Source: Nocardiopsis metallicus (GTDB lineage: Bacteria > Actinomycetota > Actinomycetes > Streptosporangiales > Streptosporangiaceae). Taken from it: a stretch of 64,000 nucleotides of DNA. How positions within the stretch are numbered: the stretch's first letter is position 1; each line of letters opens with the position of its first letter. Location of the stretch: the NCBI RefSeq assembly GCF_014201115.1, contig NZ_JACHDO010000001.1:6386001-6450000 (forward strand), read 5' to 3'. The position numbers and the translations under genes are program-made. The notes under the pieces are model-generated. The model searched no databases. It was not told the DNA's origin and saw only the letters and a program-made list of their open reading frames with translations. Of this stretch, positions 1 through 64,000 are shown piece by piece.

Positions 1-867
1 CTCGTGCTCCGAGCCGGGTCCAAGCCGTCCGGCGGGAACTTTCGGATCGTGCTCTTCGAGGACGCCGACCGGGCCACCGAGGCCGCCTCCAACGCGCTGC
101 TCAAGGCGGTGGAGGAACCCTCGCCGCGCACGGTGTGGCTGCTGTGCACCCCCACCCCGGACGATCTGCTCATCACCATCCGCTCCCGCTGCCGCCTGGT
201 CACCCTGGCCAGCCCCGGCACCAGACAGATCGTCGACGCCCTCGTCCAGCGGGACGGGGTGGACGCGGTCACCGCCGAGGCCGCCGCCAGAGCCGCCGCG
301 GGACGGGTGGACCGCGCCCGGCAGCTGGCCACCGACCCGGAGGCGCGCCGCCGCCGGGAGGAGGTCCTGTCCATTCCGGCCGGGCTGGACGGACTCGGCG
401 CCTGTGTGACCGCGGCCGCGCGCCTGTTCGAGATCGCCGAGGAGGAGTCCAAGGCGCTCACCACGGCCCTCAACGAGAAGGAGAAGGACGACCTCAAGGC
501 GGCCTTCGGCGAGGGTTCCACCGGCAAGGGCGTGGCCAAGGCGGTCCGCGGCGCGGCGGGGGCGCTCAAGGACCTGGACGAACGGCAAAAGCGCAGGGCC
601 ACCCGGATCAAGCGGGACTCCTACGACCGGGCCCTGCTCGACCTGGCGGCCTTCTACCGGGACGTGCTCGCCCTTCAGCTGGGCGCGACGGTGGAGCTGT
701 CCACCGCCGAGCGCTCCGGCGACCTGCAGCGGATCGCCCGTTCCAGTACCCCTGAGTCCACGCTCAGAAGGATCGACGCGATCATGGACTGCCGCGGTCG
801 GATCGCGGCCAACGTGCACCCGCAGATCGCCATGGAGGCGATGACCTCCGCGCTCCTGGCGGGCTAG
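1..867 (+). CDS. holB: DNA polymerase III subunit delta' (3' part)
   Basis: The reading frame is open from the first base, so the 5' part lies outside the window. The visible 288 codons contain the delta'/DnaX-type AAA+ Walker B-like region (FEDADRATEAASNALLK), a following LLKAVEEP helix and the SRC motif in RSRCRLV, then a helical C-terminal collar domain. In the family, delta' is a clamp-loader subunit that helps load the beta sliding clamp during replication. The Walker A part cannot be judged because it is upstream. The gene ends with TAG and is followed by about 118 bp before the next gene. Confidence 0.9.
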   Translation, partial: LVLRAGSKPSGGNFRIVLFEDADRATEAASNALLKAVEEPSPRTVWLLCTPTPDDLLITIRSRCRLVTLASPGTRQIVDALVQRDGVDAVTAEAAARAAAGRVDRARQLATDPEARRRREEVLSIPAGLDGLGACVTAAARLFEIAEEESKALTTALNEKEKDDLKAAFGEGSTGKGVAKAVRGAAGALKDLDERQKRRATRIKRDSYDRALLDLAAFYRDVLALQLGATVELSTAERSGDLQRIARSSTPESTLRRIDAIMDCRGRIAANVHPQIAMEAMTSALLAG

Positions 868-985
868 GACACGAGGCGGGACCGGGGCGCATCCCGGCCC
901 TCCGGGGCGGCGGGCGCGGGGTACGGGCGGCCGCGGAGCCCGGGACAATGGTGCGGCTACGGGATTCGAGTGAAGGCGGTTACGG

Positions 986-2557
986 GTGGGGACGAGGCTT
1001 CGGGGTCCGTTGGCGGCACTGCTCGCCGGGGTGGTGCTGGTCTCCGGCTGCACGGCGGGCGGCGACACGGCCGACGAGGACAGCGGCGGCGGTGACGGCA
1101 CCCGGGTGGACGTCGCGGAGCAGGAGCTCCTCTGGGAGGAGTGCGACAGCGGCCTGCCCGGCAGCGAGTGCACGGTCTTCGAGGTGCCGCTGGACTACGA
1201 GGACCCCGACGGTGAGCGGATCGAGATCGCGGTCAAGCGCTTCCCCGCCACCGGCGACGACGTCATCGGCTCCCTACTGGTCAACCCCGGCGGCCCCGGC
1301 GGCTCCGGGTTCGACTTCGTCGACCACGCCCCCTACACCGTCAGCGAGGCGGTGCGGGAGAGCTTCGACGTGGTCGGCTTCGACCCGCGCGGCGTGGGCC
1401 GCAGCACCCCGCTGACCTGCCTTGACGCCGAGGAGATCGACGACTACCTCGGAACCGACTACGGCGAGGCCGACGACCTCGCCGACCTCAGCCCCGAAGG
1501 GCTCGACCAGATCGAGGCCAAGAGCCGCGCCTTCGTCGAGGCCTGCGAGGAGAACGACTCCGAGCTGATGCGCAACATCGGCACCGCCGACGTCGCCCGA
1601 GACATGGACGTGCTGCGCGGGCTGCTCGGTGACGAGCAGCTCACCTACCTCGGCGCCTCCTACGGCACGCACATCGGCGCGCAGTACGCCGAGCAGTTCC
1701 CGGAGCGGGTTCGCGCCCTGGTGCTCGACGGCGCGGTCGACCCCAGCCAGGACCAGCTGAGCGTGAGCGTTCAGCAGGCCACCGGTTTCGAGACGGCGCT
1801 GCGCTCCTTCGTCGAGGACTGCCTGACCAGACCCGACTGCCCCCTCGGTAGCCCGGGGGACAGCGTCGACCAGGGCATCGCGGTTCTGGACGACTTCCTG
1901 GCGGACACGGCGGCCGAGCCGCTCACCAGTGCCACCGACGACGACCGCGAGGTCAACCGGGCCCGCGCCGAGCTGGGCGTGCTCGCGGCCCTGTACACCG
2001 AGAACTGGTGGCCGCGGGTGCGCGAGGCGCTCACCGACGCCATGGAGGGCGGCGACGGCACCGGACTGCTGCTGCTCGGCGACGACCTGTACGGGCGCGG
2101 CGACCTGGCCGAGTACGAGAACTCCACCGCGGCGCTCGTCGCCGTGAACTGCTCGGACTCGGAGGCGCCCCGCGAGGTGGAGGCCTACGCGGAGGCGGCG
2201 GCCGAGGCCGCCCAGGAATCACCGATGTTCGGCCCGATGCTGGCGTGGGGTGCTCTGACCTGCGCGTTCTGGCCGGAGGAGGCGGTGGCCCCGCTCGCCG
2301 AGCTCAACGCCCCGGGCGCCGACCCGATCATGGTGGTGGGTACCACACGCGACTCCGCCACCCCCTACGCCTGGTCCGAGGCGCTCGCCGCCCAGCTGGA
2401 CTCGGGTTTCCTGGTCACCCGGGACGGCGACGGCCACACCGGCTACCGCATGGGCGATGCCTGCGTGGACACGATGGTCGACGACTACCTGCTGGAACTG
2501 GCCGTACCGGACGACGGGATGGCCTGTGCCGGTCCTCGCGCGGCCGAGGTCGGCTAG
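986..2557 (+). CDS. secreted alpha/beta-hydrolase lipoprotein, tripeptidyl aminopeptidase (TAP)-like
   Basis: 523 aa with a GTG start. The N-terminus is a lipoprotein signal peptide: basic residues, a hydrophobic stretch, then the lipobox VSGC at about residues 19-22. The mature protein has the alpha/beta-hydrolase oxyanion region (VNPGGPGGSG), the nucleophile elbow GASYG and a C-terminal TAP-like segment with VVGTTRDSATPY (acid) and DGDGHTGY (catalytic His). Family members are exported serine peptidases that remove N-terminal tripeptides or act on ester substrates. I infer an extracellular membrane-anchored peptidase/hydrolase; the substrate cannot be told. It stands alone, just before the tRNA-Thr gene. 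Confidence 0.85.
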   Translation: MGTRLRGPLAALLAGVVLVSGCTAGGDTADEDSGGGDGTRVDVAEQELLWEECDSGLPGSECTVFEVPLDYEDPDGERIEIAVKRFPATGDDVIGSLLVNPGGPGGSGFDFVDHAPYTVSEAVRESFDVVGFDPRGVGRSTPLTCLDAEEIDDYLGTDYGEADDLADLSPEGLDQIEAKSRAFVEACEENDSELMRNIGTADVARDMDVLRGLLGDEQLTYLGASYGTHIGAQYAEQFPERVRALVLDGAVDPSQDQLSVSVQQATGFETALRSFVEDCLTRPDCPLGSPGDSVDQGIAVLDDFLADTAAEPLTSATDDDREVNRARAELGVLAALYTENWWPRVREALTDAMEGGDGTGLLLLGDDLYGRGDLAEYENSTAALVAVNCSDSEAPREVEAYAEAAAEAAQESPMFGPMLAWGALTCAFWPEEAVAPLAELNAPGADPIMVVGTTRDSATPYAWSEALAAQLDSGFLVTRDGDGHTGYRMGDACVDTMVDDYLLELAVPDDGMACAGPRAAEVG

Positions 2558-2649
2558 CCGCGACCCGGGTGGCCGGGAAAACGGTACGCGCCACTCATCG
2601 GAGGCGTTAGACTGGTTTCTGCTTCGGCACGTGCAACGCGTGCCGGTGT

Positions 2650-2725
2650 GCCGCCTTAGCTCAGTCGGCAGAGCGATTCACTCGTAATGAATAGGTCATC
2701 GGTTCGATTCCGATAGGCGGCTCCA
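2650..2725 (+). tRNA. tRNA-Thr (anticodon CGU), CCA encoded
   Basis: A complete cloverleaf can be folded. The acceptor stem GCCGCCT pairs with AGGCGGC; the D arm is GCTC/GAGC; the anticodon stem ATTCA/TGAAT encloses loop CTCGTAA, giving anticodon CGU (reads ACG, Thr); the T arm is ATCGG/CCGAT with TTCGATT. The discriminator base is T and the 3' CCA is encoded. A strong hairpin follows 2 nt later. No duplicate of the tRNA 3' end was seen in the next 8 kb, so there is no direct sign of a tRNA-integrated island. Confidence 0.95.
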
Positions 2726-2727
2726 GC

Positions 2728-2760
2728 CGAAACGCCACCCCGGACCGGGGTGGCGTTTCG
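2728..2760 (+). terminator. hairpin terminator after tRNA-Thr
   Basis: A perfect 14-bp inverted repeat (arms 2728-2741 and 2747-2760) with a 5-nt loop. The right arm contains TTT but no long T-run follows, as is usual in high-GC actinomycetes. Confidence 0.75.
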
Positions 2761-2886
2761 CGTTGGTGGCCGATGGGGCGACCGTGTCTGTTCGGCGAAC
2801 AGGTTCTCCACGGCCTCGGCCCCCTCCCTGAGCATCGGGCGGGCCTGAGGTGTTTCCGGGCCCGGTTCACAGGGCCTGCGGCACGC

Positions 2887-2922
2887 TTCCCGGCGGTGGT
2901 GCGCGCTACGGTACATAACGCA
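2887..2922 (+). promoter_or_regulatory. promoter-like element shared by both beta-helix/AAA+ paralogs (copy 1)
   Basis: TTCCCGGCGG at 2887-2896 and TACGGTACATAACGCA at 2907-2922. The same two blocks at the same spacing (20 nt start to start) lie upstream of the second paralog at 6448-6483. TACGGT fits a TAnnnT -10 box. It sits about 77-112 bp upstream of the start at 2999. A shared sigma factor or regulator is inferred from the conservation. Confidence 0.55.
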
Positions 2923-2998
2923 CACACCTGATCCCTGGTGCCCCAGTTCCCCGCAAAGCCCCCCTACGCACCCCCGAGTACCCCCGAGGAGCCGCCGC

Positions 2999-5900
2999 AT
3001 GTACACGGTCCGTGTGTCCAAGACCGACCCCCGAGCCTTCTCCTCCCTCGGGGACGCGGTCAGGGACCCTCGGTACGCGAATCTGGACCTGTACCTCCAG
3101 GTTGATCCGGGCTACTACATCGAGCCCCGGGGCGTCGGGGTGCAACGGAAACTGGTGGTGGTGCCGGCCCAGGGGCCCGAGACGGTGGTGGTCGCGGGGC
3201 CCCAGGAGGGCAACGTCTTCAACGTCAAGGGTGAGCTGGAGCTCTACGGCGTCAAGATCGTCGGCAACAGCTCTAAGTACCCGCCGCTGTACACGCACGA
3301 AGGCAGCCGGTTCAAGGCGGTCGACTGCTGGTTCGAAGGCAGCGTCCGGATAGACCTGAACGGCCGCGCACAGGAACTGCTGAACTGCACCTTCGTGGGG
3401 GCCGGTGTCTGCTGGTTCGAGGGCGGCGGTCGGATCGGCAACTCCTCCTTCCGTGACGCCGTCCTCACCCTCGGCAAGAACGCCCGTCCGGAGGTGAACG
3501 CGGTCGAATTCAGCGGCGGGTGCCCCGAGTGGAACAGTCTGACCGTTGACGGCGCCTCGATCACGGTCACCGACTGCGTCATCAAGAACGGCGGGAGCGA
3601 AGCCGGGACAGCGGTGGCCGTGCTCGGCGGTGCCAAGGCGCGGTTCGTCAACCTCTCGCTTCCCGAGCAGAGGTGGATGCCGATCATGGTGCGGGGCAGG
3701 GACACCCGTGCGGAGTTCAGTAATCTGCTGGTGTCCGGCGGGGAGGAAGGCTATCCCTCGGTCAGATTCCTGGAGGGCGCCTCGGGGAGCATCGAGGGCG
3801 CGCGGATCAGCAACATGGGATCCGTGGCCCTGGACGTGAACGACGCGGCCCTGACCGCGAAAGGTCTCGCCTGTGAGGACCTGACGGGCATCGCTCTCCA
3901 GGTGACGAAGGGCAGCGTGACCGGCGGCGGGCTCACCTTCAGCCGACTCGGGAACCATGCGGTCTCCGGTGTCGACGCACAGATCGACCTGTCCGACATC
4001 GAGATGCGGGACCCCCTCCCCAGTACTAACGAGGGCCTCGCCGGTATCTTCGTGGAGCGCTCCCGGCTCCAGCTCAGCCGGGTGCGGGCGTCCGGATCGA
4101 GGGGACCGGTGGCCATCACTGTGAAGTCCGACGCGACCCTGACCGACATCACCGCCGAGGGCGGTTGGGGCGGGCTCGTGGTCAAGGACGACAGCACGGT
4201 CAAGGTACGCGGCCTGCGGACCGCCAAGGCCGAGTGCAACGGCATGCTGGTGATGTCGGGTGCGTTCGTCGAGGCCGAGGACGTCGACATCGCCGAGACC
4301 GCCTACGATTCCGTCTACGTCGAGGGCGCTCGCCTCACGCTGCGCTCGTCCACGGTGAGCCAGAGCGAGGGGCAGGGGGTCGGGGTCCTACAGGGCGGGA
4401 GCGTCACCCTGGAGGACTGCACGATTCGGGACGGCGCACAGAACGGGGTCCAGGTCATCGACGGGAGCAGCCGGGCCCGGCTGCTCCGGGGCGAGATCAC
4501 CGGCAACAAGGGCTACGGGATGGACTCGCACGAGGACGCCGCCGTCCAGGTCGAGGACACCGCCTTCACCGACAACAAGGTGAAGGAGCAGGTCCAGGCC
4601 CACGCCGCGGCGGAGGACGCCCCCGCCGGGCCGGACGCGCCGACGGGAGAGGCCAGGCCCCTGGAGGAGCTCCTCGCGGAACTCGACGCGATGGTCGGGC
4701 TGGACGGGGTCAAGAAGGAGGTCCGCTCACTCGTCAACCTCCTTAAGGTCAACGCGAAAAGGGCCGCGGCCGGGCTCCCCGTGCCCCCCATGAGTCGCCA
4801 CATGATCTTCTCTGGGCCTCCCGGCACCGGCAAGACCACGGTGGCCCGCCTGTACGGGGAGATCCTGCGGTCCCTGGGCGTGCTGTCGAACGGACAGTTC
4901 GTCGAGGCGGCCCGGCAGGACCTGGTCGCCGAGCACCTGGGTGGGACCAGTGCCAAGGTCACCCAGGTGGTGGAGCGGGCCCGGGGCGGGGTGCTGTTCG
5001 TGGACGAGGCGTACGCGCTGTCCCGGCAGTTCGGTTCCGGCTCCGATTTCGGCCAGGAGGCCATCGACACCCTCATCAAGTTCATGGAGGACCTACGCGA
5101 CGAGATCGTCATCATCTTCGCGGGCTACTCCAGTGAGATGCGGACCTTCCTCGACTCGAACCCGGGGCTGAGCTCCCGGGTGTCGAACACGATCGAGTTC
5201 GAGAACTACTCGCCCGAACAGCTCACCACCATCTTCGAGCGCCTGGCGGCCAAACAGAGCAACGAGCTCGGCGAGGGCGTGCGCGAGACCCTGGTCCAGC
5301 ACTTCCAGAAGCAGAAGCGGGACGAGACCTTCGGCAACGGCCGGGAGGCGCGGCGGCTCTTCGAGGAAGTGCTCCAGGCCCAGGCCGACCGGCTCGCGGA
5401 GCTGGACGACATCAGCGCCGCGGACCTCTCCCTGATCCTGCCCGCCGACCTCGAGGGCGTGGTGGACACCGGCCTGTCCGCCCGGGTCGGCGCGCCCAGG
5501 GACGCCGACCAGACCCAGGCCCTGCTGGCCAAGCTGGAGGGCATGGTCGGGCTGGCCGGGGTCAAGAACGAGGTCGCCGGCATCATCACCCGCATCGCGG
5601 CCGCCCGGCGCAGGCAGGAGGCCGGGCTCAGCGGTAGCATCCCGCCGCAGCACCTGGTGTTCTCCGGGCCTCCCGGTACCGGTAAGACCACGGTGGCGCG
5701 GATCTACGGAGAGTTGCTGGCCGCACTGGGCGTCCTGGCCCAGGGACAGGTGGTCGAGGTGGCCCGAGGCGACCTGGTGGGCGCCTTCGTGGGCCAGACG
5801 GCGCAGAAGACCAAGGACGTGTTCGAGCGGGCCCGGGGCGGGGTGCTGTTCATCGACGAGGCGTACACGCTCGCGCGCGAGGGGGCCTCCGGTTCCGACT

Positions 5901-6328
5901 TCGGCCAGGAGGCCATCGACACCCTCCTCAAACTCATGGAGGACCACCGCGACGAGGTCGTGGTGATCGTGGCCGGCTACACGAACGAGATGGCCGGTTT
6001 CATGGCCAGCAACCCCGGTCTGGACTCGCGGTTCTCCGGGACGGTGGAGTTCGAGCCCTACGGCCGGGACGACCTGGTGGGGATCTTCACCGGGATGGCC
6101 CAGGGCTCCGACTTCCTGGTGCCGGACCAGACCCGCCAGGCCCTGGCCGGGGTCTTCGAGCGGGACGCGGCGCTGTACGCGCAGGGCAACGGCCGTGAGG
6201 TCCGCAAGCTCTTCGAAGCGGCCCAGGGCAAGCAGGCGTGGCGGCTCAACGCGCAGGCGCAGGCGGGGCACACGGTCGGCAAGGAGGACCTCCAGCTGCT
6301 GCTGCCGGAGGACGTCGGCGCGGTGTGA
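2999..6328 (+). CDS. right-handed beta-helix protein with two CbbX/SpoVK-type AAA+ ATPase domains (paralog 1)
   Basis: 1109 aa; ATG start with GAGGAG 7 nt upstream. Residues about 1-530 are a repetitive, beta-rich region with recurring x-V-x-G/D-x-x-I/V steps typical of right-handed parallel beta-helices (pectate-lyase-like fold). Two AAA+ modules follow. D1 starts near 550, with Walker A GPPGTGKT at 606-613 and Walker B VLFVDE ending D669-E670. D2 has Walker A at 890-897 (K896) and Walker B ending D953-E954. Both keep NPGL-SR/SRF arginine-finger-like motifs. The AAA+ type matches the CbbX/SpoVK/EccA group, whose members remodel protein complexes. No signal peptide or membrane segment is seen, so it is probably cytoplasmic. 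I infer a remodelling ATPase whose beta-helix recognises a surface or polymeric target; the target is unknown. The homologous gene follows 202 bp downstream. Confidence 0.8.
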   Translation: MYTVRVSKTDPRAFSSLGDAVRDPRYANLDLYLQVDPGYYIEPRGVGVQRKLVVVPAQGPETVVVAGPQEGNVFNVKGELELYGVKIVGNSSKYPPLYTHEGSRFKAVDCWFEGSVRIDLNGRAQELLNCTFVGAGVCWFEGGGRIGNSSFRDAVLTLGKNARPEVNAVEFSGGCPEWNSLTVDGASITVTDCVIKNGGSEAGTAVAVLGGAKARFVNLSLPEQRWMPIMVRGRDTRAEFSNLLVSGGEEGYPSVRFLEGASGSIEGARISNMGSVALDVNDAALTAKGLACEDLTGIALQVTKGSVTGGGLTFSRLGNHAVSGVDAQIDLSDIEMRDPLPSTNEGLAGIFVERSRLQLSRVRASGSRGPVAITVKSDATLTDITAEGGWGGLVVKDDSTVKVRGLRTAKAECNGMLVMSGAFVEAEDVDIAETAYDSVYVEGARLTLRSSTVSQSEGQGVGVLQGGSVTLEDCTIRDGAQNGVQVIDGSSRARLLRGEITGNKGYGMDSHEDAAVQVEDTAFTDNKVKEQVQAHAAAEDAPAGPDAPTGEARPLEELLAELDAMVGLDGVKKEVRSLVNLLKVNAKRAAAGLPVPPMSRHMIFSGPPGTGKTTVARLYGEILRSLGVLSNGQFVEAARQDLVAEHLGGTSAKVTQVVERARGGVLFVDEAYALSRQFGSGSDFGQEAIDTLIKFMEDLRDEIVIIFAGYSSEMRTFLDSNPGLSSRVSNTIEFENYSPEQLTTIFERLAAKQSNELGEGVRETLVQHFQKQKRDETFGNGREARRLFEEVLQAQADRLAELDDISAADLSLILPADLEGVVDTGLSARVGAPRDADQTQALLAKLEGMVGLAGVKNEVAGIITRIAAARRRQEAGLSGSIPPQHLVFSGPPGTGKTTVARIYGELLAALGVLAQGQVVEVARGDLVGAFVGQTAQKTKDVFERARGGVLFIDEAYTLAREGASGSDFGQEAIDTLLKLMEDHRDEVVVIVAGYTNEMAGFMASNPGLDSRFSGTVEFEPYGRDDLVGIFTGMAQGSDFLVPDQTRQALAGVFERDAALYAQGNGREVRKLFEAAQGKQAWRLNAQAQAGHTVGKEDLQLLLPEDVGAV

Positions 6329-6447
6329 GACCCAGCGGAGACACTGTGTGATCGGTGAGTGGCCAGGTGGTCAGCCCAGCCCGGACCGGACCTGCGGTTC
6401 CGGGGGTGTTGACCGACCCTGGCCACACGTGTGTGCGTTGTCCCGGG

Positions 6448-6483
6448 TTCCCGGCGGCCCAGGTGGATACGGTACTTAGCGCA
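6448..6483 (+). promoter_or_regulatory. promoter-like element shared by both beta-helix/AAA+ paralogs (copy 2)
   Basis: TTCCCGGCGG at 6448-6457 and TACGGTACTTAGCGCA at 6468-6483 repeat the element upstream of paralog 1 with identical spacing; the second block differs at two positions. It lies 48-83 bp before the start at 6531, so paralog 2 probably has its own promoter as well as any read-through. Confidence 0.55.
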
Positions 6484-6530
6484 GACCCTCCGGCGCGGCG
6501 CCGGGGCCGATACCCCTTGGGAGTCGATGG

Positions 6531-9500
6531 ATGATCACGGTCCGCGTCTCGAAGACAGACCCCGCCGCCGTTTCCTCGCTGGGGAAGGCGGTGCGGGACC
6601 ATCGCTACCGGGCGGGCGGGGTCCACCTGGTCGTGGACCCGGGGGAGTACGTGGAGCCGCTGGTCATCGGGGTGCAGCGGCGCGTGGTCATCACCCCCGC
6701 CGAGGGGGCCGGGACGGTGACGGTCGTCGCGGCCAACGAGACCAACGTGTTCAACGTCCACGGGGGCGGCGCACTCGAGATCCACGGGATCTGCGTGCGC
6801 GGCTCCTCCGCGGAGTACCCGCCGCTGTACGTGCAGAAGGGCGCCCGGCTCAAGGCGGTCGACTGCGTCTTCACCGCGCCCAGGAGGGTCAACGTGGTGG
6901 GCGCCCGCGCGGAGATCGTCGGCTGTCGCTTCGAGGACAGCGGGCTGCTGTGGGACGGCAGCGAGGGCAGCGTGCGCGAGTGCTACTTCGCCGGTGCGGT
7001 GGTCGCCGTCCAGGGCGAGTGCGCGCCGAAATTCAGCGGGACGGTCTTCACCGGGGCCCACGACGACTGGCACACCCTCTACGTCGCCGGCTCCGCACCG
7101 GAGTTCGTCGACTGCGCGCTGGTGGACGGCGGCGGGGTCTACGTGCGGGACCAGGCCCGGCCTGAGTTCACGGACCTGAGGGTGACCGGCTCCCACGACT
7201 GGCCGGTGCGGGTCTACGAACGCTCCAGGGCGACCTTCACCCGCATGGTGGTGGAGGGCGCCCGCAAGAAGGACACGGACGCGGTCTTCGTCCACGGGGA
7301 CTCCGAGGCAGCCCTGAACGACTGCGAGATCACCGGCGCGACCCGCACCGGGGTGGCGATCGAGGGCGGCAGGCTCACCGCGCGGGGGCTGACGGTGACC
7401 GGCGCCGCCACCGACGCCGTTCTCGTGGACGGCGGCGAGGCGACCATCACCGATCTGCGGTGCACCCGGATCGGCAAGGCCGCCCTGCTGGTCGCCGACG
7501 GGGCCAGGGTCACCGTCGCGGGGATGTCCGTGGCCGAGAGCGGGGAGAAGGAGCGGGGCGCGATCGCCGCCGTGCGCTCCCGGTTCGAGGTGAGCGACCT
7601 GCGGGTGAGCCGCTGGCACGGACCGATGGCCATCGTGGTGGGCGGTCGCGGGTTCTTCGAGGACATCGTCGGCCACGACGTGGGTTCGGGCATCCACAGC
7701 CGCGAGGAGGCCACGCTCACGGTGCGCGGCATGGTGCTGCGCGACGCCCGCGAGGACGGCCTGAACATCCTCGACGGCACCGAGATCCAGCTGCACCACG
7801 CTGACCTGTCCGACTGCGGGGAGGACGCGGTCTACGTCCAGGGCGGGCACGTCACGCTCCGCTCCTGCACCCTGTCCGGCAGCGGGGAGCGCGGCGTCCG
7901 AGTGGGGGAGGGCGGGGTCGCCGCCCTGGAGGACACCGCCGTCCGCGACGGCCGGGGCGACGGGATCATGGTGGAGGACGGCGGTCGGGTACGCCTGGTG
8001 CGGTGCACCGTGTCCGGCAACGAGGAGGAGGGCCTGTGGGCCGCGGGCGGCGCGTCGGTGTACCTGGAGGAGAGCACCTTCAGCGGGAACCGGGGCGGGG
8101 ACGGCGACCAGGCCGGTTCGAGCGTCCCGGGTGCGGCTGCGAGCGTGGCCCAGCCGGGGGGAGGCGCTGCGGCCTGGGGGCCGGGTGAGAGCGCGGTCCG
8201 GGACCGGGCGCGACCGTTGGAATCGCTGCTCGCCGAGCTGGAGGGGATGGTGGGGCTGGAGGGGGTGAAGAAGGAGGTCCGATCCCTCGTCAACTTCCAG
8301 CTGGTGAGCGCCAAGCGGGTGGAGGCGGGTTTTCCGGCGCTCAACGTCAGCCGCCACCTGGTGTTCTCGGGCCCGTCCGGGACCGGGAAGACGACCGTGG
8401 CCCGACTCTACGGGGAGATCCTGCGTTCGCTGGGGGTGCTGGGCAAGGGGCAGCTGCTGGAGGTCTCGCGGGCGGACCTGGTGGCCGAGCAGCTCGGGGG
8501 GACGGCGCGCAAGACCGCCGATCTGGTCGGGCGGGCCCGGGGCGGGGTGCTGTTCGTGGACGAGGCCTACGAGCTCCTGGACGACGGTGCGGGGGCGGCC
8601 GGTGCGTGCCCGGACCCTGAGGGCGCCAGCGGACAGGAGGCCGTGGACACCCTCATCAGGCTCATGAAGGAACTGCGTGACGAGGTCGTGGTGGTCTTCT
8701 CCGGGAGGACCGGGCCGATGCGGGACTTCCTCGAAGCGAACCCGGCGCTGCGGGCCCGGGTGGCGCGCACCATCGAGTTCGAGGACTACTCGCCGGAGCA
8801 GCTGGGCGGGATCTTCGAGGGGATGGTCGAGGCCCAGGGCTACACCCTGGGGGAGGGCACACGCGACCTCCTGGTCCGGCACTTCCGGGGGCGGCCGCGC
8901 GGGGAGGTTCTGCGCGGGGAGGGTTTCGGTAACGGCAACGAGGCGCGCCGGGTGTTCGAGGAGGCGCTGCGGGCCCAGGCGGGCCGGATCGTGTCGGGCG
9001 ACTACCAGACCGTGGAGGACCTCACCCGGCTCCGGCCCGCCGACCTGGAGGACGCGGTCGCCGCCGGGGCGGTCGGGTCGCGCGACGGGGCCCGGGTGCG
9101 CGCGCTGCTGGCCAGTCTGGACGGCATGGTGGGCCTGGCCGAGGTCAAACGCCAGGTGCGGGGGTTCGCGGATCTTCTGGCGTCGGCGCGGCGGACGGAG
9201 GGGGAGGCCGTGCCCGCCGCACGCCACCTGGTGTTCCTGGGACCGAGTGGGACCGGGCGGAGCACGGTGGCGCGGCTCTACGGTGAGCTGTTGGCGGCGC
9301 TGGGGGTCCTGGCCCGGGGGCACCTGGTCGAGGCCGGGCCGGGGCACCTGGTGGGACCGCCGGGGCAGCGCGGGCCGGGACAGGTGGCGCGGCGCACGCG
9401 TGAGTTGTTCGAGCGGGCGCGCGGCGGATTGCTGTACGTGACGGACGCGGATGAACTGACCAGGGACTTCGCCGGTGGCCGCGGGGTCGGTCAGGACGTG

Positions 9501-9935
9501 GTCGACACCCTGCTCGAACTCATGGAGGAGCACCCCGGTGAGGTCGTGGTGATCGTGTCCGGTCGCCCCCGGGAGATGTCCGGGTTCCTGTCGGGCAGCC
9601 CCGAGCTGGCCTCGCGGTTCTCCGGGACGGTGGAGTTCGCTCCCTACGGCCGGGAGGAGCTGGTGGGGGTCTTCGCGGTGATGGCCGAGCGGGCCGACCT
9701 CCGGGTCCCGGAAGCGACCCGGCGGGCGCTCGCGGAGATGGTCGGGGCGGACGACGGGCGGTTCACCGAGGAGAACGGGCACCGGGTGCGGGCGCTGTTC
9801 GAGGCGAGCGTGACCCGGCAGGCGCGGCGGATCGAGGCGGCGGCGCAGGCTGGGGACAGCCCCGACGTGGCCGAGCTCCAGACCCTGCTGCCGGAGGACC
9901 TCCCCGAACGGGGCTTGGGGGGTGTCGCGCCGTAG
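6531..9935 (+). CDS. right-handed beta-helix protein with one intact and one degenerate CbbX-type AAA+ domain (paralog 2)
   Basis: 1134 aa, colinear with paralog 1 from the first residues (M-x-TVRVSKTDP). A beta-helix region spans about 1-530, a Gly/Ala-rich linker about 530-560, then two AAA+ modules. D1 is intact: Walker A GPSGTGKT (K620) and Walker B ending D677-E678, with a roughly 10-residue insertion after it. D2 is altered: Walker A reads GPSGTGRST (Lys to Arg at 910) and the Walker B position aligned to LFIDEA reads LYVTDA (T971-D972), so the Mg-binding Asp and catalytic Glu are both replaced. The SRF arginine-finger-like motif remains. I infer that D2 binds or hydrolyses nucleotide poorly, making this a possible regulatory partner of paralog 1. 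The stop codon lies inside the first unit of the 53-bp repeat array. Confidence 0.8.
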   Translation: MITVRVSKTDPAAVSSLGKAVRDHRYRAGGVHLVVDPGEYVEPLVIGVQRRVVITPAEGAGTVTVVAANETNVFNVHGGGALEIHGICVRGSSAEYPPLYVQKGARLKAVDCVFTAPRRVNVVGARAEIVGCRFEDSGLLWDGSEGSVRECYFAGAVVAVQGECAPKFSGTVFTGAHDDWHTLYVAGSAPEFVDCALVDGGGVYVRDQARPEFTDLRVTGSHDWPVRVYERSRATFTRMVVEGARKKDTDAVFVHGDSEAALNDCEITGATRTGVAIEGGRLTARGLTVTGAATDAVLVDGGEATITDLRCTRIGKAALLVADGARVTVAGMSVAESGEKERGAIAAVRSRFEVSDLRVSRWHGPMAIVVGGRGFFEDIVGHDVGSGIHSREEATLTVRGMVLRDAREDGLNILDGTEIQLHHADLSDCGEDAVYVQGGHVTLRSCTLSGSGERGVRVGEGGVAALEDTAVRDGRGDGIMVEDGGRVRLVRCTVSGNEEEGLWAAGGASVYLEESTFSGNRGGDGDQAGSSVPGAAASVAQPGGGAAAWGPGESAVRDRARPLESLLAELEGMVGLEGVKKEVRSLVNFQLVSAKRVEAGFPALNVSRHLVFSGPSGTGKTTVARLYGEILRSLGVLGKGQLLEVSRADLVAEQLGGTARKTADLVGRARGGVLFVDEAYELLDDGAGAAGACPDPEGASGQEAVDTLIRLMKELRDEVVVVFSGRTGPMRDFLEANPALRARVARTIEFEDYSPEQLGGIFEGMVEAQGYTLGEGTRDLLVRHFRGRPRGEVLRGEGFGNGNEARRVFEEALRAQAGRIVSGDYQTVEDLTRLRPADLEDAVAAGAVGSRDGARVRALLASLDGMVGLAEVKRQVRGFADLLASARRTEGEAVPAARHLVFLGPSGTGRSTVARLYGELLAALGVLARGHLVEAGPGHLVGPPGQRGPGQVARRTRELFERARGGLLYVTDADELTRDFAGGRGVGQDVVDTLLELMEEHPGEVVVIVSGRPREMSGFLSGSPELASRFSGTVEFAPYGREELVGVFAVMAERADLRVPEATRRALAEMVGADDGRFTEENGHRVRALFEASVTRQARRIEAAAQAGDSPDVAELQTLLPEDLPERGLGGVAP

Positions 9936-10176
9936 GCGTCCGTTGAGGGTGGTGGTGGGCGACGTGGCGTGGGGGTGTTGCGCCGTAGGTGTCCGTTGAG
10001 GGTGGTGGTGGGCGACGTGGCGTGGGGGTGTTGCGCCGTAGGTGTCCGTTGAGGGTGGTGGTGGGCGACGTGGCGTGGGGGTGTTGCGCCGTAGGTGTCC
10101 GTTGAGGGTGGTGGTGGGCGACGTGGCGTGGGGGTGTTGCGCCGTAGGTGTCCGTTGAGGGTGGTGGTGGGCGACG
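9923..10176 (+). repeat. 53-bp tandem repeat array (about 4.8 copies)
   Basis: Units start at 9923, 9976, 10029, 10082 and 10135; the last breaks off after about 41 bp. The unit contains CGCCGTAGGTGTCCGTTGAG followed by GGTGGTGGTGGGCGACG. Copies are nearly identical except copy 1, which carries the last codons and TAG stop of paralog 2. A diverged single unit occurs on the opposite strand at 16896-16945 and 48924-48971. Confidence 0.95.
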
Positions 10177-10254
10177 GGTGGGCTTGGGGGAATGATTACT
10201 CCGCGTGTATCGGTGTTGAGCCTGTCGTGTCCGAAGTATGGGTAGGTGGGCGAT

Positions 10255-10608
10255 ATGAGTCTGTTGTTCATGTTGTTCGCCCTGATGGGCGCGGTGATCG
10301 TGCTTGGCGGTGGCTCCTACGCCCTGCGCCGCGTCCTGGCCCACATGGAGGCGCGCGTCGCCGTGGCGGAGCCGGAACCGCCCCCGAGGGCCGAACACGG
10401 CAACCACGTGGGCGGGTACGTGCCGATCCAGCGCGATCCCGACGAACTCCCCGCCGAGGTGCTCTCCCGGGCGCGCAACCTGGTCGCGCTGGGGCGCGCC
10501 GACGAGGCGGTCCGGCTGGTCCGGACGCGCCTGGGCGGTGACGAGAACCGGGCGCGGCTGGTGGTGCGGCGCCTGGGCGAGGAGGGGCGGCCCGCGCTGG
10601 AGCCCTGA
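10255..10608 (+). CDS. small membrane protein with a possible L7/L12 C-terminal-like domain
   Basis: 117 aa from ATG 10255, chosen because GGTAGG lies 8 nt upstream; an in-frame GTG at 10246 would add three residues. Residues about 1-22 form one hydrophobic membrane segment, followed by a Pro/Glu-rich linker. The C-terminal about 45 residues (LSRARNLVALGRADEAVRLV...) resemble the helical ribosomal L7/L12 C-terminal fold found as an add-on in small actinobacterial membrane proteins. Function unknown. It follows the repeat array and is convergent with a tiny membrane protein gene 11 bp away. Confidence 0.6.
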   Translation: MSLLFMLFALMGAVIVLGGGSYALRRVLAHMEARVAVAEPEPPPRAEHGNHVGGYVPIQRDPDELPAEVLSRARNLVALGRADEAVRLVRTRLGGDENRARLVVRRLGEEGRPALEP

Positions 10609-10619
10609 GCTGGTGCTGG

Positions 10620-10775
10620 TCAGGTGCGCTGGCGGTTCTGCAGCCATCCCCACACGGCGGTCGCGACGAACAGCAGGCCGCCGATCACGGCCAGCCAGAA
10701 CAACCCCCTGATCACGATGCCGAGGATGGCCAGGATCAGCCAGATCGCCAGCAGGACGAGGATGAGGTAGACCAT
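10620..10775 (-). CDS. tiny hydrophobic membrane protein (51 aa)
   Basis: Too short for most gene callers but well supported: an ATG with AGGAG about 6 nt upstream, and a 51-aa product that is almost all membrane helix (two segments, about 3-22 and 24-45) ending in a basic tail (QNRQRT). Similar short hydrophobic proteins of unknown role are common in actinomycetes. It is convergent with the gene ending at 10608. Confidence 0.6.
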   Translation of the reverse strand: MVYLILVLLAIWLILAILGIVIRGLFWLAVIGGLLFVATAVWGWLQNRQRT

Positions 10776-10894
10776 GTGCGCTCCTGGTCGGTCAGTGTGC
10801 TTCGGGCCGATCAGTGAACTACCCCGCTGGCCCCCCTCCATACCGGCTGGCGCGGCGCCGCCTGAGCCGGGGCGTCCGGATCCAGCTCCGGGGA

Positions 10895-11728
10895 TCAGGG
10901 CCAGGTGCCGTCGACCACCGTTCCGTGGTCCGGTTTCTCCCGGTCCAGCCACTCCTGGCGCCTGCGGGCGAACTCCCCGGCCCACTCCACCTGCCGCCGG
11001 TGCAGTTCCGGCAGGGTGAGCGCCGCCGCCTCGGGGTGGCGGGCACCGATCTCCACGGCCAGGGCCAGCGCGGCCGCGGCGTCGCCCACGGCGGTGTGCG
11101 CGTCGGTCAGCGCGACCCCGTAGTACTCGCACAGGGCGCTCAGCGTGCGCTTGCCGCGCCGGAAGGGCTCCAGGCCCCGGTCGATCACCAGCGGGTCCAC
11201 GACGGGCTCCACGGGACCGCCGAGGGCCTCGGAGAGCGGGCTCAGGCCGTGCCTGCGCCGTTCGGCGTCCAACAGCGTGAGGTCGTAGGGCGCGTTGAAC
11301 ACGACCAGTCCCCGGCCGCCGTCCAGGTGCCCGGCCAGGGTCGCGGTGATCTCCTCGATACACTCCGTGGCCGGACGCCCCTCGGCGCGGGCCCGCTCGG
11401 TGCTGATGCCGTGGACGGCCACCGCCCCGGCGGGGATCTCCTTCTCACCGGGGTCGACCAGCCAGGTGCGCCGGCCGCCGTCGAGGTCAACCACGGCGGC
11501 CGAGACCAGGAAGGCGGTGGCGGGGTCGGGGGAGGAGGTCTCGGTGTCGAACCCGGCGAGGTCGGTGGTGTGCCAGCCGGTGTGGCCGCCGCGTGCGGGA
11601 GGGGCCGGGCGCGGTTCGTGGTCGGCGCAGTGGGTGCGCCAGCGCCCGCTCTCCTTGACGACGAAGCCCGCCCCGCTCTCCACCCGGACCGAACAGGTGA
11701 CGCAGGTGCCGGGGAAGCGGTTGCGCAT
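10895..11728 (-). CDS. DEDDh 3'-5' exonuclease (DnaQ/epsilon-like)
   Basis: 277 aa; ATG with AGAGGA upstream. The N-terminal about 45 residues carry a CxxC pair and a later Cys/His, possibly a small metal-binding knuckle. The exonuclease core shows Exo I GFDTETSS (D-x-E), Exo II FNAPYDLTLL (Asp) and Exo III HTAVGDA (His and Asp of DEDDh). Family members remove nucleotides from DNA or RNA 3' ends in proofreading, repair or RNA turnover. As a stand-alone protein in an otherwise hypothetical region its partner is unknown. It is divergent from the small gene at 11894. Confidence 0.85.
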   Translation of the reverse strand: MRNRFPGTCVTCSVRVESGAGFVVKESGRWRTHCADHEPRPAPPARGGHTGWHTTDLAGFDTETSSPDPATAFLVSAAVVDLDGGRRTWLVDPGEKEIPAGAVAVHGISTERARAEGRPATECIEEITATLAGHLDGGRGLVVFNAPYDLTLLDAERRRHGLSPLSEALGGPVEPVVDPLVIDRGLEPFRRGKRTLSALCEYYGVALTDAHTAVGDAAAALALAVEIGARHPEAAALTLPELHRRQVEWAGEFARRRQEWLDREKPDHGTVVDGTWP

Positions 11729-11893
11729 GGATTCCTCTCCGGCCGGGCGGCGGCCCGGTACGTGGTTGGCCGCTGTGAGCAGCGGCGATTCGGGACCATC
11801 GTAGGTCCGGGCGGTGACAGTCCGGGGCGGGGCGGGGAAGGTGCTGGTGGGGCGGGTGTGTGCGATGGCCTTCTTCTGGGGAAGTGAAGGGAC

Positions 11894-12109
11894 ATGAGTC
11901 TGGAAGAGGCATCACGTCAGCTGGAAGCCGCTATCCACGATGCGCGGGTCTCGTTCGACTGCATCCTGTTGGAGGAGCTGGACCGGGCACACACCAACGC
12001 CATCACCGCCCGGGCCGCCGTGGATGCGGCCGAACAGGCGATCCGGGTGGAGTTGGAGAGGCGGACGGCCGAGGAGACGGACAAGGAAGAGGCCGACAGC
12101 CCCGACTGA
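11894..12109 (+). CDS. small helical hypothetical protein
   Basis: 71 aa; ATG start with AAGGG upstream. The product is charged and almost wholly helical or coiled-coil in character (EEASRQLEAAIHDAR, AVDAAEQAIRVELERR), with an acidic C-terminus. No family recognised. It is followed 70 bp later by the gene at 12180. Confidence 0.55.
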   Translation: MSLEEASRQLEAAIHDARVSFDCILLEELDRAHTNAITARAAVDAAEQAIRVELERRTAEETDKEEADSPD

Positions 12110-12142
12110 CCGGAGGGATCCCCGGCCTCGGGGCCGTGGGTA

Positions 12143-12158
12143 TCGAACACGTTTTCGA
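12143..12158 (+). promoter_or_regulatory. LexA (SOS) box-like site
   Basis: TCGAACACGTTTTCGA matches the actinobacterial/Gram-positive LexA consensus TCGAAC-N4-GTTCGA at 11 of 12 defined positions. It lies just upstream of a -10-like TATGCT (12167-12172) and the start of the gene at 12180, the right place for repression. DNA-damage induction is inferred. Confidence 0.5.
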
Positions 12159-12179
12159 ACAACGGGTATGCTGTGTGGT

Positions 12180-12557
12180 ATGCCCGATCAGTCCCTGACG
12201 CCGGACTGGCCCGCGAGTGTGCACCCACCCGGGTCGGACTCCTTCGAGCGGACGGCCCTGGAATGGTTGTTCGACCACGTGCCGGCCGACTACCGGTTGC
12301 ACGGGGTCCTGCGGCGCCACCCCGTGGCCCTTTCCCGGCTGGCGCGCCAGTACGTCTCCGCGGCGCTGGAGGCGGCCCGGGAGGGGTACCGCACGGCCCG
12401 CGTGGACCTACGCGACCAGTTGCCGCCGCACGCCCTCGACCAGGTCATGAACGCCTACCTCGCGGAGGGGCAGCGCACCGCAGACGTCCTCCGCGCCGTC
12501 GAGGCGGTGGATGGGGCGCTGCGCGCCTCGGCCCCGGACGGGGGCCGCCATGAGTGA
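12180..12557 (+). CDS. hypothetical protein behind a LexA-like box
   Basis: 125 aa. I chose ATG 12180 because TATGCT at 12167-12172 is 7 nt upstream, giving a leaderless transcript; ATG 12168 in the same frame is the alternative. The protein is mostly helical (ALEWLFDHVPADYRLHGVLRRHP, LSRLARQYVSAALEAAREGYR) and soluble, with no recognised catalytic motif. The upstream LexA-like box suggests SOS control. Function unknown. Confidence 0.65.
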   Translation: MPDQSLTPDWPASVHPPGSDSFERTALEWLFDHVPADYRLHGVLRRHPVALSRLARQYVSAALEAAREGYRTARVDLRDQLPPHALDQVMNAYLAEGQRTADVLRAVEAVDGALRASAPDGGRHE

Positions 12558-12699
12558 GCCCCCGCGTGATTTCCCGGACGGGTCCCACGAGCGGCCCGTC
12601 GGTTCGCTGGAGTGTTCGGGCGGTGCTCCGCGGCGGCCAAGCGGTTCTCCGAGACCGCCGGGCGGTTCGCCGGAGCGCTCAGGCGACTCCCTGAGGCGG

Positions 12700-13260
12700 T
12701 CAGGCGGTCACCCGGACCAGGACGGCCACCTCGTCGCCGGTGTTCACCAGGTAGTGGTGGTCCTGCGCGGCGGTGCCGGTGCCGCTCACCACGCGGGTCC
12801 GGCCGGGGGCCAGCTCGGCTGCCGAGCGCATCTGGCCGTCGGCGCCGGAGGTGATCAGGTGTGCCCGACCACTGACCAGGTGCAATACCTCCAGAGTGTG
12901 CGGGCGGTCGGAGCGCCGGGCCGGGCCGGGCACGAAGCTGTTGGGTTCGAGGGCGACCGTGGTCACCCGGAACCGGCCGCTCACGTGCCGCCGGGCGCTG
13001 CGCGGGGCGGGCTGCCAGTGGCCGCGCCGGGTCGGCCACAGGGTCGGCCGGAGCAGCGAGGAAGCGGCGCCGCGGGCCGCGGAGACCAGCTGTCCGAGGG
13101 TGGGCAGACGGCGTTCGCTCAGGTGGGCGTAGCCGGAGGTGCGACCCGCGTCGATCACGTCGCCGATCCCGTCGAGCGAGACGGACGCGGCGCGCGGGCG
13201 GGGGGTGTGCTCGGTCGCGCCGGGGCGGAGGACGGTCGTGGCGGAGGCCTGCTGGGGCAT
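12700..13260 (-). CDS. cupin-like hypothetical protein
   Basis: 186 aa from ATG 13260, which has AAGGA about 10 nt upstream; a longer frame to 13422 exists but lacks a good start signal. The C-terminal half (HTLEVLHLVSGRAHLITSG...LAPGRTRVV...HHYLVNTGDEVAVLVRV) has the strand pattern of a small beta-barrel cupin, though the usual metal His cluster is not clearly present. The N-terminal half is basic and Arg-rich. No specific function can be given. A long opposite-strand frame across this gene looks like a composition artefact. Confidence 0.5.
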   Translation of the reverse strand: MPQQASATTVLRPGATEHTPRPRAASVSLDGIGDVIDAGRTSGYAHLSERRLPTLGQLVSAARGAASSLLRPTLWPTRRGHWQPAPRSARRHVSGRFRVTTVALEPNSFVPGPARRSDRPHTLEVLHLVSGRAHLITSGADGQMRSAAELAPGRTRVVSGTGTAAQDHHYLVNTGDEVAVLVRVTA

Positions 13261-13362
13261 CGTGAGAAGATCCTTCACGTGTACGCGGCCGGGTCCTGTG
13301 ACCGGGGCCGCGGGTATGTCGTCAGTGGGCCCCGGCGGTGCCGGGGCGGCAGGGGCGGCCGC

Positions 13363-13380
13363 TCCGAACGTGCGTTCGGA
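13363..13380 (-). promoter_or_regulatory. palindromic operator resembling a LexA/Cheo box
   Basis: TCCGAACGTGCGTTCGGA: perfect 7-bp arms around GTGC. The core fits CGAAC-RNRY-GTTYG. It lies about 100 bp upstream of the cupin-like gene. It could equally be a site for another dimeric repressor. Confidence 0.4.
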
Positions 13381-13811
13381 GGGGAGAATCACCCAGGTGG
13401 AGCTCGCTCGCGGGCCCGTCACACCACGGGGTGGAGGCCGCTCACGGACTGGTCGGGCGGGGTCGGTCGACTCAGACCCCTCGGCTGCGACTCAGTGACG
13501 ACAACACGGACACGCCGCACGGGCCAGGTGGCAGGAGACCCAGGGGGTCGTACGAGCCGTGGCGTCGGTGCGGGTGCGCGGATACATGAAGGTAAGGAGA
13601 CCAGTAAAGCCGGTCGTGCGTCAAGCGAACGCCGGGAATCGTGCGTGTCGTACAGCTCACCGGTTCGCCCGGAACATGTTGCGGGCGGCGCCCGGTGGTG
13701 GTGACATGTGGAACCCGAGAACACGGCGCCTCCGCCGGTCCGGGACCCATCCCCCAGTACAGCCGTAGCGACAGGAGTGGCCGTGCAGCCGTCCGTCCCC
13801 AGAGGGCAGCC
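13381..13811. other. intergenic stretch without a convincing gene
   Basis: About 430 bp between the divergent cupin-like gene and the small membrane gene. Several open frames exist on both strands, but none has a plausible start signal or protein-like composition. No tRNA, strong hairpin or repeat was seen. Confidence 0.4.
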
Positions 13812-14102
13812 TTGAGCCCCCAGGCACAGGGCCTGTGGGCGCGTGTACTGGTGCGTGCCCTCGTCGTGGCCGCCGCCGGTGTGATGGCGCTCGGCTTCCT
13901 CGGGCCCGGGGCAGCGCTGCTGGTCACCTTCCTGACCGCGCTCACCTACGTGCTGCTGTGGGCGCGTTCCCGCTACGCGGGCTTCCTGTTCGTCGACCCG
14001 GGGCCGGGCCCCGGCCCCGAACCGCCCGAAGACCCCGCCGTCGACCCGGACGGTCCGACGGACCCGCCGCGCGGTCCCCGCCCCCGGAACCCACCGGACT
14101 GA
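13812..14102 (+). CDS. small two-helix membrane protein
   Basis: 96 aa if started at TTG 13812 (GAGGG 5 nt upstream); the frame is open further upstream without a better start. Two membrane helices (about 10-27 and 29-48: LVVAAAGVMALGFL, LLVTFLTALTYVLL) are followed by a Pro/Asp-rich cytoplasmic tail (GPGPGPEPPEDPAVDPDGP). It looks like the small DUF4229-type membrane proteins of actinomycetes, but that match is only by general shape. Confidence 0.45.
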   Translation: MSPQAQGLWARVLVRALVVAAAGVMALGFLGPGAALLVTFLTALTYVLLWARSRYAGFLFVDPGPGPGPEPPEDPAVDPDGPTDPPRGPRPRNPPD

Positions 14103-14238
14103 GATCACATTCCCCGCGAGGACGACGCGGAGAAGAGCGTCCCGTGCAGTTCAGGGGCGCCGCGGGGAGAGCGGGCAGCGGCGTGTCTTTCACCGAACCG
14201 GGGGGTGGCACCCCGTGCGCGGCGTAGATTCTAGGGCT

Positions 14239-14847
14239 ATGACGGACCGGGATCTTCTGTACGTGCTGAGCTCCGGCCGGGTCCCGCCGGCGGACGCCTA
14301 CAGCAGGCTCCTCGACGCCTATGGAGAGGAGCTGTACCGGCGTTGCATCCTGGTCCTGCGGGACAGGGACGCCGCGCACGTCGTCCTCAGAGACACGCTG
14401 ATCGTCGCCCGCGCGCACATCGGCCGACTGCCGGACCCCGAGCTCCTGGGGGAGTGGCTGCACGCGGTGACGGAGGCCGAGTGCGTGCGGTACCGGCAGC
14501 TCCGCGCGCCCTGGCCCGGCGACTGCCGGCCGCTGTCCCTGCCGGAACGGACGGAGATGGTCCGGGCCAGGGTCCTCAACGGGATGAGCGGTCCCGAACT
14601 GCACGGCTACCGCATCCACGTCGCGGCCCGGGCCGACCGCTTCGGCGATGACGGCTTCCCGCTGCGGCCCGAGACCCCGCGGTTCCCGGCCGGGCTGTCC
14701 CCGGTGCCGCTGGTCGTCGCTGTACTGTGCGCGCTGCTGGTGCTCGCGCTGGCCGGTTACGCGCTGGTCCGCGACCCCGTCCACGAACTGGGCACGGACG
14801 AGGTGCTCCTGAGCTGCGGAGACCCGCAGGGGGCGGTCCGGGCATGA
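14239..14847 (+). CDS. sigma-region-2-like protein with C-terminal membrane anchor
   Basis: 202 aa; ATG 14239 with TAGATT (14225-14230) 8 nt upstream suggests a leaderless gene. Residues about 20-95 (YGEELYRRCILVLRDRDAAHVVLRDTLIVA...LGEWLHAVTEAEC) follow the pattern of ECF sigma-70 region 2. There is no region 4 (-35 recognition); instead one membrane helix (about 157-178) and a short external tail with one Cys are present. I infer a degenerate sigma-like protein that may act as a membrane-bound regulator rather than a true sigma factor. Confidence 0.55.
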   Translation: MTDRDLLYVLSSGRVPPADAYSRLLDAYGEELYRRCILVLRDRDAAHVVLRDTLIVARAHIGRLPDPELLGEWLHAVTEAECVRYRQLRAPWPGDCRPLSLPERTEMVRARVLNGMSGPELHGYRIHVAARADRFGDDGFPLRPETPRFPAGLSPVPLVVAVLCALLVLALAGYALVRDPVHELGTDEVLLSCGDPQGAVRA

Positions 14848-14850
14848 CGA

Positions 14851-14879
14851 AGGCCCGGCGGGGAAAACCTGCCGGGCCT
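14851..14879. terminator. bidirectional terminator hairpin
   Basis: AGGCCCGGC pairs with GCCGGGCCT, extended by one G-T and two G-C pairs around loop GAAAA. It lies between the convergent genes ending at 14847 (+) and 14916 (-). Confidence 0.75.
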
Positions 14880-14915
14880 GACAAAGGCAACCGAGACGCG
14901 TGGTGGCGTCGGCGG

Positions 14916-15443
14916 TTACTTGTCCTCGTTGGTGATGATGTGCGAGGAGTCTCCGTGCACACCGGCCTCCTCGGCGCGCTTCACCGAGGCGATGATCTCC
15001 TGCTCGGCCTCGTGGCGGCCGACCCAGCTGGCGCCCTCGACGGACTTGCCGGGCTCGAGGTCCTTGTACACGGTGAAGAAGTGCTCGATTTCGAGGCGCT
15101 CGAACTCGTTGACGTGGTGAATGTCACGCAGGTGCTCCTGGCGCGGGTCCGTCGCCGGAACGCACAGCAGCTTGTCGTCGCCGCCCGCCTCGTCACGCAT
15201 GCGGAACATGCCGATGGCGCGCGCCCGGATCAGGCAGCCCGGGAAGGTCGGGGCCTTGAGCAGGACAAGAGCGTCCAAGGGGTCGCCGTCCTCGCCGAGG
15301 GTGCCCTCGACGAAGCCGTAGTCGGCGGGGTAGGTCGTAGAGGTGAACAGCATGCGGTCGAGACGGATACGACCGGTCTCGTGGTCCACCTCGTACTTGT
15401 TGCGCTCCCCCTTGGGGATCTCGATCGTAACGTCGAATTCCAT
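14916..15443 (-). CDS. ppa: inorganic pyrophosphatase
   Basis: 175 aa family I soluble pyrophosphatase, which hydrolyses PPi to phosphate and pulls biosynthetic reactions forward in the cytoplasm. Start ATG 15443 ([18 protein letters not shown]) matches the family N-terminus and has GGGAG upstream; an in-frame TTG 18 bp further up is less likely. The active-site signature [20 protein letters not shown] is present (D-G-D-P-L-D). It is divergent from dacB with 76 bp between starts. Confidence 0.95.
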
Positions 15444-15519
15444 GCTGATCTCGGCTCCCAATGCGACTAATGTCGCCGTATAACTACAACGTCAGACCGC
15501 GACACCGAAGGAAGGGCAG

Positions 15520-16875
15520 GTGCCCCGGGTGCGACGGGTACGAGGCGAGGCGTTCCTCGCGCTGGCCCTGCTCAACATATTCGTGCTGATCACCGGGTTC
15601 GTCGCCCTGGACGTGATCGAGGCACGACCGCTTCCGGCGGTGCCCAACCCCGTCACGCACGCCGACGGCGTGGCGGCGGTTGCACCCGCGGCCCCGACTC
15701 CGGCGGACCCGGCTCGGATCGCGGACATTCTTGATGATCCCATGTCATCCTCCGGGCTTGAGGAGGGCCTCTCCGGTTACGTGGTTGACGGCGTGACGGG
15801 AGAGACACTCTTCGAACGGGACGCGGACACCCCGGTGACCCCGGCGTCGACGACCAAGATCGCCACGGCGGTCACCGTTCTGGACGCCGTCGGCCCCGAC
15901 CACGTGCTGCGGACCGAGGCCTACTTCGACCCCGGAACGAACCGCGTGGTGCTGCGTGGCGGGGGCGACGCGACGCTGACCGCGACCGCCGACCCCGCAG
16001 CTTACCCGCAGGCAGCGACCCTGTCGGAGCTCGCCGAGGACACCGCTGCAGCCCTCGCCGACCTGGGGTCGGACACGGTCTCGGTCGGCTACGACGACTC
16101 CCTGTTCACCGGATCGGAGACCGGCCCCGGCTGGAAGCCCAACTACGTGACCGAGGGCAGCACGGCGACCATCCACGCGCTGATGGTCGACAGCGGCCGG
16201 GTGGACCCGGACGTGTCCACCCGCTCCCCGAACCCGCCGCTGGCCGCCGCGGAGGCCTTCGCCGACCAGCTGGAGCGGGCCGGGCTGACCGTCGAGGGCT
16301 CCCCGGCCGAGGCCGAGGCCTCGGGCGATCCCGTCGCCTCCGTGGACTCCATGCCGATGAGCGCCCTGGTCGAGTTCATGATGCTGGCCAGTGACAACAA
16401 CATGGCCGAGTCCATGAGCCGGATCGCCGCCCTGGAATTGGGTGAGGAACCCTCCTTCGCCGGAGGCGCGGCCGCCACCCACCGGGTGATGGACGACCTG
16501 GGCATCGAGGGGGTCAGCCTGTCCGACAACAGCGGCCTGAGCACCGAGAACCGCATCACGCCGCGCGCCCTGGTCCAGCTGGTCAAGGTGGCCGCCGAGG
16601 AGCCCCGGTTCAACGCGGCCGTCACCGGCCTGCCCACCGCCAACTCCACCGGCACCCTGGCCGGGCGCTACTCGGAGTTCTCCAGCTCCCACGACGCGGC
16701 GGGCCTGGTCCGCGGCAAGACCGGCACCCTGGACGGGGTGAGCACCCTGGCCGGGACCATCCACGACCAGGAGGGCAACGTGTTCGTGTTCGCCCTGATG
16801 GCCAACAGCGCCGGAGCCTCCGGCCCCCAACTCGACACGCTCGCCGCGGCCCTGAGCCGGTGCGGGTGTTCGTGA
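15520..16875 (+). CDS. dacB: D-alanyl-D-alanine carboxypeptidase/endopeptidase, PBP4 type
   Basis: 451 aa; GTG start with AGGAAGGG upstream. A basic N-terminus and membrane segment (about 10-30) act as signal or anchor. The penicillin-binding active site is complete: S-x-x-K in TPASTTKIA, S-x-N in SDNNMAE and K-T-G in RGKTGTLDG. Family S13 enzymes trim peptidoglycan stem peptides and cut D-Ala cross-links outside the membrane. It sits upstream of the metalloprotease/tilS/hpt/ftsH group as in other actinomycetes. Confidence 0.93.
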   Translation: MPRVRRVRGEAFLALALLNIFVLITGFVALDVIEARPLPAVPNPVTHADGVAAVAPAAPTPADPARIADILDDPMSSSGLEEGLSGYVVDGVTGETLFERDADTPVTPASTTKIATAVTVLDAVGPDHVLRTEAYFDPGTNRVVLRGGGDATLTATADPAAYPQAATLSELAEDTAAALADLGSDTVSVGYDDSLFTGSETGPGWKPNYVTEGSTATIHALMVDSGRVDPDVSTRSPNPPLAAAEAFADQLERAGLTVEGSPAEAEASGDPVASVDSMPMSALVEFMMLASDNNMAESMSRIAALELGEEPSFAGGAAATHRVMDDLGIEGVSLSDNSGLSTENRITPRALVQLVKVAAEEPRFNAAVTGLPTANSTGTLAGRYSEFSSSHDAAGLVRGKTGTLDGVSTLAGTIHDQEGNVFVFALMANSAGASGPQLDTLAAALSRCGCS

Positions 16876-16895
16876 CCTCCTGTGCCTCGGCGGCG

Positions 16896-16945
16896 CCTTG
16901 GCCCACCCGTCACCCACCACCCTCAATAGACACCCTTGGGGCGAA
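16896..16945 (-). repeat. single dispersed copy of the 53-bp repeat unit
   Basis: On the minus strand the sequence reads GGTGTCTATTGAGGGTGGTG followed by GGTGACGGGTGGGC, closely matching the repeat unit and the divergent end of the last copy at 10135-10176 (which also runs into GACGGGTGGGC). Diverged relative to the array. Confidence 0.75.
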
Positions 16946-17063
16946 CGTCTGCGGAGGCCATGGAGCCGGGGCTTTCGGCCGGTCTCAGGGGGATCCCTGG
17001 GCCTGCCCTGAAATAGCGCCCTGATCCCCGTGCTCACAGGCGACGCGTGGGTAGGCTGGCCGT

Positions 17064-18149
17064 GTGACTGTGATCGACTGGGACGTAGCCGTCAACACCG
17101 GTGTCCGCCTCGTGCGCCCTGGGCCGCAGGTGGACCTGTCCGACGCACGGCAGGCCGTGGCGCAGTTGCGCGAGCTTTCCACCGTGGCGGCCGGGCATGT
17201 GCGCGAATTCACCGGAATGAACCCCCTCGAACCCTCCGGGCCCGCGGTCATCGTTGACCGCCCGGGGTGGATTCGAGCCAACGTGGACGGGTTTCGGGTT
17301 GTTCTCGAACCCGTGCTGGAACAGATGGGCGCCGAGAGGCTGAACAACAGCCCGGCCGGGAACCTGACCTCCGCGGTCGGTTCGCGGATCACCGGGGTGC
17401 AGCTCGGAGCGGTCCTCTCCTACCTGGCCGGGCGGGTCCTCGGCCAGTACGAACTCTTCCTGCCACCGGACCCGGACGGCAGTTCGCCGACCGGTCGCCT
17501 GACCCTGGTGGCGCCCAACATCGTCAACACCGAACGCGAGCTGGACGTCGACCCGCGCGACTTCCGGCTGTGGGTCTGCCTGCACGAGGAGACCCACCGG
17601 ATGCAGTTCACGGCCACGCCGTGGCTGCGCGAGCACGTCCAGGAGCTCATGCAGGAGCTCCTGCTGTCCACCGAGATGGACGCCTCGGACCTCATCGACC
17701 GGCTCCGGCAGGCGGGCGAAGCGGTGGCCGACGCGGTGCGGGGCGGCGAGGGCAACCTGCTCACCGCCTTCCAGACCCCGGAGCAGGGCGAGCTCATGGA
17801 CCGCATCACCGCGGTGATGAGCCTGGCCGAGGGGCACGGCGACTACGTGATGGACGCCGTCGGCCCGGAGGTCGTGCCCTCGGTGGAGACCATCCGCGCC
17901 CGCTTCCAGAAGCGGCGCCAGGCGCCCAACCCCCTCGACCGGGTCATGCGCCAGCTCCTGGGCATGGACCTGAAGATGAAGCAGTACGAGGAGGGCGCCG
18001 CCTTCGTGCGGCAGGTCGTCGCCCAGGTCGGGATGGACGACTTCAACAAGGTGTGGGCCTCGCGCGAGACGCTGCCCACGCTGGCGGAGATCCGCAGCCC
18101 CTCGCAGTGGATCGAACGGGTCGTGCGGCCCGCCGCCATCACGGAGTGA
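17064..18149 (+). CDS. zinc-dependent metalloprotease, DUF2342 / 'F420 biosynthesis associated' family
   Basis: 361 aa; GTG 17064 with -10 TAGGCT 6 nt upstream (leaderless). The signature is HEETH within [13 protein letters not shown], a gluzincin-type zinc motif; the rest is helical. Members are widespread in actinobacteria beside tilS and hpt; the 'coenzyme F420 biosynthesis' label is historic and the substrate is not established. Its TGA overlaps the tilS GTG, so the two are translationally coupled. Confidence 0.85.
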
Positions 18150-19123
18150 GCGGTCCGCCCCCCGCCGTGGCCGCCGTCCGTTCGGCGGTCCGGCGGGTGT
18201 TCTCCGAGCTGCCCCGGGAGACCACCGCGCTGGTGGCGTGCAGCGGCGGGGCCGACTCGCTGGCCCTGGCAGGCGCGGTGGCCTTCGAGGCGCCCAAGCT
18301 GGGGATCGCGGCGGGCGGCGTCACCGTCGACCACGGGCTCCAGGAGGGTTCGGGCGATCGCGCCGAGAAAGTGGCCGAAGTACTGCGCGGGCTGGGTCTG
18401 GACCCCGTCCGGTCCGTCGCGGTGCGGGTCGGCGGGGGAGGCGGTCCCGAGGCCGCGGCCCGGCGGGCCCGTTACGAGGCCCTGGACGAGGCGCTCGCCG
18501 AGCACGCACCCGCGGTGGTCCTGCTCGGCCACACCCTCGACGACCAGGCGGAGACCGTCCTGCTCGGGCTGGCCCGCGGTTCGGGCGCCCGCTCCCTGGC
18601 CGGGATGGCCGCGCGCACCGGCGACTACCTGCGCCCGCTGCTGGACCTGGACCGCTCCACCGTCCGCGAGGCCTGCTCCCTGATGGGGCTGAGCCCCTGG
18701 GAGGATCCGCACAACCACGACCCGCGCTTCGCCCGCTCCCGGGTGCGCCACGAGGCGCTGCCCGCCCTGGAGAGCACCCTGGGCCCGGGGATCGCGGCCG
18801 CCCTGGCCAGGACCGCCGCCCTGCTGCGTTCGGACGCCGACACCCTGGACGCGCTCGCTGACGCCCTCCACGAACGGGCCCGAGAGGGCGCAGCCGACGG
18901 AAGCCTGGCCGTGGCGCCGCTGGAGCGCGCCGAACCCTCCCTGCGCACCCGTGTCCTGCGCCGCGCCGCCCTCGAGGCGGGCTGCCCGGCCGGCGCGCTG
19001 AACGCACGCCATGTACGTGAGCTGGATCGCCTGGTCACCCAATGGCGGGGACAGGCCCACATCGACCTGCCCGCCGGGATCCGGGGCCGCCGCGCGGCAG
19101 GTCGCGTCCGCTTCGAACGCTGA
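18146..19123 (+). CDS. tilS: tRNA(Ile)-lysidine synthase
   Basis: 325 aa. GTG 18146 overlaps the upstream stop (GTGA), and the protein then begins with the family N-terminus. The PP-loop ATP site ACSGGADS spans residues 31-38. TilS attaches lysine to C34 of tRNA-Ile(CAU), changing its reading from AUG to AUA. The helical C-terminal part is present but shorter than in E. coli, as in other actinobacteria. It is followed by hpt after about 107 bp. Confidence 0.93.
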
Positions 19124-19230
19124 ACCGGGCGCCGACTCCGCGGCCCGGGCAGCCCGTCGGGCACCGTGACCTCGTTCGGCACGTTTATCCTGGTTGCCGC
19201 AAACGGGGAACCCAGCAGCGAGGAATCAGC

Positions 19231-19785
19231 GTGGACGCTAAGGACATGGGTCAGGACCTGGAGAAGGTCCTGGTCACCGAGGAAGAGATCAAGGCTCGCC
19301 TGGCTGAGATGGGCGCGCAGATCGACGCGGACTACGCGGGCAAGGACCTGCTGATCGTCGGAGTGCTCAAGGGCGCGGTCATGGTCATGGCCGACCTCGC
19401 GCGGGCGCTGCACAGCCCCGTCGCCATGGACTGGATGGCCGTCTCCTCCTACGGGGCCGGAACCACCTCGTCGGGCGTGGTGCGCATCCTCAAGGACCTG
19501 GAGACCGACATCAAGGACCGCGACGTCCTGATCGTCGAGGACGTCATCGACTCCGGCCTGACCCTCTCCTGGCTGGTGGGCAACCTGAAGTCGCGCGGCC
19601 CCAAGTCCGTGGAGATCTGCACCATGGTTCGCAAGCCGCTCGCCTTCGACGTCGACCTCGACGTCAAGTACATCGGCTTCGACCTCCCCAACGAGTTCAT
19701 CATCGGCTACGGGCTCGACTACGCCGAGAAGTACCGCAACCTGCCGTTCATCGGCACCCTCGCCCCGCACGTCTACGAGAAGTAG
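19231..19785 (+). CDS. hpt: hypoxanthine phosphoribosyltransferase
   Basis: 184 aa; GTG 19231 with GAGGA 6 nt upstream. A -10-like TATCCT at 19186-19191 suggests its own promoter with a short leader. The PRPP-binding motif VLIVEDVIDSGLTL is complete. The enzyme salvages hypoxanthine (and guanine) with PRPP to nucleotides in the cytoplasm. The tilS-hpt-ftsH order is typical of Gram-positive bacteria. Confidence 0.95.
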   Translation: MDAKDMGQDLEKVLVTEEEIKARLAEMGAQIDADYAGKDLLIVGVLKGAVMVMADLARALHSPVAMDWMAVSSYGAGTTSSGVVRILKDLETDIKDRDVLIVEDVIDSGLTLSWLVGNLKSRGPKSVEICTMVRKPLAFDVDLDVKYIGFDLPNEFIIGYGLDYAEKYRNLPFIGTLAPHVYEK

Positions 19786-20054
19786 CGTTCCGGTCGCCCT
19801 GCCGGGCCCGTGAGGTCCGGCACGGCGGCGTCGGCGGCGACCGCGGCGGGAACAACGGAACGGGTCGCCGTCGTTGCCTTCATGACGGCTCCGTTGCCCG
19901 GCCCGAGCGGTGTGCCCGCTCCGCGCGGCGAGGTGTACCGTCGAATATCCCGGCGTCATCGCAGGGAGCACGTGTCCGATAGGTCCTGCTTCGGAAAGTC
20001 CTCTGGGGCGGGCGGCCTGGTCAGGAGGGACGGACCCGACAGGGTTCCGCTCAC

Positions 20055-22057
<2,003 letters not shown>

Positions 22058-22061
<4 letters not shown>

Positions 22062-22651
22062 GCGAGGACCTGCCCGTCGGACGCGTGGACCGCGAGCGCA
22101 TCGCCAGCGCGGTTCGGGAGATCCTCATCGCGATCGGGGAGGACCCGGACCGCGACGGCCTGAGCAAGACCCCCGAGCGGGTCGCCCGGGCCTATGAGGA
22201 GCAGTTCGCCGGGCTCGGCCAGAAGCCCGGTGACGTCCTCACCACGGTCTTCGAGGCCGACCACGAGGAAATGGTCCTGGTCAAGGACATCGAGCTGTAC
22301 TCGACCTGCGAGCACCACCTCGTGCCGTTCTACGGGGTCGCGCACGTGGGCTACATCCCGGGCGCGCACGGCCGCATCACCGGGCTGAGCAAGCTCGCCC
22401 GGCTGGTGGACGTCTACGCCCGGCGCCCGCAGGTCCAGGAGCGCCTCACCGGCCAGGTATCGGACGCGATCATGGAGCACCTCGACCCGCGCGGCGTGAT
22501 CGTGGTGGTCGAGGCCGAGCACCTGTGCATGACCATGCGCGGGGTGCGCAAGCCGGGGGCCAAGACGGTCACCTCCGCGGTGCGGGGTATCTTCCGCAGC
22601 AGCGACCGCACCCGGTCGGAGGCCATGAGCCTGATTTTGGACAAGCGCTGA
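22058..22651 (+). CDS. folE: GTP cyclohydrolase I
   Basis: 197 aa; the GTG overlaps the ftsH stop (GTGA). It converts GTP to 7,8-dihydroneopterin triphosphate, the first step of folate synthesis. The zinc/active-site motif [12 protein letters not shown] and the [22 protein letters not shown] stretch (here given in parts: [22 protein letters not shown]) are intact, as is the late Cys-His motif HLCMTMRG. First gene of the folate block. Confidence 0.96.
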
Positions 22652-22800
22652 CCGGACCGGCGATGAACCGGACAAGCGTTGTTCCGCAGGCACTGATCCG
22701 ACAGCGCTGATCCGGCGTCCGGACACACTCTGACAACACCCGCCGAGGGGTCGGGGGCCGTGTGCCCCCGGCCCCTCGGCGTGCGCGTAGGGTGATGCGC

Positions 22801-23706
22801 ATGGCGCCGAAACACACACTTCCGGGGCTGCCCGACCGCGGGCGGTGCCTGGTCATGGGGGTCGTGAACGTCACCCCCGACTCCTTCTCCGACGGCGGGT
22901 CCTGGTTCGATCCCGAGCGTGCGATCGAGCACGGCCTGCACCTCGTCGAGGAGGGCGCGGACCTCGTCGACGTGGGCGGTGAGTCCACCCGCCCCGGCGC
23001 CCAACGGGTCTCGGCCGCCGAGGAGCTGCGCCGGGTCGAGCCGGTGGTGCGTGAGCTCGCCGCGCGCGGGATCGCGGTCAGCGTCGACACCATGCGGGCC
23101 GAGGTGGCCGCGAGCGCGGTCGAGGCCGGTGCGGTTCTGGTCAACGACGTCAGCGGCGGACTGGCCGACCCGGAAATGGCCCGACTCGTCGCTTCTTCCG
23201 GTGTCGCCTACGTGTTGATGCACTGGCGTGGGCATAGTCATGACATGCAGAGCCGTGCCGTGTACACGGATGTTGTCCAGGAGGTCATCGATGAGCTCCG
23301 CGACCGTATGGAGGCCATGATCAGCGCAGGTGTCGACCCCGGCCAGATCGTTCTGGACCCGGGGCTGGGATTCTCCAAGCGCCCTGAACAGGCGCACAAC
23401 TGGGCGCTGCTCCAGCATCTCGACCGGTTCCACGAACTGGGCAGACCCGTCCTGGTGGCGGGTTCGCGCAAGCGCTTCCTGAGCCGGCTGCTCGGTGACG
23501 CCAAGGGCGAGGACCGGCCCTTCGTCGAGTGCGACGCGGCCACCGCGGCGGTGACCACGCTCTCCGCCGACCGGGGCGCCTGGGCGGTGCGGGTACACGA
23601 CGTCCGGCCCAACGCCGACGCGGTGCGGGTGGCCGCGGCCTGGGCCGACGGCGGTGCCGCGCTCGACGAGGGACGGGACCGCACCGTGGGCCGGAGCGGC
23701 CTGTGA
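22801..23706 (+). CDS. folP: dihydropteroate synthase
   Basis: 301 aa from ATG 22801, chosen because TAGGGT (22788-22793) sits 7 nt upstream (leaderless); ATG 22795 is the alternative. Signatures: MGVVNVTPDSFSDGG, DVGGESTRPGA, VSVDTMRAEVA and the C-terminal VAGSRKRFL. It condenses p-aminobenzoate with dihydropterin pyrophosphate and is the target of sulfonamides. Its stop overlaps the next gene's GTG. Confidence 0.95.
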   Translation: MAPKHTLPGLPDRGRCLVMGVVNVTPDSFSDGGSWFDPERAIEHGLHLVEEGADLVDVGGESTRPGAQRVSAAEELRRVEPVVRELAARGIAVSVDTMRAEVAASAVEAGAVLVNDVSGGLADPEMARLVASSGVAYVLMHWRGHSHDMQSRAVYTDVVQEVIDELRDRMEAMISAGVDPGQIVLDPGLGFSKRPEQAHNWALLQHLDRFHELGRPVLVAGSRKRFLSRLLGDAKGEDRPFVECDAATAAVTTLSADRGAWAVRVHDVRPNADAVRVAAAWADGGAALDEGRDRTVGRSGL

Positions 23707-24149
23707 AGTCCCGCCAGGAGGTCATGGAGCGCGTGGCCGAGGCCAACGCGCAGTTCTACAGCGCGATCGAGAACGGCGACATCGACCTGATGCGCACCGT
23801 GTGGGCGGAGGAGCACGAGGCCCCCGACCTGGTGTGCGTCAACCCCGGCTGGCCGCTGCTGCGGGGCCGCACCGAGATCATGCGCGCCTGGTCGCTGATC
23901 ATGGCCAACGTGACCTACATCCAGTACGTGCTCACCGAGACGCACATCGGGGTCGGCGGCGACATCGCCATGGTGACCTGCGAGGAGAACGTGCTGACGG
24001 CCGAGGACGGCAGTCCCGGGTTCGTGGCGGGCGGGCAGGTGGTCACCACCAACCTGTTCGTCGACACCGAGCAGGGGTGGCGGCTGTGGTCGCACCACGC
24101 CTCGCCGGTGCTCATGGAGGACGACGACGAGGCGGAGGCCGAGGACTGA
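23703..24149 (+). CDS. NTF2-like (SnoaL-type) protein in the folate operon
   Basis: 148 aa; GTG 23703 overlaps the folP stop (GTGA). The sequence (ANAQFYSAIENGDIDLMRTVWA...VNPGWPLLRGRTEIMRAW) is a nuclear-transport-factor-2-like cone fold common in actinobacterial fol operons. Members can be enzymes or small-molecule binders; none is firmly assigned here. The overlap with folP and folB suggests a co-translated role in pterin handling, which is inferred from context only. The C-terminus is very acidic. Confidence 0.8.
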   Translation: MKSRQEVMERVAEANAQFYSAIENGDIDLMRTVWAEEHEAPDLVCVNPGWPLLRGRTEIMRAWSLIMANVTYIQYVLTETHIGVGGDIAMVTCEENVLTAEDGSPGFVAGGQVVTTNLFVDTEQGWRLWSHHASPVLMEDDDEAEAED

Positions 24150-24520
24150 TGCGGGACCGCATCGAGCTCCGCGGCCTGACCGCCCGGGGCTACCACGGGG
24201 TGTTCGACTTCGAGCGCCGCGAGGGCCAGGACTTCGTGGTCGACGCCGTGCTCCACCTGGACACGGCGCCCGCCGCGGCCAGCGACGACGTCGGCGACAC
24301 CGTGCACTACGGCCTGCTCGCCGACAAACTGGTCGCGGTGGTCACGGGTGAGCCGGTGAACCTGATCGAGAAACTCGCCGAGCGGCTGGCCGGGGTTTGT
24401 CTGGCCGAGCCGCTGGTGGAGGGCGTGGAGCTGACGGTGCACAAGCCGTCGGCCCCCATCGAGCACGAGTTCGCGGACGTGGCGGTCACCGTCACGCGGG
24501 GAAAGGGAGGCCGATCGTGA
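24149..24520 (+). CDS. folB: dihydroneopterin aldolase
   Basis: 123 aa; the ATG overlaps the upstream TGA by 1 nt. Family motifs: LRGLTARGYHGVFDFERREGQ (in parts GLTARGYHGV, FERREGQ), DTVHYGLLAD, LIEKLAERLAG and a C-terminal VHKPSAPIEHEFADVAV strand. It converts dihydroneopterin to 6-hydroxymethyl-dihydropterin plus glycolaldehyde. The gene runs into folK with a 4-nt overlap. Confidence 0.95.
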   Translation: MRDRIELRGLTARGYHGVFDFERREGQDFVVDAVLHLDTAPAAASDDVGDTVHYGLLADKLVAVVTGEPVNLIEKLAERLAGVCLAEPLVEGVELTVHKPSAPIEHEFADVAVTVTRGKGGRS

Positions 24521-25068
24521 GGCCGGAGGCCACCCGTGCGGTGCTCTCCCTGGGGTCCAACCTCGGGGACCGGATGGCGACCCTCCAGGGCGCCGTGGAC
24601 CTGCTGGCGGCCGGTAGGGGCGTCACGCCCGTGGTGGTGTCGCCGGTCTACGAGACCGCCCCGGTGGGCGGGCCCGAACAGGGCGCCTTCCTCAACGCGG
24701 TCCTGGTCGTGGACGCCGAGGGCGAGCCGAAGGAGCTGCTGGAGCTGGCGCGGTCGGCGGAGCGCGCCTTCGAACGGGTCCGCGAGGTCCGGTGGGGGCC
24801 GCGCACCCTGGATGTCGACGTGATCGCCTTCGGCGGCCTGACCGACGACGACCCCGAGCTGACCCTGCCGCACCCGCGCGCCCACCTGCGCGCGTTCGTG
24901 CTGCGCCCCTGGCTGGACACGGACCCCGCCGCGGTCCTGCCCGGCCGGGCCCCGGTCGCCGCCCTGCTGGCCGGGGTTGAGGAAGCGGACGCCGGCGGCG
25001 AACAGCGGCTGACGCGCCGGGAGGACCTGCGGCTGCGGCTGCCGGGGGAGGCGGACCGTGTCGGGTGA
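24517..25068 (+). CDS. folK: 6-hydroxymethyl-dihydropterin pyrophosphokinase
   Basis: 183 aa; GTG 24517 overlaps the folB stop. The N-terminal LSLGSNLGDR and the signature RWGPRTLDVDVIAFGG are intact, followed by LPHPRAHLRAFVL. It transfers pyrophosphate from ATP to give the folP substrate. Its last 11 bp overlap the DUF3180 gene. Confidence 0.95.
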   Translation: MRPEATRAVLSLGSNLGDRMATLQGAVDLLAAGRGVTPVVVSPVYETAPVGGPEQGAFLNAVLVVDAEGEPKELLELARSAERAFERVREVRWGPRTLDVDVIAFGGLTDDDPELTLPHPRAHLRAFVLRPWLDTDPAAVLPGRAPVAALLAGVEEADAGGEQRLTRREDLRLRLPGEADRVG

Positions 25069-25549
25069 GGGCGGGGGCACGCTCACCCCGACGGGGTGGC
25101 GTGTCCCGGCTCTGCTGGTGCTCATCGGCGCCATGGCCGGGCTGCTGGTCGCCAACTCGGTGAGCGGCCTGCCGGTGATGCCGTGGTCGGCGATCCCGAC
25201 CCTGCTGCTGCTCGCCTTCGCCGAGGCCTTCACGGCCGTGCGCACCGCGCGCCGCATCGGCCGTGCGCCGGGGACCGAACCGATCGAGCCGCTCAGCGCG
25301 GCCCGGTTGGTGGCCCTGGCCAAGGCGAGCGCGCTGTTCGCCTCGCTGGCCCTCGGGTACTTCGCGGGGACGGCGCTCGCGGTCACCGAACGGCTGGACC
25401 TGCCCAGCCACCGCGAGGTCTTCCTCACCGCGCTGGGCACCGCCCTGGCCGCCGGACTGCTGCTGGCTGCCGCCCTCTACCTGGAGTACGCCTGCCGGGT
25501 GCCGGAGAACGACGAAGAGGACCGCGACGACACGCCGGGCCCCGCCTGA
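25058..25549 (+). CDS. DUF3180 family membrane protein
   Basis: 163 aa, GTG start inside the folK end. Four hydrophobic segments (about 18-35, 42-58, 84-104, 122-142) mark an integral membrane protein. DUF3180 proteins sit directly after folK in many actinobacteria; function unknown. The acidic C-terminus (ENDEEDRDD) faces the cytoplasm by the positive-inside pattern. Confidence 0.85.
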   Translation: MSGEGGGTLTPTGWRVPALLVLIGAMAGLLVANSVSGLPVMPWSAIPTLLLLAFAEAFTAVRTARRIGRAPGTEPIEPLSAARLVALAKASALFASLALGYFAGTALAVTERLDLPSHREVFLTALGTALAAGLLLAAALYLEYACRVPENDEEDRDDTPGPA

Positions 25550-25695
25550 GCCGTGGTCTCGCCACCGGAAGCGAGTTCTGTGCCTGGGGTTTCGGCGGTA
25601 CCGCGCTTTTGGCGGCACGTCACCGTAGGGGTGGGGCGGCGGGAGCGGCCGAGCCGGTTCGGGCGGGGCTTGCCCGCTGATGGTTGACTGAGGCA

Positions 25696-26328
25696 GTGGA
25701 CACCAGTGAACCGACACCACCGCCAGTGGAAGAGATCCGGGAGCGGCCGGCCGGGGGCGAGCCGGAGCGGTCGGCGGACGGGCTCCAGGCGCGGACCGGC
25801 CCCGTGGGCGCCGCGGACGAGGCCCGCCCAGGCTCCGTGGACGACGCCTTCGCCGCGCCCGCGGACGCGCCCTGGCAGCGGCTCCCGACCGCGTTGGCCT
25901 GGTACCGCCGCCTGGTGACCAGCGCTGCCTGCCTGGCGGTGGGCGGCGGGGGCGTGCTGCTTCTGCTCCTGTGGGGCCAGCCGCTGCTCGCCGGGGTCTG
26001 GGCGGGGCTGCTGCTGGTGGCCGCCGTCGTCCTGTGGTTCCTGGCCGGGCGCTTCCAGCGGTCCTGGGGGTACGCCGAGGCCTCCGCCGAGCTGTACCTC
26101 ACCTACGGGGTGCTGGTCCGTCAGCTGGTGGTGGTGCCCTACGGCCGGATGCAGGTCGTGGACGTCACCGCCGACCTGCTCGAACAGGCTCTGGGAATCG
26201 CGACCGTGCGGGTGCGGACCGCCGCGAGCACCGCGGACACGCGCGTGGTGGGACTTCCGCTCGCCGATGCCGTTCAGCTGCGCGACCGGCTCGCGGCGCG
26301 CAGCGAGAGCTTCTCAACGGGGTTGTAA
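25696..26328 (+). CDS. PH-domain membrane protein, YdbS-like
   Basis: About 210 aa. The start is uncertain: GTG 25696 is used here; TTG 25684 in the same frame is equally weakly supported. An acidic/Pro-rich N-terminal arm, two close membrane helices (about 78-115) and a bacterial PH (bPH_2) domain (LYLTYGVLVRQLVVVPYGRMQVVDV) follow. In Bacillus, YdbS works with YdbT; the pair is linked to resistance to certain bacteriocins. The next gene is the YdbT-like partner, starting directly after the stop. Confidence 0.8.
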   Translation: MDTSEPTPPPVEEIRERPAGGEPERSADGLQARTGPVGAADEARPGSVDDAFAAPADAPWQRLPTALAWYRRLVTSAACLAVGGGGVLLLLLWGQPLLAGVWAGLLLVAAVVLWFLAGRFQRSWGYAEASAELYLTYGVLVRQLVVVPYGRMQVVDVTADLLEQALGIATVRVRTAASTADTRVVGLPLADAVQLRDRLAARSESFSTGL

Positions 26329-27870
26329 GTGCACGGACCGTCGCAGCATTCCGGGCCCCCGCCGTACGGGGCCCCGCAGCAGGGACCCCAACCCTCCGGA
26401 CCTGCCCGGCCGCCTGGGGCTCCCGGTCCGCCGCCCGGCCAGCAGCCCGTTTGGGGGCCCGCGATGCTGCCGCCCCACGCCCGGGGCGGGCAGCCGCCGA
26501 TGCCGTCGCCGGGGCCCCGGCGGGACGCCGACGTCACCACGGGGGTCTTCCGCGCGCACTGGCTGATCATCCCGTTCCAGGTCATCGCTGTCACCCTGGT
26601 GTTCGTGGCGCTGATCGGGCCGATCCTGACCCAGTTCGGCTTCGCCTGGGTGCTCGTACTGGCCGTCGCGGTGGTGTTCGGCTCCCTCGCCTACGCCCTG
26701 CCCGCCTGGTGGTACGGCTCCTTCGGCCTGCGCGAGGACCACCTGGTCGTGCACAGCGGCCTGCTCATGCGCAGTTCCCGGGAGATCCCGCTGAGCCGTC
26801 TCCAGGCGGTGGACGTGGTGCAGCCCCTGCTGATGCAGGTGTTCGGGCTGGCGGAGCTGCGGATCGAACTGGCCGGCGGTGACGGGAGCGCCATCCGGTT
26901 GCGCTGCCTGCGCCGACAGGTGGCCGAACGGCTGCGGGTGGCGGTGCTGGCGCACGCCGCCGGGCTGCCGGGCCGCTCGCCGGAGGCGCCTGAGTGGCCC
27001 TTCTACCGCCTCCCCTTCCTGCTGCTTCTGGGCGCGCTCACCTTCCGAGTGCCGGTGCTGCTGTCCTTCGTCCTGCTGCTCCTGCTGGTCACGGCGTTCC
27101 TGGTGTTCCTCGAACCCGGGGTGCTGGGTGGGGCCGTCCCGCTCGTCCTCGGGCTGCTGCGCTACTACTGGGGACCGCTGGCCCGCTACACGGACTTCTA
27201 CGCGTCGCTTTCGTCGGACGGGCTGCGGCTGCGTTACGGGATGTTCCAACGCCGCATGCAGACGGTCCCGCCCGGACGCGTCCAGGCCGTACGCGTGGTC
27301 GAGCCGCTGCTGTGGCGGGCCCTCGGCGTGGCCAGGGTCGAGGCGACGGTGGCCGGGTACGCGGGGGCGCGTCAGGGCGACTCCACGGACCTGCTCCCGG
27401 TCGCACCGCTCGGTCGGGCGTACTCGCTGGTGAACGAGCTCTTCCCGGAGAGCGAGGCCGCGCTGGTGCCGCTGGTGGTCAACCGCGGTCCGCTGTCGAC
27501 CGCGGCGGGGACGGACGAGCGGCTGTTCGTGAGCGTGCGCGGGCTGTTCTGCCGGGTGACGGAGATCGTCCCGGTCGAGCGGATGCAGACGCTGCGGCTG
27601 TCGGCGGGGCCGATCGCGCAGATCAGGGGGAGGGTGACCGTCGACGTGGACACGCCCCCGGGGCCGGTCGCGGCCCGTGCCCCGGACCGGGAGGCGGTGC
27701 GGGGACGGCGGTTCCTGGACGCTCTGGTGGAGTACGGAAGGCGGGCCAGGGTGCCCTCGGCCGGCACGGAACGGTGGGCGACCCGGGCAACCATGCACGG
27801 AGAGTCGGTGACCAAGCGGTACGAGGGTGAGGAATCGGAGGGTCCGAGGGGTGACACCCCCGAGAGGTGA
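26329..27870 (+). CDS. PH-domain membrane protein, YdbT-like
   Basis: 513 aa; GTG immediately after the TAA of the YdbS-like gene. A Pro/Gly-rich cytoplasmic N-terminus (about 1-65) is followed by paired membrane helices (about 82-125 and 228-290) and three bPH_2 units, each with the S-R-E-I-P/R-M-Q-x-V pattern (REIPLSRLQAVDVVQPLL; MQTVPPGRVQAVRVVEPLL; TEIVPVERMQTLRL). The role is probably at the membrane together with the YdbS-like partner; the substrate is unknown. Confidence 0.82.
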   Translation: MHGPSQHSGPPPYGAPQQGPQPSGPARPPGAPGPPPGQQPVWGPAMLPPHARGGQPPMPSPGPRRDADVTTGVFRAHWLIIPFQVIAVTLVFVALIGPILTQFGFAWVLVLAVAVVFGSLAYALPAWWYGSFGLREDHLVVHSGLLMRSSREIPLSRLQAVDVVQPLLMQVFGLAELRIELAGGDGSAIRLRCLRRQVAERLRVAVLAHAAGLPGRSPEAPEWPFYRLPFLLLLGALTFRVPVLLSFVLLLLLVTAFLVFLEPGVLGGAVPLVLGLLRYYWGPLARYTDFYASLSSDGLRLRYGMFQRRMQTVPPGRVQAVRVVEPLLWRALGVARVEATVAGYAGARQGDSTDLLPVAPLGRAYSLVNELFPESEAALVPLVVNRGPLSTAAGTDERLFVSVRGLFCRVTEIVPVERMQTLRLSAGPIAQIRGRVTVDVDTPPGPVAARAPDREAVRGRRFLDALVEYGRRARVPSAGTERWATRATMHGESVTKRYEGEESEGPRGDTPER

Positions 27871-27871
27871 G

Positions 27872-27887
27872 TGTGGCGTGTGTCACA
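27872..27887 (+). promoter_or_regulatory. CRP-type half-perfect site upstream of chaplin 1
   Basis: TGTGGCGTGTGTCACA fits TGTGA-N6-TCACA with one mismatch. It lies about 230 bp before the chaplin start and directly after the YdbT-like gene. Weak on its own. Confidence 0.3.
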
Positions 27888-27938
27888 TAATGATGCCCAA
27901 GGGGTTCCAGTTATCGGTTTCATGTCCGACATGTCTAC

Positions 27939-27951
27939 TCACTCATGGTGA
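27939..27951 (+). promoter_or_regulatory. operator-like motif TCACTCATGGTGA
   Basis: Near-palindrome; 12 of 13 bases match TCACCCATGGTGA at 37016-37028 upstream of the LuxR-type HTH gene. About 165 bp before chaplin 1. Confidence 0.35.
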
Positions 27952-28024
27952 TACTTCCAGGTCAGGGCCGCAAAATTCTTCCGCGTTCTGGTCACGTGCG
28001 GCGACCGAGTGTGGCTAAATAGTG

Positions 28025-28045
28025 GTGAACACGTTGAGTGTTCAC
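28025..28045 (+). promoter_or_regulatory. perfect palindrome upstream of chaplin 1
   Basis: GTGAACAC and GTGTTCAC form perfect 8-bp arms around GTTGA, in a locally AT-richer stretch 70 bp before the chaplin start. This is the geometry of a dimeric repressor/activator site; the regulator is unknown. Confidence 0.5.
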
Positions 28046-28113
28046 TGTCATACACATCGTCAACGTTATCGACCGGTTGGCACCCCTGCCCTCCGGTCCG
28101 ACGGGAGAAACAC

Positions 28114-28353
28114 ATGCTGAAGAAGGCTCTCGCCGCCACGGCCATCGCCGCTGCCGCTGGCAGCGTCCTGTTCGCCGGTGCCCCGGCCATGGCCAACAGC
28201 AACGTCTTCACCTCCGGCAACGGCAGCATCCTCGGCGGCAACCAGATCGTCGCCGACCTGGACGTGCCGATCAACGTCTGCGGCAACGCCATCGCCGTCC
28301 TGGGCGTCGCTGGCGCTTCCTGCACCAACTCCGACGCCAAGGTGCTGAACTAG
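28114..28353 (+). CDS. short chaplin (hydrophobic surface protein) 1
   Basis: 79 aa; ATG with GGGAG upstream. Sec signal peptide (MLKKALAATAIAAAAGS..., cleavage near AMA-NS at about 27), then one chaplin domain of about 50 residues rich in G, N, V with the diagnostic Cys pair in NVCGNAIAVLGVAGASC. Short chaplins self-assemble into amyloid-like films that let aerial hyphae and spores break the water surface. Followed by a strong terminator; a second chaplin lies 475 bp on. Confidence 0.9.
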   Translation: MLKKALAATAIAAAAGSVLFAGAPAMANSNVFTSGNGSILGGNQIVADLDVPINVCGNAIAVLGVAGASCTNSDAKVLN

Positions 28354-28451
28354 CGGCATTCTGACTTCCCGGCCCTGTCGGGCGGGGGTGTCCAGTCGGA
28401 GGCGTCCCGACTGATCCGACCCGGCCTGGGTCAGCGAGCTTTTCGCGCAAG

Positions 28452-28487
28452 GGGCGCCACTCCGTGACGACGGAGTGGCGCCCTTTT
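28452..28487 (+). terminator. intrinsic terminator after chaplin 1
   Basis: A perfect 14-bp stem (28452-28465 with 28470-28483), loop GACG, followed by TTTT. The strongest classical terminator in the window. Confidence 0.85.
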
Positions 28488-28489
28488 CT

Positions 28490-28827
28490 GTGTTCCGGGG
28501 GCGCGGCCCGTGTTTCGGGGCGCACTCCGTGCCCGGAGATCGGGTGCACGCCCGGAAACGGCATTGGTGTCTGACTGCAACCCGGATGGTCGGTGACGCT
28601 GCGCACACGCCGGGAGTGCCGAACTCCCCGCCTTTGTCCGGAACACGCCCGTGGTGTTCTTCCACCCAGTGTGAGCATGTGTGGATTTTCTGTGATCAAT
28701 GCAGTTCAGGGCATGTTCACGAGGCTCCTGCGTCGGTAATTTCTTTCTCGGCGCCCCCCGGGCGCCACCGAAGAGTCACTGCGAATCCGGTCGGTCCCCC
28801 CGCCCGGATATTGAAGGAGACGAAGTA
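28490..28827 (+). promoter_or_regulatory. leader/promoter region between the chaplin genes
   Basis: About 340 bp between the chaplin 1 terminator and chaplin 2. No open frame looks genuine. The part from about 28660 is AT-richer and should hold the chaplin 2 promoter, but no clear -35/-10 pair could be fixed. Confidence 0.35.
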
Positions 28828-29070
28828 GTGCTGAAGAAGACGCTCGCCGCCGGTGCCGTGGTCCTCGCCTCCGCCGGGGTCCTCCTCTCCGCCGCCCCGG
28901 CCGCGGCGCACGCTGGTGCCTGGACCTCCGGCAACGGCTCCAACGCCAGCGGGAACATCTCCTACATCAACGGCGTGCACAACACCAACGAAGGCTGCGG
29001 CAACTCCAACGCCGTCCTCGGCCAGTCCCTGGGCTCCTGCGTCAACTCCGGGGTGATCATCCAGAACTAG
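28828..29070 (+). CDS. short chaplin-like surface protein 2
   Basis: 80 aa; GTG with AAGGAG 8 nt upstream. Signal peptide (MLKKTLAAGAVVLASAGVLL..., cleavage near AAA-HA), then a G/N/S-rich mature chain with Cys pair in GCGNSNAVLGQSLGSC. It shares the first residues and domain layout with chaplin 1 but is less hydrophobic between the cysteines. It is the second of two separately transcribed chaplin genes. Confidence 0.82.
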   Translation: MLKKTLAAGAVVLASAGVLLSAAPAAAHAGAWTSGNGSNASGNISYINGVHNTNEGCGNSNAVLGQSLGSCVNSGVIIQN

Positions 29071-29079
29071 TTGCCGGGT

Positions 29080-29097
29080 CCCCTCTGACGAGAGGGG
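29080..29097 (+). terminator. hairpin after chaplin 2
   Basis: CCCCTCT pairs with AGAGGGG around GACG, 10 nt after the stop. A second GC-rich stem (GGGGGTGGGC/GCCCGCCCCC) follows at about 29114-29140. No T-run. Confidence 0.6.
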
Positions 29098-29271
29098 TGC
29101 GGTGGACACCCGCGGGGGTGGGCGACGGTGCCCGCCCCCGTTCGCGTGTGCGGCCTGTGCCCGAACCCTGCGCCGGGGGCGGGGCGGCTGGTCACCGGTC
29201 CGGGAGGGCTATCGTGTGCTCAGACGGTGCGGGGAGAAGCGGACGCACCGGACCATGAGGGGACACGGAAC

Positions 29272-30156
29272 ATGGAGACGACAGAGGCGCGCCCCGCGCG
29301 CCTGCGCGTCGGCGTCGTCGGGGCCGGCCGGGTCGGCTCAGCCCTCGGCACCGCCTTGGCGCGTGCCGGACACAAGGTCGTGGCCGCCTCGGCGGTCTCC
29401 GAAGCCTCGGTCGCCAGGGTCGAGGGACGCCTGCCCGGCGCGCGGATCCTCGAACCCGCCCAGGTGGCCGAAGCCAGTGACCTCGTTCTGTTGACGGTCC
29501 CCGACGACGCCCTCCCCGACCTGGTCGAGGGCCTGGCCGCCACCGGCACCGACCTGCGCGGCAAGATCATCGTGCACGCCAGCGGCGCCCACGGCTACGG
29601 GATCCTCGCCCCCGCCACCATCGCCGGGGCCCTCCCTCTGGCCCTGCATCCGGCGATGACCTTCACCGGCCGGGACGAGGACATCGACAGGCTCGCCAAC
29701 TGTGCCTTCGGGGTGACCGCGCCCGAACAGCTCCGCCCCATCGCCGAGGCCCTGGTGGTCGAGATGGGCGCCGAGCCGGTGTGGATCGCCGAGGACAAGC
29801 GCACCCTCTACCACGCGGCCCTCGCGGGCGGGGCCAACCACCTGGTCACCCTGGTCGCCGACAGCGCCTCCCTGCTCAGCGCGGCCGGGGTTCCCGAACC
29901 GGGTCGGATGCTCGCGCCCATGCTCAGCGCCGCCCTGGACAACGCCCTGCGCCTGGGTATCCACGGTCTCAGCGGGCCCGTGCTGCGCGGTGACGCCGGA
30001 ACCGTGGCCGGACACGTGGAGCAGCTGCGCGAGACCGCGCCCGAGAGCGTGGCCAGCTACGTCGAGCTCGCCCGGCTGACCGCCGACCGCGCCATCAACG
30101 CGGGGATGCTCAAACCCGAGGACGCCGCACGCCTGCTGGACGTCCTGCGGCGCTGA
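29272..30156 (+). CDS. Rossmann-fold / DUF2520 oxidoreductase next to panC
   Basis: 294 aa from ATG 29272 (GAGGGGA 8 nt upstream; ATG 29254 is possible). The N-terminal NAD(P) fold has GVVGAGRVGSALGTAL; the C-terminal DUF2520 helical domain contains HPAMTFTG and AGGANHLVTL. The overall plan is like ketopantoate reductase/ProC-type dehydrogenases. It is regularly beside panC in actinobacteria and no separate panE is seen here, so a role in pantothenate synthesis is plausible but not proven. Confidence 0.8.
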   Translation: METTEARPARLRVGVVGAGRVGSALGTALARAGHKVVAASAVSEASVARVEGRLPGARILEPAQVAEASDLVLLTVPDDALPDLVEGLAATGTDLRGKIIVHASGAHGYGILAPATIAGALPLALHPAMTFTGRDEDIDRLANCAFGVTAPEQLRPIAEALVVEMGAEPVWIAEDKRTLYHAALAGGANHLVTLVADSASLLSAAGVPEPGRMLAPMLSAALDNALRLGIHGLSGPVLRGDAGTVAGHVEQLRETAPESVASYVELARLTADRAINAGMLKPEDAARLLDVLRR

Positions 30157-30278
30157 CCGCCCATCGCGACCAGCACGATTCTCACTGACTTCACTGTCCC
30201 GCGGCACCGGCGGACGCACGGGTACCGGGCACCGGACCGGACACGATGCGGCCCAGGCAGAACAGCAAGGAGACAACC

Positions 30279-31184
30279 ATGACCGAAACCGCTCCGTCCG
30301 GACCCTCGGGCAGGACCGCCGGCGGTCCCGTCGTCGTCCGCACGCCCGCGGAACTGCGCCGGGCCCTGGCCGGCGCGGGCCGGGTGGGCCTGGTCCCCAC
30401 CATGGGCGCGCTGCACGGCGGCCACCGCTCCCTCATGCGGCTGGCCCGTGAACAGGCCGACAGCGTGGTGGTCAGCGTCTTCGTCAACCCGCTCCAGTTC
30501 GGCCCCAACGAGGACCTGGACCGTTACCCGCGCGACCTGCCCGGTGACACCGCGCTGTGCGGTGAGGAGGACGTGGACGTGGTCTTCGCCCCCGAGGCCG
30601 CCACCATGTACCCGCTCCCGCAGATGGTCACCGTCGACGCGGGCGCCATGGGCGAACGCCTGGAGGGCGCCTCCCGCCCCGGCCACTTCACCGGCGTGCT
30701 CACCGTGGTCACCAAACTGTTCAACCTGGTCCGCCCGGATTTCGCCGTCTTCGGTGCCAAGGACGCCCAGCAGATCGCCCTGGTCCGCCGCCTGGTCGCC
30801 GACCTGAACCTGCCCGTGGAGATCGTCGGCGCCCCCACCCTGCGCGACCCCGACGGCCTGGCCTCCTCCAGCCGCAACGTCTTCCTCGACACGGCCCAGC
30901 GCACCAGTGCCCTGGCCCTGTCCCGGGCCCTGCGCGCGGGCGCCGAAGCCGCGCCCGCGGGCGCCGAGGCCGTCCGCGAAGCGGCTCGCGCCGTCCTGGA
31001 CGAGGCCGCCGGGGCCACCCCGCCGGTCGAGCTCGACTACCTGGCGCTGGTCGACCCGGCCACCTTCGCCGACGCCCCCGCCGACCACCGGGGCGAGGCC
31101 GTCCTGGCCGTCGCCGCCCGAGTGGGCACCACCCGACTCATCGACAACGTGTCGGTCACCCTCGCGGAAAGAGACCCCAGATGA
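30279..31184 (+). CDS. panC: pantothenate synthetase
   Basis: 301 aa; ATG with AAGGAG upstream. ATP-binding and catalytic motifs: [14 protein letters not shown] (HIGH-like), [39 protein letters not shown], and SSSRNVFL. It joins pantoate and beta-alanine using ATP in the cytoplasm. It overlaps the nadBC fusion gene by 4 nt. Confidence 0.96.
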
Positions 31185-33772
31185 GTTCTGCCGGACAGAC
31201 CCGGATCGAGGCCCCCGAACCCAGTTGGGCCCTCCGCGCCGACGTCGCGGTGGTCGGTTCGGGGATCGCGGGTCTGAGCACCGCCCTGCGCTACGTGCGG
31301 CGCACCAGGTCGGGCCGGGTCGTCCTGGTCACCAAGGACCGGCTCTCCACCGGCTCCACCGCCTACGCCCAGGGCGGTATCGCCGCGGCCATGGCGCCCG
31401 AGGACGGGCCGGTCGCCCACATGGTCGACACCCTCCTGGCCGGGGCGGGACTGTGCGACCCCCACGCGGTCAACGTCCTGGCCACCGAGGGCCCCGAAGC
31501 CCTGCGCTGGCTGATCGGCCTGGGCGCGGAGTTCGACCGTGACGACGACGGAGAGCTCTCCCTGACGCGCGAGGGCGGCCACCGCGCCGACCGGGTGGCC
31601 CACGCGGGCGGTGACGCCACCGGCGCCGAGATCCAGCGCGCCCTGGTCCAAGCCGTTCTGGCCGAGGAACGCATCGAGGTCGTCGAGCACGCCATCGCCC
31701 TTGACGCCCTGCGCGACCCGGACAGCGGCGCGGTGCGCGGCGCCACCCTGCACGTCATGGGTGAGGGCAAGCGCGACGGCGTCGGCGCCGTCCTGGCCCC
31801 CGCGGTCGTGCTGGCCACCGGCGGCATGGGACAGGTCTTCGCCGCCACCACCAACCCGCCCGTGTCCACCGGCGACGGGCTCGCCCTGGCCGCCCGGGCC
31901 GGGGCCCGCCTGCGCGACCTGGAGTTCATCCAGTTCCACCCCACGGTCCTGTGGCTGGGCCCCAACGCGCGCGGCCGTCAGCCGCTCATCTCCGAGGCCC
32001 TGCGCGGCGAGGGCGCCTACCTCGTGGACGCCGAGGGTCGTCGGATCATGGAAGGGGTGCACGAGCTCGGCGACCTCGCCCCGCGCGACGTCGTGGCCCG
32101 CACCATCGCCCGAACCATGGCCGAGCAGGGCACCGATCACGTCTACCTGGAGACCCGCCACTTCGGCCGGGCCACCTGGGAGAAGCGGTTCCCGACCATC
32201 CTGGCCTCCTGCCGCGCCCACGGCATCGACCCGCTCGCCCGGACCATCCCGGTCGCTCCGGCCGCGCACTACGCCTCCGGCGGCGTGGAGGTCGACATCG
32301 ACGGCCGTACCGGGGTCCCCGGCCTGTGGGCCGTGGGCGAGGTCGCCCGCACCGGCGTGCACGGGGCCAACCGCCTGGCCTCGAACTCCCTGCTGGAGGG
32401 GCTGGTCTACGCCGACCGGATCGCCACCCGGCTGGCCGACGCCCCGGCACGGGACTCGGGTGAGGCCCAGCCCCTGGGCACGAACACACCGCTGGTCGAC
32501 CCGGCCACCTCCGCCACGGTCCGCACCCTGATGTCCCGCGACGCCGGGGTCCTGCGCACCGGCGAGGGCCTGGCCGAACTCGTGGCCCGGCTCGACGGCC
32601 TGGCAGTCCCCGCCGAGCACGTCGCCCCCGGCGTCACCGCCTGGGAGGCCACCAACCTGCTCACCGTGGCCCGCCTCGTGGCCGCCGCCGCCCGGCACCG
32701 CACCGAGAGCCGTGGCTCCCACCAGCGCGCCGACGCACCCGAACCACGACCCGAGCTGCGCGTGCGGCCCATGGTCGTCCGACTGGAAGGGGACTCGATC
32801 GTGACCACTGACGAGACCTGGCAGCCCTCCCTCCCGCCCGCCCTCGTGGCCGAGCTCGACACCATCGCCTTCCCCCTCGCACGCCCGGAGGCCTCAGTCG
32901 AGGAGCGCGCCGAGTTCACCCTCCCGTGGACCGCCCCGCACCAGTCCCACGTGGACACCGTCCGCCGCGCCCTGGCCGAGGACCTCACCGCGGGCCCGCG
33001 CATCGACGTCACCACGGTGGCGACCATCCCCGCCGACCAGGTCCGCACCGCCCACGTGGTGGCCCGCGCAGACGGCACCGTCAGCGGCCTCCCCCTCGCC
33101 GAACTCGTCTTCTGGATGGTCGCCGAGGGCGCTCTGGAGGTCTCCCGGCAGGCGGCGGACGGCGACTCCGTCAAGCGCGGCGACGTCCTCATGACCGTCA
33201 CCGCCCCTACCCGCGACCTGCTCACCGCAGAGCGCACCGCGCTGAACCTGCTCACCCACATGTCCGGCATCGCCACCGCCACCCGTACCTGGACGGACGC
33301 GGTGGTCGGGACCGGAGCGCGTATTCGGGACAGCCGAAAGACCACCCCGGGGCTGCGCGCCCTCGACAAGTACGCGGTGCGCTGCGGCGGCGGGGTCAAC
33401 CACCGCTACAGCCTCAGCGACGCCGGACTGATCAAGGACAACCACGTGGTCGCCGCCGGGGGAGTGGGCGCGGCGGTCCGCGCCATCCGCGAGCGCTTCC
33501 CGGACCTTCCGCTGGAGGTCGAGGTGGACCGGATCGACCAGATCGAGGAAGCGCTGGCCGCCGGGGCCGAGGAGATCCTGCTGGACAACTTCACCGTGGA
33601 GCGGCTGACCGAGGCAGTGGACCTGGTCAACGGCCGGGCCCGGCTGGAGTCCAGCGGTGGACTCACCCTCGACGTCGCCGCCGACGTCGCCCGCACGGGT
33701 GTGGACTACCTGGCCGTCGGCGCGCTCACGCACTCCAGCCCCGCACTGGATATCGCGCTCGACCTGTTGTGA
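31181..33772 (+). CDS. fused L-aspartate oxidase / nicotinate-nucleotide pyrophosphorylase (NadB-NadC)
   Basis: 863 aa in one uninterrupted frame, starting with a 4-nt overlap on panC. Residues about 1-540 are L-aspartate oxidase: FAD site [66 protein letters not shown]. Residues about 580-863 are quinolinate phosphoribosyltransferase: [75 protein letters not shown] linker of about 40 residues joins them. An in-frame GTG at 32801 with GGAAGGGGA upstream could also start a separate NadC. The pair makes iminoaspartate and later nicotinate mononucleotide; NadA is not in the window. Confidence 0.92.
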
Positions 33773-33833
33773 TCGGCCCATTTGGTGGAAGATTCCTTTG
33801 GTACACACCAATTCGACCAGTGAGGCCCCCAGA

Positions 33834-34616
33834 ATGCTGCTCGCGATCGACGTCGGTAACTCCGAGACGGTCCTCGGTCTGTTCGAGGCCGACGACCTTC
33901 TCGAACACTGGCGGGTGGGAACCGACACCAGGCGCACGGCGGACGAGTGGGCCGTGGTCCTGCGCGGGCTCATCGACGGTAGTTCCCTGAGCAAGCTGAC
34001 CGAGGTCGAAGGCATCGCGATGTGCTGCTCGGTCCCTTCCGTCCAGCACGAGATGCGGGACATGTTCCGCCGTCACTTCGGTGACCTGCCGGCGGTGATC
34101 GTCGAACCCGGCGTGAGGACGGGCGTGCCGATCCGGATGGACAATCCCAAGGAAGTGGGCAGCGACCGGATCATCAACGCGCTGGCCGCCAGCCACCTCT
34201 ACGGGGGGCCGAGCGTGGTGGTGGACTTCGGCACCGCGACCACCTTCGACGCGGTCAGCGTCAAGGGCGAGTACGTGGGCGGGGCCATCGCCCCGGGCAT
34301 CGACATCTCGGTGGACGCCCTCTCCCGGCGCGGGGCCCAGCTGCACATGGTGGAGATCGTCAAGCCGCGCGCGGCCATCGCCAAGAACACCACGGAGGCG
34401 CTGCGTTCGGGGATTGTCTTCGGTTTCGCCGGCCAGGTGGACGGGATCGTCGACCGCATGGTCGGCGAGCTCACCGACAACCCGGACGACGTCACCGTGG
34501 TGGCCACCGGCGGCCTGGCCTCGACGGTGGTGGGCGAGTGCGAGACGGTCGACGTCCACGAGCCCTGGCTCACCCTGATCGGCCTGCGTCTGGTCTTCGA
34601 ACGCAACACGGGCTGA
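33834..34616 (+). CDS. coaX: type III pantothenate kinase
   Basis: 260 aa; ATG with GAGG upstream. ASKHA-fold phosphate loops: LLAIDVGNSETVLGLF near the N-terminus, GSDRIINALAA, VVVDFGTATTFDAV and GGAIAPGI. It phosphorylates pantothenate in the first step of CoA synthesis, so with panC it completes part of the local vitamin B5/CoA group. Confidence 0.95.
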   Translation: MLLAIDVGNSETVLGLFEADDLLEHWRVGTDTRRTADEWAVVLRGLIDGSSLSKLTEVEGIAMCCSVPSVQHEMRDMFRRHFGDLPAVIVEPGVRTGVPIRMDNPKEVGSDRIINALAASHLYGGPSVVVDFGTATTFDAVSVKGEYVGGAIAPGIDISVDALSRRGAQLHMVEIVKPRAAIAKNTTEALRSGIVFGFAGQVDGIVDRMVGELTDNPDDVTVVATGGLASTVVGECETVDVHEPWLTLIGLRLVFERNTG

Positions 34617-35157
34617 GGCGGCGCGGGCGCTCCACCTCGACCCGCCTCGCTGCGAGGGCGGTGGGCGGCTGTCGGGAAAGGGGGCGGGTGTGGTCCGGGT
34701 GGTGAACGGATCCCTTCGGGCCCCGAAGGGGCCCAACGGCAACGACCCCGGCCTTCGGCCGGTGCCTCCCCCAGCCTGCGCGCAACGCCTGGCCGTGTCG
34801 CGGCCGGTCAAGGTGAGCGACGGAACAGCGGCAGCGAAGGCAGCGGATTCCTCACCTCTGCGCGGGTCGGGCCGCGTGTCGCTGCCGCTCACGCGTGTCA
34901 TCGGACCAGCGGCGGTGAGCTGGGTTCAGCGCTGTGGTGTCGGCTCTGGGCAGGCCAGGATGCCCGTAACCCGCGCCTGGGGTTGTCCGCTGCTTCCGAA
35001 ACCCCCTCACCCCCGGTGATCTTGCTACCAGGAGCGAAATCGGCGCCGAACTCGCTCCTGGTAGCAAGATCATCCCTGAAAAAGGGGCCGAAACCGGGTC
35101 CGGGGACCGGCGGCCGGGAGACCGTGTAACGCGTGCCGCCGGGGGTGCGGGCGCCGG
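34617..35157. other. intergenic region with several hairpins
   Basis: About 540 bp without a convincing gene. It holds a hairpin at 34712-34730 (CCCTTCGG/CCGAAGGG), a smaller GGCCTTCGGCC at about 34750, and the long 21-bp inverted repeat at 35017-35072. Confidence 0.5.
35017..35072. repeat. perfect 21-bp inverted repeat (56-bp palindromic element)
   Basis: Arms 35017-35037 and 35052-35072 are perfect reverse complements, with a 14-nt loop that itself contains the palindrome CGGCGCCG. Unusually A+T-rich arms (start TGATCTTGCTACCAGGAG) for this genome. Could be a terminator for coaX, an extragenic palindrome or a miniature mobile element. Confidence 0.85.
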
Positions 35158-35170
35158 TAGGATCGTGGCC

Positions 35171-36670
35171 GTGAATGACACGCACGACGACTACGACGAC
35201 CTGCCCGAACAGATGCGGGTCCGGCGGCAGAAGCTGGACCGTCTCCGGGAGGAGGGCATCGACCCCTTCCCCGTGAACTACCCGCGGACGACGTCGATCG
35301 GCCCCGTGCGTGAGAAACACCAGGGCCTGGAGCCCGACACCCACACCGGGGCGAAGGTCGCCATCGCCGGTCGCGTCATGCTCTACCGCTCCGGCGGCAA
35401 GCTGTGCTTCGCCACCCTGCGCGACGAGACCGGGGACGTGCAGATCATGCTGTCCCTGGACCAGGTCGGCAAGGAGAGCCTTGACACCTGGAAGGCCGAC
35501 GTCGACCTCGGCGACCACGTGGGTGTGGAGGGTGAGGTCATCACCTCCCGCCGCGGTGAGCTGTCCATTCTGGTGAGTAGTTGGACGCTGACGGCCAAGT
35601 GCCTGCGCCCGCTCCCGGACAAGCACAAGGGGCTGAGCGACCCCGAGGCCCGGGTGCGCCAGCGCTACGTGGACCTCATCGTCAACCCCGAGTCGCAGCA
35701 GATGGTGCGCAGCCGTTCGGCCGCCATCCGGGCGATCCGGGAGGGGCTGAGCAACCGCGACTACATCGAGGTCGAGACCCCGATGCTGATGCGCGTGCAC
35801 GGCGGCGCCACGGCGCGTCCGTTCGTCACGCACATCAACGCCTACGACATGGACCTGTACCTGCGCATCGCCCCCGAGCTGTCGCTCAAGCGGCTGGTCG
35901 TGGGCGGCCTGGAGAAGGTCTTCGAGGTCAACCGGAACTTCCGGAACGAGGGTGCGGACTCCACGCACAACCCCGAGTTCACGATGCTGGAGTTCTACCA
36001 GGCCTACGCCGACTACAACGACATGGCGGAGGTGACCCGCGAGCTCGTCCAGGAGGCGGCCCGTGCGGTCTTCGGCTCCACCACGATCGAGCGCGACGGC
36101 CAGACCTTCGACCTGGGCGGGGAGTGGCCGCGGATCACGCTGTACGGCTCGGTCTCCGAGGCCCTGGGCGCCGAGGTCACCCCGCGCACCCCGATCGAGG
36201 ACGTCCGCCGCCTTGCCGAGGCCAAGGGCGTCGAGTACAGCCACGAGTGGGGCCCCGGCAAGCTGGTCGAGCACATCTTCGAGGAGCTGGTGGAGCACAC
36301 GCTCGTCCAGCCCACCTTCGTGTGCGACTTCCCGCTGGAGACGAGCCCTCTCACCCGCCAGCACCGCGAGGACCCGCTGCTCACCGAGAAGTGGGACCTG
36401 ATCGGTTTCGGCATGGAGCTCGGCACGGGTTTCTCCGAGCTGGTGGACCCGGTCGAGCAGCGCCGCCGCCTGACCGAGCAGTCGCTGATGGCCGCCGAGG
36501 GCGACCCCGAGGCGATGCAGCTGGACGAGGACTTCCTGCGCGCGCTGGAGTACGGCATGCCGCCCTCCGGCGGCGTGGGCGTCGGGATCGACCGCCTGCT
36601 GATGGCTTTCACCGGCAAGAATATTCGGGAAACTGTGCTTTTCCCGATCGTGAAGCCCTCCGGGGACTAG
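35171..36670 (+). CDS. lysS: lysyl-tRNA synthetase, class II
   Basis: 499 aa from GTG 35171: a -10 TAGGAT at 35158-35163 places the transcript start on it (leaderless); in-frame GTG 35165 is the alternative. The N-terminal OB-fold anticodon domain (VAIAGRVMLYR...FATLRDETGDVQIML) is followed by the class II core with motif 2 NRNFRNEGADSTHNPEF and motif 3 GVGIDRLLMAFTG. It charges tRNA-Lys. No second copy is seen in the window. Confidence 0.96.
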   Translation: MNDTHDDYDDLPEQMRVRRQKLDRLREEGIDPFPVNYPRTTSIGPVREKHQGLEPDTHTGAKVAIAGRVMLYRSGGKLCFATLRDETGDVQIMLSLDQVGKESLDTWKADVDLGDHVGVEGEVITSRRGELSILVSSWTLTAKCLRPLPDKHKGLSDPEARVRQRYVDLIVNPESQQMVRSRSAAIRAIREGLSNRDYIEVETPMLMRVHGGATARPFVTHINAYDMDLYLRIAPELSLKRLVVGGLEKVFEVNRNFRNEGADSTHNPEFTMLEFYQAYADYNDMAEVTRELVQEAARAVFGSTTIERDGQTFDLGGEWPRITLYGSVSEALGAEVTPRTPIEDVRRLAEAKGVEYSHEWGPGKLVEHIFEELVEHTLVQPTFVCDFPLETSPLTRQHREDPLLTEKWDLIGFGMELGTGFSELVDPVEQRRRLTEQSLMAAEGDPEAMQLDEDFLRALEYGMPPSGGVGVGIDRLLMAFTGKNIRETVLFPIVKPSGD

Positions 36671-37014
36671 CCGCCCTCTCTTGGCCCCCGCTTGACGGAA
36701 AAGGGGGGGAGGGCGAATCTCGATAGTGGGAAGACCGAAAGGTCGCATTCGGGGCCGTCGCACCTGGCGTGCGGTGGCCCCGAGTCGTACCCGCCCGCCT
36801 GCGGGAATGTGGCGAAGGGCACGAGACCTGGCTCACTTGCCGGTCATACGGAACAAAATCCCAGCCAGGGGTGGATGCCCGCGGGGGTGGAGAACAGTTT
36901 TTCCCCTGGGAGTTCGGTTACCGCGAGCTCGCTTTTGCTGAAGATTGTTTACGCAGGTCAGCGCGGGCGGGGTATTTCCACACTCGTGACCCTGTGACCC
37001 AGTGGACCCATTTG
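36671..37014. other. intergenic stretch after lysS
   Basis: About 340 bp with no believable open frame on either strand and no tRNA. It becomes AT-richer near 36850-37030, leading into the promoter at 37040. Confidence 0.4.
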
Positions 37015-37029
37015 ATCACCCATGGTGAT
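37015..37029 (+). promoter_or_regulatory. palindromic operator upstream of the LuxR-type HTH gene
   Basis: ATCACC-CAT-GGTGAT, perfect 6-bp arms, ending 11 bp before the -35 box at 37040. The core TCACCCATGGTGA nearly matches 27939-27951 upstream of chaplin 1. Confidence 0.5.
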
Positions 37030-37039
37030 TTATGGGGCC

Positions 37040-37068
37040 TTGACGGTATCATCCACTGCGCCTAGCGT
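37040..37068 (+). promoter_or_regulatory. vegetative sigma-type promoter
   Basis: -35 TTGACG (37040-37045), 17-bp spacer, -10 TAGCGT (37063-37068). It would give a roughly 300-nt untranslated leader before the HTH gene at 37378, which leaves room for post-transcriptional control. No known riboswitch motif was recognised in the leader. Confidence 0.65.
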
Positions 37069-37377
37069 TCTGAGGGCGGGCCTTGGTCCGCGAGTTTGCC
37101 GAATTGATCGAGAACAACGGTGAGCAAGGATTCGGGGCCAGGCGAGGTCCTGGAATCCGCCGCGCACGCACCCACGGTGTGGTCTGTCCGTCCCAGACCT
37201 CAGCGTCCGGGGTTCGTGTGTCCTCGTGCTCCCCTCCGACTCCCACCCCTGTGCCAGAGGGGTTTCGGGAGAAGGCCGGGGTGGCCGGGACTCACCCGCA
37301 CCGACAGCCAGTCGGACGCGCTTGACCGTTCGGTGACGAGTTGATGTTCCGCACTCACATGGATGAGGGAGGACGGA

Positions 37378-37701
37378 GTGGAACAGGCCACACTCGTACG
37401 ACGTACCGTTGAGGATCAGAACACCCTCTCGCCGCGAGAGCACCGAGAGAACGTGGTTCCCCTTCAGGCTCGGTCGCGTGAGAACACGCTCAACGGCGCC
37501 TACACGCCGGTTGAGCTCAGTCATGAGGAGCTGGAGCTGCTCGCCGAGATCGCCACCGGTGTCACCACCGAAGTGGCCGCTCGGCACCTCGAGCTCAGCG
37601 CCCGAACCCTGCGCCGACGCATTCGCAACATCTGCGACGTGCTCGGTGTGAACACACCCATCGAGGCGGTCGTGTGGGCCGCGAGGCGCCAGCTGATCTG
37701 A
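37378..37701 (+). CDS. small LuxR/GerE-type helix-turn-helix protein
   Basis: 107 aa from GTG 37378, preferred because GGGAGGA lies just upstream; ATG 37363 in frame has no such signal. The C-terminal about 60 residues (LSHEELELLAEIATGVTTEVAARHL...RRIRNICDVLGVNTPIEAVVWA) form a LuxR-type HTH. There is no receiver or other sensor domain, so it is a stand-alone DNA-binding protein. Targets unknown. It lies behind a strong promoter, a long leader and a palindrome. Confidence 0.75.
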   Translation: MEQATLVRRTVEDQNTLSPREHRENVVPLQARSRENTLNGAYTPVELSHEELELLAEIATGVTTEVAARHLELSARTLRRRIRNICDVLGVNTPIEAVVWAARRQLI

Positions 37702-37850
37702 TGCTCCGATGACCGAGCACCAGTAGGAGGCGCTTCCCGGTGATCGCCGGGAGACACCGCGGGCATACCGGCCCAGGAAGCCGAGCGTCGCCGAGCACCG
37801 GATGAAGAGCGTTCCGGGGTGAGGCCGCGTAGGCGTAGTCTGGTCCGGCT

Positions 37851-38432
37851 ATGCCCGTTCGTCATGTCCGGGTCCGTCGCGCCAGGACGCGCGACGTCAC
37901 CCACATCCGCCGCCTCGTCGACACCTACTCCGTCGACCGGAGAGTGCTCTCCAAGAGCACCGTCAACCTCTACGAGGACATCCAGGAGTTCTGGGTGGCC
38001 GAAGCGGAGATGCTGCCCGACGACACACCGGGCGAGCCGCCGCCGGAGGAGGGCGAGCTGAGCGTGGTCGGCTGCGGAGCCCTCCACGTCCTCTGGGAGG
38101 ACCTCGCGGAGGTGCGCACCGTCGCCGTCGACCCCTCCCTGCGCGGTTTCGGCGTCGGTCACCGAATCGTGACCGAGCTCTTGGACACCGCGCGCGAGTT
38201 GGGTGTGCGGCGTGTGTTCTGTCTGACATTCGAGACCGGTTTCTTCGCCAAACACGGCTTTGCCCCGATCCAGGGCACCCCGGTCTCCTTCCGCGTCTAC
38301 GAGGAACTCCTGCGTTCCTATGACGAGGGAGTGGCCGAATTCCTCGACTTGGAGCGGGTCAAACCCAACACCCTGGGGAACACCCGCATGCTTGTCCACC
38401 TCGACGAGAGTCAGCCGGGCTCGGTCGGCTAA
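37851..38432 (+). CDS. GNAT amino-acid N-acetyltransferase (ArgA-like)
   Basis: 193 aa; ATG 37851 with TAGTCT (37836-37841) 9 nt upstream, so leader is absent or very short. GNAT signatures: RRARTRDVTHIRRLVDTYS (motif C region), AEVRTVAVDPSLRGFGVGHRIV (acetyl-CoA loop R-G-F-G-V-G) and FFAKHGFAPI. The layout fits the short actinobacterial N-acetylglutamate synthase, first step of arginine synthesis. The precise substrate is inferred from family resemblance. Confidence 0.78.
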   Translation: MPVRHVRVRRARTRDVTHIRRLVDTYSVDRRVLSKSTVNLYEDIQEFWVAEAEMLPDDTPGEPPPEEGELSVVGCGALHVLWEDLAEVRTVAVDPSLRGFGVGHRIVTELLDTARELGVRRVFCLTFETGFFAKHGFAPIQGTPVSFRVYEELLRSYDEGVAEFLDLERVKPNTLGNTRMLVHLDESQPGSVG

Positions 38433-38749
38433 AGGATTTGGGCCCCGGATAGGACATCCTTCCCCTTCTGAACGGTTCGCGGCCTCCTCCGGCCGCTGTG
38501 GGCGCTTAACTGCACCGGGTGGTATGCGTGTGGAACAAGGCAGGTAATGTGTACCTGCGTCCGCCCGGATCGCCGGTTACCCGGTGAAGTGAGGGTGAGA
38601 CGTTCAGCATCTCGGATTTTCCGGATGCCGCCAGTGCTCGACCGTCGCACTGCGGGGAGTCTTGCCGCGCGAGGGCGTAACAGCCGACCGGACATTGGTC
38701 GCCATCAGGCTTTGCCGGGACGTCTCGGGTACGTCCGGTGTCAAACCGG
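38433..38749. other. intergenic stretch before the small membrane gene
   Basis: About 320 bp without a convincing gene. It contains a small perfect inverted repeat GCAGGTA-ATGTG-TACCTGC at 38540-38558. Confidence 0.4.
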
Positions 38750-38788
38750 GGGCAAACGATGTCTATGATGTCTGGTATGCGTTTGCCC
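38750..38788 (+). promoter_or_regulatory. inverted repeat flanking a -10 box
   Basis: GGGCAAACG (38750-38758) and CGTTTGCCC (38780-38788) are perfect 9-bp arms around a 21-bp spacer that contains TATGAT (38764-38769). A TCAAAC 17 bp upstream of it could serve as -35. This looks like a promoter bracketed by two operator half-sites, about 100 bp before the gene at 38883. Confidence 0.5.
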
Positions 38789-38882
38789 GGTCGTGCCGGA
38801 GCGCCATCCCCCGGGAGTGTCCCGAACCCTGAGTCGGGTATTTGCTGCAATAAGTAACAACCAGGAAGGGTAGGCCGCTTCG

Positions 38883-39164
38883 ATGGGCGACTTTTTGTCA
38901 TCGGTGCTTCCCCCCGGACTGATCGACGTATTGTCCGCGCTCATCCCGCCGGTGGTTGTCGGGTCCGTGTTCTGTGCCTTCGTCATCCAGCTGCTCCGCA
39001 AGGAGATGGCACCGCGCAGGATGGACGGAAGCCTGGTCAGCGACGATGAGACCGGTGAGTCCGGTGCGGGTGACAAGCGCTCGGCCGAGGTCCAGGAGGC
39101 CGGGGCGGCGAATGAGACGCCGATTGCCCGGGACGGGGAACGTAGCGAATCCGAGGGTCGTTAG
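38883..39164 (+). CDS. small membrane protein upstream of lsr2
   Basis: 93 aa; ATG with GGAAGGG somewhat far upstream. One membrane helix (about 13-37: LIDVLSALIPPVVVGSVFCAFVIQL, given here as the segment LIDVLSALIPPVV to FVIQLL) and a hydrophilic acidic tail (DDETGESGAGDKRSAE). No family recognised. It may be co-regulated with lsr2, which follows after 218 bp with its own promoter. Confidence 0.55.
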   Translation: MGDFLSSVLPPGLIDVLSALIPPVVVGSVFCAFVIQLLRKEMAPRRMDGSLVSDDETGESGAGDKRSAEVQEAGAANETPIARDGERSESEGR

Positions 39165-39308
39165 ATACGGTGCCGGACTGAAACCGGCACTGAGTACCCC
39201 CGCCCGCGGGGGATACCCGTGTGTGCGGGTCAACTCGCCGCCTCGCGCTGCTCCGGTGACCCCGAATCCTCTCGATCCGGTCTCGGAGGATTTCTGACGC
39301 GCCGGGAA

Positions 39309-39337
39309 TTGTCTTTCGCGTTCTCGCGAGATAGCTT
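39309..39337 (+). promoter_or_regulatory. lsr2 promoter
   Basis: -35 TTGTCT (39309-39314), 17-bp spacer, -10 TAGCTT (39332-39337), predicting a leader of about 38 nt. The spacer holds the palindrome CTCGCGAG. Confidence 0.55.
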
Positions 39338-39382
39338 TATATTCAGGTGTGGAGACACCGCTCTTCTGAAAGGTTTGATTCC

Positions 39383-39721
39383 ATGGCACAGAAGGTCCAG
39401 GTTTTCCTGGTCGACGACCTCGACGGCGGCGAGGCCGAGGAGACGGTGACGTTCGGTCTCGATGGATCGACGTACGAAATCGACCTCAGCGCGGGTAATG
39501 CCGCCAAGCTCCGCGAGGCCCTTAGCCCGTTCGTCGAGGCCTCCCGTAAGGCCCCGGCGAAGCAGGTTCGCGGTGCCGCTCGGCGCGGAAGCCGGAATGC
39601 TCCCAGCCGTGAGCGCAGTGCGGAGATTCGCGCGTGGGCGAAGGCCGCCGGGAAGCCCGTCAATGAGCGTGGCCGTATCCCCGCTGCCATCGTTGCCGAA
39701 TATGAGGCCATCAAGGGTTAG
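39383..39721 (+). CDS. lsr2: nucleoid-associated protein Lsr2
   Basis: 112 aa; ATG with AAAGG upstream. The N-terminal dimerisation domain (MAQKVQVFLVDDLDGGEAEETV...YEIDLSAGNAAKLREAL) is joined by a basic linker to the C-terminal DNA-binding domain EIRAWAKAAGKPVNERGRIP, with the AT-hook-like R-G-R. Lsr2 is the actinobacterial H-NS analogue that silences AT-rich and acquired DNA, including secondary-metabolite and developmental genes. Length and motifs are standard. Confidence 0.96.
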   Translation: MAQKVQVFLVDDLDGGEAEETVTFGLDGSTYEIDLSAGNAAKLREALSPFVEASRKAPAKQVRGAARRGSRNAPSRERSAEIRAWAKAAGKPVNERGRIPAAIVAEYEAIKG

Positions 39722-40135
39722 GTTTGCCACCGGCCCGGTCGGCCGAAATGTTGTCAGGTCTTGATCGAAATTTCGCCCCAGGCCCTGCTGTTCGCTGTCC
39801 CTGACCCCCGCGCCCCGAGGCCCGATCCGGCCCGGACGTCCTATGAGCGAGGGAGTTCGAGCCGTCGGAGAAACCGGATCGCCGGTACCCGTCGGCGACG
39901 GACCCCGCCCCGTCGGGACCCGCGCCGCCGAGAGCCCGTGACACCGGGGTGCGGGGGAGTGTGAAGGGACGCGAGCCCCGGCAGGGACGGATCTCGGCCC
40001 GGACCCGGGGAAGCGTGCGGCCCGACCCCGGCCCCTCCGCCGGTCGCCGGCGACGGCGACTGTCGCATGCGCCGCACGGTGACCTCCGCGACACCGTCGA
40101 GGAGGAGTCCGCGGGGTCGGTAATTTCCGCTTGAA
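39722..40135. other. intergenic stretch between lsr2 and the clpC regulatory region
   Basis: About 410 bp with no gene I can support on either strand; open frames here are composition artefacts. No strong hairpin directly after lsr2 was seen. Confidence 0.4.
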
Positions 40136-40228
40136 GAACAACACGCCTTCGGCTTGTTCGCTTAGAGCCGATAATCCGGCATACGCACGTGCGGTCCGGG
40201 CACTCTCGTGATGGATGGGAGTGTCCGG
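40136..40228 (+). promoter_or_regulatory. hairpins in the clpC upstream region
   Basis: Stem 40136-40159 (GAACAA...TTGTTC with inner GCC/GGC) and stem 40196-40228 (10 bp with one G-T pair). They could be a terminator for upstream read-through or part of a structured leader. Confidence 0.4.
40156..40169 (+). promoter_or_regulatory. second, imperfect ClgR-like box
   Basis: GTTCGC-TTAGA-GCC: one mismatch to GTTCGC-N5-GCG, 76 bp upstream of the perfect site. Confidence 0.3.
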
Positions 40229-40231
40229 GCC

Positions 40232-40245
40232 GTTCGCCTTCGGCG
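40232..40245 (+). promoter_or_regulatory. ClgR box upstream of clpC
   Basis: GTTCGC-CTTCG-GCG is a perfect match to the actinobacterial ClgR consensus GTTCGC-N5-GCG. ClgR activates clp and other protease genes under protein stress in Streptomyces and Corynebacterium. The site is about 250 bp before the clpC ATG, compatible with activation of a promoter with a long leader. Confidence 0.6.
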
Positions 40246-40493
40246 TACAGGGAAATCTGACGCGTCAATTGGTAGTTGGATGTTGGGTGAACGCCCTATC
40301 GTCGGGGAAAGTCTCTGGCACGGACGGCTGCGGTCGCCCGTACGGAGACGTCCACCCTGTCGGCAGCCGTCGGCAAGGTGGACGGGTGCGGCAGCGCTCC
40401 CCGGGGCGGTTAATCCCTGTGGGGCCTATATGCGGAAGAGTTGGGTCGGTAATGACCGTCCCCGCCTGACCGCTCTGTAGAGGAGCGACGAAC

Positions 40494-42998
40494 ATGTTCG
40501 AGAGGTTTACCGACCGCGCGCGGCGAGTGGTGGTTCTGGCTCAGGAAGAAGCCAGGATGCTCAACCACAACTACATCGGTACGGAGCACATCCTGCTCGG
40601 CCTCATCCACGAGGGTGAGGGTGTCGCCGCCAAGGCTCTGGAGAGTCTTGGTATCAGCCTCGAAGCGGTTCGGCAGCAGGTTGAGGAGATCATCGGTCAG
40701 GGCCAGCAGGCGCCGTCGGGGCACATTCCCTTCACCCCGCGCGCCAAGAAGGTCCTTGAGCTGTCGCTGCGCGAGGCGCTTCAGCTCGGCCACAACTACA
40801 TCGGTACCGAGCACATACTGCTGGGCCTGATCCGCGAGGGCGAGGGCGTCGCCGCCCAGGTCCTCGTGAAGCTCGGAGCGGACCTCAACCGGGTCCGCCA
40901 GCAGGTCATCCAGCTGCTGCACGGTTACCAGGGCAAGGAGCCGCAGGCTACCGGTGCCTCCTCCGAGTCCACCCCCTCCACCTCGCTGGTGCTGGACCAG
41001 TTCGGCCGCAATCTGACGCAGGCCGCGCGTGAGTCCAAGCTCGACCCGGTCATCGGCCGGGACAAGGAAATCGAGCGCGTCATGCAGGTGCTCTCGCGGC
41101 GCACCAAGAACAACCCGGTGCTGATCGGTGAGCCCGGTGTCGGTAAGACCGCGGTCGTCGAGGGCCTGGCCCAGAAGATCGTCAAGGGTGAGATCCCGGA
41201 GACGCTCAAGGACAAGCAGCTCTACACGCTCGACCTGGGCGCCCTGGTCGCGGGCAGCCGCTACCGCGGTGACTTCGAGGAGCGCCTCAAGAAGGTGCTC
41301 AAGGAGATCCGCACCCGCGGTGACATCATCCTCTTCATCGACGAGCTGCACACGCTGGTCGGAGCGGGGGCGGCGGAAGGTGCCATAGACGCCGCCTCCA
41401 TCCTGAAGCCTATGCTGGCCCGGGGTGAGCTCCAGACCATCGGTGCGACCACGCTCGACGAGTACCGCAAGTACCTGGAGAAGGACGCGGCCCTCGAGCG
41501 CCGCTTCCAGCCGATCCAGGTGGACGAGCCGACGATCACGCACGCCATCGAGATCCTCAAGGGCCTGCGCGACCGTTACGAGGCCCACCACCGGGTCTCG
41601 ATCACCGACAGTGCCCTCGTGGCCGCCGCGCAGCTGGCCGACCGCTACATCAGCGACCGGTTCCTGCCGGACAAGGCGATCGACCTCATCGACGAGGCCG
41701 GTTCCCGGATGCGCATCCGCCGGATGACCGCTCCGCCGGACCTGCGCGAGTTCGACGAGAAGATCGCCGGTGTGCGCCGCGACAAGGAATCGGCCATCGA
41801 CGAGCAGGACTTCGAGAAGGCCGCGTCCCTGCGTGACGACGAGAAGCAGCTGCTCAACAAGAAGGCGCAGCGGGAGAAGGAGTGGAAGGCCGGCGACATG
41901 GATGTCGTGGCCGAGGTCGACGAGGAGCTCATCGCCGAGGTCCTGGCCGCCTCCACCGGCATCCCGGTCTTCAAGCTGACCGAGGAGGAGAGCTCGCGCC
42001 TGCTGCGCATGGAGGACGAGCTGCACCGCCGGGTCATCGGCCAGGAGGACGCCATCAAGGCGCTCTCCCAGGCGATCCGCCGTACCCGCGCCGGTCTGAA
42101 GGACCCCAAGCGCCCCGGTGGTTCGTTCATCTTCGCCGGTCCGTCCGGTGTGGGTAAGACCGAGCTGTCCAAGACCCTGGCCGAGTTCCTGTTCGGGGAC
42201 GAGGACGCGCTGATCCAGCTCGACATGTCCGAGTTCATGGAGAAGCACACGGTCTCGCGGCTGTTCGGTTCGCCTCCCGGCTACGTCGGCTACGAAGAGG
42301 GCGGCCAGCTCACCGAGAAGGTGCGCCGCAAGCCGTTCTCCGTGGTCCTGTTCGACGAGATCGAGAAGGCCCACAACGACATCTTCAACTCTCTGCTCCA
42401 GGTGCTGGAGGAGGGCCGTCTCACCGACGCCCAGGGTCGCATCGTCGACTTCAAGAACACGGTCATCATCATGACGACCAACCTGGGTACGCGGGACATC
42501 TCCAAGGGCCAGGCCATGGGCTTCGCCAAGGAGGACGACGCCAACACCAACTACGAGCGGATGAAGGCGAAGGTCAGCGAGGAGCTCAAGACCAACTTCC
42601 GGCCGGAGTTCCTCAACCGTGTGGACGACATCATCGTCTTCCACCAGCTGACCGAGAAGGAGATCTTCCAGATCGTGGATCTGATGGTCACGAGCCTGGA
42701 CAGCCGCCTCAAGGAGCGGGACATGGGCATCGAGCTCCGTCCCAAGGCGAAGAAGATCCTGTCCGAGCGCGGGTTCGACCCCGTCCTGGGCGCGCGGCCG
42801 CTGCGTCGCACGATCCAGCGGGAGATCGAGGACCAGCTGTCCGAGAAGATCCTGTTCGGCGACCTCAAGGCGGGTCAGATCGTCGTGATCGACGCCGAGG
42901 GCGAGGGCACGGACGCCAAGTTCACCTTCAAGGGTGTGCCGAAGCCCGCCGCGGTTCCGGACACCCCCGAGGTGGAGTCCGCCACCAAGAGTGAGTAA
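40494..42998 (+). CDS. clpC: ATP-dependent Clp protease ATP-binding subunit ClpC
   Basis: 834 aa; ATG with AGGAG upstream. Double Clp N-domain (two [15 protein letters not shown]-type repeats), AAA1 with Walker A GEPGVGKT at 212-219, a middle domain with the UVR-like segment [21 protein letters not shown]2 with Walker A GPSGVGKT at 549-556, and a C-terminal domain. ClpC unfolds proteins and feeds them to ClpP; it is usually essential in actinobacteria. The clpP genes are not in the window. The upstream ClgR box suggests protein-stress control. Confidence 0.97.
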
Positions 42999-43041
42999 GC
43001 GGTAGCACCGCCGGTCGGTTCCGCGTCGGCAGCTGTCTGAG

Positions 43042-43075
43042 GACGGGGGCATCCCTGTAGAGGGGTGCCCCCGTC
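43042..43075 (+). terminator. clpC terminator hairpin
   Basis: A 15-bp stem (43042-43056 with 43061-43075) including one G-T pair, loop GTAG, 43 nt after the clpC stop. No T-run. Confidence 0.75.
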
Positions 43076-43124
43076 GGCGTTGGCGGGGCGCGCGGGCAGG
43101 GGCGGAAACGCTAGGGTGCGGTCC

Positions 43125-44057
43125 GTGGCCTATCCAAACGATCCCCGCCAGGGCGGCGCTCAGCCGCCGCAGGGGCCTGCGCCCGGCCCTCCGCCCCCTC
43201 ACGGCCCTCCGGGGGCGCACCAAGCGCCTCAGGGGCCCGCGCACGGCCAGGGGCCTGCGCCCGGCCCCGGCTACCCTGCGCCCGGCCCCGGCTACCCTGC
43301 GCCCGGTCATCCGGCGCAGGGCCCGCCGCCCGGCTACCCACCGCAGGGCCCGCCGCCCGGCTACCCACCGCAGGGGCCCCCTCCCGGATACCCGCCCCAG
43401 GGGTACCCCGGCGGTCCTCCTCCGCCGAAACGCGGCGCCTCGCCGTGGCTGATCGCCGGCGGGATCGCGCTCGCGCTGGTCCTGGCGGGCGGTGCGGTCT
43501 TCGGCGGAGTGTGGCTGTACGGCGGGGCGGTCGGCTCCGCCTCCGGAGGCGGAGCCGGGGAGAGGGCCATCGAGGGCGTGGAGACCTTCGAGGTCCTGGA
43601 CTACTCACACGTGGAGATCGGGGAGAGGGTCGACTACGACCAGTACCCGCCGGCGGGTGGCCAGCACTACCCGACGTGGCAGAACTGCGGCGTCTACGAC
43701 GCACCCGTCACGCCGGAGCTGGCCGTTCACTCCCAGGAGCACGGCGCGGTCTGGATCACCTACGACCCGGACCTGCCCGACTCCGACGTCCAGACGCTGA
43801 CCGGCTTCCACACGCCCGGTTCCTACGTGATCGTCAGCCCGATGGAGGGCCTGCCCTCGGCCGTGGTGGCCTCGGGTTGGGGCGTCCAGCTCCAGCTGGA
43901 CGAGGCCGACGACCCGCGGTTGGGCGAGTTCCTGCGTGAGTACGAGCAGAGCCCGAACGTGCCCGAACCCGGTGCCGCGTGCAGCGGTGCGGTCGACCAG
44001 ACCCAGGAAGAGGTCGAGGCCGCGCTCTCCGACGAGACCGACGCCCGGAGGAACTGA
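43125..44057 (+). CDS. DUF3105 membrane-anchored protein with Pro/Gly-rich N-terminus
   Basis: 310 aa from GTG 43125, 7 nt after the -10 box TAGGGT (43112-43117), so leaderless. The cytoplasmic N-terminus is made of short tandem repeats (APGPGYP, then GYPPQGPPP in three 27-bp units from 43332). One membrane helix (about 105-130) leads to an external DUF3105 domain: HVEIGERVDYDQYPPAGGQHY, WQNCGVYDAPV, VHSQEHGAVWITYDP, LQLDEADDPRL. DUF3105 domains are exported and of unknown function; His/Cys positions hint at metal binding. Convergent with mutY. Confidence 0.82.
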   Translation: MAYPNDPRQGGAQPPQGPAPGPPPPHGPPGAHQAPQGPAHGQGPAPGPGYPAPGPGYPAPGHPAQGPPPGYPPQGPPPGYPPQGPPPGYPPQGYPGGPPPPKRGASPWLIAGGIALALVLAGGAVFGGVWLYGGAVGSASGGGAGERAIEGVETFEVLDYSHVEIGERVDYDQYPPAGGQHYPTWQNCGVYDAPVTPELAVHSQEHGAVWITYDPDLPDSDVQTLTGFHTPGSYVIVSPMEGLPSAVVASGWGVQLQLDEADDPRLGEFLREYEQSPNVPEPGAACSGAVDQTQEEVEAALSDETDARRN

Positions 44058-44066
44058 GCGCCCGCC

Positions 44067-44942
44067 CTACCCCGGCAGGGCGTACCGGCCGTCGTCCAGG
44101 GGGTCGACCAGGCCGTCTGAGACCAGGGCGTCCAGAGCCCGTTCGCGCTGGACGCGGTCGTCCCAGACCGCGTCCAGCGCGTCCTTGGCCACCGGGTCGG
44201 GCGAGTCGCGCAGAACGGCGAGGAGCCTGCCGCGCACCTGCCGGTCGGTGCCCGCGTAGGTCTGCCCGCGCCGGGGCGGCCCGTCATGGGCGGGTTTGCC
44301 CGCGAGCTTCCAGGCGCACTGCCCGGCGATGGGGCAGTCCGCGCAGCGCGGGGAGCGTGCGGTGCAGACCAGGGCCCCCAGCTCCATCACGGCCACGGCC
44401 CAGCGGGCCGCCACCGAGGCCGTCGGCGGCAGTAGCGACTCGGCCAGGGCGGTCTCCGCCTTGGTCTGGGTTTTCGGCGGGTACTCGATCCCGGTTTCGG
44501 CCCGAGCCAGGACGCGGCGCACGTTGGTGTCCAGAACCGCGTGCCGCTGGCCGTAGGCGAAGCTCGCCACGGCGGCCGCGGTGTAGGCGCCGATCCCGGG
44601 GAGCGAGAGCAGGGTCGCGTGGTCGTCGGGGACCTGGCCGTCGTGTTCCTCGGTGATGGCCACGGCGCAGGCGTGCAGACGCAGGGCCCGGCGCGGGTAG
44701 CCGAGCCGGTTCCACATGCGGACCGCCTCACCCGAGGGCTCCTTGGCCAGGTGCGCGGGGGTGGGCCAACGCTCCATCCAGGCCTCCCAGGCGGGGAGAA
44801 CCCGCACGACGGGGGTCTGCTGGAGCATGATCTCGCTGACCAGGACGGACCAGGGGGAGGCGTCCGGGGTACGCCAGGGAAGGTCTCGGGCGTTGGACTC
44901 GTACCACGCCAGAACCGGTGTGCTGTAAGGGTTATCGCTCAT
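44067..44942 (-). CDS. mutY: A/G-specific adenine glycosylase
   Basis: 291 aa. The helix-hairpin-helix LPGIGAYTAAAV with catalytic Asp in VLDTNVRRVLAR, substrate loop SEIMLQQTPV, and the [4Fe-4S] cluster C-x6-C-x2-C-x5-C in CTARSPRCADCPIAGQC mark MutY. It removes adenine mispaired with 8-oxoguanine. The C-terminal Nudix-like recognition domain is short or missing compared with E. coli MutY, a common actinobacterial form. Divergent from the gene at 45006. Confidence 0.94.
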   Translation of the reverse strand: MSDNPYSTPVLAWYESNARDLPWRTPDASPWSVLVSEIMLQQTPVVRVLPAWEAWMERWPTPAHLAKEPSGEAVRMWNRLGYPRRALRLHACAVAITEEHDGQVPDDHATLLSLPGIGAYTAAAVASFAYGQRHAVLDTNVRRVLARAETGIEYPPKTQTKAETALAESLLPPTASVAARWAVAVMELGALVCTARSPRCADCPIAGQCAWKLAGKPAHDGPPRRGQTYAGTDRQVRGRLLAVLRDSPDPVAKDALDAVWDDRVQRERALDALVSDGLVDPLDDGRYALPG

Positions 44943-45005
44943 CTTTAACGGTAAATCGGCGGGTTGAGTAGGTGAGTGGCGTGCAAAACCGCAATACTAC
45001 GGCCC

Positions 45006-45764
45006 ATGGCGTCAAGTACCGGACAACCAGCACCTGTCAGCCGCGAGACCTACTGGAAACGACGGGCCTTCGTGCTGGCTGGCGTAATGCTGGTGTTCGC
45101 GCTGGTCGCGCTCGTTTTCCGGAACACCGGGGACGAAGCCGAACCGTCGGGCTCCTCCGAGGCGAGTGTCGATAGCCCCGAAGCCTCTCCCAGTGTGCCA
45201 GTCGACGAGCCCTCCGACCCCGAAACCGGGGAAGACGACGAGGAACCGTCCGCCTCACCCTCACCCTCCCCTTCGGAGGATGAGGACAGCGCGGACGACG
45301 AGGACGGAGAGGGCGGCTCCGACAGCGGCTCGGCCGGGGCCCCCGAACCCGAGCGCCCCGAGGACCCGTGCCGCCCCCAGGACGTGGTCGTCACCTTCGA
45401 CTTCGCGGAGAGCGACCGCGAGGTGTACGGCGGCGGCACCAGCCCCGAGTTCAAGGTGACCGTGGTCAACACCGCCGATCAGACCTGCACCGTGGACGTG
45501 GGCCCCGAAGCGTTCGAGCTGCGGATCGAGTCCGGCCAGGACCGCGTCTACTCCACCGCGGACTGCGTGGAGGGCAACGCCCAGGAAGAGCGCCAGCTCA
45601 AACGGGGCACCCCGCACGACTTCACGATCACCTGGGATCTGGACCGCTCCTTCACCGACTGCCGGGCCAGCAGCGCCAAGGCCCAGCCCGGCTGGTACAA
45701 GGCCAACCTGCACGGCGACCACGTGGGCAGCGTCGACCAGCTCGTCTTCCAGCTCAAGGCCTGA
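45006..45764 (+). CDS. membrane-anchored exported protein with acidic linker
   Basis: 252 aa from ATG 45006, near a weak -10 (AATACTAC), probably leaderless. One membrane helix (about 18-39), then a long acidic Ser/Pro/Asp/Glu linker (about 42-120), then a beta-rich external domain with two or three Cys (DPCRPQDVVVTFDFAE, VNTADQTCTVDVG, SFTDCRASS). The domain resembles an immunoglobulin-like fold; no enzymatic motif. Function unknown. Confidence 0.65.
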   Translation: MASSTGQPAPVSRETYWKRRAFVLAGVMLVFALVALVFRNTGDEAEPSGSSEASVDSPEASPSVPVDEPSDPETGEDDEEPSASPSPSPSEDEDSADDEDGEGGSDSGSAGAPEPERPEDPCRPQDVVVTFDFAESDREVYGGGTSPEFKVTVVNTADQTCTVDVGPEAFELRIESGQDRVYSTADCVEGNAQEERQLKRGTPHDFTITWDLDRSFTDCRASSAKAQPGWYKANLHGDHVGSVDQLVFQLKA

Positions 45765-45913
45765 GTCCGAGGTGTCAACGCCAGTGAACCCCGCCCGGCT
45801 CCGGGCGGGGTTCTTGTCTGTTCACGGAGCGGATTACCGGAGTCCCATGACATCTGGTCATTGACTGCTTACTATTCGTGGTGCATCCGATTCCGTCACC
45901 CTGGGAGATTCCA

Positions 45914-46300
45914 GTGATACGCACCGCCACCGTTCTCGCCTGTGCCGCCTTCGCGCTCGCCATGGCCGCGCCCGTGCACGCGGAGCCCGCCGGGCCGGAC
46001 GTGTACACCCTGCAGGTCTTCGGTGGCGTCGAGGAGCGGGGTGACACCGCCATCAGCTGGCACCGTGCCACGACCCTGACGTGCGACCCGGCCGGGGGCG
46101 GACACGCCAAGGCCGAGGAGGCCTGCGACCTCATCGCCGAGCACGGGGGGATCGCCGGCGTGACCTCGGCCGGGGACGGCTTCTGCACGATGGAGTACCG
46201 GCCGGTCACCGTCCGGGTCACCGGGGCCGAGGAGTACGAGGAGACCTTCGGCAACCAGTGCGTCATGAACAGCACCAAGGGCGCGATCTTCGACTTCTAG
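45914..46300 (+). CDS. subtilisin inhibitor-like (SSI) protease inhibitor
   Basis: 128 aa; GTG with GGGAG upstream. Signal peptide (VIRTATVLACAAFALAMAAPVHA), then the SSI domain with two disulfide Cys pairs: LTCDPAGGGHAKAEEACDLI and DGFCTMEYRPV...NQCVMN, ending GAIFDF. Aligning the reactive-site loop to SSI (MCPMVYDP) gives predicted P1 Met and P1' Glu (FCTMEYRP), so an inhibitor of subtilisin-type proteases is expected. SSI proteins are abundant secreted proteins of mycelial actinomycetes that control extracellular proteases. Confidence 0.9.
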   Translation: MIRTATVLACAAFALAMAAPVHAEPAGPDVYTLQVFGGVEERGDTAISWHRATTLTCDPAGGGHAKAEEACDLIAEHGGIAGVTSAGDGFCTMEYRPVTVRVTGAEEYEETFGNQCVMNSTKGAIFDF

Positions 46301-46320
46301 GTTCAGGCGCCCCGGGGCCG

Positions 46321-47706
46321 TCAGTCCTCGGCGGCCTCGCTCCTGGAGCCCCGGCGCCGGCGGTTCCTGACCCAGGTGAGGGCCTCGCTCAGCTCCTCCA
46401 CCTCGTGGACGCGGATGCCCTTGACCGGGTCGCCGAAGTGCTTGGGTACGACCGCCTCGGTGAAGCCCAGGCGCTGCGCCTCGGCGACCCGGCGCCGCAC
46501 GCCGTTCACGCTGCGCACGTCACCGGCCAGGCCGACCTCGCCGATCGCGATGAACCCCGCGGGCAGCGGGACGTCGTTGTTGGAGCTGGCCGCGGCCATG
46601 GCCAGGGCCAGGTCCACGGAGGGTTCGCCCAGCTTCACTCCGCCCACGGTCGAGGCGTACACGTCCATGTTGGCCAGCTTCATGCCGGTGCGCTTCTCCA
46701 GTACCGCCAGGATCATGTTCACCCGTGAGGTGTCCAGGCCCGAGGTGGCGCGGCGGGGCGCGGGCAGCGGGGTGGGCGCGACCAGGGCCTGTACCTCGGT
46801 GATCAGGGGGCGCCGCCCCTCCAGGGTGACGGTCACGCAGGTGCCCGGCACCGGGTCGGTGCGTTCGGTGAGAAAGAGGCCGCTGGGGTCGGGCAGTCCG
46901 AAGATGCCCTTCTCGGTGAGCTCGAAGACGCCGATCTCGTCGGTGGGCCCGTAGCGGTTCTTGACCGCGCGCAGCAGGCGCAGCTGGGAGTGGCGTTCGC
47001 CCTCGAAGTGCAGGACGACGTCCACCAGGTGCTCCAACAGGCGGGGTCCGGCGATCGAGCCGTCCTTGGTGACGTGGCCGACCAGCACGGTCGCGATGCC
47101 GCGTTCCTTGGCGATCTGGATGAGCGCTCCGGTGACCTGCCGGATCTGGGTGACACCGCCGGGTACGCCGGTGGTCTCGGGGGAGACCATGGTCTGCACC
47201 GAGTCCACGATCAGTAGCTGGGGCGCGACCGCGTCCACGTGGCTGGCGAGGGTGGCCACCGAGGTCTCGGCGGCCAGGTAGAGCTGCTCGGAGAGGGCGT
47301 TGAGGCGTTCGGCGCGCAGGCGCACCTGTCCGGCCGACTCCTCGCCGGTCACGTAGAGGACGTTGGCCTTGGCGGCGCGCATCGCGGCGACCTCCAGGAG
47401 CAGGGTCGACTTGCCCACGCCGGGCTCACCGGCGAGCAGGACCACGCCTCCGGGGACGGCTCCGCCGCCCAGGACCCGGTCGAGTTCGTCCACGCCGGTG
47501 GGCACGGCCTCGGCGCTCTCCACGCTGATCTCGGTGATGGGGCGGGCCCGGGAGGTCACCGGGGCGGCCGTGACGACCGAGGGGGCGGGGGCTCCGGACT
47601 CCTCGACGGTGCCCCATGCCTGGCACTCGCCGCAGCGCCCCACCCATTTGAGGGTGGTCCATCCGCACTCGGCGCACCGGAACGTGGTCTTCGCTGCTTT
47701 CGCCAT
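46321..47706 (-). CDS. radA: DNA repair protein RadA/Sms
   Basis: 461 aa from ATG 47706: a -10 TAGCGT lies 7 nt upstream (leaderless); an in-frame GTG at 47715 is the alternative. N-terminal C4 zinc finger (CAECGWTTLKWVGRCGECQ), RecA-like core with Walker A GEPGVGKSTL, the RadA motif KNRYG (family KNRFG), and a C-terminal Lon-like domain. RadA drives branch migration in recombination. It is convergent with the SSI gene and divergent from the GDSL esterase gene. Confidence 0.95.
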   Translation of the reverse strand: MAKAAKTTFRCAECGWTTLKWVGRCGECQAWGTVEESGAPAPSVVTAAPVTSRARPITEISVESAEAVPTGVDELDRVLGGGAVPGGVVLLAGEPGVGKSTLLLEVAAMRAAKANVLYVTGEESAGQVRLRAERLNALSEQLYLAAETSVATLASHVDAVAPQLLIVDSVQTMVSPETTGVPGGVTQIRQVTGALIQIAKERGIATVLVGHVTKDGSIAGPRLLEHLVDVVLHFEGERHSQLRLLRAVKNRYGPTDEIGVFELTEKGIFGLPDPSGLFLTERTDPVPGTCVTVTLEGRRPLITEVQALVAPTPLPAPRRATSGLDTSRVNMILAVLEKRTGMKLANMDVYASTVGGVKLGEPSVDLALAMAAASSNNDVPLPAGFIAIGEVGLAGDVRSVNGVRRRVAEAQRLGFTEAVVPKHFGDPVKGIRVHEVEELSEALTWVRNRRRRGSRSEAAED

Positions 47707-47898
47707 GGTCGACACGCTAACGGCTCCCGGTGACAGGTCCCGCTGTCACCGGAGGGGCCGCTGGGGACACATGAAAGTTACCTACGGGTTAGCTCCTTCG
47801 TTTCGTAAGTCATGTTAGAGAGTGTGTGGGGAGAGTCACCCTCTTCCCAAGGTCCGAACACTCCGAAGCCCCCGCTCCTTGGAGAGAGGAAACCCCTC

Positions 47899-48825
47899 GT
47901 GTTCCGTACACACCGATCCCCCGCCGTCCCCCACGCCCCGGGAGGGGCCGGCGGCCTGCGCCGACTCGCCCGGATCACCGCCCCGCTGACCCTCGTGGCC
48001 CTGGGCCTCTCGCTGGTCACCGCCACCGCCCCCGCCCCCGCCGCCGCGGACGAGGCCGAGGCGGCCGCGTTCGAGCACTACGTCGCCATCGGTGACTCCT
48101 TCGTCGCCGGGCCCATGGTCAGAGCCCAGATGCCGCTGCTCGGATGCATGCAGTCCTCGGTCAACTACCCCAAGCGCCTCGCCGAGGAGCTGGGGATCAC
48201 CGAGATCACCGACGTCAGCTGCTCGGGCGCGCGGATGACCCACCTCTACGAGGCCCAGTTCAGTGACACCCCGCCGCAGCTGGACGTGCTCCGGCCGGAG
48301 ACCGACCTGGTCACGGTGGGCATCGCGGGCAACGACTTCGGTTTCTCCGAGGTCCTCGTCGAGTGCGCGAAGCGGAGCCTGACCAACCCGCTGGGCAGCC
48401 CGTGCGCCGACCACTACGGGGACGAGCTGGACCAGCGGATCGACGGGCTGCGGGGTGAGGTCTCCGGGGTCTACGCGGACATCGCCGAGCGCAGCCCGAA
48501 CGCCACGGTCCTCAGCGTCGGCTACCTCCAGATCCTGCCGGAGAGCCGCGGCTGCTGGCCGAGCACACCGATCTCCCGCGGCGACGTCCCGTTCCTGGAC
48601 CAGGCGCAGACCGCGCTCAACGCGATGCTCAAGGAGGAGGCTGAGGCCCAGGGCGCGGTCTTCGTGGACACCCTCGAGCGCGGCCACGACGTCTGCCAGG
48701 GTTCGGACACCCGCTGGGTCGAGGGGCTGATTCCGGAAGACGGGGCGCCCGTGCACCCGAACAACCTCGGCATGGCGGCGACGACCGACTTCGTCCGCTC
48801 CGCCCTGGGTGTCCCGCAGCCCTGA
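47899..48825 (+). CDS. secreted SGNH/GDSL-family esterase
   Basis: 308 aa; GTG with GAGAGGAAA upstream. Signal peptide (about 1-52, ending APAAADEA). SGNH motifs: block I AIGDSFVAGP (Ser), block II Gly in SCSGARMTH, block III IAGNDFGF (Asn) and block V in PVHPNNLGM (His; Asp three residues before is replaced by ...GAPVHP, so the acid is not obvious). Such enzymes are extracellular lipases/acyl-hydrolases with several Cys likely in disulfides. Substrate unknown. Confidence 0.88.
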   Translation: MFRTHRSPAVPHAPGGAGGLRRLARITAPLTLVALGLSLVTATAPAPAAADEAEAAAFEHYVAIGDSFVAGPMVRAQMPLLGCMQSSVNYPKRLAEELGITEITDVSCSGARMTHLYEAQFSDTPPQLDVLRPETDLVTVGIAGNDFGFSEVLVECAKRSLTNPLGSPCADHYGDELDQRIDGLRGEVSGVYADIAERSPNATVLSVGYLQILPESRGCWPSTPISRGDVPFLDQAQTALNAMLKEEAEAQGAVFVDTLERGHDVCQGSDTRWVEGLIPEDGAPVHPNNLGMAATTDFVRSALGVPQP

Positions 48826-49107
48826 TATGTAGGGTCCTCTTGTCAAGAGAACAGCCCTGACCAGCGGTGATGGCCATGACCCCGCCGCCACCGTAGGTGT
48901 CCTGCCCTGTTTTCGGATCATTCCGCGCCCGTCGCCCGCCACCACCCTCAACGGACGCCTTCGGCGCGGTATCTCGCGGAACCACCAGGCTGTCTCTCGC
49001 TGCGCCGCCGATCCCGGCTGGCACGGGCTCGGACAGCCAGACCCGGGCGAGCCCCTGCTGTGCGATGCTGCCGGACCTGCTCAGCACCGCACAGTAGGGG
49101 CGACGGC
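48826..49107. other. intergenic region holding a dispersed repeat
   Basis: Between the GDSL gene and the NlpC/P60 gene. It contains the repeat at 48924-48971 and, just before it, a forward fragment CCGTAGGTGTCC (48891-48902) that also occurs in the repeat unit. No gene is seen. Confidence 0.5.
48924..48971 (-). repeat. single dispersed copy of the 53-bp repeat unit
   Basis: The minus strand reads CGCCGAAGGCGTCCGTTGAG then GGTGGTGGCGGGCGACGGGC, matching the array at 9923-10176 with a few changes. Third location of the same element in the window. Confidence 0.8.
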
Positions 49108-49142
49108 CGCTCGTGTCGATGTCGGCTCCGCCGACACGAGCG
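49108..49142 (+). terminator. hairpin, possible terminator
   Basis: CGCTCGTGTCG pairs perfectly with CGACACGAGCG (11 bp) around a 13-nt loop, 270 bp before the NlpC/P60 gene. Role unclear: terminator or leader structure. Confidence 0.4.
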
Positions 49143-49413
49143 AAAGCATCCAGAAGAACAGGTCCTGGCCGAAGTACCCGGTCGGCTCGTAGCCGACGGT
49201 CACGGGCCTCGGCGGCGGACGGTGGATTGATGGTTCACTGGCCGTTTTGTCCGCCGAGGTCAAGCAGGCTTTACCAACTTTCGGCATCGATAAGACTACG
49301 GAGAGTGACAATTCGTGGTGTCTGTGTGACCAATGGTGGTGTGTTGGCGGTCAGGAGATCCGCGTCACAGTGGCGTGGGCGGCCCCGACGGACCATGTAG
49401 GGAGAACCACGTC

Positions 49414-50004
49414 ATGCGACTACCGCGACACCACGAGCAAACGCGGGCCTGCCGTTCCACCACGAACCCGGTGCGGCAGGCCGCACCCGCTCAGTCGCGC
49501 CGCCGTACGCCACGCGCGCTCGCCGTCGCCGTACTCGCGGCCGCGGCGCTGGCAGCCGGGGGGACCCCGGCCCTGGCCCAGTCGGCACCGAGTTTGCAGG
49601 CAGTACAGAGCGCCCCGGGCGCCGAGCGCATCCACCAGGCCCTCTCCTCCAGCACCGTCGAGAAGGCCATCAGCGCAGCGGAGTCCCAGAAGGGCAAGCC
49701 CTACGCCTGGGGCGGCACCGGTCCGAACTCCTTCGACTGCTCCGGGCTGGTGCAGTACTCCTTCAAGCAGGCCGGGGTGAGCCTGCCCCGTATCGCCCAT
49801 GACCAGGTGAACTCCGGGACCCGGGTCAGCTACGCCAACGCCAAGAGGGGCGACATCCTCTACTGGACCGACAGCGGCGGCTACGCCTACCACGTGGCCA
49901 TCTACCTCGGCGGAGGCCGCATGATCGACGCCCCGCGCTCCGGGCGCAGCATCGCCGAGCGGGACGTGACCCGCTACAACCTCGCGGGCGCCGTCCGGAT
50001 CTGA
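49414..50004 (+). CDS. secreted NlpC/P60 peptidoglycan hydrolase
   Basis: 196 aa; ATG with GGGAGA upstream. Arg-rich N-terminus and signal peptide (cleavage near ALAQS at about 50), then an NlpC/P60 domain: YAWGGTGPNSFDCSGLV with catalytic Cys109 and YHVAIYLGGG with His160. The family cuts the D-Glu-mDAP type bond in peptidoglycan stems. No SH3 or LysM binding domain is present, so it is a minimal form. Confidence 0.9.
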   Translation: MRLPRHHEQTRACRSTTNPVRQAAPAQSRRRTPRALAVAVLAAAALAAGGTPALAQSAPSLQAVQSAPGAERIHQALSSSTVEKAISAAESQKGKPYAWGGTGPNSFDCSGLVQYSFKQAGVSLPRIAHDQVNSGTRVSYANAKRGDILYWTDSGGYAYHVAIYLGGGRMIDAPRSGRSIAERDVTRYNLAGAVRI

Positions 50005-50198
50005 GTCCGCCGACCGCGTGACCGTGCACCGTTACGCGCCACATTCCTTTCGACGGCCGCTTCCCCCAGGTAACCCGGGGGAGCGGCCGTCCCCCCTGTC
50101 ACAGGGGCCCGCGGAGCCGACCGGAAGGGGGCAAGCGCCACGCCGCGTTCACCCGGGCGGACGTCCCGAAACGCCGTGGAGCGCATAGTCTGGGTCAC

Positions 50199-51155
50199 GT
50201 GAGCCCTATCCAGGTCCCAGACGCGCCCGTGGTCCTCTCGTCGGCGTCGGTCTACCCGGAGAAGACCCCGGCCGCCTTCGAGATCGCCGCGAAGCTGGGG
50301 TACGACGGCGTTGAGGTCCTCGTCTCCTCCGACCCGGCCAGCCAGGACATCGAACTCCTCCGGCGCCTCTCCGACTACCACCAGATGCCCGTCACCGCCG
50401 TCCACTCGCCCTGTCTCGTGCTGACCCAGCGAGTGTGGGGCCGTGAGCCCTGGGGCAAGCTCGTCCGCTCCAAGGAGATGGCTGAGGCGCTGGGCGCCAA
50501 GGCGATCGTGGTGCACCCGGCCTTCCGCTGGCAGCGCGAGTACGCCCGCGACTTCGAGAACGGCGTCGCCCGCATGCAGGAGGAGACCGACGTGGTCTTC
50601 GCCGTCGAGAACATGTACCCGGTGCGGGTGCGCGACCGCGAGGTCGTCCCCTACGCGCCGAGCTGGAACCCGCTCGACCGGGACTACCCGGACGTCACCC
50701 TCGACCTCTCGCACACCGCCATGTCCGGCTCCGACGCGATGGACATGGCCAAGCGGCTGGGCAACCGCCTCTCCCACGTGCACGTCGCCGACGGTTTCGG
50801 CGGCCAGAACCTCGACGAACACCTCATCCCCGGCCGCGGCAGCCAGCCCGTCGCCGAACTGCTCGAACACCTCGCGGGCAGCGGCTACGAGGGGCAGCTG
50901 GTTCTGGAGGTGAGCACCCGCAAGGCCGCCGACCGCCAGGCGCGCATGCGCGAACTCGCCGAGGCGCTGGCGTTCACCCGGCTGCACTTCGCGCAGGGCC
51001 CGCCCGCCTCCGAACCCCGGCTGGGCCGCCGCGAGCGCATTGCCCTGCTGCGCAGGCGCCCCCAGGACCCGCCCCGGCGCTTCTCGGTGGACCCCAAGGG
51101 ATCGGTGGACCCCAAGGGGCCGGTCGACGACGAGGGGTCGGTCGACCAGGGCTGA
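50199..51155 (+). CDS. sugar phosphate isomerase/epimerase-type TIM-barrel protein
   Basis: 318 aa; GTG 50199 exactly 7 nt after -10 TAGTCT (50186-50191), so leaderless. Xylose isomerase-like TIM-barrel motifs: [69 protein letters not shown] with metal-binding His/Asp/Glu positions. The exact reaction is unknown. The C-terminus has a repetitive VDPKG-type tail. It is followed by proC, a common pairing in actinomycetes. Confidence 0.85.
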
Positions 51156-51277
51156 CGGTCCGGGCCCGGACCCGGGCCCGGATCCGCCGCCGACTGTCCG
51201 CCGAGTGAGACAACCGGTCCGTCCGGCAGGTCCGAGACGGCTAGCGTGGAGGGGACTCGCAGAGAGGACCCCTTTTC

Positions 51278-52072
51278 ATGATCGCGATCATCGGTGCAGG
51301 AAAGATGGGCGAGGCACTGCTCGCCGGGCTACTGGCCAAGGGCCACGCTCCGGAGGGCGTGCTCGTCACCGAGCCGCGTGCGGAACACGCGGCGGAGCTG
51401 CGCGGCCGCTACGGGGTCGAGACGGTCCCGGCGGCGGACGCCGCCAAGCGCGCGGACACTCTGCTGCTGGCCCTCAAGCCGCAGGACATGCTCGCCCTGC
51501 TGGACGACATCGCCCCGCACCTGTCCCGGGGCCACCTGGTCATCTCGGTGGCCGCCGGGCTGACCACGGTCGTCCTGGAGAGCCACCTGCCCTCCGGGGT
51601 GCCGGTCGTGCGGGCGATGCCCAACACCCCGGCGCTCATGGGCCAGGGGATGACCGCCGTCTCCGGCGGCGCGCACACCGAGGCCGCGCACCTGGACCGC
51701 GCAGAGGAGCTCCTGGGCACGGTGGGCGAGGTGCTGCGGGTCGGCGAACAGCACATGGACACGGTCACCGCCATCTCCGGCAGCGGACCGGCCTACTTCT
51801 ACTTCATCGCCGAGACCATGATCGAGGCCGGTGTCGCGATGGGTATGCCCCGTGTCACAGCACAGCGGCTGGTCGGGCAGACGATCACCGGCGCCGCGGC
51901 CATGCTCGACGGGTCGGGGGAGCACCCGGTGGTGCTGCGCGAGGCCGTCACCTCGCCGGGCGGGACCACCGCCGCAGCCCTGCGCGAGCTGGAACGACAC
52001 GGGGTGCGGACCGCCTTCACGGACGCCATCGAGGCGGCCCGGGACCGGAGTCGGGCGCTCTCCGAGAGTTGA
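51278..52072 (+). CDS. proC: pyrroline-5-carboxylate reductase
   Basis: 264 aa; ATG with GAGAGGA upstream. NADPH fold IAIIGAGKMGEALLAGLL at the N-terminus and the C-terminal signature AISGSGPAYFYFIAE with RLVGQTITGAA and TSPGGTTAAALRELE. It performs the last step of proline synthesis. Confidence 0.96.
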   Translation: MIAIIGAGKMGEALLAGLLAKGHAPEGVLVTEPRAEHAAELRGRYGVETVPAADAAKRADTLLLALKPQDMLALLDDIAPHLSRGHLVISVAAGLTTVVLESHLPSGVPVVRAMPNTPALMGQGMTAVSGGAHTEAAHLDRAEELLGTVGEVLRVGEQHMDTVTAISGSGPAYFYFIAETMIEAGVAMGMPRVTAQRLVGQTITGAAAMLDGSGEHPVVLREAVTSPGGTTAAALRELERHGVRTAFTDAIEAARDRSRALSES

Positions 52073-52081
52073 CCCGCGGGC

Positions 52082-52101
52082 TGTGTGACGCATCTCACAC
52101 A
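52082..52101. promoter_or_regulatory. consensus CRP/GlxR-type binding site
   Basis: TGTGTGACGCATCTCACACA: perfect 7-bp arms with 6-bp spacer, containing an exact TGTGA-N6-TCACA. It lies 10 bp after proC and 138 bp before the membrane protein gene at 52239, its likely target. cAMP-CRP control is inferred from the motif. Confidence 0.65.
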
Positions 52102-52238
52102 CCCAATTCCCGTTCCGGTTGGTCAGGGGCCCCGGGCGGAGCGTCATACCCGGTGAATAAAGTCGGGATAAGAGGGGTGTGCCCCTCTTTACCCTTCCGC
52201 TGTGTACGTTTTCCCCTCTTCACTGATTCCGGGGCCCC

Positions 52239-54218
52239 ATGACAAATCCTCAACCCCCTTCGGACCCGTCCAACTTCCCCGGCCAGCCCGGATCCGCGAC
52301 GCCTCCTCCTGCTCCGAGCGGCCCGCAGAATCCCGTTGGGGGTTCTCCCACAGGAGGCAACCCGGTCGCGCAGAACCCCTCCGGCGGACAGCCGCCGTTC
52401 GGTCCGCCCTCCGGTGGCCAACCACCCCTCGGTCCGCCACCGGGAGGACCGCCACCCGGTAACCCCGGAGGGCCGCCCCACGGTGGTCCCGGTGGCCCGC
52501 CCCCCGGTGGTCCCGGTGGCCCGCCCCCCGGCGGTCCCGGTGGCCCCGGCCAGTTCAGCGGGCCTCCGCCCGGCGGTACCCCGTCGGGTGGAAACCCGCC
52601 CTTCGGCCCGCCGCCCCCCGGCGGTATGCCCCCCGGTGGAATGCCGCCCGGCGGCATGCCCCCCGGCGGTCCGCCGCCTCCCGGTGGCCCCGGTGGCCCC
52701 GGCCAGTTCAGCGGCCCGCCGCCGCCCCTGCCCCCGCTCGGCCTCTTCAAGTCCAAGGTGGGGCGGCGCGCCGCGCTGCTGAACCTGTCCGGTGTCGGCG
52801 CGGGCTTCTTCCACCTGCGCAGCTGGGTGTTCTTCGGGATCAACCTGGCCGGCACCATCGGACTGCTGGTCGCCGCCGCCATCATGGACGCGGCCGACAA
52901 CCTGCTCACCTGGGCCCCGGTCCTGCTGGCCTGGGTCCTGCTCACCGTCGTCGTCGGCCTCTTCGTGGGCCGCCAGCACGAACGCCGCCAGATGTCACGG
53001 GGCGAACAGCCCGTGGTCAAGGGCAAGCCGGTCGTTCTCGCGGCCTGTCTCGTCGTGGTCATGATCCTCTCGCTCGTCGGCGTGTGGCAGACCGGCGAGT
53101 GGCGTCTGCGGGTCGCCGACGCCGCGCACGCCCGGGGCGACTGCGACACCGCGATCGACGTCTACGGGCAGGTCGAGAGCGGCTTCCAGCTCTCCATGTC
53201 GCCGTCGCTGATGAACAAGGCCCGCGCCGGCAGCGAGGCCTGCCACCTGCTGGACCGCGCCCAGCGCGACGTGGCCAGTGAGAGCTACGACCACGCGATC
53301 GACTCTTACATCGAGTACTTCGAGCACGACGCCTCCCGCTGGGAGGACACCGACGGCAGCGTCGCCGAGATCCACTTCAACTACGCCGGTCAGCTCGCCA
53401 CCGAGGCGGAGCAGCTCTACAGCAGCGCCGCGACCGACGAGGAGTTCGAGGAGGCCAGGGAGGCCTATCGCCAGGCCCAGGAGACCTACTCCTTCGTGGC
53501 CGAGGACTTCTCCGACACCCCGTCCGCCTCGGACGTGCCCACCGCGCTGACCGAGCTCTACGACGAGACCACCGCTGACTACGCCGGCGAGAACTGGTGT
53601 GCGGCCTTCGACCAGATCGGGATCTTCGACGACCTCGACTGGGACGCCGCCCCCGGGGTCGCCGAGCGCATCGAGGAGGAACGCCCGGACTCGGCCCTCA
53701 ACTGCGGTTGGGCCCAGATCGACTCCGGTGACCTCGAGGACGCGGAGGAGACCGTCGCCTACCTCGAGGCCAACTACCCCGACTACGACGTCGACGGCAT
53801 CGAGGAGCTGGAGCGGTACGTCGGCGCCGCGTACATCGAACGGGAGATGGACCAGGCGACCCTGATCGCCAGCAACGACATCGAAGGGTCTCCCTACGAG
53901 ACCGGTGGCGGTGACAAGGTCTCCATCCAGTACGTCAACTACACCGACGACGAGATGCGCTTCCTCTACCTGGGACCGGACGGGGCGCACGGCGAGGTCA
54001 CCATCGATCCCTGCGACGACTGCGACACCTCCGCCCCGCCCAGCAGCACGTCCTGCCTGGACGACCCCAACGCCATGGACCTGGAGCTGGACCCGGGCAA
54101 GTACCGGGTGCTGATCGGCTCGACCGGCGGCAGCATCTTCGACCGCCCCCTGGAGGGGGAAGTCGACATGAAGGCCGGTGACGTCTACGCGGACTGCATC
54201 TACATCAGTTCGGACTGA
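52239..54218 (+). CDS. large Pro/Gly-rich membrane protein with external helical and beta domains
   Basis: 659 aa; ATG start. Residues about 1-165 are a low-complexity Pro/Gly cytoplasmic region (24-bp repeats at 52467-52538 encode GGPPPGGP). Three membrane helices follow (about 202-220, 228-248, 268-286). The outside part begins with TPR-like helices (about 295-520: RGDCDTAIDVYGQVES, SYDHAIDSYIEYFEHD, EAREAYRQAQETYSFV) and ends in a Cys-containing beta domain (YVNYTDDEMRFLYLGPDGA, DPCDDCDTSAPP, GKYRVLIGSTGG). I recognise no named family. The nearby CRP-type site suggests metabolic regulation. Confidence 0.7.
   Translation: MTNPQPPSDPSNFPGQPGSATPPPAPSGPQNPVGGSPTGGNPVAQNPSGGQPPFGPPSGGQPPLGPPPGGPPPGNPGGPPHGGPGGPPPGGPGGPPPGGPGGPGQFSGPPPGGTPSGGNPPFGPPPPGGMPPGGMPPGGMPPGGPPPPGGPGGPGQFSGPPPPLPPLGLFKSKVGRRAALLNLSGVGAGFFHLRSWVFFGINLAGTIGLLVAAAIMDAADNLLTWAPVLLAWVLLTVVVGLFVGRQHERRQMSRGEQPVVKGKPVVLAACLVVVMILSLVGVWQTGEWRLRVADAAHARGDCDTAIDVYGQVESGFQLSMSPSLMNKARAGSEACHLLDRAQRDVASESYDHAIDSYIEYFEHDASRWEDTDGSVAEIHFNYAGQLATEAEQLYSSAATDEEFEEAREAYRQAQETYSFVAEDFSDTPSASDVPTALTELYDETTADYAGENWCAAFDQIGIFDDLDWDAAPGVAERIEEERPDSALNCGWAQIDSGDLEDAEETVAYLEANYPDYDVDGIEELERYVGAAYIEREMDQATLIASNDIEGSPYETGGGDKVSIQYVNYTDDEMRFLYLGPDGAHGEVTIDPCDDCDTSAPPSSTSCLDDPNAMDLELDPGKYRVLIGSTGGSIFDRPLEGEVDMKAGDVYADCIYISSD
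52467..52538 (+). repeat. 24-bp tandem coding repeat (3 copies)
   Basis: Units at 52467, 52491 and 52515, each encoding GGPP(P/H)GGP in the Pro/Gly-rich N-terminus; a 15-bp PPGGM repeat follows at about 52620-52670. Confidence 0.8.
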
Positions 54219-54411
54219 TCCGCCCCTTTCCGGCAGCGCCGCCCCAGCGGCACCTGCTGACCGAGGCACGGGCCCCGGCGCGAGGAACCCTCTGCGCCGG
54301 GGCCCGCTCTCTTGCCCGCGGGGGCGGGACCCACCCCCGGAGTTCTGTCCGGGGTCCGGCTTTGCGTACTGTGTGCTTCGGAGCACGCACACCTGAAACG
54401 GGGGTCACCAC

Positions 54412-55602
54412 ATGGGAGGGCGCACGTCCTGCTCGCTTCGGGTGGCATGGGACGACGGACTCACCGCCTACGACTTCGGGCCGCAGCACCCGATGGCGCC
54501 GATCCGGGTCGAGCTGACCATGGCGCTCAGCCGTGAACTCGGCGTCTTCGACGGGCCGGGGGCCGGCCTCCTGGATGTGGAGCCCGCCTCCGACGAACTC
54601 CTCTCCCTGGTGCACGACCCCGCCTACATCAAGGCGGTCAAACGGGCCGGGCGGACCCTGGAGCCCGACGACGCCCACATGCTCGGGACCCTGGACAACC
54701 CCGTGTTCCGCGACATGCACGAGGCCTCTGCCCTGATCTCCGGCGCCTCGGTGGCCGCCGCGAAGGCCGTGTGGACCGGGCAGAGCGCGCACGCCGCCAA
54801 CATCGCGGGCGGCCTCCACCACGCCATGCACGGCAACGCGTGGGGCTTCTGCGTCTACAACGACCCGGCGCTGGCCATCGCCTGGCTCCTGGAACAGGGC
54901 GCCAAGCGCGTCGCCTACGTCGACATCGACGTCCACCACGGCGACGGCGTCCAGAACGCCTTCTACGACGACCCCCGGGTGCTGACCATCAGCCTCCACG
55001 AGTCACCGGTGACCCTGTTCCCCGGTACCGGGCACGCCTCGGAGGTCGGCGGCCCGAAGGCGGAGGGGTACGCGGTCAACGTCGCCCTGCCGGCCGGGAC
55101 CGGCGACACCGGCTGGCACCGCGCCTTCGACGCGGTCGTCCCGCCGCTGCTGCACGAGTTCCAGCCCGAGATCCTGGTGACCCAGCAGGGCTGCGACACC
55201 CACGCCCTCGATCCCCTGGCCAACCTCACGCTCAGCGTGGACGGCCAGCGCCGGGCCTACGAGGAGCTGCACAAGCTGGCGCGCAAGACCGCGGGCGGGC
55301 GCTGGCTGCTGTTCGGGGGCGGCGGCTACGGCCTCGTCCACGTGGTGCCCCGGGCCTGGACCCACCTGCTGGCCGAGGCCGCGGGCGCGCCCATCGACCC
55401 GGACCGCGAGACCCCGCAGGGGTGGCGCGACTTCGTGCGTCAGCGCACCGGCGAGCTGGCCCCGCTCTACATGACCGACGGCCGCGGGGTCTCCTTCACC
55501 CCGTTCGAGCAGGGCTACGACCCCGGCGACCCGGTCGACAGGGCCATCCACGCCACCCGAACCGCCGTCTTTCCCAGCCACGGGATCGACCCCACCCTCT
55601 AG
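54412..55602 (+). CDS. acuC: acetoin utilization AcuC-type deacetylase
   Basis: 396 aa; ATG start. Histone-deacetylase fold: GGLHHAMHGNAWGFCVYND (catalytic His pair), YVDIDVHHGDGVQ (zinc-binding D-x-H), SLHESPVTLFPGTG, QQGCDTHALDPLANL (third zinc ligand Asp) and GGGGYG. AcuC deacetylates acetyl-lysine, classically switching acetyl-CoA synthetase on. No acetyl-CoA synthetase or acetoin genes are nearby, so the target is inferred. Confidence 0.9.
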   Translation: MGGRTSCSLRVAWDDGLTAYDFGPQHPMAPIRVELTMALSRELGVFDGPGAGLLDVEPASDELLSLVHDPAYIKAVKRAGRTLEPDDAHMLGTLDNPVFRDMHEASALISGASVAAAKAVWTGQSAHAANIAGGLHHAMHGNAWGFCVYNDPALAIAWLLEQGAKRVAYVDIDVHHGDGVQNAFYDDPRVLTISLHESPVTLFPGTGHASEVGGPKAEGYAVNVALPAGTGDTGWHRAFDAVVPPLLHEFQPEILVTQQGCDTHALDPLANLTLSVDGQRRAYEELHKLARKTAGGRWLLFGGGGYGLVHVVPRAWTHLLAEAAGAPIDPDRETPQGWRDFVRQRTGELAPLYMTDGRGVSFTPFEQGYDPGDPVDRAIHATRTAVFPSHGIDPTL

Positions 55603-55785
55603 CCCGGCCCTTCCTTCTCCGCATCACGCCGCTCTGATCACACCCTGGTGAAATCTCCTCGATTGCCGCGTGGCGCGCGTTCAGCGGGTAGGAAGGGGGT
55701 GAATACCGGGCGAACAGGAGCCTACGTCGTGGTGGTCGCGCGGCGTTTCGCATGCTCGCCGCGCAGACGAGGAAGGGGAACGCAG

Positions 55786-56583
55786 GTGACGCCGCCGACA
55801 CGCGCTGAACTCATCACCTATCTGGTTCGCACGGGGATCGCGGGGCACGTGGACACCCCACGGCAGAACAACCTGCGTCACTACCGGAGGCTCGTGCAGA
55901 AGGACCCGTACCACCAGTTCGGGCTGACCTTCTCCCACGACTGGACCGTCTCCGAGGTCCTCGCCCTGATGAACAAGCGCTGCGGTGTGGTGGGCGACGA
56001 GGAGTACGTCTGGGGGATCGACACGATCGACCCCGACCGGACCATCGACGCCCTGGAGGCCCTCGCCGACCGGCTGGCGCTGGCGGCCGATCGCCGGGAG
56101 AGCGTCATGTTCGCCACCGGCCACCCCCGCAACCTCCGGGAGACCTACCAAGCCTGGAAGGACGCCCTGGTCCGACGCGGCTGCACGGTCGTCACCGCGG
56201 CCGGCGGCTACTCCTACGAGGTGACCACGGAACGGCCCCCCAACCGCCGGATCGTGGTGTGGAAGGGCGACGTCGCCCTGGTGACGGACGGGCACCTTCC
56301 CCGGCACAGCCACCACCCCTTCGCCATGCGGGCGATTCTCGGCGAGCTCTCCGGGCGGGGCGAGCCATGGCCGCAGTTGGTCATCGCCGACCACGGATAC
56401 GCGGGTGCGGCGGGGGAGGCGGGGGTTCCCACGGTGGGCTTCGCCGACTGCAACGACCCCGCGCTGTTCCTCGCCGAACACGAGGGGAAACTACTGGTCA
56501 CGGTGCCTTTGGACGATGGTTATCTGCCGGAGGACTACGCCCCGCTGCGCGATTACGTTCTGGCCAGAGCGGGCCTTCTTTGA
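55786..56583 (+). CDS. putative phosphatase/hydrolase of an actinobacterial family
   Basis: 265 aa from GTG 55786, with GGAAGGGGAA upstream; longer frames reach 55648 without start support. Visible segments: TRAELITYLVRTGIAGHVDTP (given as TRAELITYLVRTGI and AGHVDTP), NKRCGVVGDEEYVWGIDTIDPD, MFATGHPRNLRETYQAW, VIADHGYAGAAGEAG, VGFADCNDPALFLAEHEG. The GHP/ADHG and C-terminal pattern fit proteins annotated as phosphatases next to acuC in actinomycetes; the reaction is not established. The end is 260 bp before the BldC-like gene. Confidence 0.6.
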   Translation: MTPPTRAELITYLVRTGIAGHVDTPRQNNLRHYRRLVQKDPYHQFGLTFSHDWTVSEVLALMNKRCGVVGDEEYVWGIDTIDPDRTIDALEALADRLALAADRRESVMFATGHPRNLRETYQAWKDALVRRGCTVVTAAGGYSYEVTTERPPNRRIVVWKGDVALVTDGHLPRHSHHPFAMRAILGELSGRGEPWPQLVIADHGYAGAAGEAGVPTVGFADCNDPALFLAEHEGKLLVTVPLDDGYLPEDYAPLRDYVLARAGLL

Positions 56584-56703
56584 GCAGGGCCGACCATTTA
56601 TACCCACCGTTAAACCTCATCTGACCCGTAGTCAACGCACAGCCCCGAAGACGGCACAAACGACCTTCCGCAGAAGGGAACTCGGCTCTACTCTGAAAAC
56701 GGA

Positions 56704-56739
56704 CGTGTCAGCAGTGACAGCATGACACGCTGGCGTGTC
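56704..56739 (+). promoter_or_regulatory. cluster of TGACACG/CGTGTCA half-sites
   Basis: CGTGTCA at 56704-56710, TGACA at 56715-56719, TGACACG at 56723-56729 and CGTGTC at 56734-56739 form overlapping inverted repeats within 36 bp, about 105 bp before the HTH gene. Suggests cooperative binding of a regulator, perhaps the HTH protein itself. Confidence 0.5.
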
Positions 56740-56842
56740 GGTGGGACGAGTGCAGGTTTTCCGGGGTCGCTCGACCACCGCCCGGCACGCCAGGGCTGAA
56801 GGGTAGACAAATGCTCACGTCCGGGAATGAGGGCGTCGGAAG

Positions 56843-57046
56843 ATGAACGGGAGCAAGCCGCCTCTCGAAGAGGTCAGGTTCCTGACCGTGGCGGAGGTCG
56901 CCACGATCATGCGTGTGTCCAAGATGACCGTTTACCGAATGGTGCACTCGGGAGTTCTCCCCGCGATTCGTGTGGGGCGTTCCTACCGGGTCCCCGAACG
57001 TGCCGTGCACGACTACCTCCGCGAGGCTTTCGTCGAGGCTGGTTGA
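56843..57046 (+). CDS. BldC-like / excisionase-type helix-turn-helix protein
   Basis: 67 aa; ATG with only a weak GGAAG upstream. Nearly all of it is one MerR/excisionase-type winged HTH: FLTVAEVATIMRVSKMTVYR, MVHSGVLPAIRVGRSYRVPE, AVHDYLREAF. Such single-domain proteins include BldC, a developmental regulator in Streptomyces that binds direct repeats cooperatively. A developmental role is inferred. Not linked to any integrase, so a true phage excisionase is unlikely. Confidence 0.85.
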   Translation: MNGSKPPLEEVRFLTVAEVATIMRVSKMTVYRMVHSGVLPAIRVGRSYRVPERAVHDYLREAFVEAG

Positions 57047-57285
57047 CGGCCAGGCCGGACCAGGGTGCGAGGCGACACGCCATGTGCCCGGTCCGCTGAC
57101 AACCCGGGGGGCGATGATTCCCCAGCATCGCCCCCACCGGGAAACCCTCACCTCGCCAAGCGTCACCCCGTGAACGGGACCTCATGCTCTTGTGCCGGGT
57201 CGACGGAGGGGGCTCCAGGGCATCTACTACACTTTGTCGTTGTTGTAGTCCGCCCTGTTCACACCCGGTTCGCGAGGTCCCCTTG

Positions 57286-58026
57286 ATGCCCTGTACCAGC
57301 ACAGGTACGCGACGCCGCCGTGCCGTGCCGCGCCTGTCGGCCGCACTGGCCGCCGTCCTCGCCCTGTCGGCCTGCGCCGGGGGCACCGAGATCCAGACCG
57401 GCGGCGAAGAGGACCGGTTCATCTCCGGCGACGGCAGCGCCACCGTCTTCGAGGCGGGGGAGCGCGACGCCGCCCCGGCGACCACCGGGACCACCTTCGA
57501 CGGTGACGAGCTCTCCCTGAGTGACTACGAGGGCGAGATCCTCGTGCTCAACGTGTGGGCCAGCTGGTGCGGACCCTGCCGGGCCGAGCAGCCCGTCCTG
57601 GACGAGGTGCACGCCGAGTACGGCGACTTCGGTGTGGACTTCCTCGGCGTGAACATCAAGGACAACGAGACCGCCGCGATCGCCTACACGAACAGCAAGG
57701 GCGTGCTCTACCCGAGCCTGTACGACCAGCCCGGCGAGATCCCGCAGGCCTTCCGGGGCACGGTGCCGCCGCGCGCGATCCCCAGCACCCTGGTCATCGA
57801 CCCGGACGGCAACATCGCCGCCCGGGTCATCGGCCCCACCACCTACGGGCAGCTCACCGGCCTCCTCGACCCGCTGGTAGTGGAGTTCGACTTCGGTGAC
57901 CCCGAGGAGCGCCCCCGAGTCTCCGAGAAGGAGGGCTACGGCGAGGACGCCGAGGATTCGGATGACGCCGACGCTGACGACTCGGGCGATTCCGGTGACG
58001 CCTACGCGGACGGGGACGACGACTGA
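57286..58026 (+). CDS. TlpA/ResA-like thiol-disulfide lipoprotein
   Basis: 246 aa from ATG 57286 (GAGG upstream). Signal peptide with lipobox LSAC (about 25-28), thioredoxin-like domain with active site WCGPC at 94-98 (Cys95, Cys98), and cis-Pro loop [14 protein letters not shown] long acidic Asp/Gly tail (about 210-246) is unusual for the family. It keeps apocytochrome c haem-binding cysteines reduced outside the membrane. First gene of the cytochrome c maturation operon; its TGA overlaps the ccdA ATG. Confidence 0.92.
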
Positions 58027-58865
58027 TGGATCCTATCGGCGCCACCGTCCTGACCGGTTCCCTCCTGCTCGCCGCGCCCCTGGCCCTGGCCGCCGGCCTG
58101 GTCTCCTTCCTCTCCCCGTGCGTGCTCCCCCTGGTGCCCGGCTACCTGTCCTACGTCTCCGGCATGAGCGGCTCCCACGTGCGTGAGTGTCAGGCCGAGG
58201 CGGCCAAGAGCCAAGGCGGAGAAGGCGGTGCGTCCACCGGCGCGGCCACCAGCACGGTCGCCGACATCGACGCCGAACTCGCCCAGCGCCGCTGGACGAT
58301 GGTCACCGGCAGCATCCTGTTCATCGCCGGGTTCAGCCTCGTGTTCATCGCGGTGGGCGGGTTCATCGGCTGGCTCGGCGACGTCCTCATGGACTACACC
58401 GACCCCATCACCCGGGTGCTCGGTGCGCTCACGATCGTCCTCGGTCTGGCCTTCATGGGCCTCATGCCGGGGTTCGGCCGCGAGTTCCGCTTCCACCGGC
58501 TACCCCGTGCCGGACTGGCCGGGGCGCCCCTGCTCGGTGTGCTGTTCGGCCTGGGCTGGACCCCGTGCATCGGACCGACCCTGGCCGCGGTTCAGACGCT
58601 CGCCTTCATCGAGGGCGGCGCGGGCCGGGGTATGCTCCTGTCCCTCATCTACTGCGTCGGGCTGGGCCTGCCGTTCATCGTCGCCTCGCTGCTGTACCGG
58701 CGGTCGCTGAACGCGTTCGGGTGGCTCAAGCGCCACACCCGGACCGTCACGGTGATCGGCGGCGTCATGCTCGTCCTGGTCGGCCTGACCATGGTCACCG
58801 GCCTGTGGACGCAGATGACCATCGCCATGCAGGGCTGGGCCGCCAACTTCACGACGGTGATCTGA
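58026..58865 (+). CDS. ccdA: thiol-disulfide transporter CcdA
   Basis: 279 aa; ATG overlaps the previous stop by 1 nt. Six or more membrane helices with the paired redox motifs [20 protein letters not shown] near the N-terminus (Cys in helix 1) and [17 protein letters not shown] (Cys in helix 4). CcdA carries electrons from cytoplasmic thioredoxin to the ResA-like protein. An extra hydrophilic loop of about 35 residues sits between helices 2 and 3. Confidence 0.94.
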
Positions 58866-58866
58866 C

Positions 58867-60528
58867 TTGACCACGAGCACGTCCGGGAACCCGGACAACA
58901 CGACCGAGGGCCAGTCCTCCGCTGCACAGCCCTCCGCCGCGCAGCACTCCGGGGCCGCCAAGGGCCCCAAGGGCCTGGGCCTCGCGGGCTGGGGGCGCTG
59001 GATCTGGCGCACCCTCACCTCGATGCGCACCGCCCTGATCCTGCTGTTCCTGCTGGCGGTCGGTGCCATTCCCGGCTCGATCCTGCCGCAGAACGTGGTC
59101 AGCGTCGACGAGGTGGCCACCTACTTCCGAGAGAACCCGGAACTGGCGCCCTGGCTGGACCGCTTCTACCTCTTCGACGTCTTCTCATCGCCCTGGTACG
59201 CCGCGATTTACCTGCTGCTCTTCGTCTCCCTGGCCGGGTGCGTGATCCCGCGTGCCCTGGTGCACGCCAAGGCGGTCCGGGCACGTCCCGTGACCACCCC
59301 GCGCAACCTGGGCCGGATGCCCTACGTGGCCCGGTTCAGCACCGACGCCGCACCCGAGACCGCTCTGGAGCAGGCCCGCAAGGTCCTCAAGGGGTACCGG
59401 GTCGAGAAGTACGGCGACTCGGTCTCCGCCGAGACCGGCTACCTGCGCGAGGTAGGGAACGTGCTGTTCCACTTCGCGCTCCTGGCCCTGCTGCTCGCCC
59501 TAGCCGCCGGATCCTTCTTCGGCTACCGCGGCAACATGCTCATCGTCGAGGGCGACGGCTTCGCCAACACCCTGCCGTCCTACGACGCCATCTACCCCGG
59601 GCACTGGACCGATACCGACGAGTTCGCGCCCTTCACGATGTATCTCGAGGAGTTCGAACCCACCTTCATCGAGGAGGGTTCACTGCGGGGGCAGGCGGAG
59701 TCGTTCGTGGCCGACATCCGCTACCGGGCAGGGGCGGATGCCCCCGAGCAGCAGCACACGCTGGAGGTCAACCACCCGCTGAGTGTGAACGGTGTCCAGG
59801 TCTATCTGCTGGGCCACGGCTACGCTCCGGAGTTCCAGGTCCGCAACGCCGAGGGCGACCTCGTCTTCGACCAGGCGGTCCCGTTCCTGCACCGCGAGAC
59901 CATGACCTATATCTCCGACGGTGTGGTCAAGGTTCCGGACACCGGCGGCGAGGAGCTCGGTTTCGTCGGGGTCTTCCTGCCCACCGCCATGGAGGACCCT
60001 GAGGGCGAGTTGGTCTCGGCCTTTCCCGGAGTGCAGAACCCGATGGTGACCGTGGAGGCCTACAAGGGTGACCTGGGCATGGTCGAGCCGCAGTCGGTCT
60101 ACCAGCTGCAGACCGCCGGCATGGAGCACATCGGGGAGTCCCCGGTGCTCGCGGTGGGTGAGACCTGGGAGCTGCCGGACGGTTCGGGGTCGATCACCTT
60201 CACCGGGGTCAAGGACTTCGTCTCCTTGCAGAGCAATCGGGACGCCGCCCGTCTACCAGCCCTGGGCGCGGCCACCGCGGCCGTCGCCGGTCTGCTCCTC
60301 ACCCTGTTCGTGCGCCCCCGCCGGGTGTGGGTACGCGCCACCGAGGGCGAGGACGGACGCACCCGCGTGGAACTGGCCGGACTCGGCAAGACCGAGGCGG
60401 CCGGGGACAACACCGAGTTCCACGAGATCACCAAGCAGCTAGCCGGACGGCTCCGGAACGAGTCGGACGACAACCCCCACACACCATCCGACCCGTCAGA
60501 GTCGACGACAAAAGGGAGTGACCGGTGA
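58867..60528 (+). CDS. resB: cytochrome c biogenesis protein ResB
   Basis: 553 aa; TTG start 1 nt after the ccdA stop. Membrane helices near about 55-75, 108-128, 205-225 and 460-480 surround a large external domain (about 230-455). Motifs: SMRTALILLFLLAVGAIPGS, YLLLFVSLAGCVIPR, LREVGNVLFHFALLALLLAL (His). With CcsB it forms the system II haem export and attachment complex. The stop overlaps the ccsB start. Confidence 0.93.
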   Translation: MTTSTSGNPDNTTEGQSSAAQPSAAQHSGAAKGPKGLGLAGWGRWIWRTLTSMRTALILLFLLAVGAIPGSILPQNVVSVDEVATYFRENPELAPWLDRFYLFDVFSSPWYAAIYLLLFVSLAGCVIPRALVHAKAVRARPVTTPRNLGRMPYVARFSTDAAPETALEQARKVLKGYRVEKYGDSVSAETGYLREVGNVLFHFALLALLLALAAGSFFGYRGNMLIVEGDGFANTLPSYDAIYPGHWTDTDEFAPFTMYLEEFEPTFIEEGSLRGQAESFVADIRYRAGADAPEQQHTLEVNHPLSVNGVQVYLLGHGYAPEFQVRNAEGDLVFDQAVPFLHRETMTYISDGVVKVPDTGGEELGFVGVFLPTAMEDPEGELVSAFPGVQNPMVTVEAYKGDLGMVEPQSVYQLQTAGMEHIGESPVLAVGETWELPDGSGSITFTGVKDFVSLQSNRDAARLPALGAATAAVAGLLLTLFVRPRRVWVRATEGEDGRTRVELAGLGKTEAAGDNTEFHEITKQLAGRLRNESDDNPHTPSDPSESTTKGSDR

Positions 60529-61517
60529 CGTACACACTCGCCGGACCGGTGGACGAGGCCATGGCGTCGGCCAGTGACACGCTGATCATCGCGATGATCG
60601 TGACGTATGCGGCCGCATTGTTCCTCTTCGCCATCGAGGCCGCCTACGGACGACGCACCAAGCTCAAGGCCGGCCGCCTCATGCCCGTGGGCGCGGGGGC
60701 CGCCGAGGGCGCGGACGACGACATCGAGGTCAACGTCCGCACCACCGAGGGCGAGGCCCAGGCCTCCCAGAGCGTGCTCGGCAAGATCGCCCTGGGCGTG
60801 ACCGCGCTCGGCTTCCTGTTCGGCGTCGCGCAGATCATCACCCGAGGACTCGCCGCGGGCCGCTGGCCCTGGGGCAACATGTTCGAGTTCATCGTGGCGA
60901 TGTGCCTGGTGGCCGTCGGCGGTCTGCTCTACGCCTCCTGGCGCTACCAGGCCCGTTTCCTCGGCGCCTTCGTCCTGGTTCCGACGCTGATCCTGCTGGG
61001 CATCGGCGTGCGCTGGCTGTACGTCGACCCGGGCCCGCTGATCCCGGCCCTGCAGTCTTACTGGGTGCCCATCCACGTGACCGCGTTGATCATCGCGGGC
61101 GGCGCGTTCATGGTCTCCGGCGTCGCGGGCATCACCTACCTCGTGGCGCACCGGGCCGAGGCGAAGAAGGCCCTGGGCGAGAAGGGCGCCGGTATCGCCG
61201 GGCGCCTGCCCAGCTCCGAGCTGCTCGACCGCATCTCGCACCGCTTCATCCTCTTCGCCTTCCCGCTGTGGACCTTCGGCGTCATCGCCGGTTCCATCTG
61301 GGCCGACGAGGCCTGGGGTCGCTACTGGGGCTGGGACCCCAAGGAGGTCTGGTCCTTCATCTCCTGGGTCATCTACGCGGCCTACCTGCACGCCCGCGCC
61401 ACCGGCGGCTGGCGCGGCCCCAAGGCGACGTGGATCAACGTGATCGGCTTCCTGACCGTCATGTTCAACTTCTTCGCCGTGAACTACATGTTCAGCGGCC
61501 TGCACTCCTACGCCTAA
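60525..61517 (+). CDS. ccsB: cytochrome c biogenesis protein CcsB
   Basis: 330 aa; GTG overlaps the resB stop. Multi-helix membrane protein with the haem-handling WWD-type motif WGRYWGWDPKEVWS (W-G-W-D at about 268-271) and conserved His near helices 5 and 7 (YWVPIHVTALI, FAVNYMFSGLHSYA). It attaches haem to apocytochromes c outside the membrane with ResB. Last gene of the operon. Confidence 0.94.
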   Translation: MTYTLAGPVDEAMASASDTLIIAMIVTYAAALFLFAIEAAYGRRTKLKAGRLMPVGAGAAEGADDDIEVNVRTTEGEAQASQSVLGKIALGVTALGFLFGVAQIITRGLAAGRWPWGNMFEFIVAMCLVAVGGLLYASWRYQARFLGAFVLVPTLILLGIGVRWLYVDPGPLIPALQSYWVPIHVTALIIAGGAFMVSGVAGITYLVAHRAEAKKALGEKGAGIAGRLPSSELLDRISHRFILFAFPLWTFGVIAGSIWADEAWGRYWGWDPKEVWSFISWVIYAAYLHARATGGWRGPKATWINVIGFLTVMFNFFAVNYMFSGLHSYA

Positions 61518-61531
61518 CCCCGCACTCCAAC

Positions 61532-62560
61532 TCACCCGGCCGCGTCGTCCCCTGTCACAGGGGGCGGTGCGGCCGACGTATTTCCCGGGGGTGGCGCGGT
61601 CGAGTCGCGGACGACCAGGGCGGTCTCCAGGGAGACCGTGCCCGCGGAGCCGCCTGAGGTCACTGACTGGAGGAGGAGGTCGACCGCGCCGCGTCCGGCC
61701 TCGGCCACCGGCATGTGCACCGTGGTCAGGGCGGGGGCGGTGTACCGGGCCAGGTGGCTGTCGTCCACGCCGACCACGCTGAGGTCGCCCGGGACGCTCA
61801 GCCCGAGCTCGGCCGACCGGCGGATCAGGCCGAAGGCGACGAGGTCGTTGTGGGCCAGGACGGCGGTGGCGCCGCTGGCCGCGACCTCCTCGGCGGCGGC
61901 GCGGCCGCCCTCCTCGGTGGGCGGGTTGGGGCCGATCCGCTGGATCAGCACCCCGTGGTCGTCGGCGACGCGGTTGGCGGCGCGCTCGATCTCCCCGCTG
62001 GTCCAGGCCCGGCCGGGGCCGCTGAGCAGGGCGATCTCGCGGTGTCCGAGGGCGAGCAGGTGCTCCATGGCTTTGCGGGCGCCCGAACCGACGTCCATCA
62101 GCACCCCGGGTACGCCCGGCGGTCGGCGGTTGACCACGACCAGCGGGAGTTCCTCGGCGAGGGCGGTGATGGCGGTGTTGGTCAGCCGGGGTGCGACCAG
62201 GACGGCGCCGTCCACCTGCTTGGCCATCGAGCGGACCAACTCCTCCTCCACGCGAGACTGTTCGTCGGTGTCGGCGATGAACACGTGGTAGTCGCGGGCG
62301 CGGGCCTGGGCCTGGGCGGCCTTGAGCAGCGGGGGGAAGAAGGGATTGGCGATGTCGGCCACGATCAGACCGAGGTTGCCGGTCCGCCGGGTGGACAGGG
62401 CCCGGGCGGCCCGGTTGGGCCGGTAGCCGAGCTCCTCCGCCGCGGCCAGGACCCGGGCGCGGGTCTCGGGGTTGACCAGGTGGGCCGCGGTGAAGGCCCG
62501 CGAGACCGTGGAGACGTGGACCCCGCTCACCCGTGCCACGTCCCTGATGGTGACGGCCAC
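61532..62560 (-). CDS. LacI-family transcriptional regulator
   Basis: 342 aa; GTG start. HTH TIRDVARVSGVHVSTVSRAF, hinge RPNRAARALSTRR, then a periplasmic-binding-protein-like ligand domain (GLIVADIANPFFPPLLKAAQ, DGAVLVAPR, SVVGVDDSHLARYTAPALTTV). Such regulators repress carbohydrate genes until a sugar binds. It is divergent from the pectate lyase gene and has an operator-like palindrome (62593-62612) 33 bp upstream, so autoregulation and control of pectin use are inferred. Confidence 0.9.
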   Translation of the reverse strand: MAVTIRDVARVSGVHVSTVSRAFTAAHLVNPETRARVLAAAEELGYRPNRAARALSTRRTGNLGLIVADIANPFFPPLLKAAQAQARARDYHVFIADTDEQSRVEEELVRSMAKQVDGAVLVAPRLTNTAITALAEELPLVVVNRRPPGVPGVLMDVGSGARKAMEHLLALGHREIALLSGPGRAWTSGEIERAANRVADDHGVLIQRIGPNPPTEEGGRAAAEEVAASGATAVLAHNDLVAFGLIRRSAELGLSVPGDLSVVGVDDSHLARYTAPALTTVHMPVAEAGRGAVDLLLQSVTSGGSAGTVSLETALVVRDSTAPPPGNTSAAPPPVTGDDAAG

Positions 62561-62592
62561 CCGTGTACCCCGTTTCGCTGATGCGGTGCTGT

Positions 62593-62612
62593 TGCAGCAA
62601 CCGTTTGCTGCA
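62593..62612 (-). promoter_or_regulatory. LacI-type operator near the regulator start
   Basis: TGCAGCAACCGTTTGCTGCA: palindrome with 9 of 10 pairs and a central CG. It lies just upstream of the LacI-family gene on the minus strand and shares the core GCAA(A/C)CGTTTG with 62738-62749. Confidence 0.65.
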
Positions 62613-62737
62613 CGGAATCCGTTCCGAGCTTGCCGCTTTTGTCATCCTGTCCTATCGAAGGCCCGCTTTTCCAGGGTTTTCCGAGCGGAACTTCGCCGAG
62701 GAGGGTTGACGCTCCCCGGTGGATCAGAGAGATTCTT

Positions 62738-62749
62738 GCAAACGTTTGT
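62738..62749 (+). promoter_or_regulatory. LacI-type operator upstream of the pectate lyase
   Basis: GCAAACGTTTGT contains a perfect 10-bp palindrome CAAACGTTTG with central CG, 47 bp before the lyase ATG, a typical repressor position. Confidence 0.6.
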
Positions 62750-62795
62750 CGTTGGATCCCCGTGTTTCCCCCCGATCCCCCGAGGAGCAACCCCC

Positions 62796-64000
62796 ATGCG
62801 TAGGTCCACCCCGCGCCCGACCCTGGCGCTGGCCCTGGCCGGGTCGGTCCTGTTGGCCGCCACCTCCTTCACACCAGCCGCCGCCGAACCCGATCCCGAC
62901 CCCCGCGGTATCGGCCGCCAGACCCTGCCCGAGGGCGACGGCTGGGGCTCGGCCGGATACGGAACCACGGGCGGTTCCGAGGCCGCCCCGGAGGACGTCT
63001 ACGTGGTCTCCACCTTCGAGGACTTCCGCGCGGCGGTCGGCGGCAAGGACGACGACACGCCCAGAATCGTCTACGTCCAGGGCACCATCGACGCCAACAC
63101 CAGCGCCGACGGGACTCCACTGACCTGCGCGGACTACGCCGTGGACGGGTACACGCTGGAGGAGTACCTGGAGACCTACGACCCCGAGGAGTGGGGCTGG
63201 GAGGACGTGGAGGGCCCGTTGGAGGACGCCCGGCTCGCCTCGGCCGCCGTGCAGGAAGCGCAGATCAGGGTGGAGGTCGGATCCAACACCACGATCCTGG
63301 GCCTGGGCGACGACGCAGTCCTGACCGGTGTGAACCTGCGGGTCTACGACGTCGACAACGTCATCCTGCGCAACCTGACCTTCTCCGACACCCACGACTG
63401 CTTCCCCGGCTGGGACCCCGGCGACGGCGACAGCGGTAACTGGAACTCCGAGTACGACCAGGTGGAGGTCTCCGGCGCGACCAACGTGTGGGTGGACCAC
63501 AACACCTTCAATGACGGGGACAACCCCGGGACGGAGCTGCCCGAGCACTTCGGCCGCAAGTACGAGGTGCACGACGGCCTGCTGGACATCGTGCGGGAGA
63601 CCGACCTGGTCACGGTCTCCCGGAACCACTTCGACGGGCGCGACAAGGCCATGCTGCTCGGCAACAGCGACGGCCGGACCACCGACCGGGGCTACCTGCG
63701 GGTGACCTGGCGGCACAACCACTTCGACGGGCTGGGGGAGCGGGCGCCCCGGGTGCGCTACGGCCAGGTGCACGTGCACAACAACTACTACACGGTCCGC
63801 GACCCGGACCACTTCGGCTACAGCCTGGGCGTCGGCGTGGAGTCGCACCTGTACGCGGAGAACAACATCTTCGACCTGCACGACGGGATCGGCGCCGGTG
63901 AGCTGCTGTACAACTGGGGCGGCACGGACATCGTGGAGCGGGGCAACGTGCTGCTGAGCGAGGGCAAGGGCCGGTTGAACCCGGTGGACCTGGTCGCCGA
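62796..64000 (+). CDS. secreted pectate lyase, polysaccharide lyase family 1 (3' end outside window)
   Basis: 401 codons visible with no stop; ATG 62796 with GAGGAG upstream. Signal peptide (RRSTPRPTLALALAGSVLLA... cleavage near AAA-EP at about 33), then the PL1 beta-helix: GGWGSAGYGTTGGSEA-like start (seen as GWGSAGYGTTGGSE), LGLGDDAVLTG, VILRNLTFSDTHDCFPGWD, VWVDHNTFNDG, KAMLLGNSDG, and the catalytic RHNHFDGLGERAPRVRYG with R-x-P-R. It cleaves polygalacturonate by beta-elimination outside the cell with Ca2+. Controlled, by inference, by the adjacent LacI-family regulator. Confidence 0.9.
   Translation, partial: MRRSTPRPTLALALAGSVLLAATSFTPAAAEPDPDPRGIGRQTLPEGDGWGSAGYGTTGGSEAAPEDVYVVSTFEDFRAAVGGKDDDTPRIVYVQGTIDANTSADGTPLTCADYAVDGYTLEEYLETYDPEEWGWEDVEGPLEDARLASAAVQEAQIRVEVGSNTTILGLGDDAVLTGVNLRVYDVDNVILRNLTFSDTHDCFPGWDPGDGDSGNWNSEYDQVEVSGATNVWVDHNTFNDGDNPGTELPEHFGRKYEVHDGLLDIVRETDLVTVSRNHFDGRDKAMLLGNSDGRTTDRGYLRVTWRHNHFDGLGERAPRVRYGQVHVHNNYYTVRDPDHFGYSLGVGVESHLYAENNIFDLHDGIGAGELLYNWGGTDIVERGNVLLSEGKGRLNPVDLVA

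Follow-up and report, generated by a model that had tools for sequence, protein, structure and literature searches.

We analysed a 64,000-nucleotide stretch of DNA from the soil bacterium Nocardiopsis metallicus (referred to here as the window), in which two long genes lie side by side just 3' of a tRNA gene. Their products, P0001 and P0002, each consist of an N-terminal beta-helix of approximately 520 aa followed by two AAA+ modules (D1 and D2) of the SpoVK/CbbX/EccA type. The features are as follows.

2650 to 2725, plus strand: tRNA-Thr (CGT), found with ARAGORN
2907 to 2921, plus strand: class A upstream element of P0001, TACGGTACATAACGC, with a TAnnGT -10-like hexamer
2999 to 6328, plus strand: P0001, 1,109 aa, ATG start; beta-helix and two intact AAA+ modules; the motor-conserved, helix-variable type
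2999 to 4573, plus strand: right-handed beta-helix of P0001, residues 1 to 525 (AlphaFold2 model, Pfam and VIA-align)
3779 to 4288, plus strand: stretch where the P0001-type helix varies most, residues 261 to 430 (mean column identity of 0.20 to 0.36 per 20-residue bin)
4661 to 5452, plus strand: AAA module D1 of P0001, residues 555 to 818, motifs intact (Pfam, motif reading and model)
5504 to 6319, plus strand: AAA module D2 of P0001, residues 836 to 1107, motifs intact (Pfam, motif reading and model)
6468 to 6482, plus strand: class A upstream element of P0002, TACGGTACTTAGCGC, an exact match
6531 to 9935, plus strand: P0002, 1,134 aa, ATG start; beta-helix and two AAA+ modules, D2 without catalytic residues; the helix-conserved, motor-decaying type
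6531 to 8084, plus strand: right-handed beta-helix of P0002, residues 1 to 518 (model)
8217 to 9026, plus strand: AAA module D1 of P0002; retains Walker A (GPSGTGKT) and Walker B (VDEA), with GR in place of the sensor-1 GY
9102 to 9878, plus strand: AAA module D2 of P0002; Walker A reads GPSGTGRS, with R for K, and Walker B LLYVTDAD, without DE

The initial annotation had described the pair as tandem paralogues of about 1,100 aa that join a beta-helix to two AAA+ modules. Both open frames are indeed of this size and share 44% identity across their full length (E = 0), and the domain reading is borne out by Pfam, NCBIfam and the AlphaFold2 models alike. Pfam Beta_helix scored 64.1 bits with P0001 and 91.3 bits with P0002 (cut-off, 25.9), two AAA and two AAA_lid_6 stretches were found in each protein, and the top NCBIfam matches of the pair were SpoVK, EccA and CbbX. 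When each protein was modelled alone (with 18 aligned sequences for P0001 and 17 for P0002), a beta-helix was obtained from residue 1 to about 525 in both, with pLDDT values mostly of 90 to 98; by Pfam score and predicted fold together, both N termini are thus right-handed parallel beta-helices. In P0001, a disordered linker (530 to 551) leads to the two AAA modules, which were modelled at lower confidence (10-residue mean pLDDT mostly 60 to 86, with dips to 41), and the AAA parts of both models are of middling confidence (pTM of about 0.5). The top structural match of both helices was 8egr_A, the receptor-binding protein gp15 of phage Andhra (P0001, Z 33.2, rmsd 3.2, 468 residues aligned; P0002, Z 35.0, rmsd 2.2, 415 residues aligned). 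The AAA module fold matched the CbbX structure 3syl with a Z of 26.7, and p97/Cdc48 was also among the structural matches.

By sequence, the closest solved relatives are EccA1 (9lur; E = 3.8e-56) and CbbX (3syk; E = 2.8e-49). P0001 has Walker A, Walker B, the sensor-1 GY, the arginine of NPGLxSR and the second arginine in GNxR in both D1 and D2. P0002 has GY in neither module, and its D2 has lost Walker B and the pore-loop aromatic but retained the NPGLxSR arginine; the loss of the catalytic residues of D2 had gone unmentioned in the initial annotation. NPGLxSR presumably carries the first arginine finger, and we take GY, NPGLxSR and the D2 pore-loop motifs of P0001 to be CbbX-like. GY and the second arginine finger are given as features of the SpoVK-CbbX-EccA clade in the parts of PMC10659427 available to us. 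P0001 scored 469.7 with the NCBIfam EccA equivalog (cut-off, 466.65), a score in which the two modules sum, and also exceeded the SpoVK cut-off, whereas P0002 scored 296.6 and stayed below the EccA cut-off; with CbbX, P0001 reached 422.6, below the cut-off of 459.25. In an AAA tree rooted on class C, the family of the window (class A) lies next to related 1,100-aa proteins (class B). The fusion of a beta-helix to AAA+ modules, which had been thought unusual, has a precedent: as far as the accessible text of Delerue et al. 2023 (PMC10659427) goes, clade members are dedicated chaperones that recruit through N-terminal domains of various kinds, and a beta-helix, read as substrate recruiting, is listed among those of EccA. 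A description of these Nocardiopsis genes was not found in the literature searched, including the available portions of PMC10659427, PMC13118837, PMC7159879, PMC10597459 and PMC11217815.

Both genes are preceded by the element TACGGTACNTANCGC, which occurs exactly at 2907 to 2921 and 6468 to 6482; with up to two mismatches, the window holds one other match, which has two, against a chance expectation of 0.41 (mean) in all. In several relatives, a perfect inverted repeat, CGCTA-N7-TAGCG, overlaps the -10-like hexamer. The case for a shared promoter-like element turned out to be stronger than first claimed: of 19 exact matches in 40 genomes, 18 lie at class A genes, and the element is present at 29 of 30 genes (marginally at one of the 29). 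This near-exclusive upstream element would make the class A genes one regulon.

In 13 of the 17 class A-bearing genomes of the genus, class A genes lie directly 3' of tRNA-Thr(CGT); they lie elsewhere in 2, and 2 could not be assigned. The neighbours in the window read as a hydrolase, the tRNA-Thr, an exonuclease, dacB, hpt and ftsH, and no ESX locus is among them. Gene content at the site differs even between genomes G000 and G014, although the flanking genes are 97 to 99% identical. A survey of 21 site loci for a constant third partner, as had been suggested, yielded none; a 117-aa membrane-protein gene (10255 to 10608) was considered, but it is a resident of the site, being found in 18 of the 21 loci, including 8 of 10 empty ones. 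Also, no linked client gene was found at the tRNA-Thr site. A mobile element is disfavoured on three grounds: no att-like exact repeat of the tRNA 3' end of at least 13 bases was found at 19 of 20 partly annotated sites (10 occupied and 10 empty), the exception being a 21-mer repeat at one occupied site (L043); a helix scan of viral contigs revealed no helix relative; and the best phage-record matches cover the AAA part only. A scan of genome contigs with P0001 as the query found nothing, whereas a scan with the helix alignment found 14 loci.

Class A occurs in 17 of 40 genomes of the genus and is absent from 23. Of the 17, 6 have both P0001-type and P0002-type genes, 4 have only the P0001-type, 6 have the P0002-type but no P0001-type gene (one copy, in G012, is broken) and 1 has helix domains only; a P0001-type remnant is present in G018. 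The dedicated two-component machine proposed at the outset is thus not supported as an obligate one. Singleton homologues in unrelated contexts had been named as evidence against it, and they largely undo the pairing, but the common context stands, with most genomes carrying the genes at one site and the element nearly universal. Several genomes carry helix-only genes at this shared site, most of these genes under the same element (of seven rows scored as helix-only, H_G446b is actually the 5' half of a split gene), and in one genome a single 2,098-aa frame without AAA encodes four helix domains in tandem. N. ganjiahuensis DSM 45031 has genes of all three kinds, helix-only, P0001-type and P0002-type. 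In the helix tree, helix-only genes cluster with P0001-type, not P0002-type, helices. The non-Nocardiopsis genes L121 and L124 contributed to the trees and to the scan for the element and stand outside the identity and motif counts.

Class B, assigned outside the identity set by match pattern and frame length with the helix unread, was found in 30 of 31 EccB-bearing and 0 of 9 EccB-less genomes of the genus (Fisher p = 3.7e-8). In L090, the ESX locus that holds it also encodes EccB, EccD, a subtilase and an FtsK/SpoIIIE protein as large as EccC. The identity set comprised 17 class B proteins (13 from the genus, 4 from outside), without the incomplete L086 and without L083, whose gene had been called as two pieces. 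Class A is not coupled to EccB (4 of 9 EccB-less and 13 of 31 EccB-bearing genomes; p = 1.0), and a canonical ESX chaperone role was rejected for it on that ground. In the window's own genome, EccB had no match in the search that was positive in 31 of the 40 genomes.

What is new here is that the two paralogues are under mirror-image constraint. Median identities among P0001-type proteins (n = 9, without the G446 gene, which is split between two contigs) are 82% in D1, 75% in D2 and 42% in the helix, and the motors are intact, with the clade motifs complete in D1 and D2, in 9 of 9. Among P0002-type proteins (n = 11, without the broken G012 copy), they are 81% in the helix, 60% in D1 and 52% in D2; the DE of Walker B is found in 0 of 11 D2 and 3 of 11 D1 modules, and all 11 frames are open. 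The most conserved stretch of the P0002 helix, residues 356 to 415 approximately, aligns to P0001 361 to 420. Retention of the finger arginines R727 and R1011 in 11 of 11 P0002-type proteins weighs little, since many columns that are invariant in P0001-type and class B proteins are likewise invariant in P0002-type proteins (41 of 85 in D1 and 33 of 88 in D2). The opposite constraint is seen within the same genome pairs: in G000/G438, for example, omega of the helix was 0.85 for P0001-type and 0.29 for P0002-type genes, and that of the helix core was 1.11 (0.73 to 1.64) and 0.18 (0.08 to 0.35), respectively. Across genome pairs, omega was 0.09 to 0.53 in P0001-type motors and 0.13 to 0.29 in P0002-type helices; in P0002-type AAA parts, it was 0.14 to 0.49 in close pairs and reached as much as 0.64 in G000/G022, a pair further apart. 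Positive selection on the helix was rejected because omega was not significantly above 1 in any segment. Shuffling of helix cassettes between the paralogues was also rejected: the helix tree repeats the close groups of the AAA tree (G000 and G438; G022, G448 and G440; G005 and G436), and the helices therefore change fast by vertical descent and not by swapping. The opposite constraint hints at a divided labour in which P0001 would keep its motor while its rod changes fast, and P0002 would keep its rod while its motor dies.

We propose, with a probability of roughly one half, that the pair is an orphaned EccA-like client remodeller with P0001 as the engine and P0002 as a pseudo-ATPase adaptor. 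Within the EccA/CbbX/SpoVK clade of AAA+ ATPases, which remodel dedicated clients, the pair would form an orphaned branch, and its relatives would be the double-AAA proteins with a beta-helix that ESX (type VII secretion) loci encode. Both AAA modules of P0001 should bind and hydrolyze ATP in a ring, which would pull or remodel a client picked by the cytosolic beta-helix, and the fast change of this helix may reflect a shifting identity of client or partner. P0002, a putative pseudo-ATPase whose helix is invariant, most likely offers a docking surface that stays the same; given its fold and its retained finger arginines, it may take a place next to active subunits in a mixed ring. One dedicated promoter/operator element would control both genes. 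Since P0002-type genes persist without P0001-type genes in six genomes, a mixed ring made of just these two proteins is not obligatory. The faster helix change can be relaxed constraint, omega being nowhere significantly above 1; this speaks against the engine and adaptor reading, as do the middling confidence of the AAA parts of the models, the absence of a linked client gene from the site and the co-occurrence of the two gene types in only 6 of the 17 genomes.

Other explanations were weighed, and these are not all mutually exclusive. It is possible, though on balance doubtful, that the genes encode a diversifying remodelling ATPase, in which motor-keeping and reader-keeping paralogues, with helix-only proteins as further readers, would form mixed rings under one operator and act on clients that shift from strain to strain. 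An equally tentative explanation is that a joint machine does not exist and that P0002 and the helix-only paralogues are stand-alone cytosolic beta-helix scaffolds, the AAA part of P0002 being a shrinking relic. The helix-only genes at the same site under the same element, the four-helix frame without AAA, the retention of P0002-type genes where P0001-type genes are absent and the loss of most motor residues from the P0002-type D2 would all fit. However, the P0002-type AAA parts have stayed open over deep divergence in 11 frames, with the one broken exception, and their omega in close pairs is low; therefore, the AAA fold seems to be still selected. Moreover, the helix-only genes group with the other type of helix.

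A conflict or self-recognition system is unlikely. Here, the P0001-type and helix-only helices would be arms-race receptors (for phage or rival proteins, for example), and the AAA+ motor would signal or disassemble the target. The rapid divergence of the helix, whose central rungs have an omega close to 1 in one pair, the patchy presence in 17 of 40 genomes, the gene turnover between G000 and G014 despite nearly identical flanks and the resemblance of the helix to a phage receptor-binding protein (sequence E = 5e-9; fold Z of 33 to 35) are what would be expected from it, but omega does not significantly exceed 1, the phage match may reflect merely a common beta-helix, the helix had no relative in the viral contigs scanned, the best phage-record matches are confined to the AAA part, and the named neighbours look like housekeeping genes. 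Neither was an effector domain seen, and a match to anti-phage defence was discarded because PADLOC matched generic AAA in the AAA region only (IetA, TRIP13, mad8 and others) and gave no match for a helix-only relative.

More improbable still is that class A remains a type VII chaperone and serves EccB-less ESX-like clusters with EccC-sized, EccD-like and WXG100-like genes. The tie of class B to EccB, the two EccD-like loci of the window's genome, each with an EccC-sized frame, and the EccD-like gene in 9 of 9 EccB-less genomes argue for it; class A genes are unlinked to those clusters, and EccD-like genes are found equally in EccB-less genomes without class A (G010, G016, G021, G442 and G444). 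That the family is decaying and has no present function, as the broken G012 copy, the G018 remnant and its absence from 23 of 40 genomes might imply, is very improbable in view of the purifying selection on P0001-type motors and P0002-type helices and the element kept at nearly every gene.

According to the available text of PMC11217815, the function of EccA is still described as unknown, and the protein accompanies all five ESX systems of M. tuberculosis except ESX-4. An EccA-like protein with a beta-helix, linked to EccB throughout a genus outside the mycobacteria, offers a new and tractable way into the question of EccA function. The class A offshoot is a natural experiment in which each paralogue of a genome has kept one half, the motor or the recognition domain, so that the roles of the two halves can be tested apart.

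Among known systems, EccA, the cytosolic AAA+ protein of mycobacterial ESX (type VII) secretion, is nearest to the AAA modules by sequence among solved structures, and the class B relatives sit within ESX loci. However, mycobacterial EccA has TPRs at its N terminus and one AAA module, whereas P0001 and P0002 have a beta-helix and two modules; the pair also lies outside any ESX locus, in a genome without an EccB match. The missing TPRs do not exclude it from a wide EccA family, because PMC10659427, in the parts available, counts beta-helix forms under EccA. These forms share the fusion of a beta-helix to an EccA-like AAA+ module, but their mention is brief, and the same parts of PMC10659427 held nothing on Nocardiopsis tRNA-Thr genes, a pseudo-ATPase paralogue, opposite constraint or a shared element. 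SpoVK is defined there by a short unique N-terminal domain and confinement to sporulating Firmicutes (PMC10659427, available text), whereas P0001 and P0002 have a 520-residue helix and an actinomycete host and do not fit this definition. CbbX, the activase of red-type Rubisco, shares the fold of the AAA module, but its solved chains are single-module and have no helix. Gp15 of Staphylococcus phage Andhra (8egr_A) shares the right-handed beta-helix (profile E = 5e-9; Z of 33 to 35) but is a phage tail part with 12% identity and no AAA+ motor. The type II double-ring AAA+ proteins (p97/Cdc48 and PEX1/PEX6) resemble the pair in their tandem AAA modules and differ in their N-terminal domains, and a mixed ring is putative here. 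For such mixed rings containing dead modules, PEX1/PEX6 is the working analogy.

The paralogues P0001 and P0002, 44% identical across their whole length, are encoded side by side:

2999..6328, + strand: P0001, open frame, 1109 aa
6531..9935, + strand: P0002, open frame, 1134 aa

Pfam finds in each a Beta_helix region, two AAA and two AAA_lid_6 stretches, and SpoVK, EccA and CbbX are the top NCBIfam matches of both. The nearest solved structures of P0001 are EccA1 (9lur, E 3.8e-56) and CbbX, the latter also resembling its AAA modules in structure comparison (Z 26.7). AlphaFold2 predicts, for both proteins, the N-terminal beta-helix read in the initial annotation (residues 1 to ~525, pLDDT mostly 90-98), then a linker predicted as disordered and, at lower confidence, the two AAA modules D1 and D2 (mean pLDDT 83.0 for P0001 and 80.5 for P0002; pTM 0.50 and 0.51). 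The helix resembles the receptor-binding protein gp15 of phage Andhra (8egr_A; Z 33.2 for P0001, 35.0 for P0002), which is also the sole clear sequence match of the helix profile to solved structures (E 5e-9; runner-up 0.038); this match is evidence of fold, not of function. Since inspection by eye revealed no obvious signal peptide at either N terminus, both proteins are taken as cytosolic. A 53-base tandem repeat (window 9918-10176; 4.9 copies, 99%) spans the P0002 stop codon; an exact 30-base piece of its unit is absent from other fetched loci, the match in L002 being the identical stretch of the same genome.

Three related classes were distinguished. Class A, matched from residue 1 like the window's proteins, occurs in 17 of 40 genus genomes. 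Class B comprises beta-helix double-AAA proteins of ~1100 aa, matched mostly from ~residue 340-450 onward and found within ESX loci; in L090, the gene adjoins EccB, EccD, an FtsK/SpoIIIE gene of EccC size and a subtilase. Class C lacks the helix, and its member in the window's genome has a hydrophobic N-terminal stretch. In an AAA tree rooted with class C, classes A (1.0) and B (0.985) group separately; within class A, the P0002 type forms a clade (1.0) and the P0001 type makes up the other branch (0.85). Of 396 Actinomycetota genomes sampled, 33 gave a match at E <1e-70, with full-length P0001 coverage in the window's own genome only. Four more gave class B-type matches (E <1e-150); in eight others, all from one genus (g16), the match took in the helix end and a single AAA module (E 1e-83 to 1e-90), and the remaining matches were mainly to the AAA modules. 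L094 carries a class C gene (14620-17130, - strand; double SpoVK-like AAA, hydrophobic N-terminal stretch, no helix), and class C-like AAA-only matches are present in many genus genomes.

EccB is encoded in 31 of the 40 genus genomes, and class B in 30 of those 31 and in 0 of 9 EccB-less ones (Fisher p 3.7e-8), class B being called from full reading in 13 genomes and from match pattern and frame length in the others. The one EccB-bearing genome without class B, G440, is a draft of 480 contigs. By coordinates compared by hand, 25 of these 30 genomes have class B and EccB on one contig at a distance of ~10-40 kb, and the other 5 have them on separate contigs. The ESX locus of Nocardiopsis and related actinomycetes encodes a beta-helix double-AAA protein (L087, L074, L090 and others of L074-L093); in these 20 loci (L085 being class A), an adjacent gene of 290-520 aa, before or after, is common to 11, a 106-123 aa gene is present in 9, and a proline-rich gene of ~900-1150 aa in 6.

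Class A, found in 4 of 9 EccB-less and 13 of 31 EccB-bearing genus genomes (p=1.0), is not part of the canonical ESX system. EccB had no match in the window's genome, in a search positive for 31 genus genomes and negative for 14 named control genomes. Class A may still serve an EccB-less ESX-like cluster, because the window's genome (G000:C1) has two EccD-like loci, at 2.01 Mb (L102) and 5.28 Mb (L101), both including a frame of EccC size, and an EccD-like gene is present in 9/9 EccB-less genomes tested. L101 also holds two 474-aa frames that point in opposite directions and share their start sequence, perhaps transposases.

The two class A types are under mirror-image constraint on helix and motor. 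Median pairwise identities of helix, D1 and D2 are 42%, 82% and 75% for the P0001 type (n=9) versus 81%, 60% and 52% for the P0002 type (n=11); genus class B (n=13) gives 68%, 80% and 81%. The same opposition is seen at the codon level within the same genome pairs.

Nei-Gojobori omega for helix, D1, D2 (G000, window's genome; others, genus genomes). Absolute values are uncertain owing to GC-rich codon bias; weight lies on comparing domains and paralogues.
G000/G438: P0001-type 0.85, 0.33, 0.53; P0002-type 0.29, 0.39, 0.37
G022/G440: P0001-type 0.37, 0.12, 0.09; P0002-type 0.13, 0.19, 0.27
G022/G448: P0001-type 0.45, 0.20, 0.14; P0002-type 0.13, 0.14, 0.25
G000/G022: P0001-type 0.73, 0.22, 0.38; P0002-type 0.25, 0.46, 0.64

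Variation in the P0001-type helix peaks over residues 261-430, a region that encloses the most conserved stretch of the P0002 type (361-420; 0.89-0.97 per bin). Over residues 261-430, omega was 1.11 (0.73-1.64) versus 0.18 (0.08-0.35) in G000/G438, 0.37 versus 0.10 in G022/G440 and 0.58 versus 0.15 in G022/G448 (P0001 type first). An arms race of the P0001 helix is possible but unproven. None of the values of the compared pairs is significantly >1.

The AAA motifs were also compared. Walker A, the Walker B acids, sensor-1 GY, the NPGLxSR-type arginine and GNGR are found in both modules of 9/9 P0001-type proteins. In the P0002 type, the D2 Walker B acids and D2 GY are each found in 0/11 and the D1 Walker B acids in 3/11. 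The D2 pore-loop aromatic, a residue with a recognised role in AAA+ biology, is present in the P0001 type and absent from the P0002 type. R727 and R1011, retained in 11/11 P0002-type proteins, would fit a role towards a ring neighbour, a weak argument because 41/85 and 33/88 comparable columns are likewise kept.

Both types occur together in 6 of 17 class A genomes (G000, G022, G438, G440, G446, G448). The P0001 type occurs without the P0002 type in G005, G009, G020 and G436, and the reverse holds for G003, G008, G014, G018, G435 and, as a broken copy, G012. Thus, the pairing is not obligatory. Helix-only genes precede the P0001-type gene in G022, G438 and G448, and probably in G446, whose P0001-type gene is split across contigs. 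In G014, with flanking genes 97-99% identical to those of the window, the P0001 type is missing and two helix-only genes adjoin the P0002-type gene; stops were reported inside the match of one but must fall past the frame end, since its 548-codon frame is open. At the tRNA-Thr site, G013 has a single 2098-aa frame (L037 9512-15808, - strand) in which four family beta-helices follow one another in tandem and AAA modules are absent.

In the window's 7.78-Mb genome, P0001 starts 274 bases past the end of tRNA-Thr(CGT). Named from sequence reading, the upstream neighbour is alpha/beta-hydrolase-like and the downstream ones are an exonuclease-like gene, dacB, a metalloprotease-like gene, tilS, hpt and ftsH. 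Among 20 loci from 20 of 24 other genus genomes (19 picked via ftsH position, 1 as a family carrier), the tRNA-Thr site held family genes in 9 and was empty in 10, the contig being too short in 1. Loci added later (G438, G448, G435) are occupied as well, so 13 of 17 class A genomes are known to have genes there. Family genes lie elsewhere in G005, G436 and Actinorugispora (L121); contigs of G440 and G446 are too short on the tRNA side for placement. Named relatives are Nocardiopsis in 12/14 loci, the rest being Actinorugispora endophytica and one actinomycete MAG (L124), which has a single family gene at the site with both Walker A motifs intact. The repeat test gives no indication of an integrated element: of 20 sites checked, 10 of them occupied, 19 lack a downstream repeat of the tRNA 3' end; the single exception, L043, is occupied. 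In L041, a remnant (5137-5322) of the C-terminal AAA module from a P0001-type gene since lost lies between tRNA-Thr and the P0002-type gene. Elsewhere in the window, 28114-28353 and 28828-29070 encode two small secreted proteins of ~80 aa, chaplin-like by sequence reading alone.

The initial annotation had also proposed a shared promoter element. Indeed, of the 30 class A genes scanned, among them two non-Nocardiopsis genes, 24 have TACGGTAC no more than 250 bases upstream. On a matrix built from these 24, whose own scores are therefore circular, four other class A genes scored 16.7-19.8 and G013 was marginal (10.1; shuffled maximum 8.9); the scan found no element at the second helix-only gene of G014, 81 bases past the first, and 17 class B genes reached at most 2.1. 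As an independent test, exact TACGGTACNTANCGC matched 19 times in 40 genomes, 18 of them immediately upstream of class A genes and one elsewhere (G014, 4.33 Mb); reversed, it matched once. Given its TAnnGT -10-like hexamer and, in the elements of 7/30 genes by visual count, the perfect inverted repeat CGCTA-N7-TAGCG, we read it as a putative promoter with overlapping operator.

The combination of a helix with an EccA-like AAA+ protein is already in print; in the open-licence papers searched, we found no mention of the family at tRNA-Thr, of an element dedicated to it, of a paralogue with a dead motor or of the opposite constraint. In the reading proposed here, P0001 would drive the remodelling of a client, and P0002, its counterpart, would not hydrolyse ATP but offer an unchanging binding face; the two may form mixed rings. 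That they act together, as the initial annotation supposed, is a suggestion weakened by the genomes that have just one. The motor-and-counterpart reading draws on known systems: characterised members of the SpoVK/CbbX/EccA clade serve one dedicated client or narrow context, and their varied N-terminal domains may recruit it (PMC10659427); EccA function is described as unknown (PMC11217815), and loss of EccA5 reduces ESX-5 secretion without abolishing it (PMC10597459).
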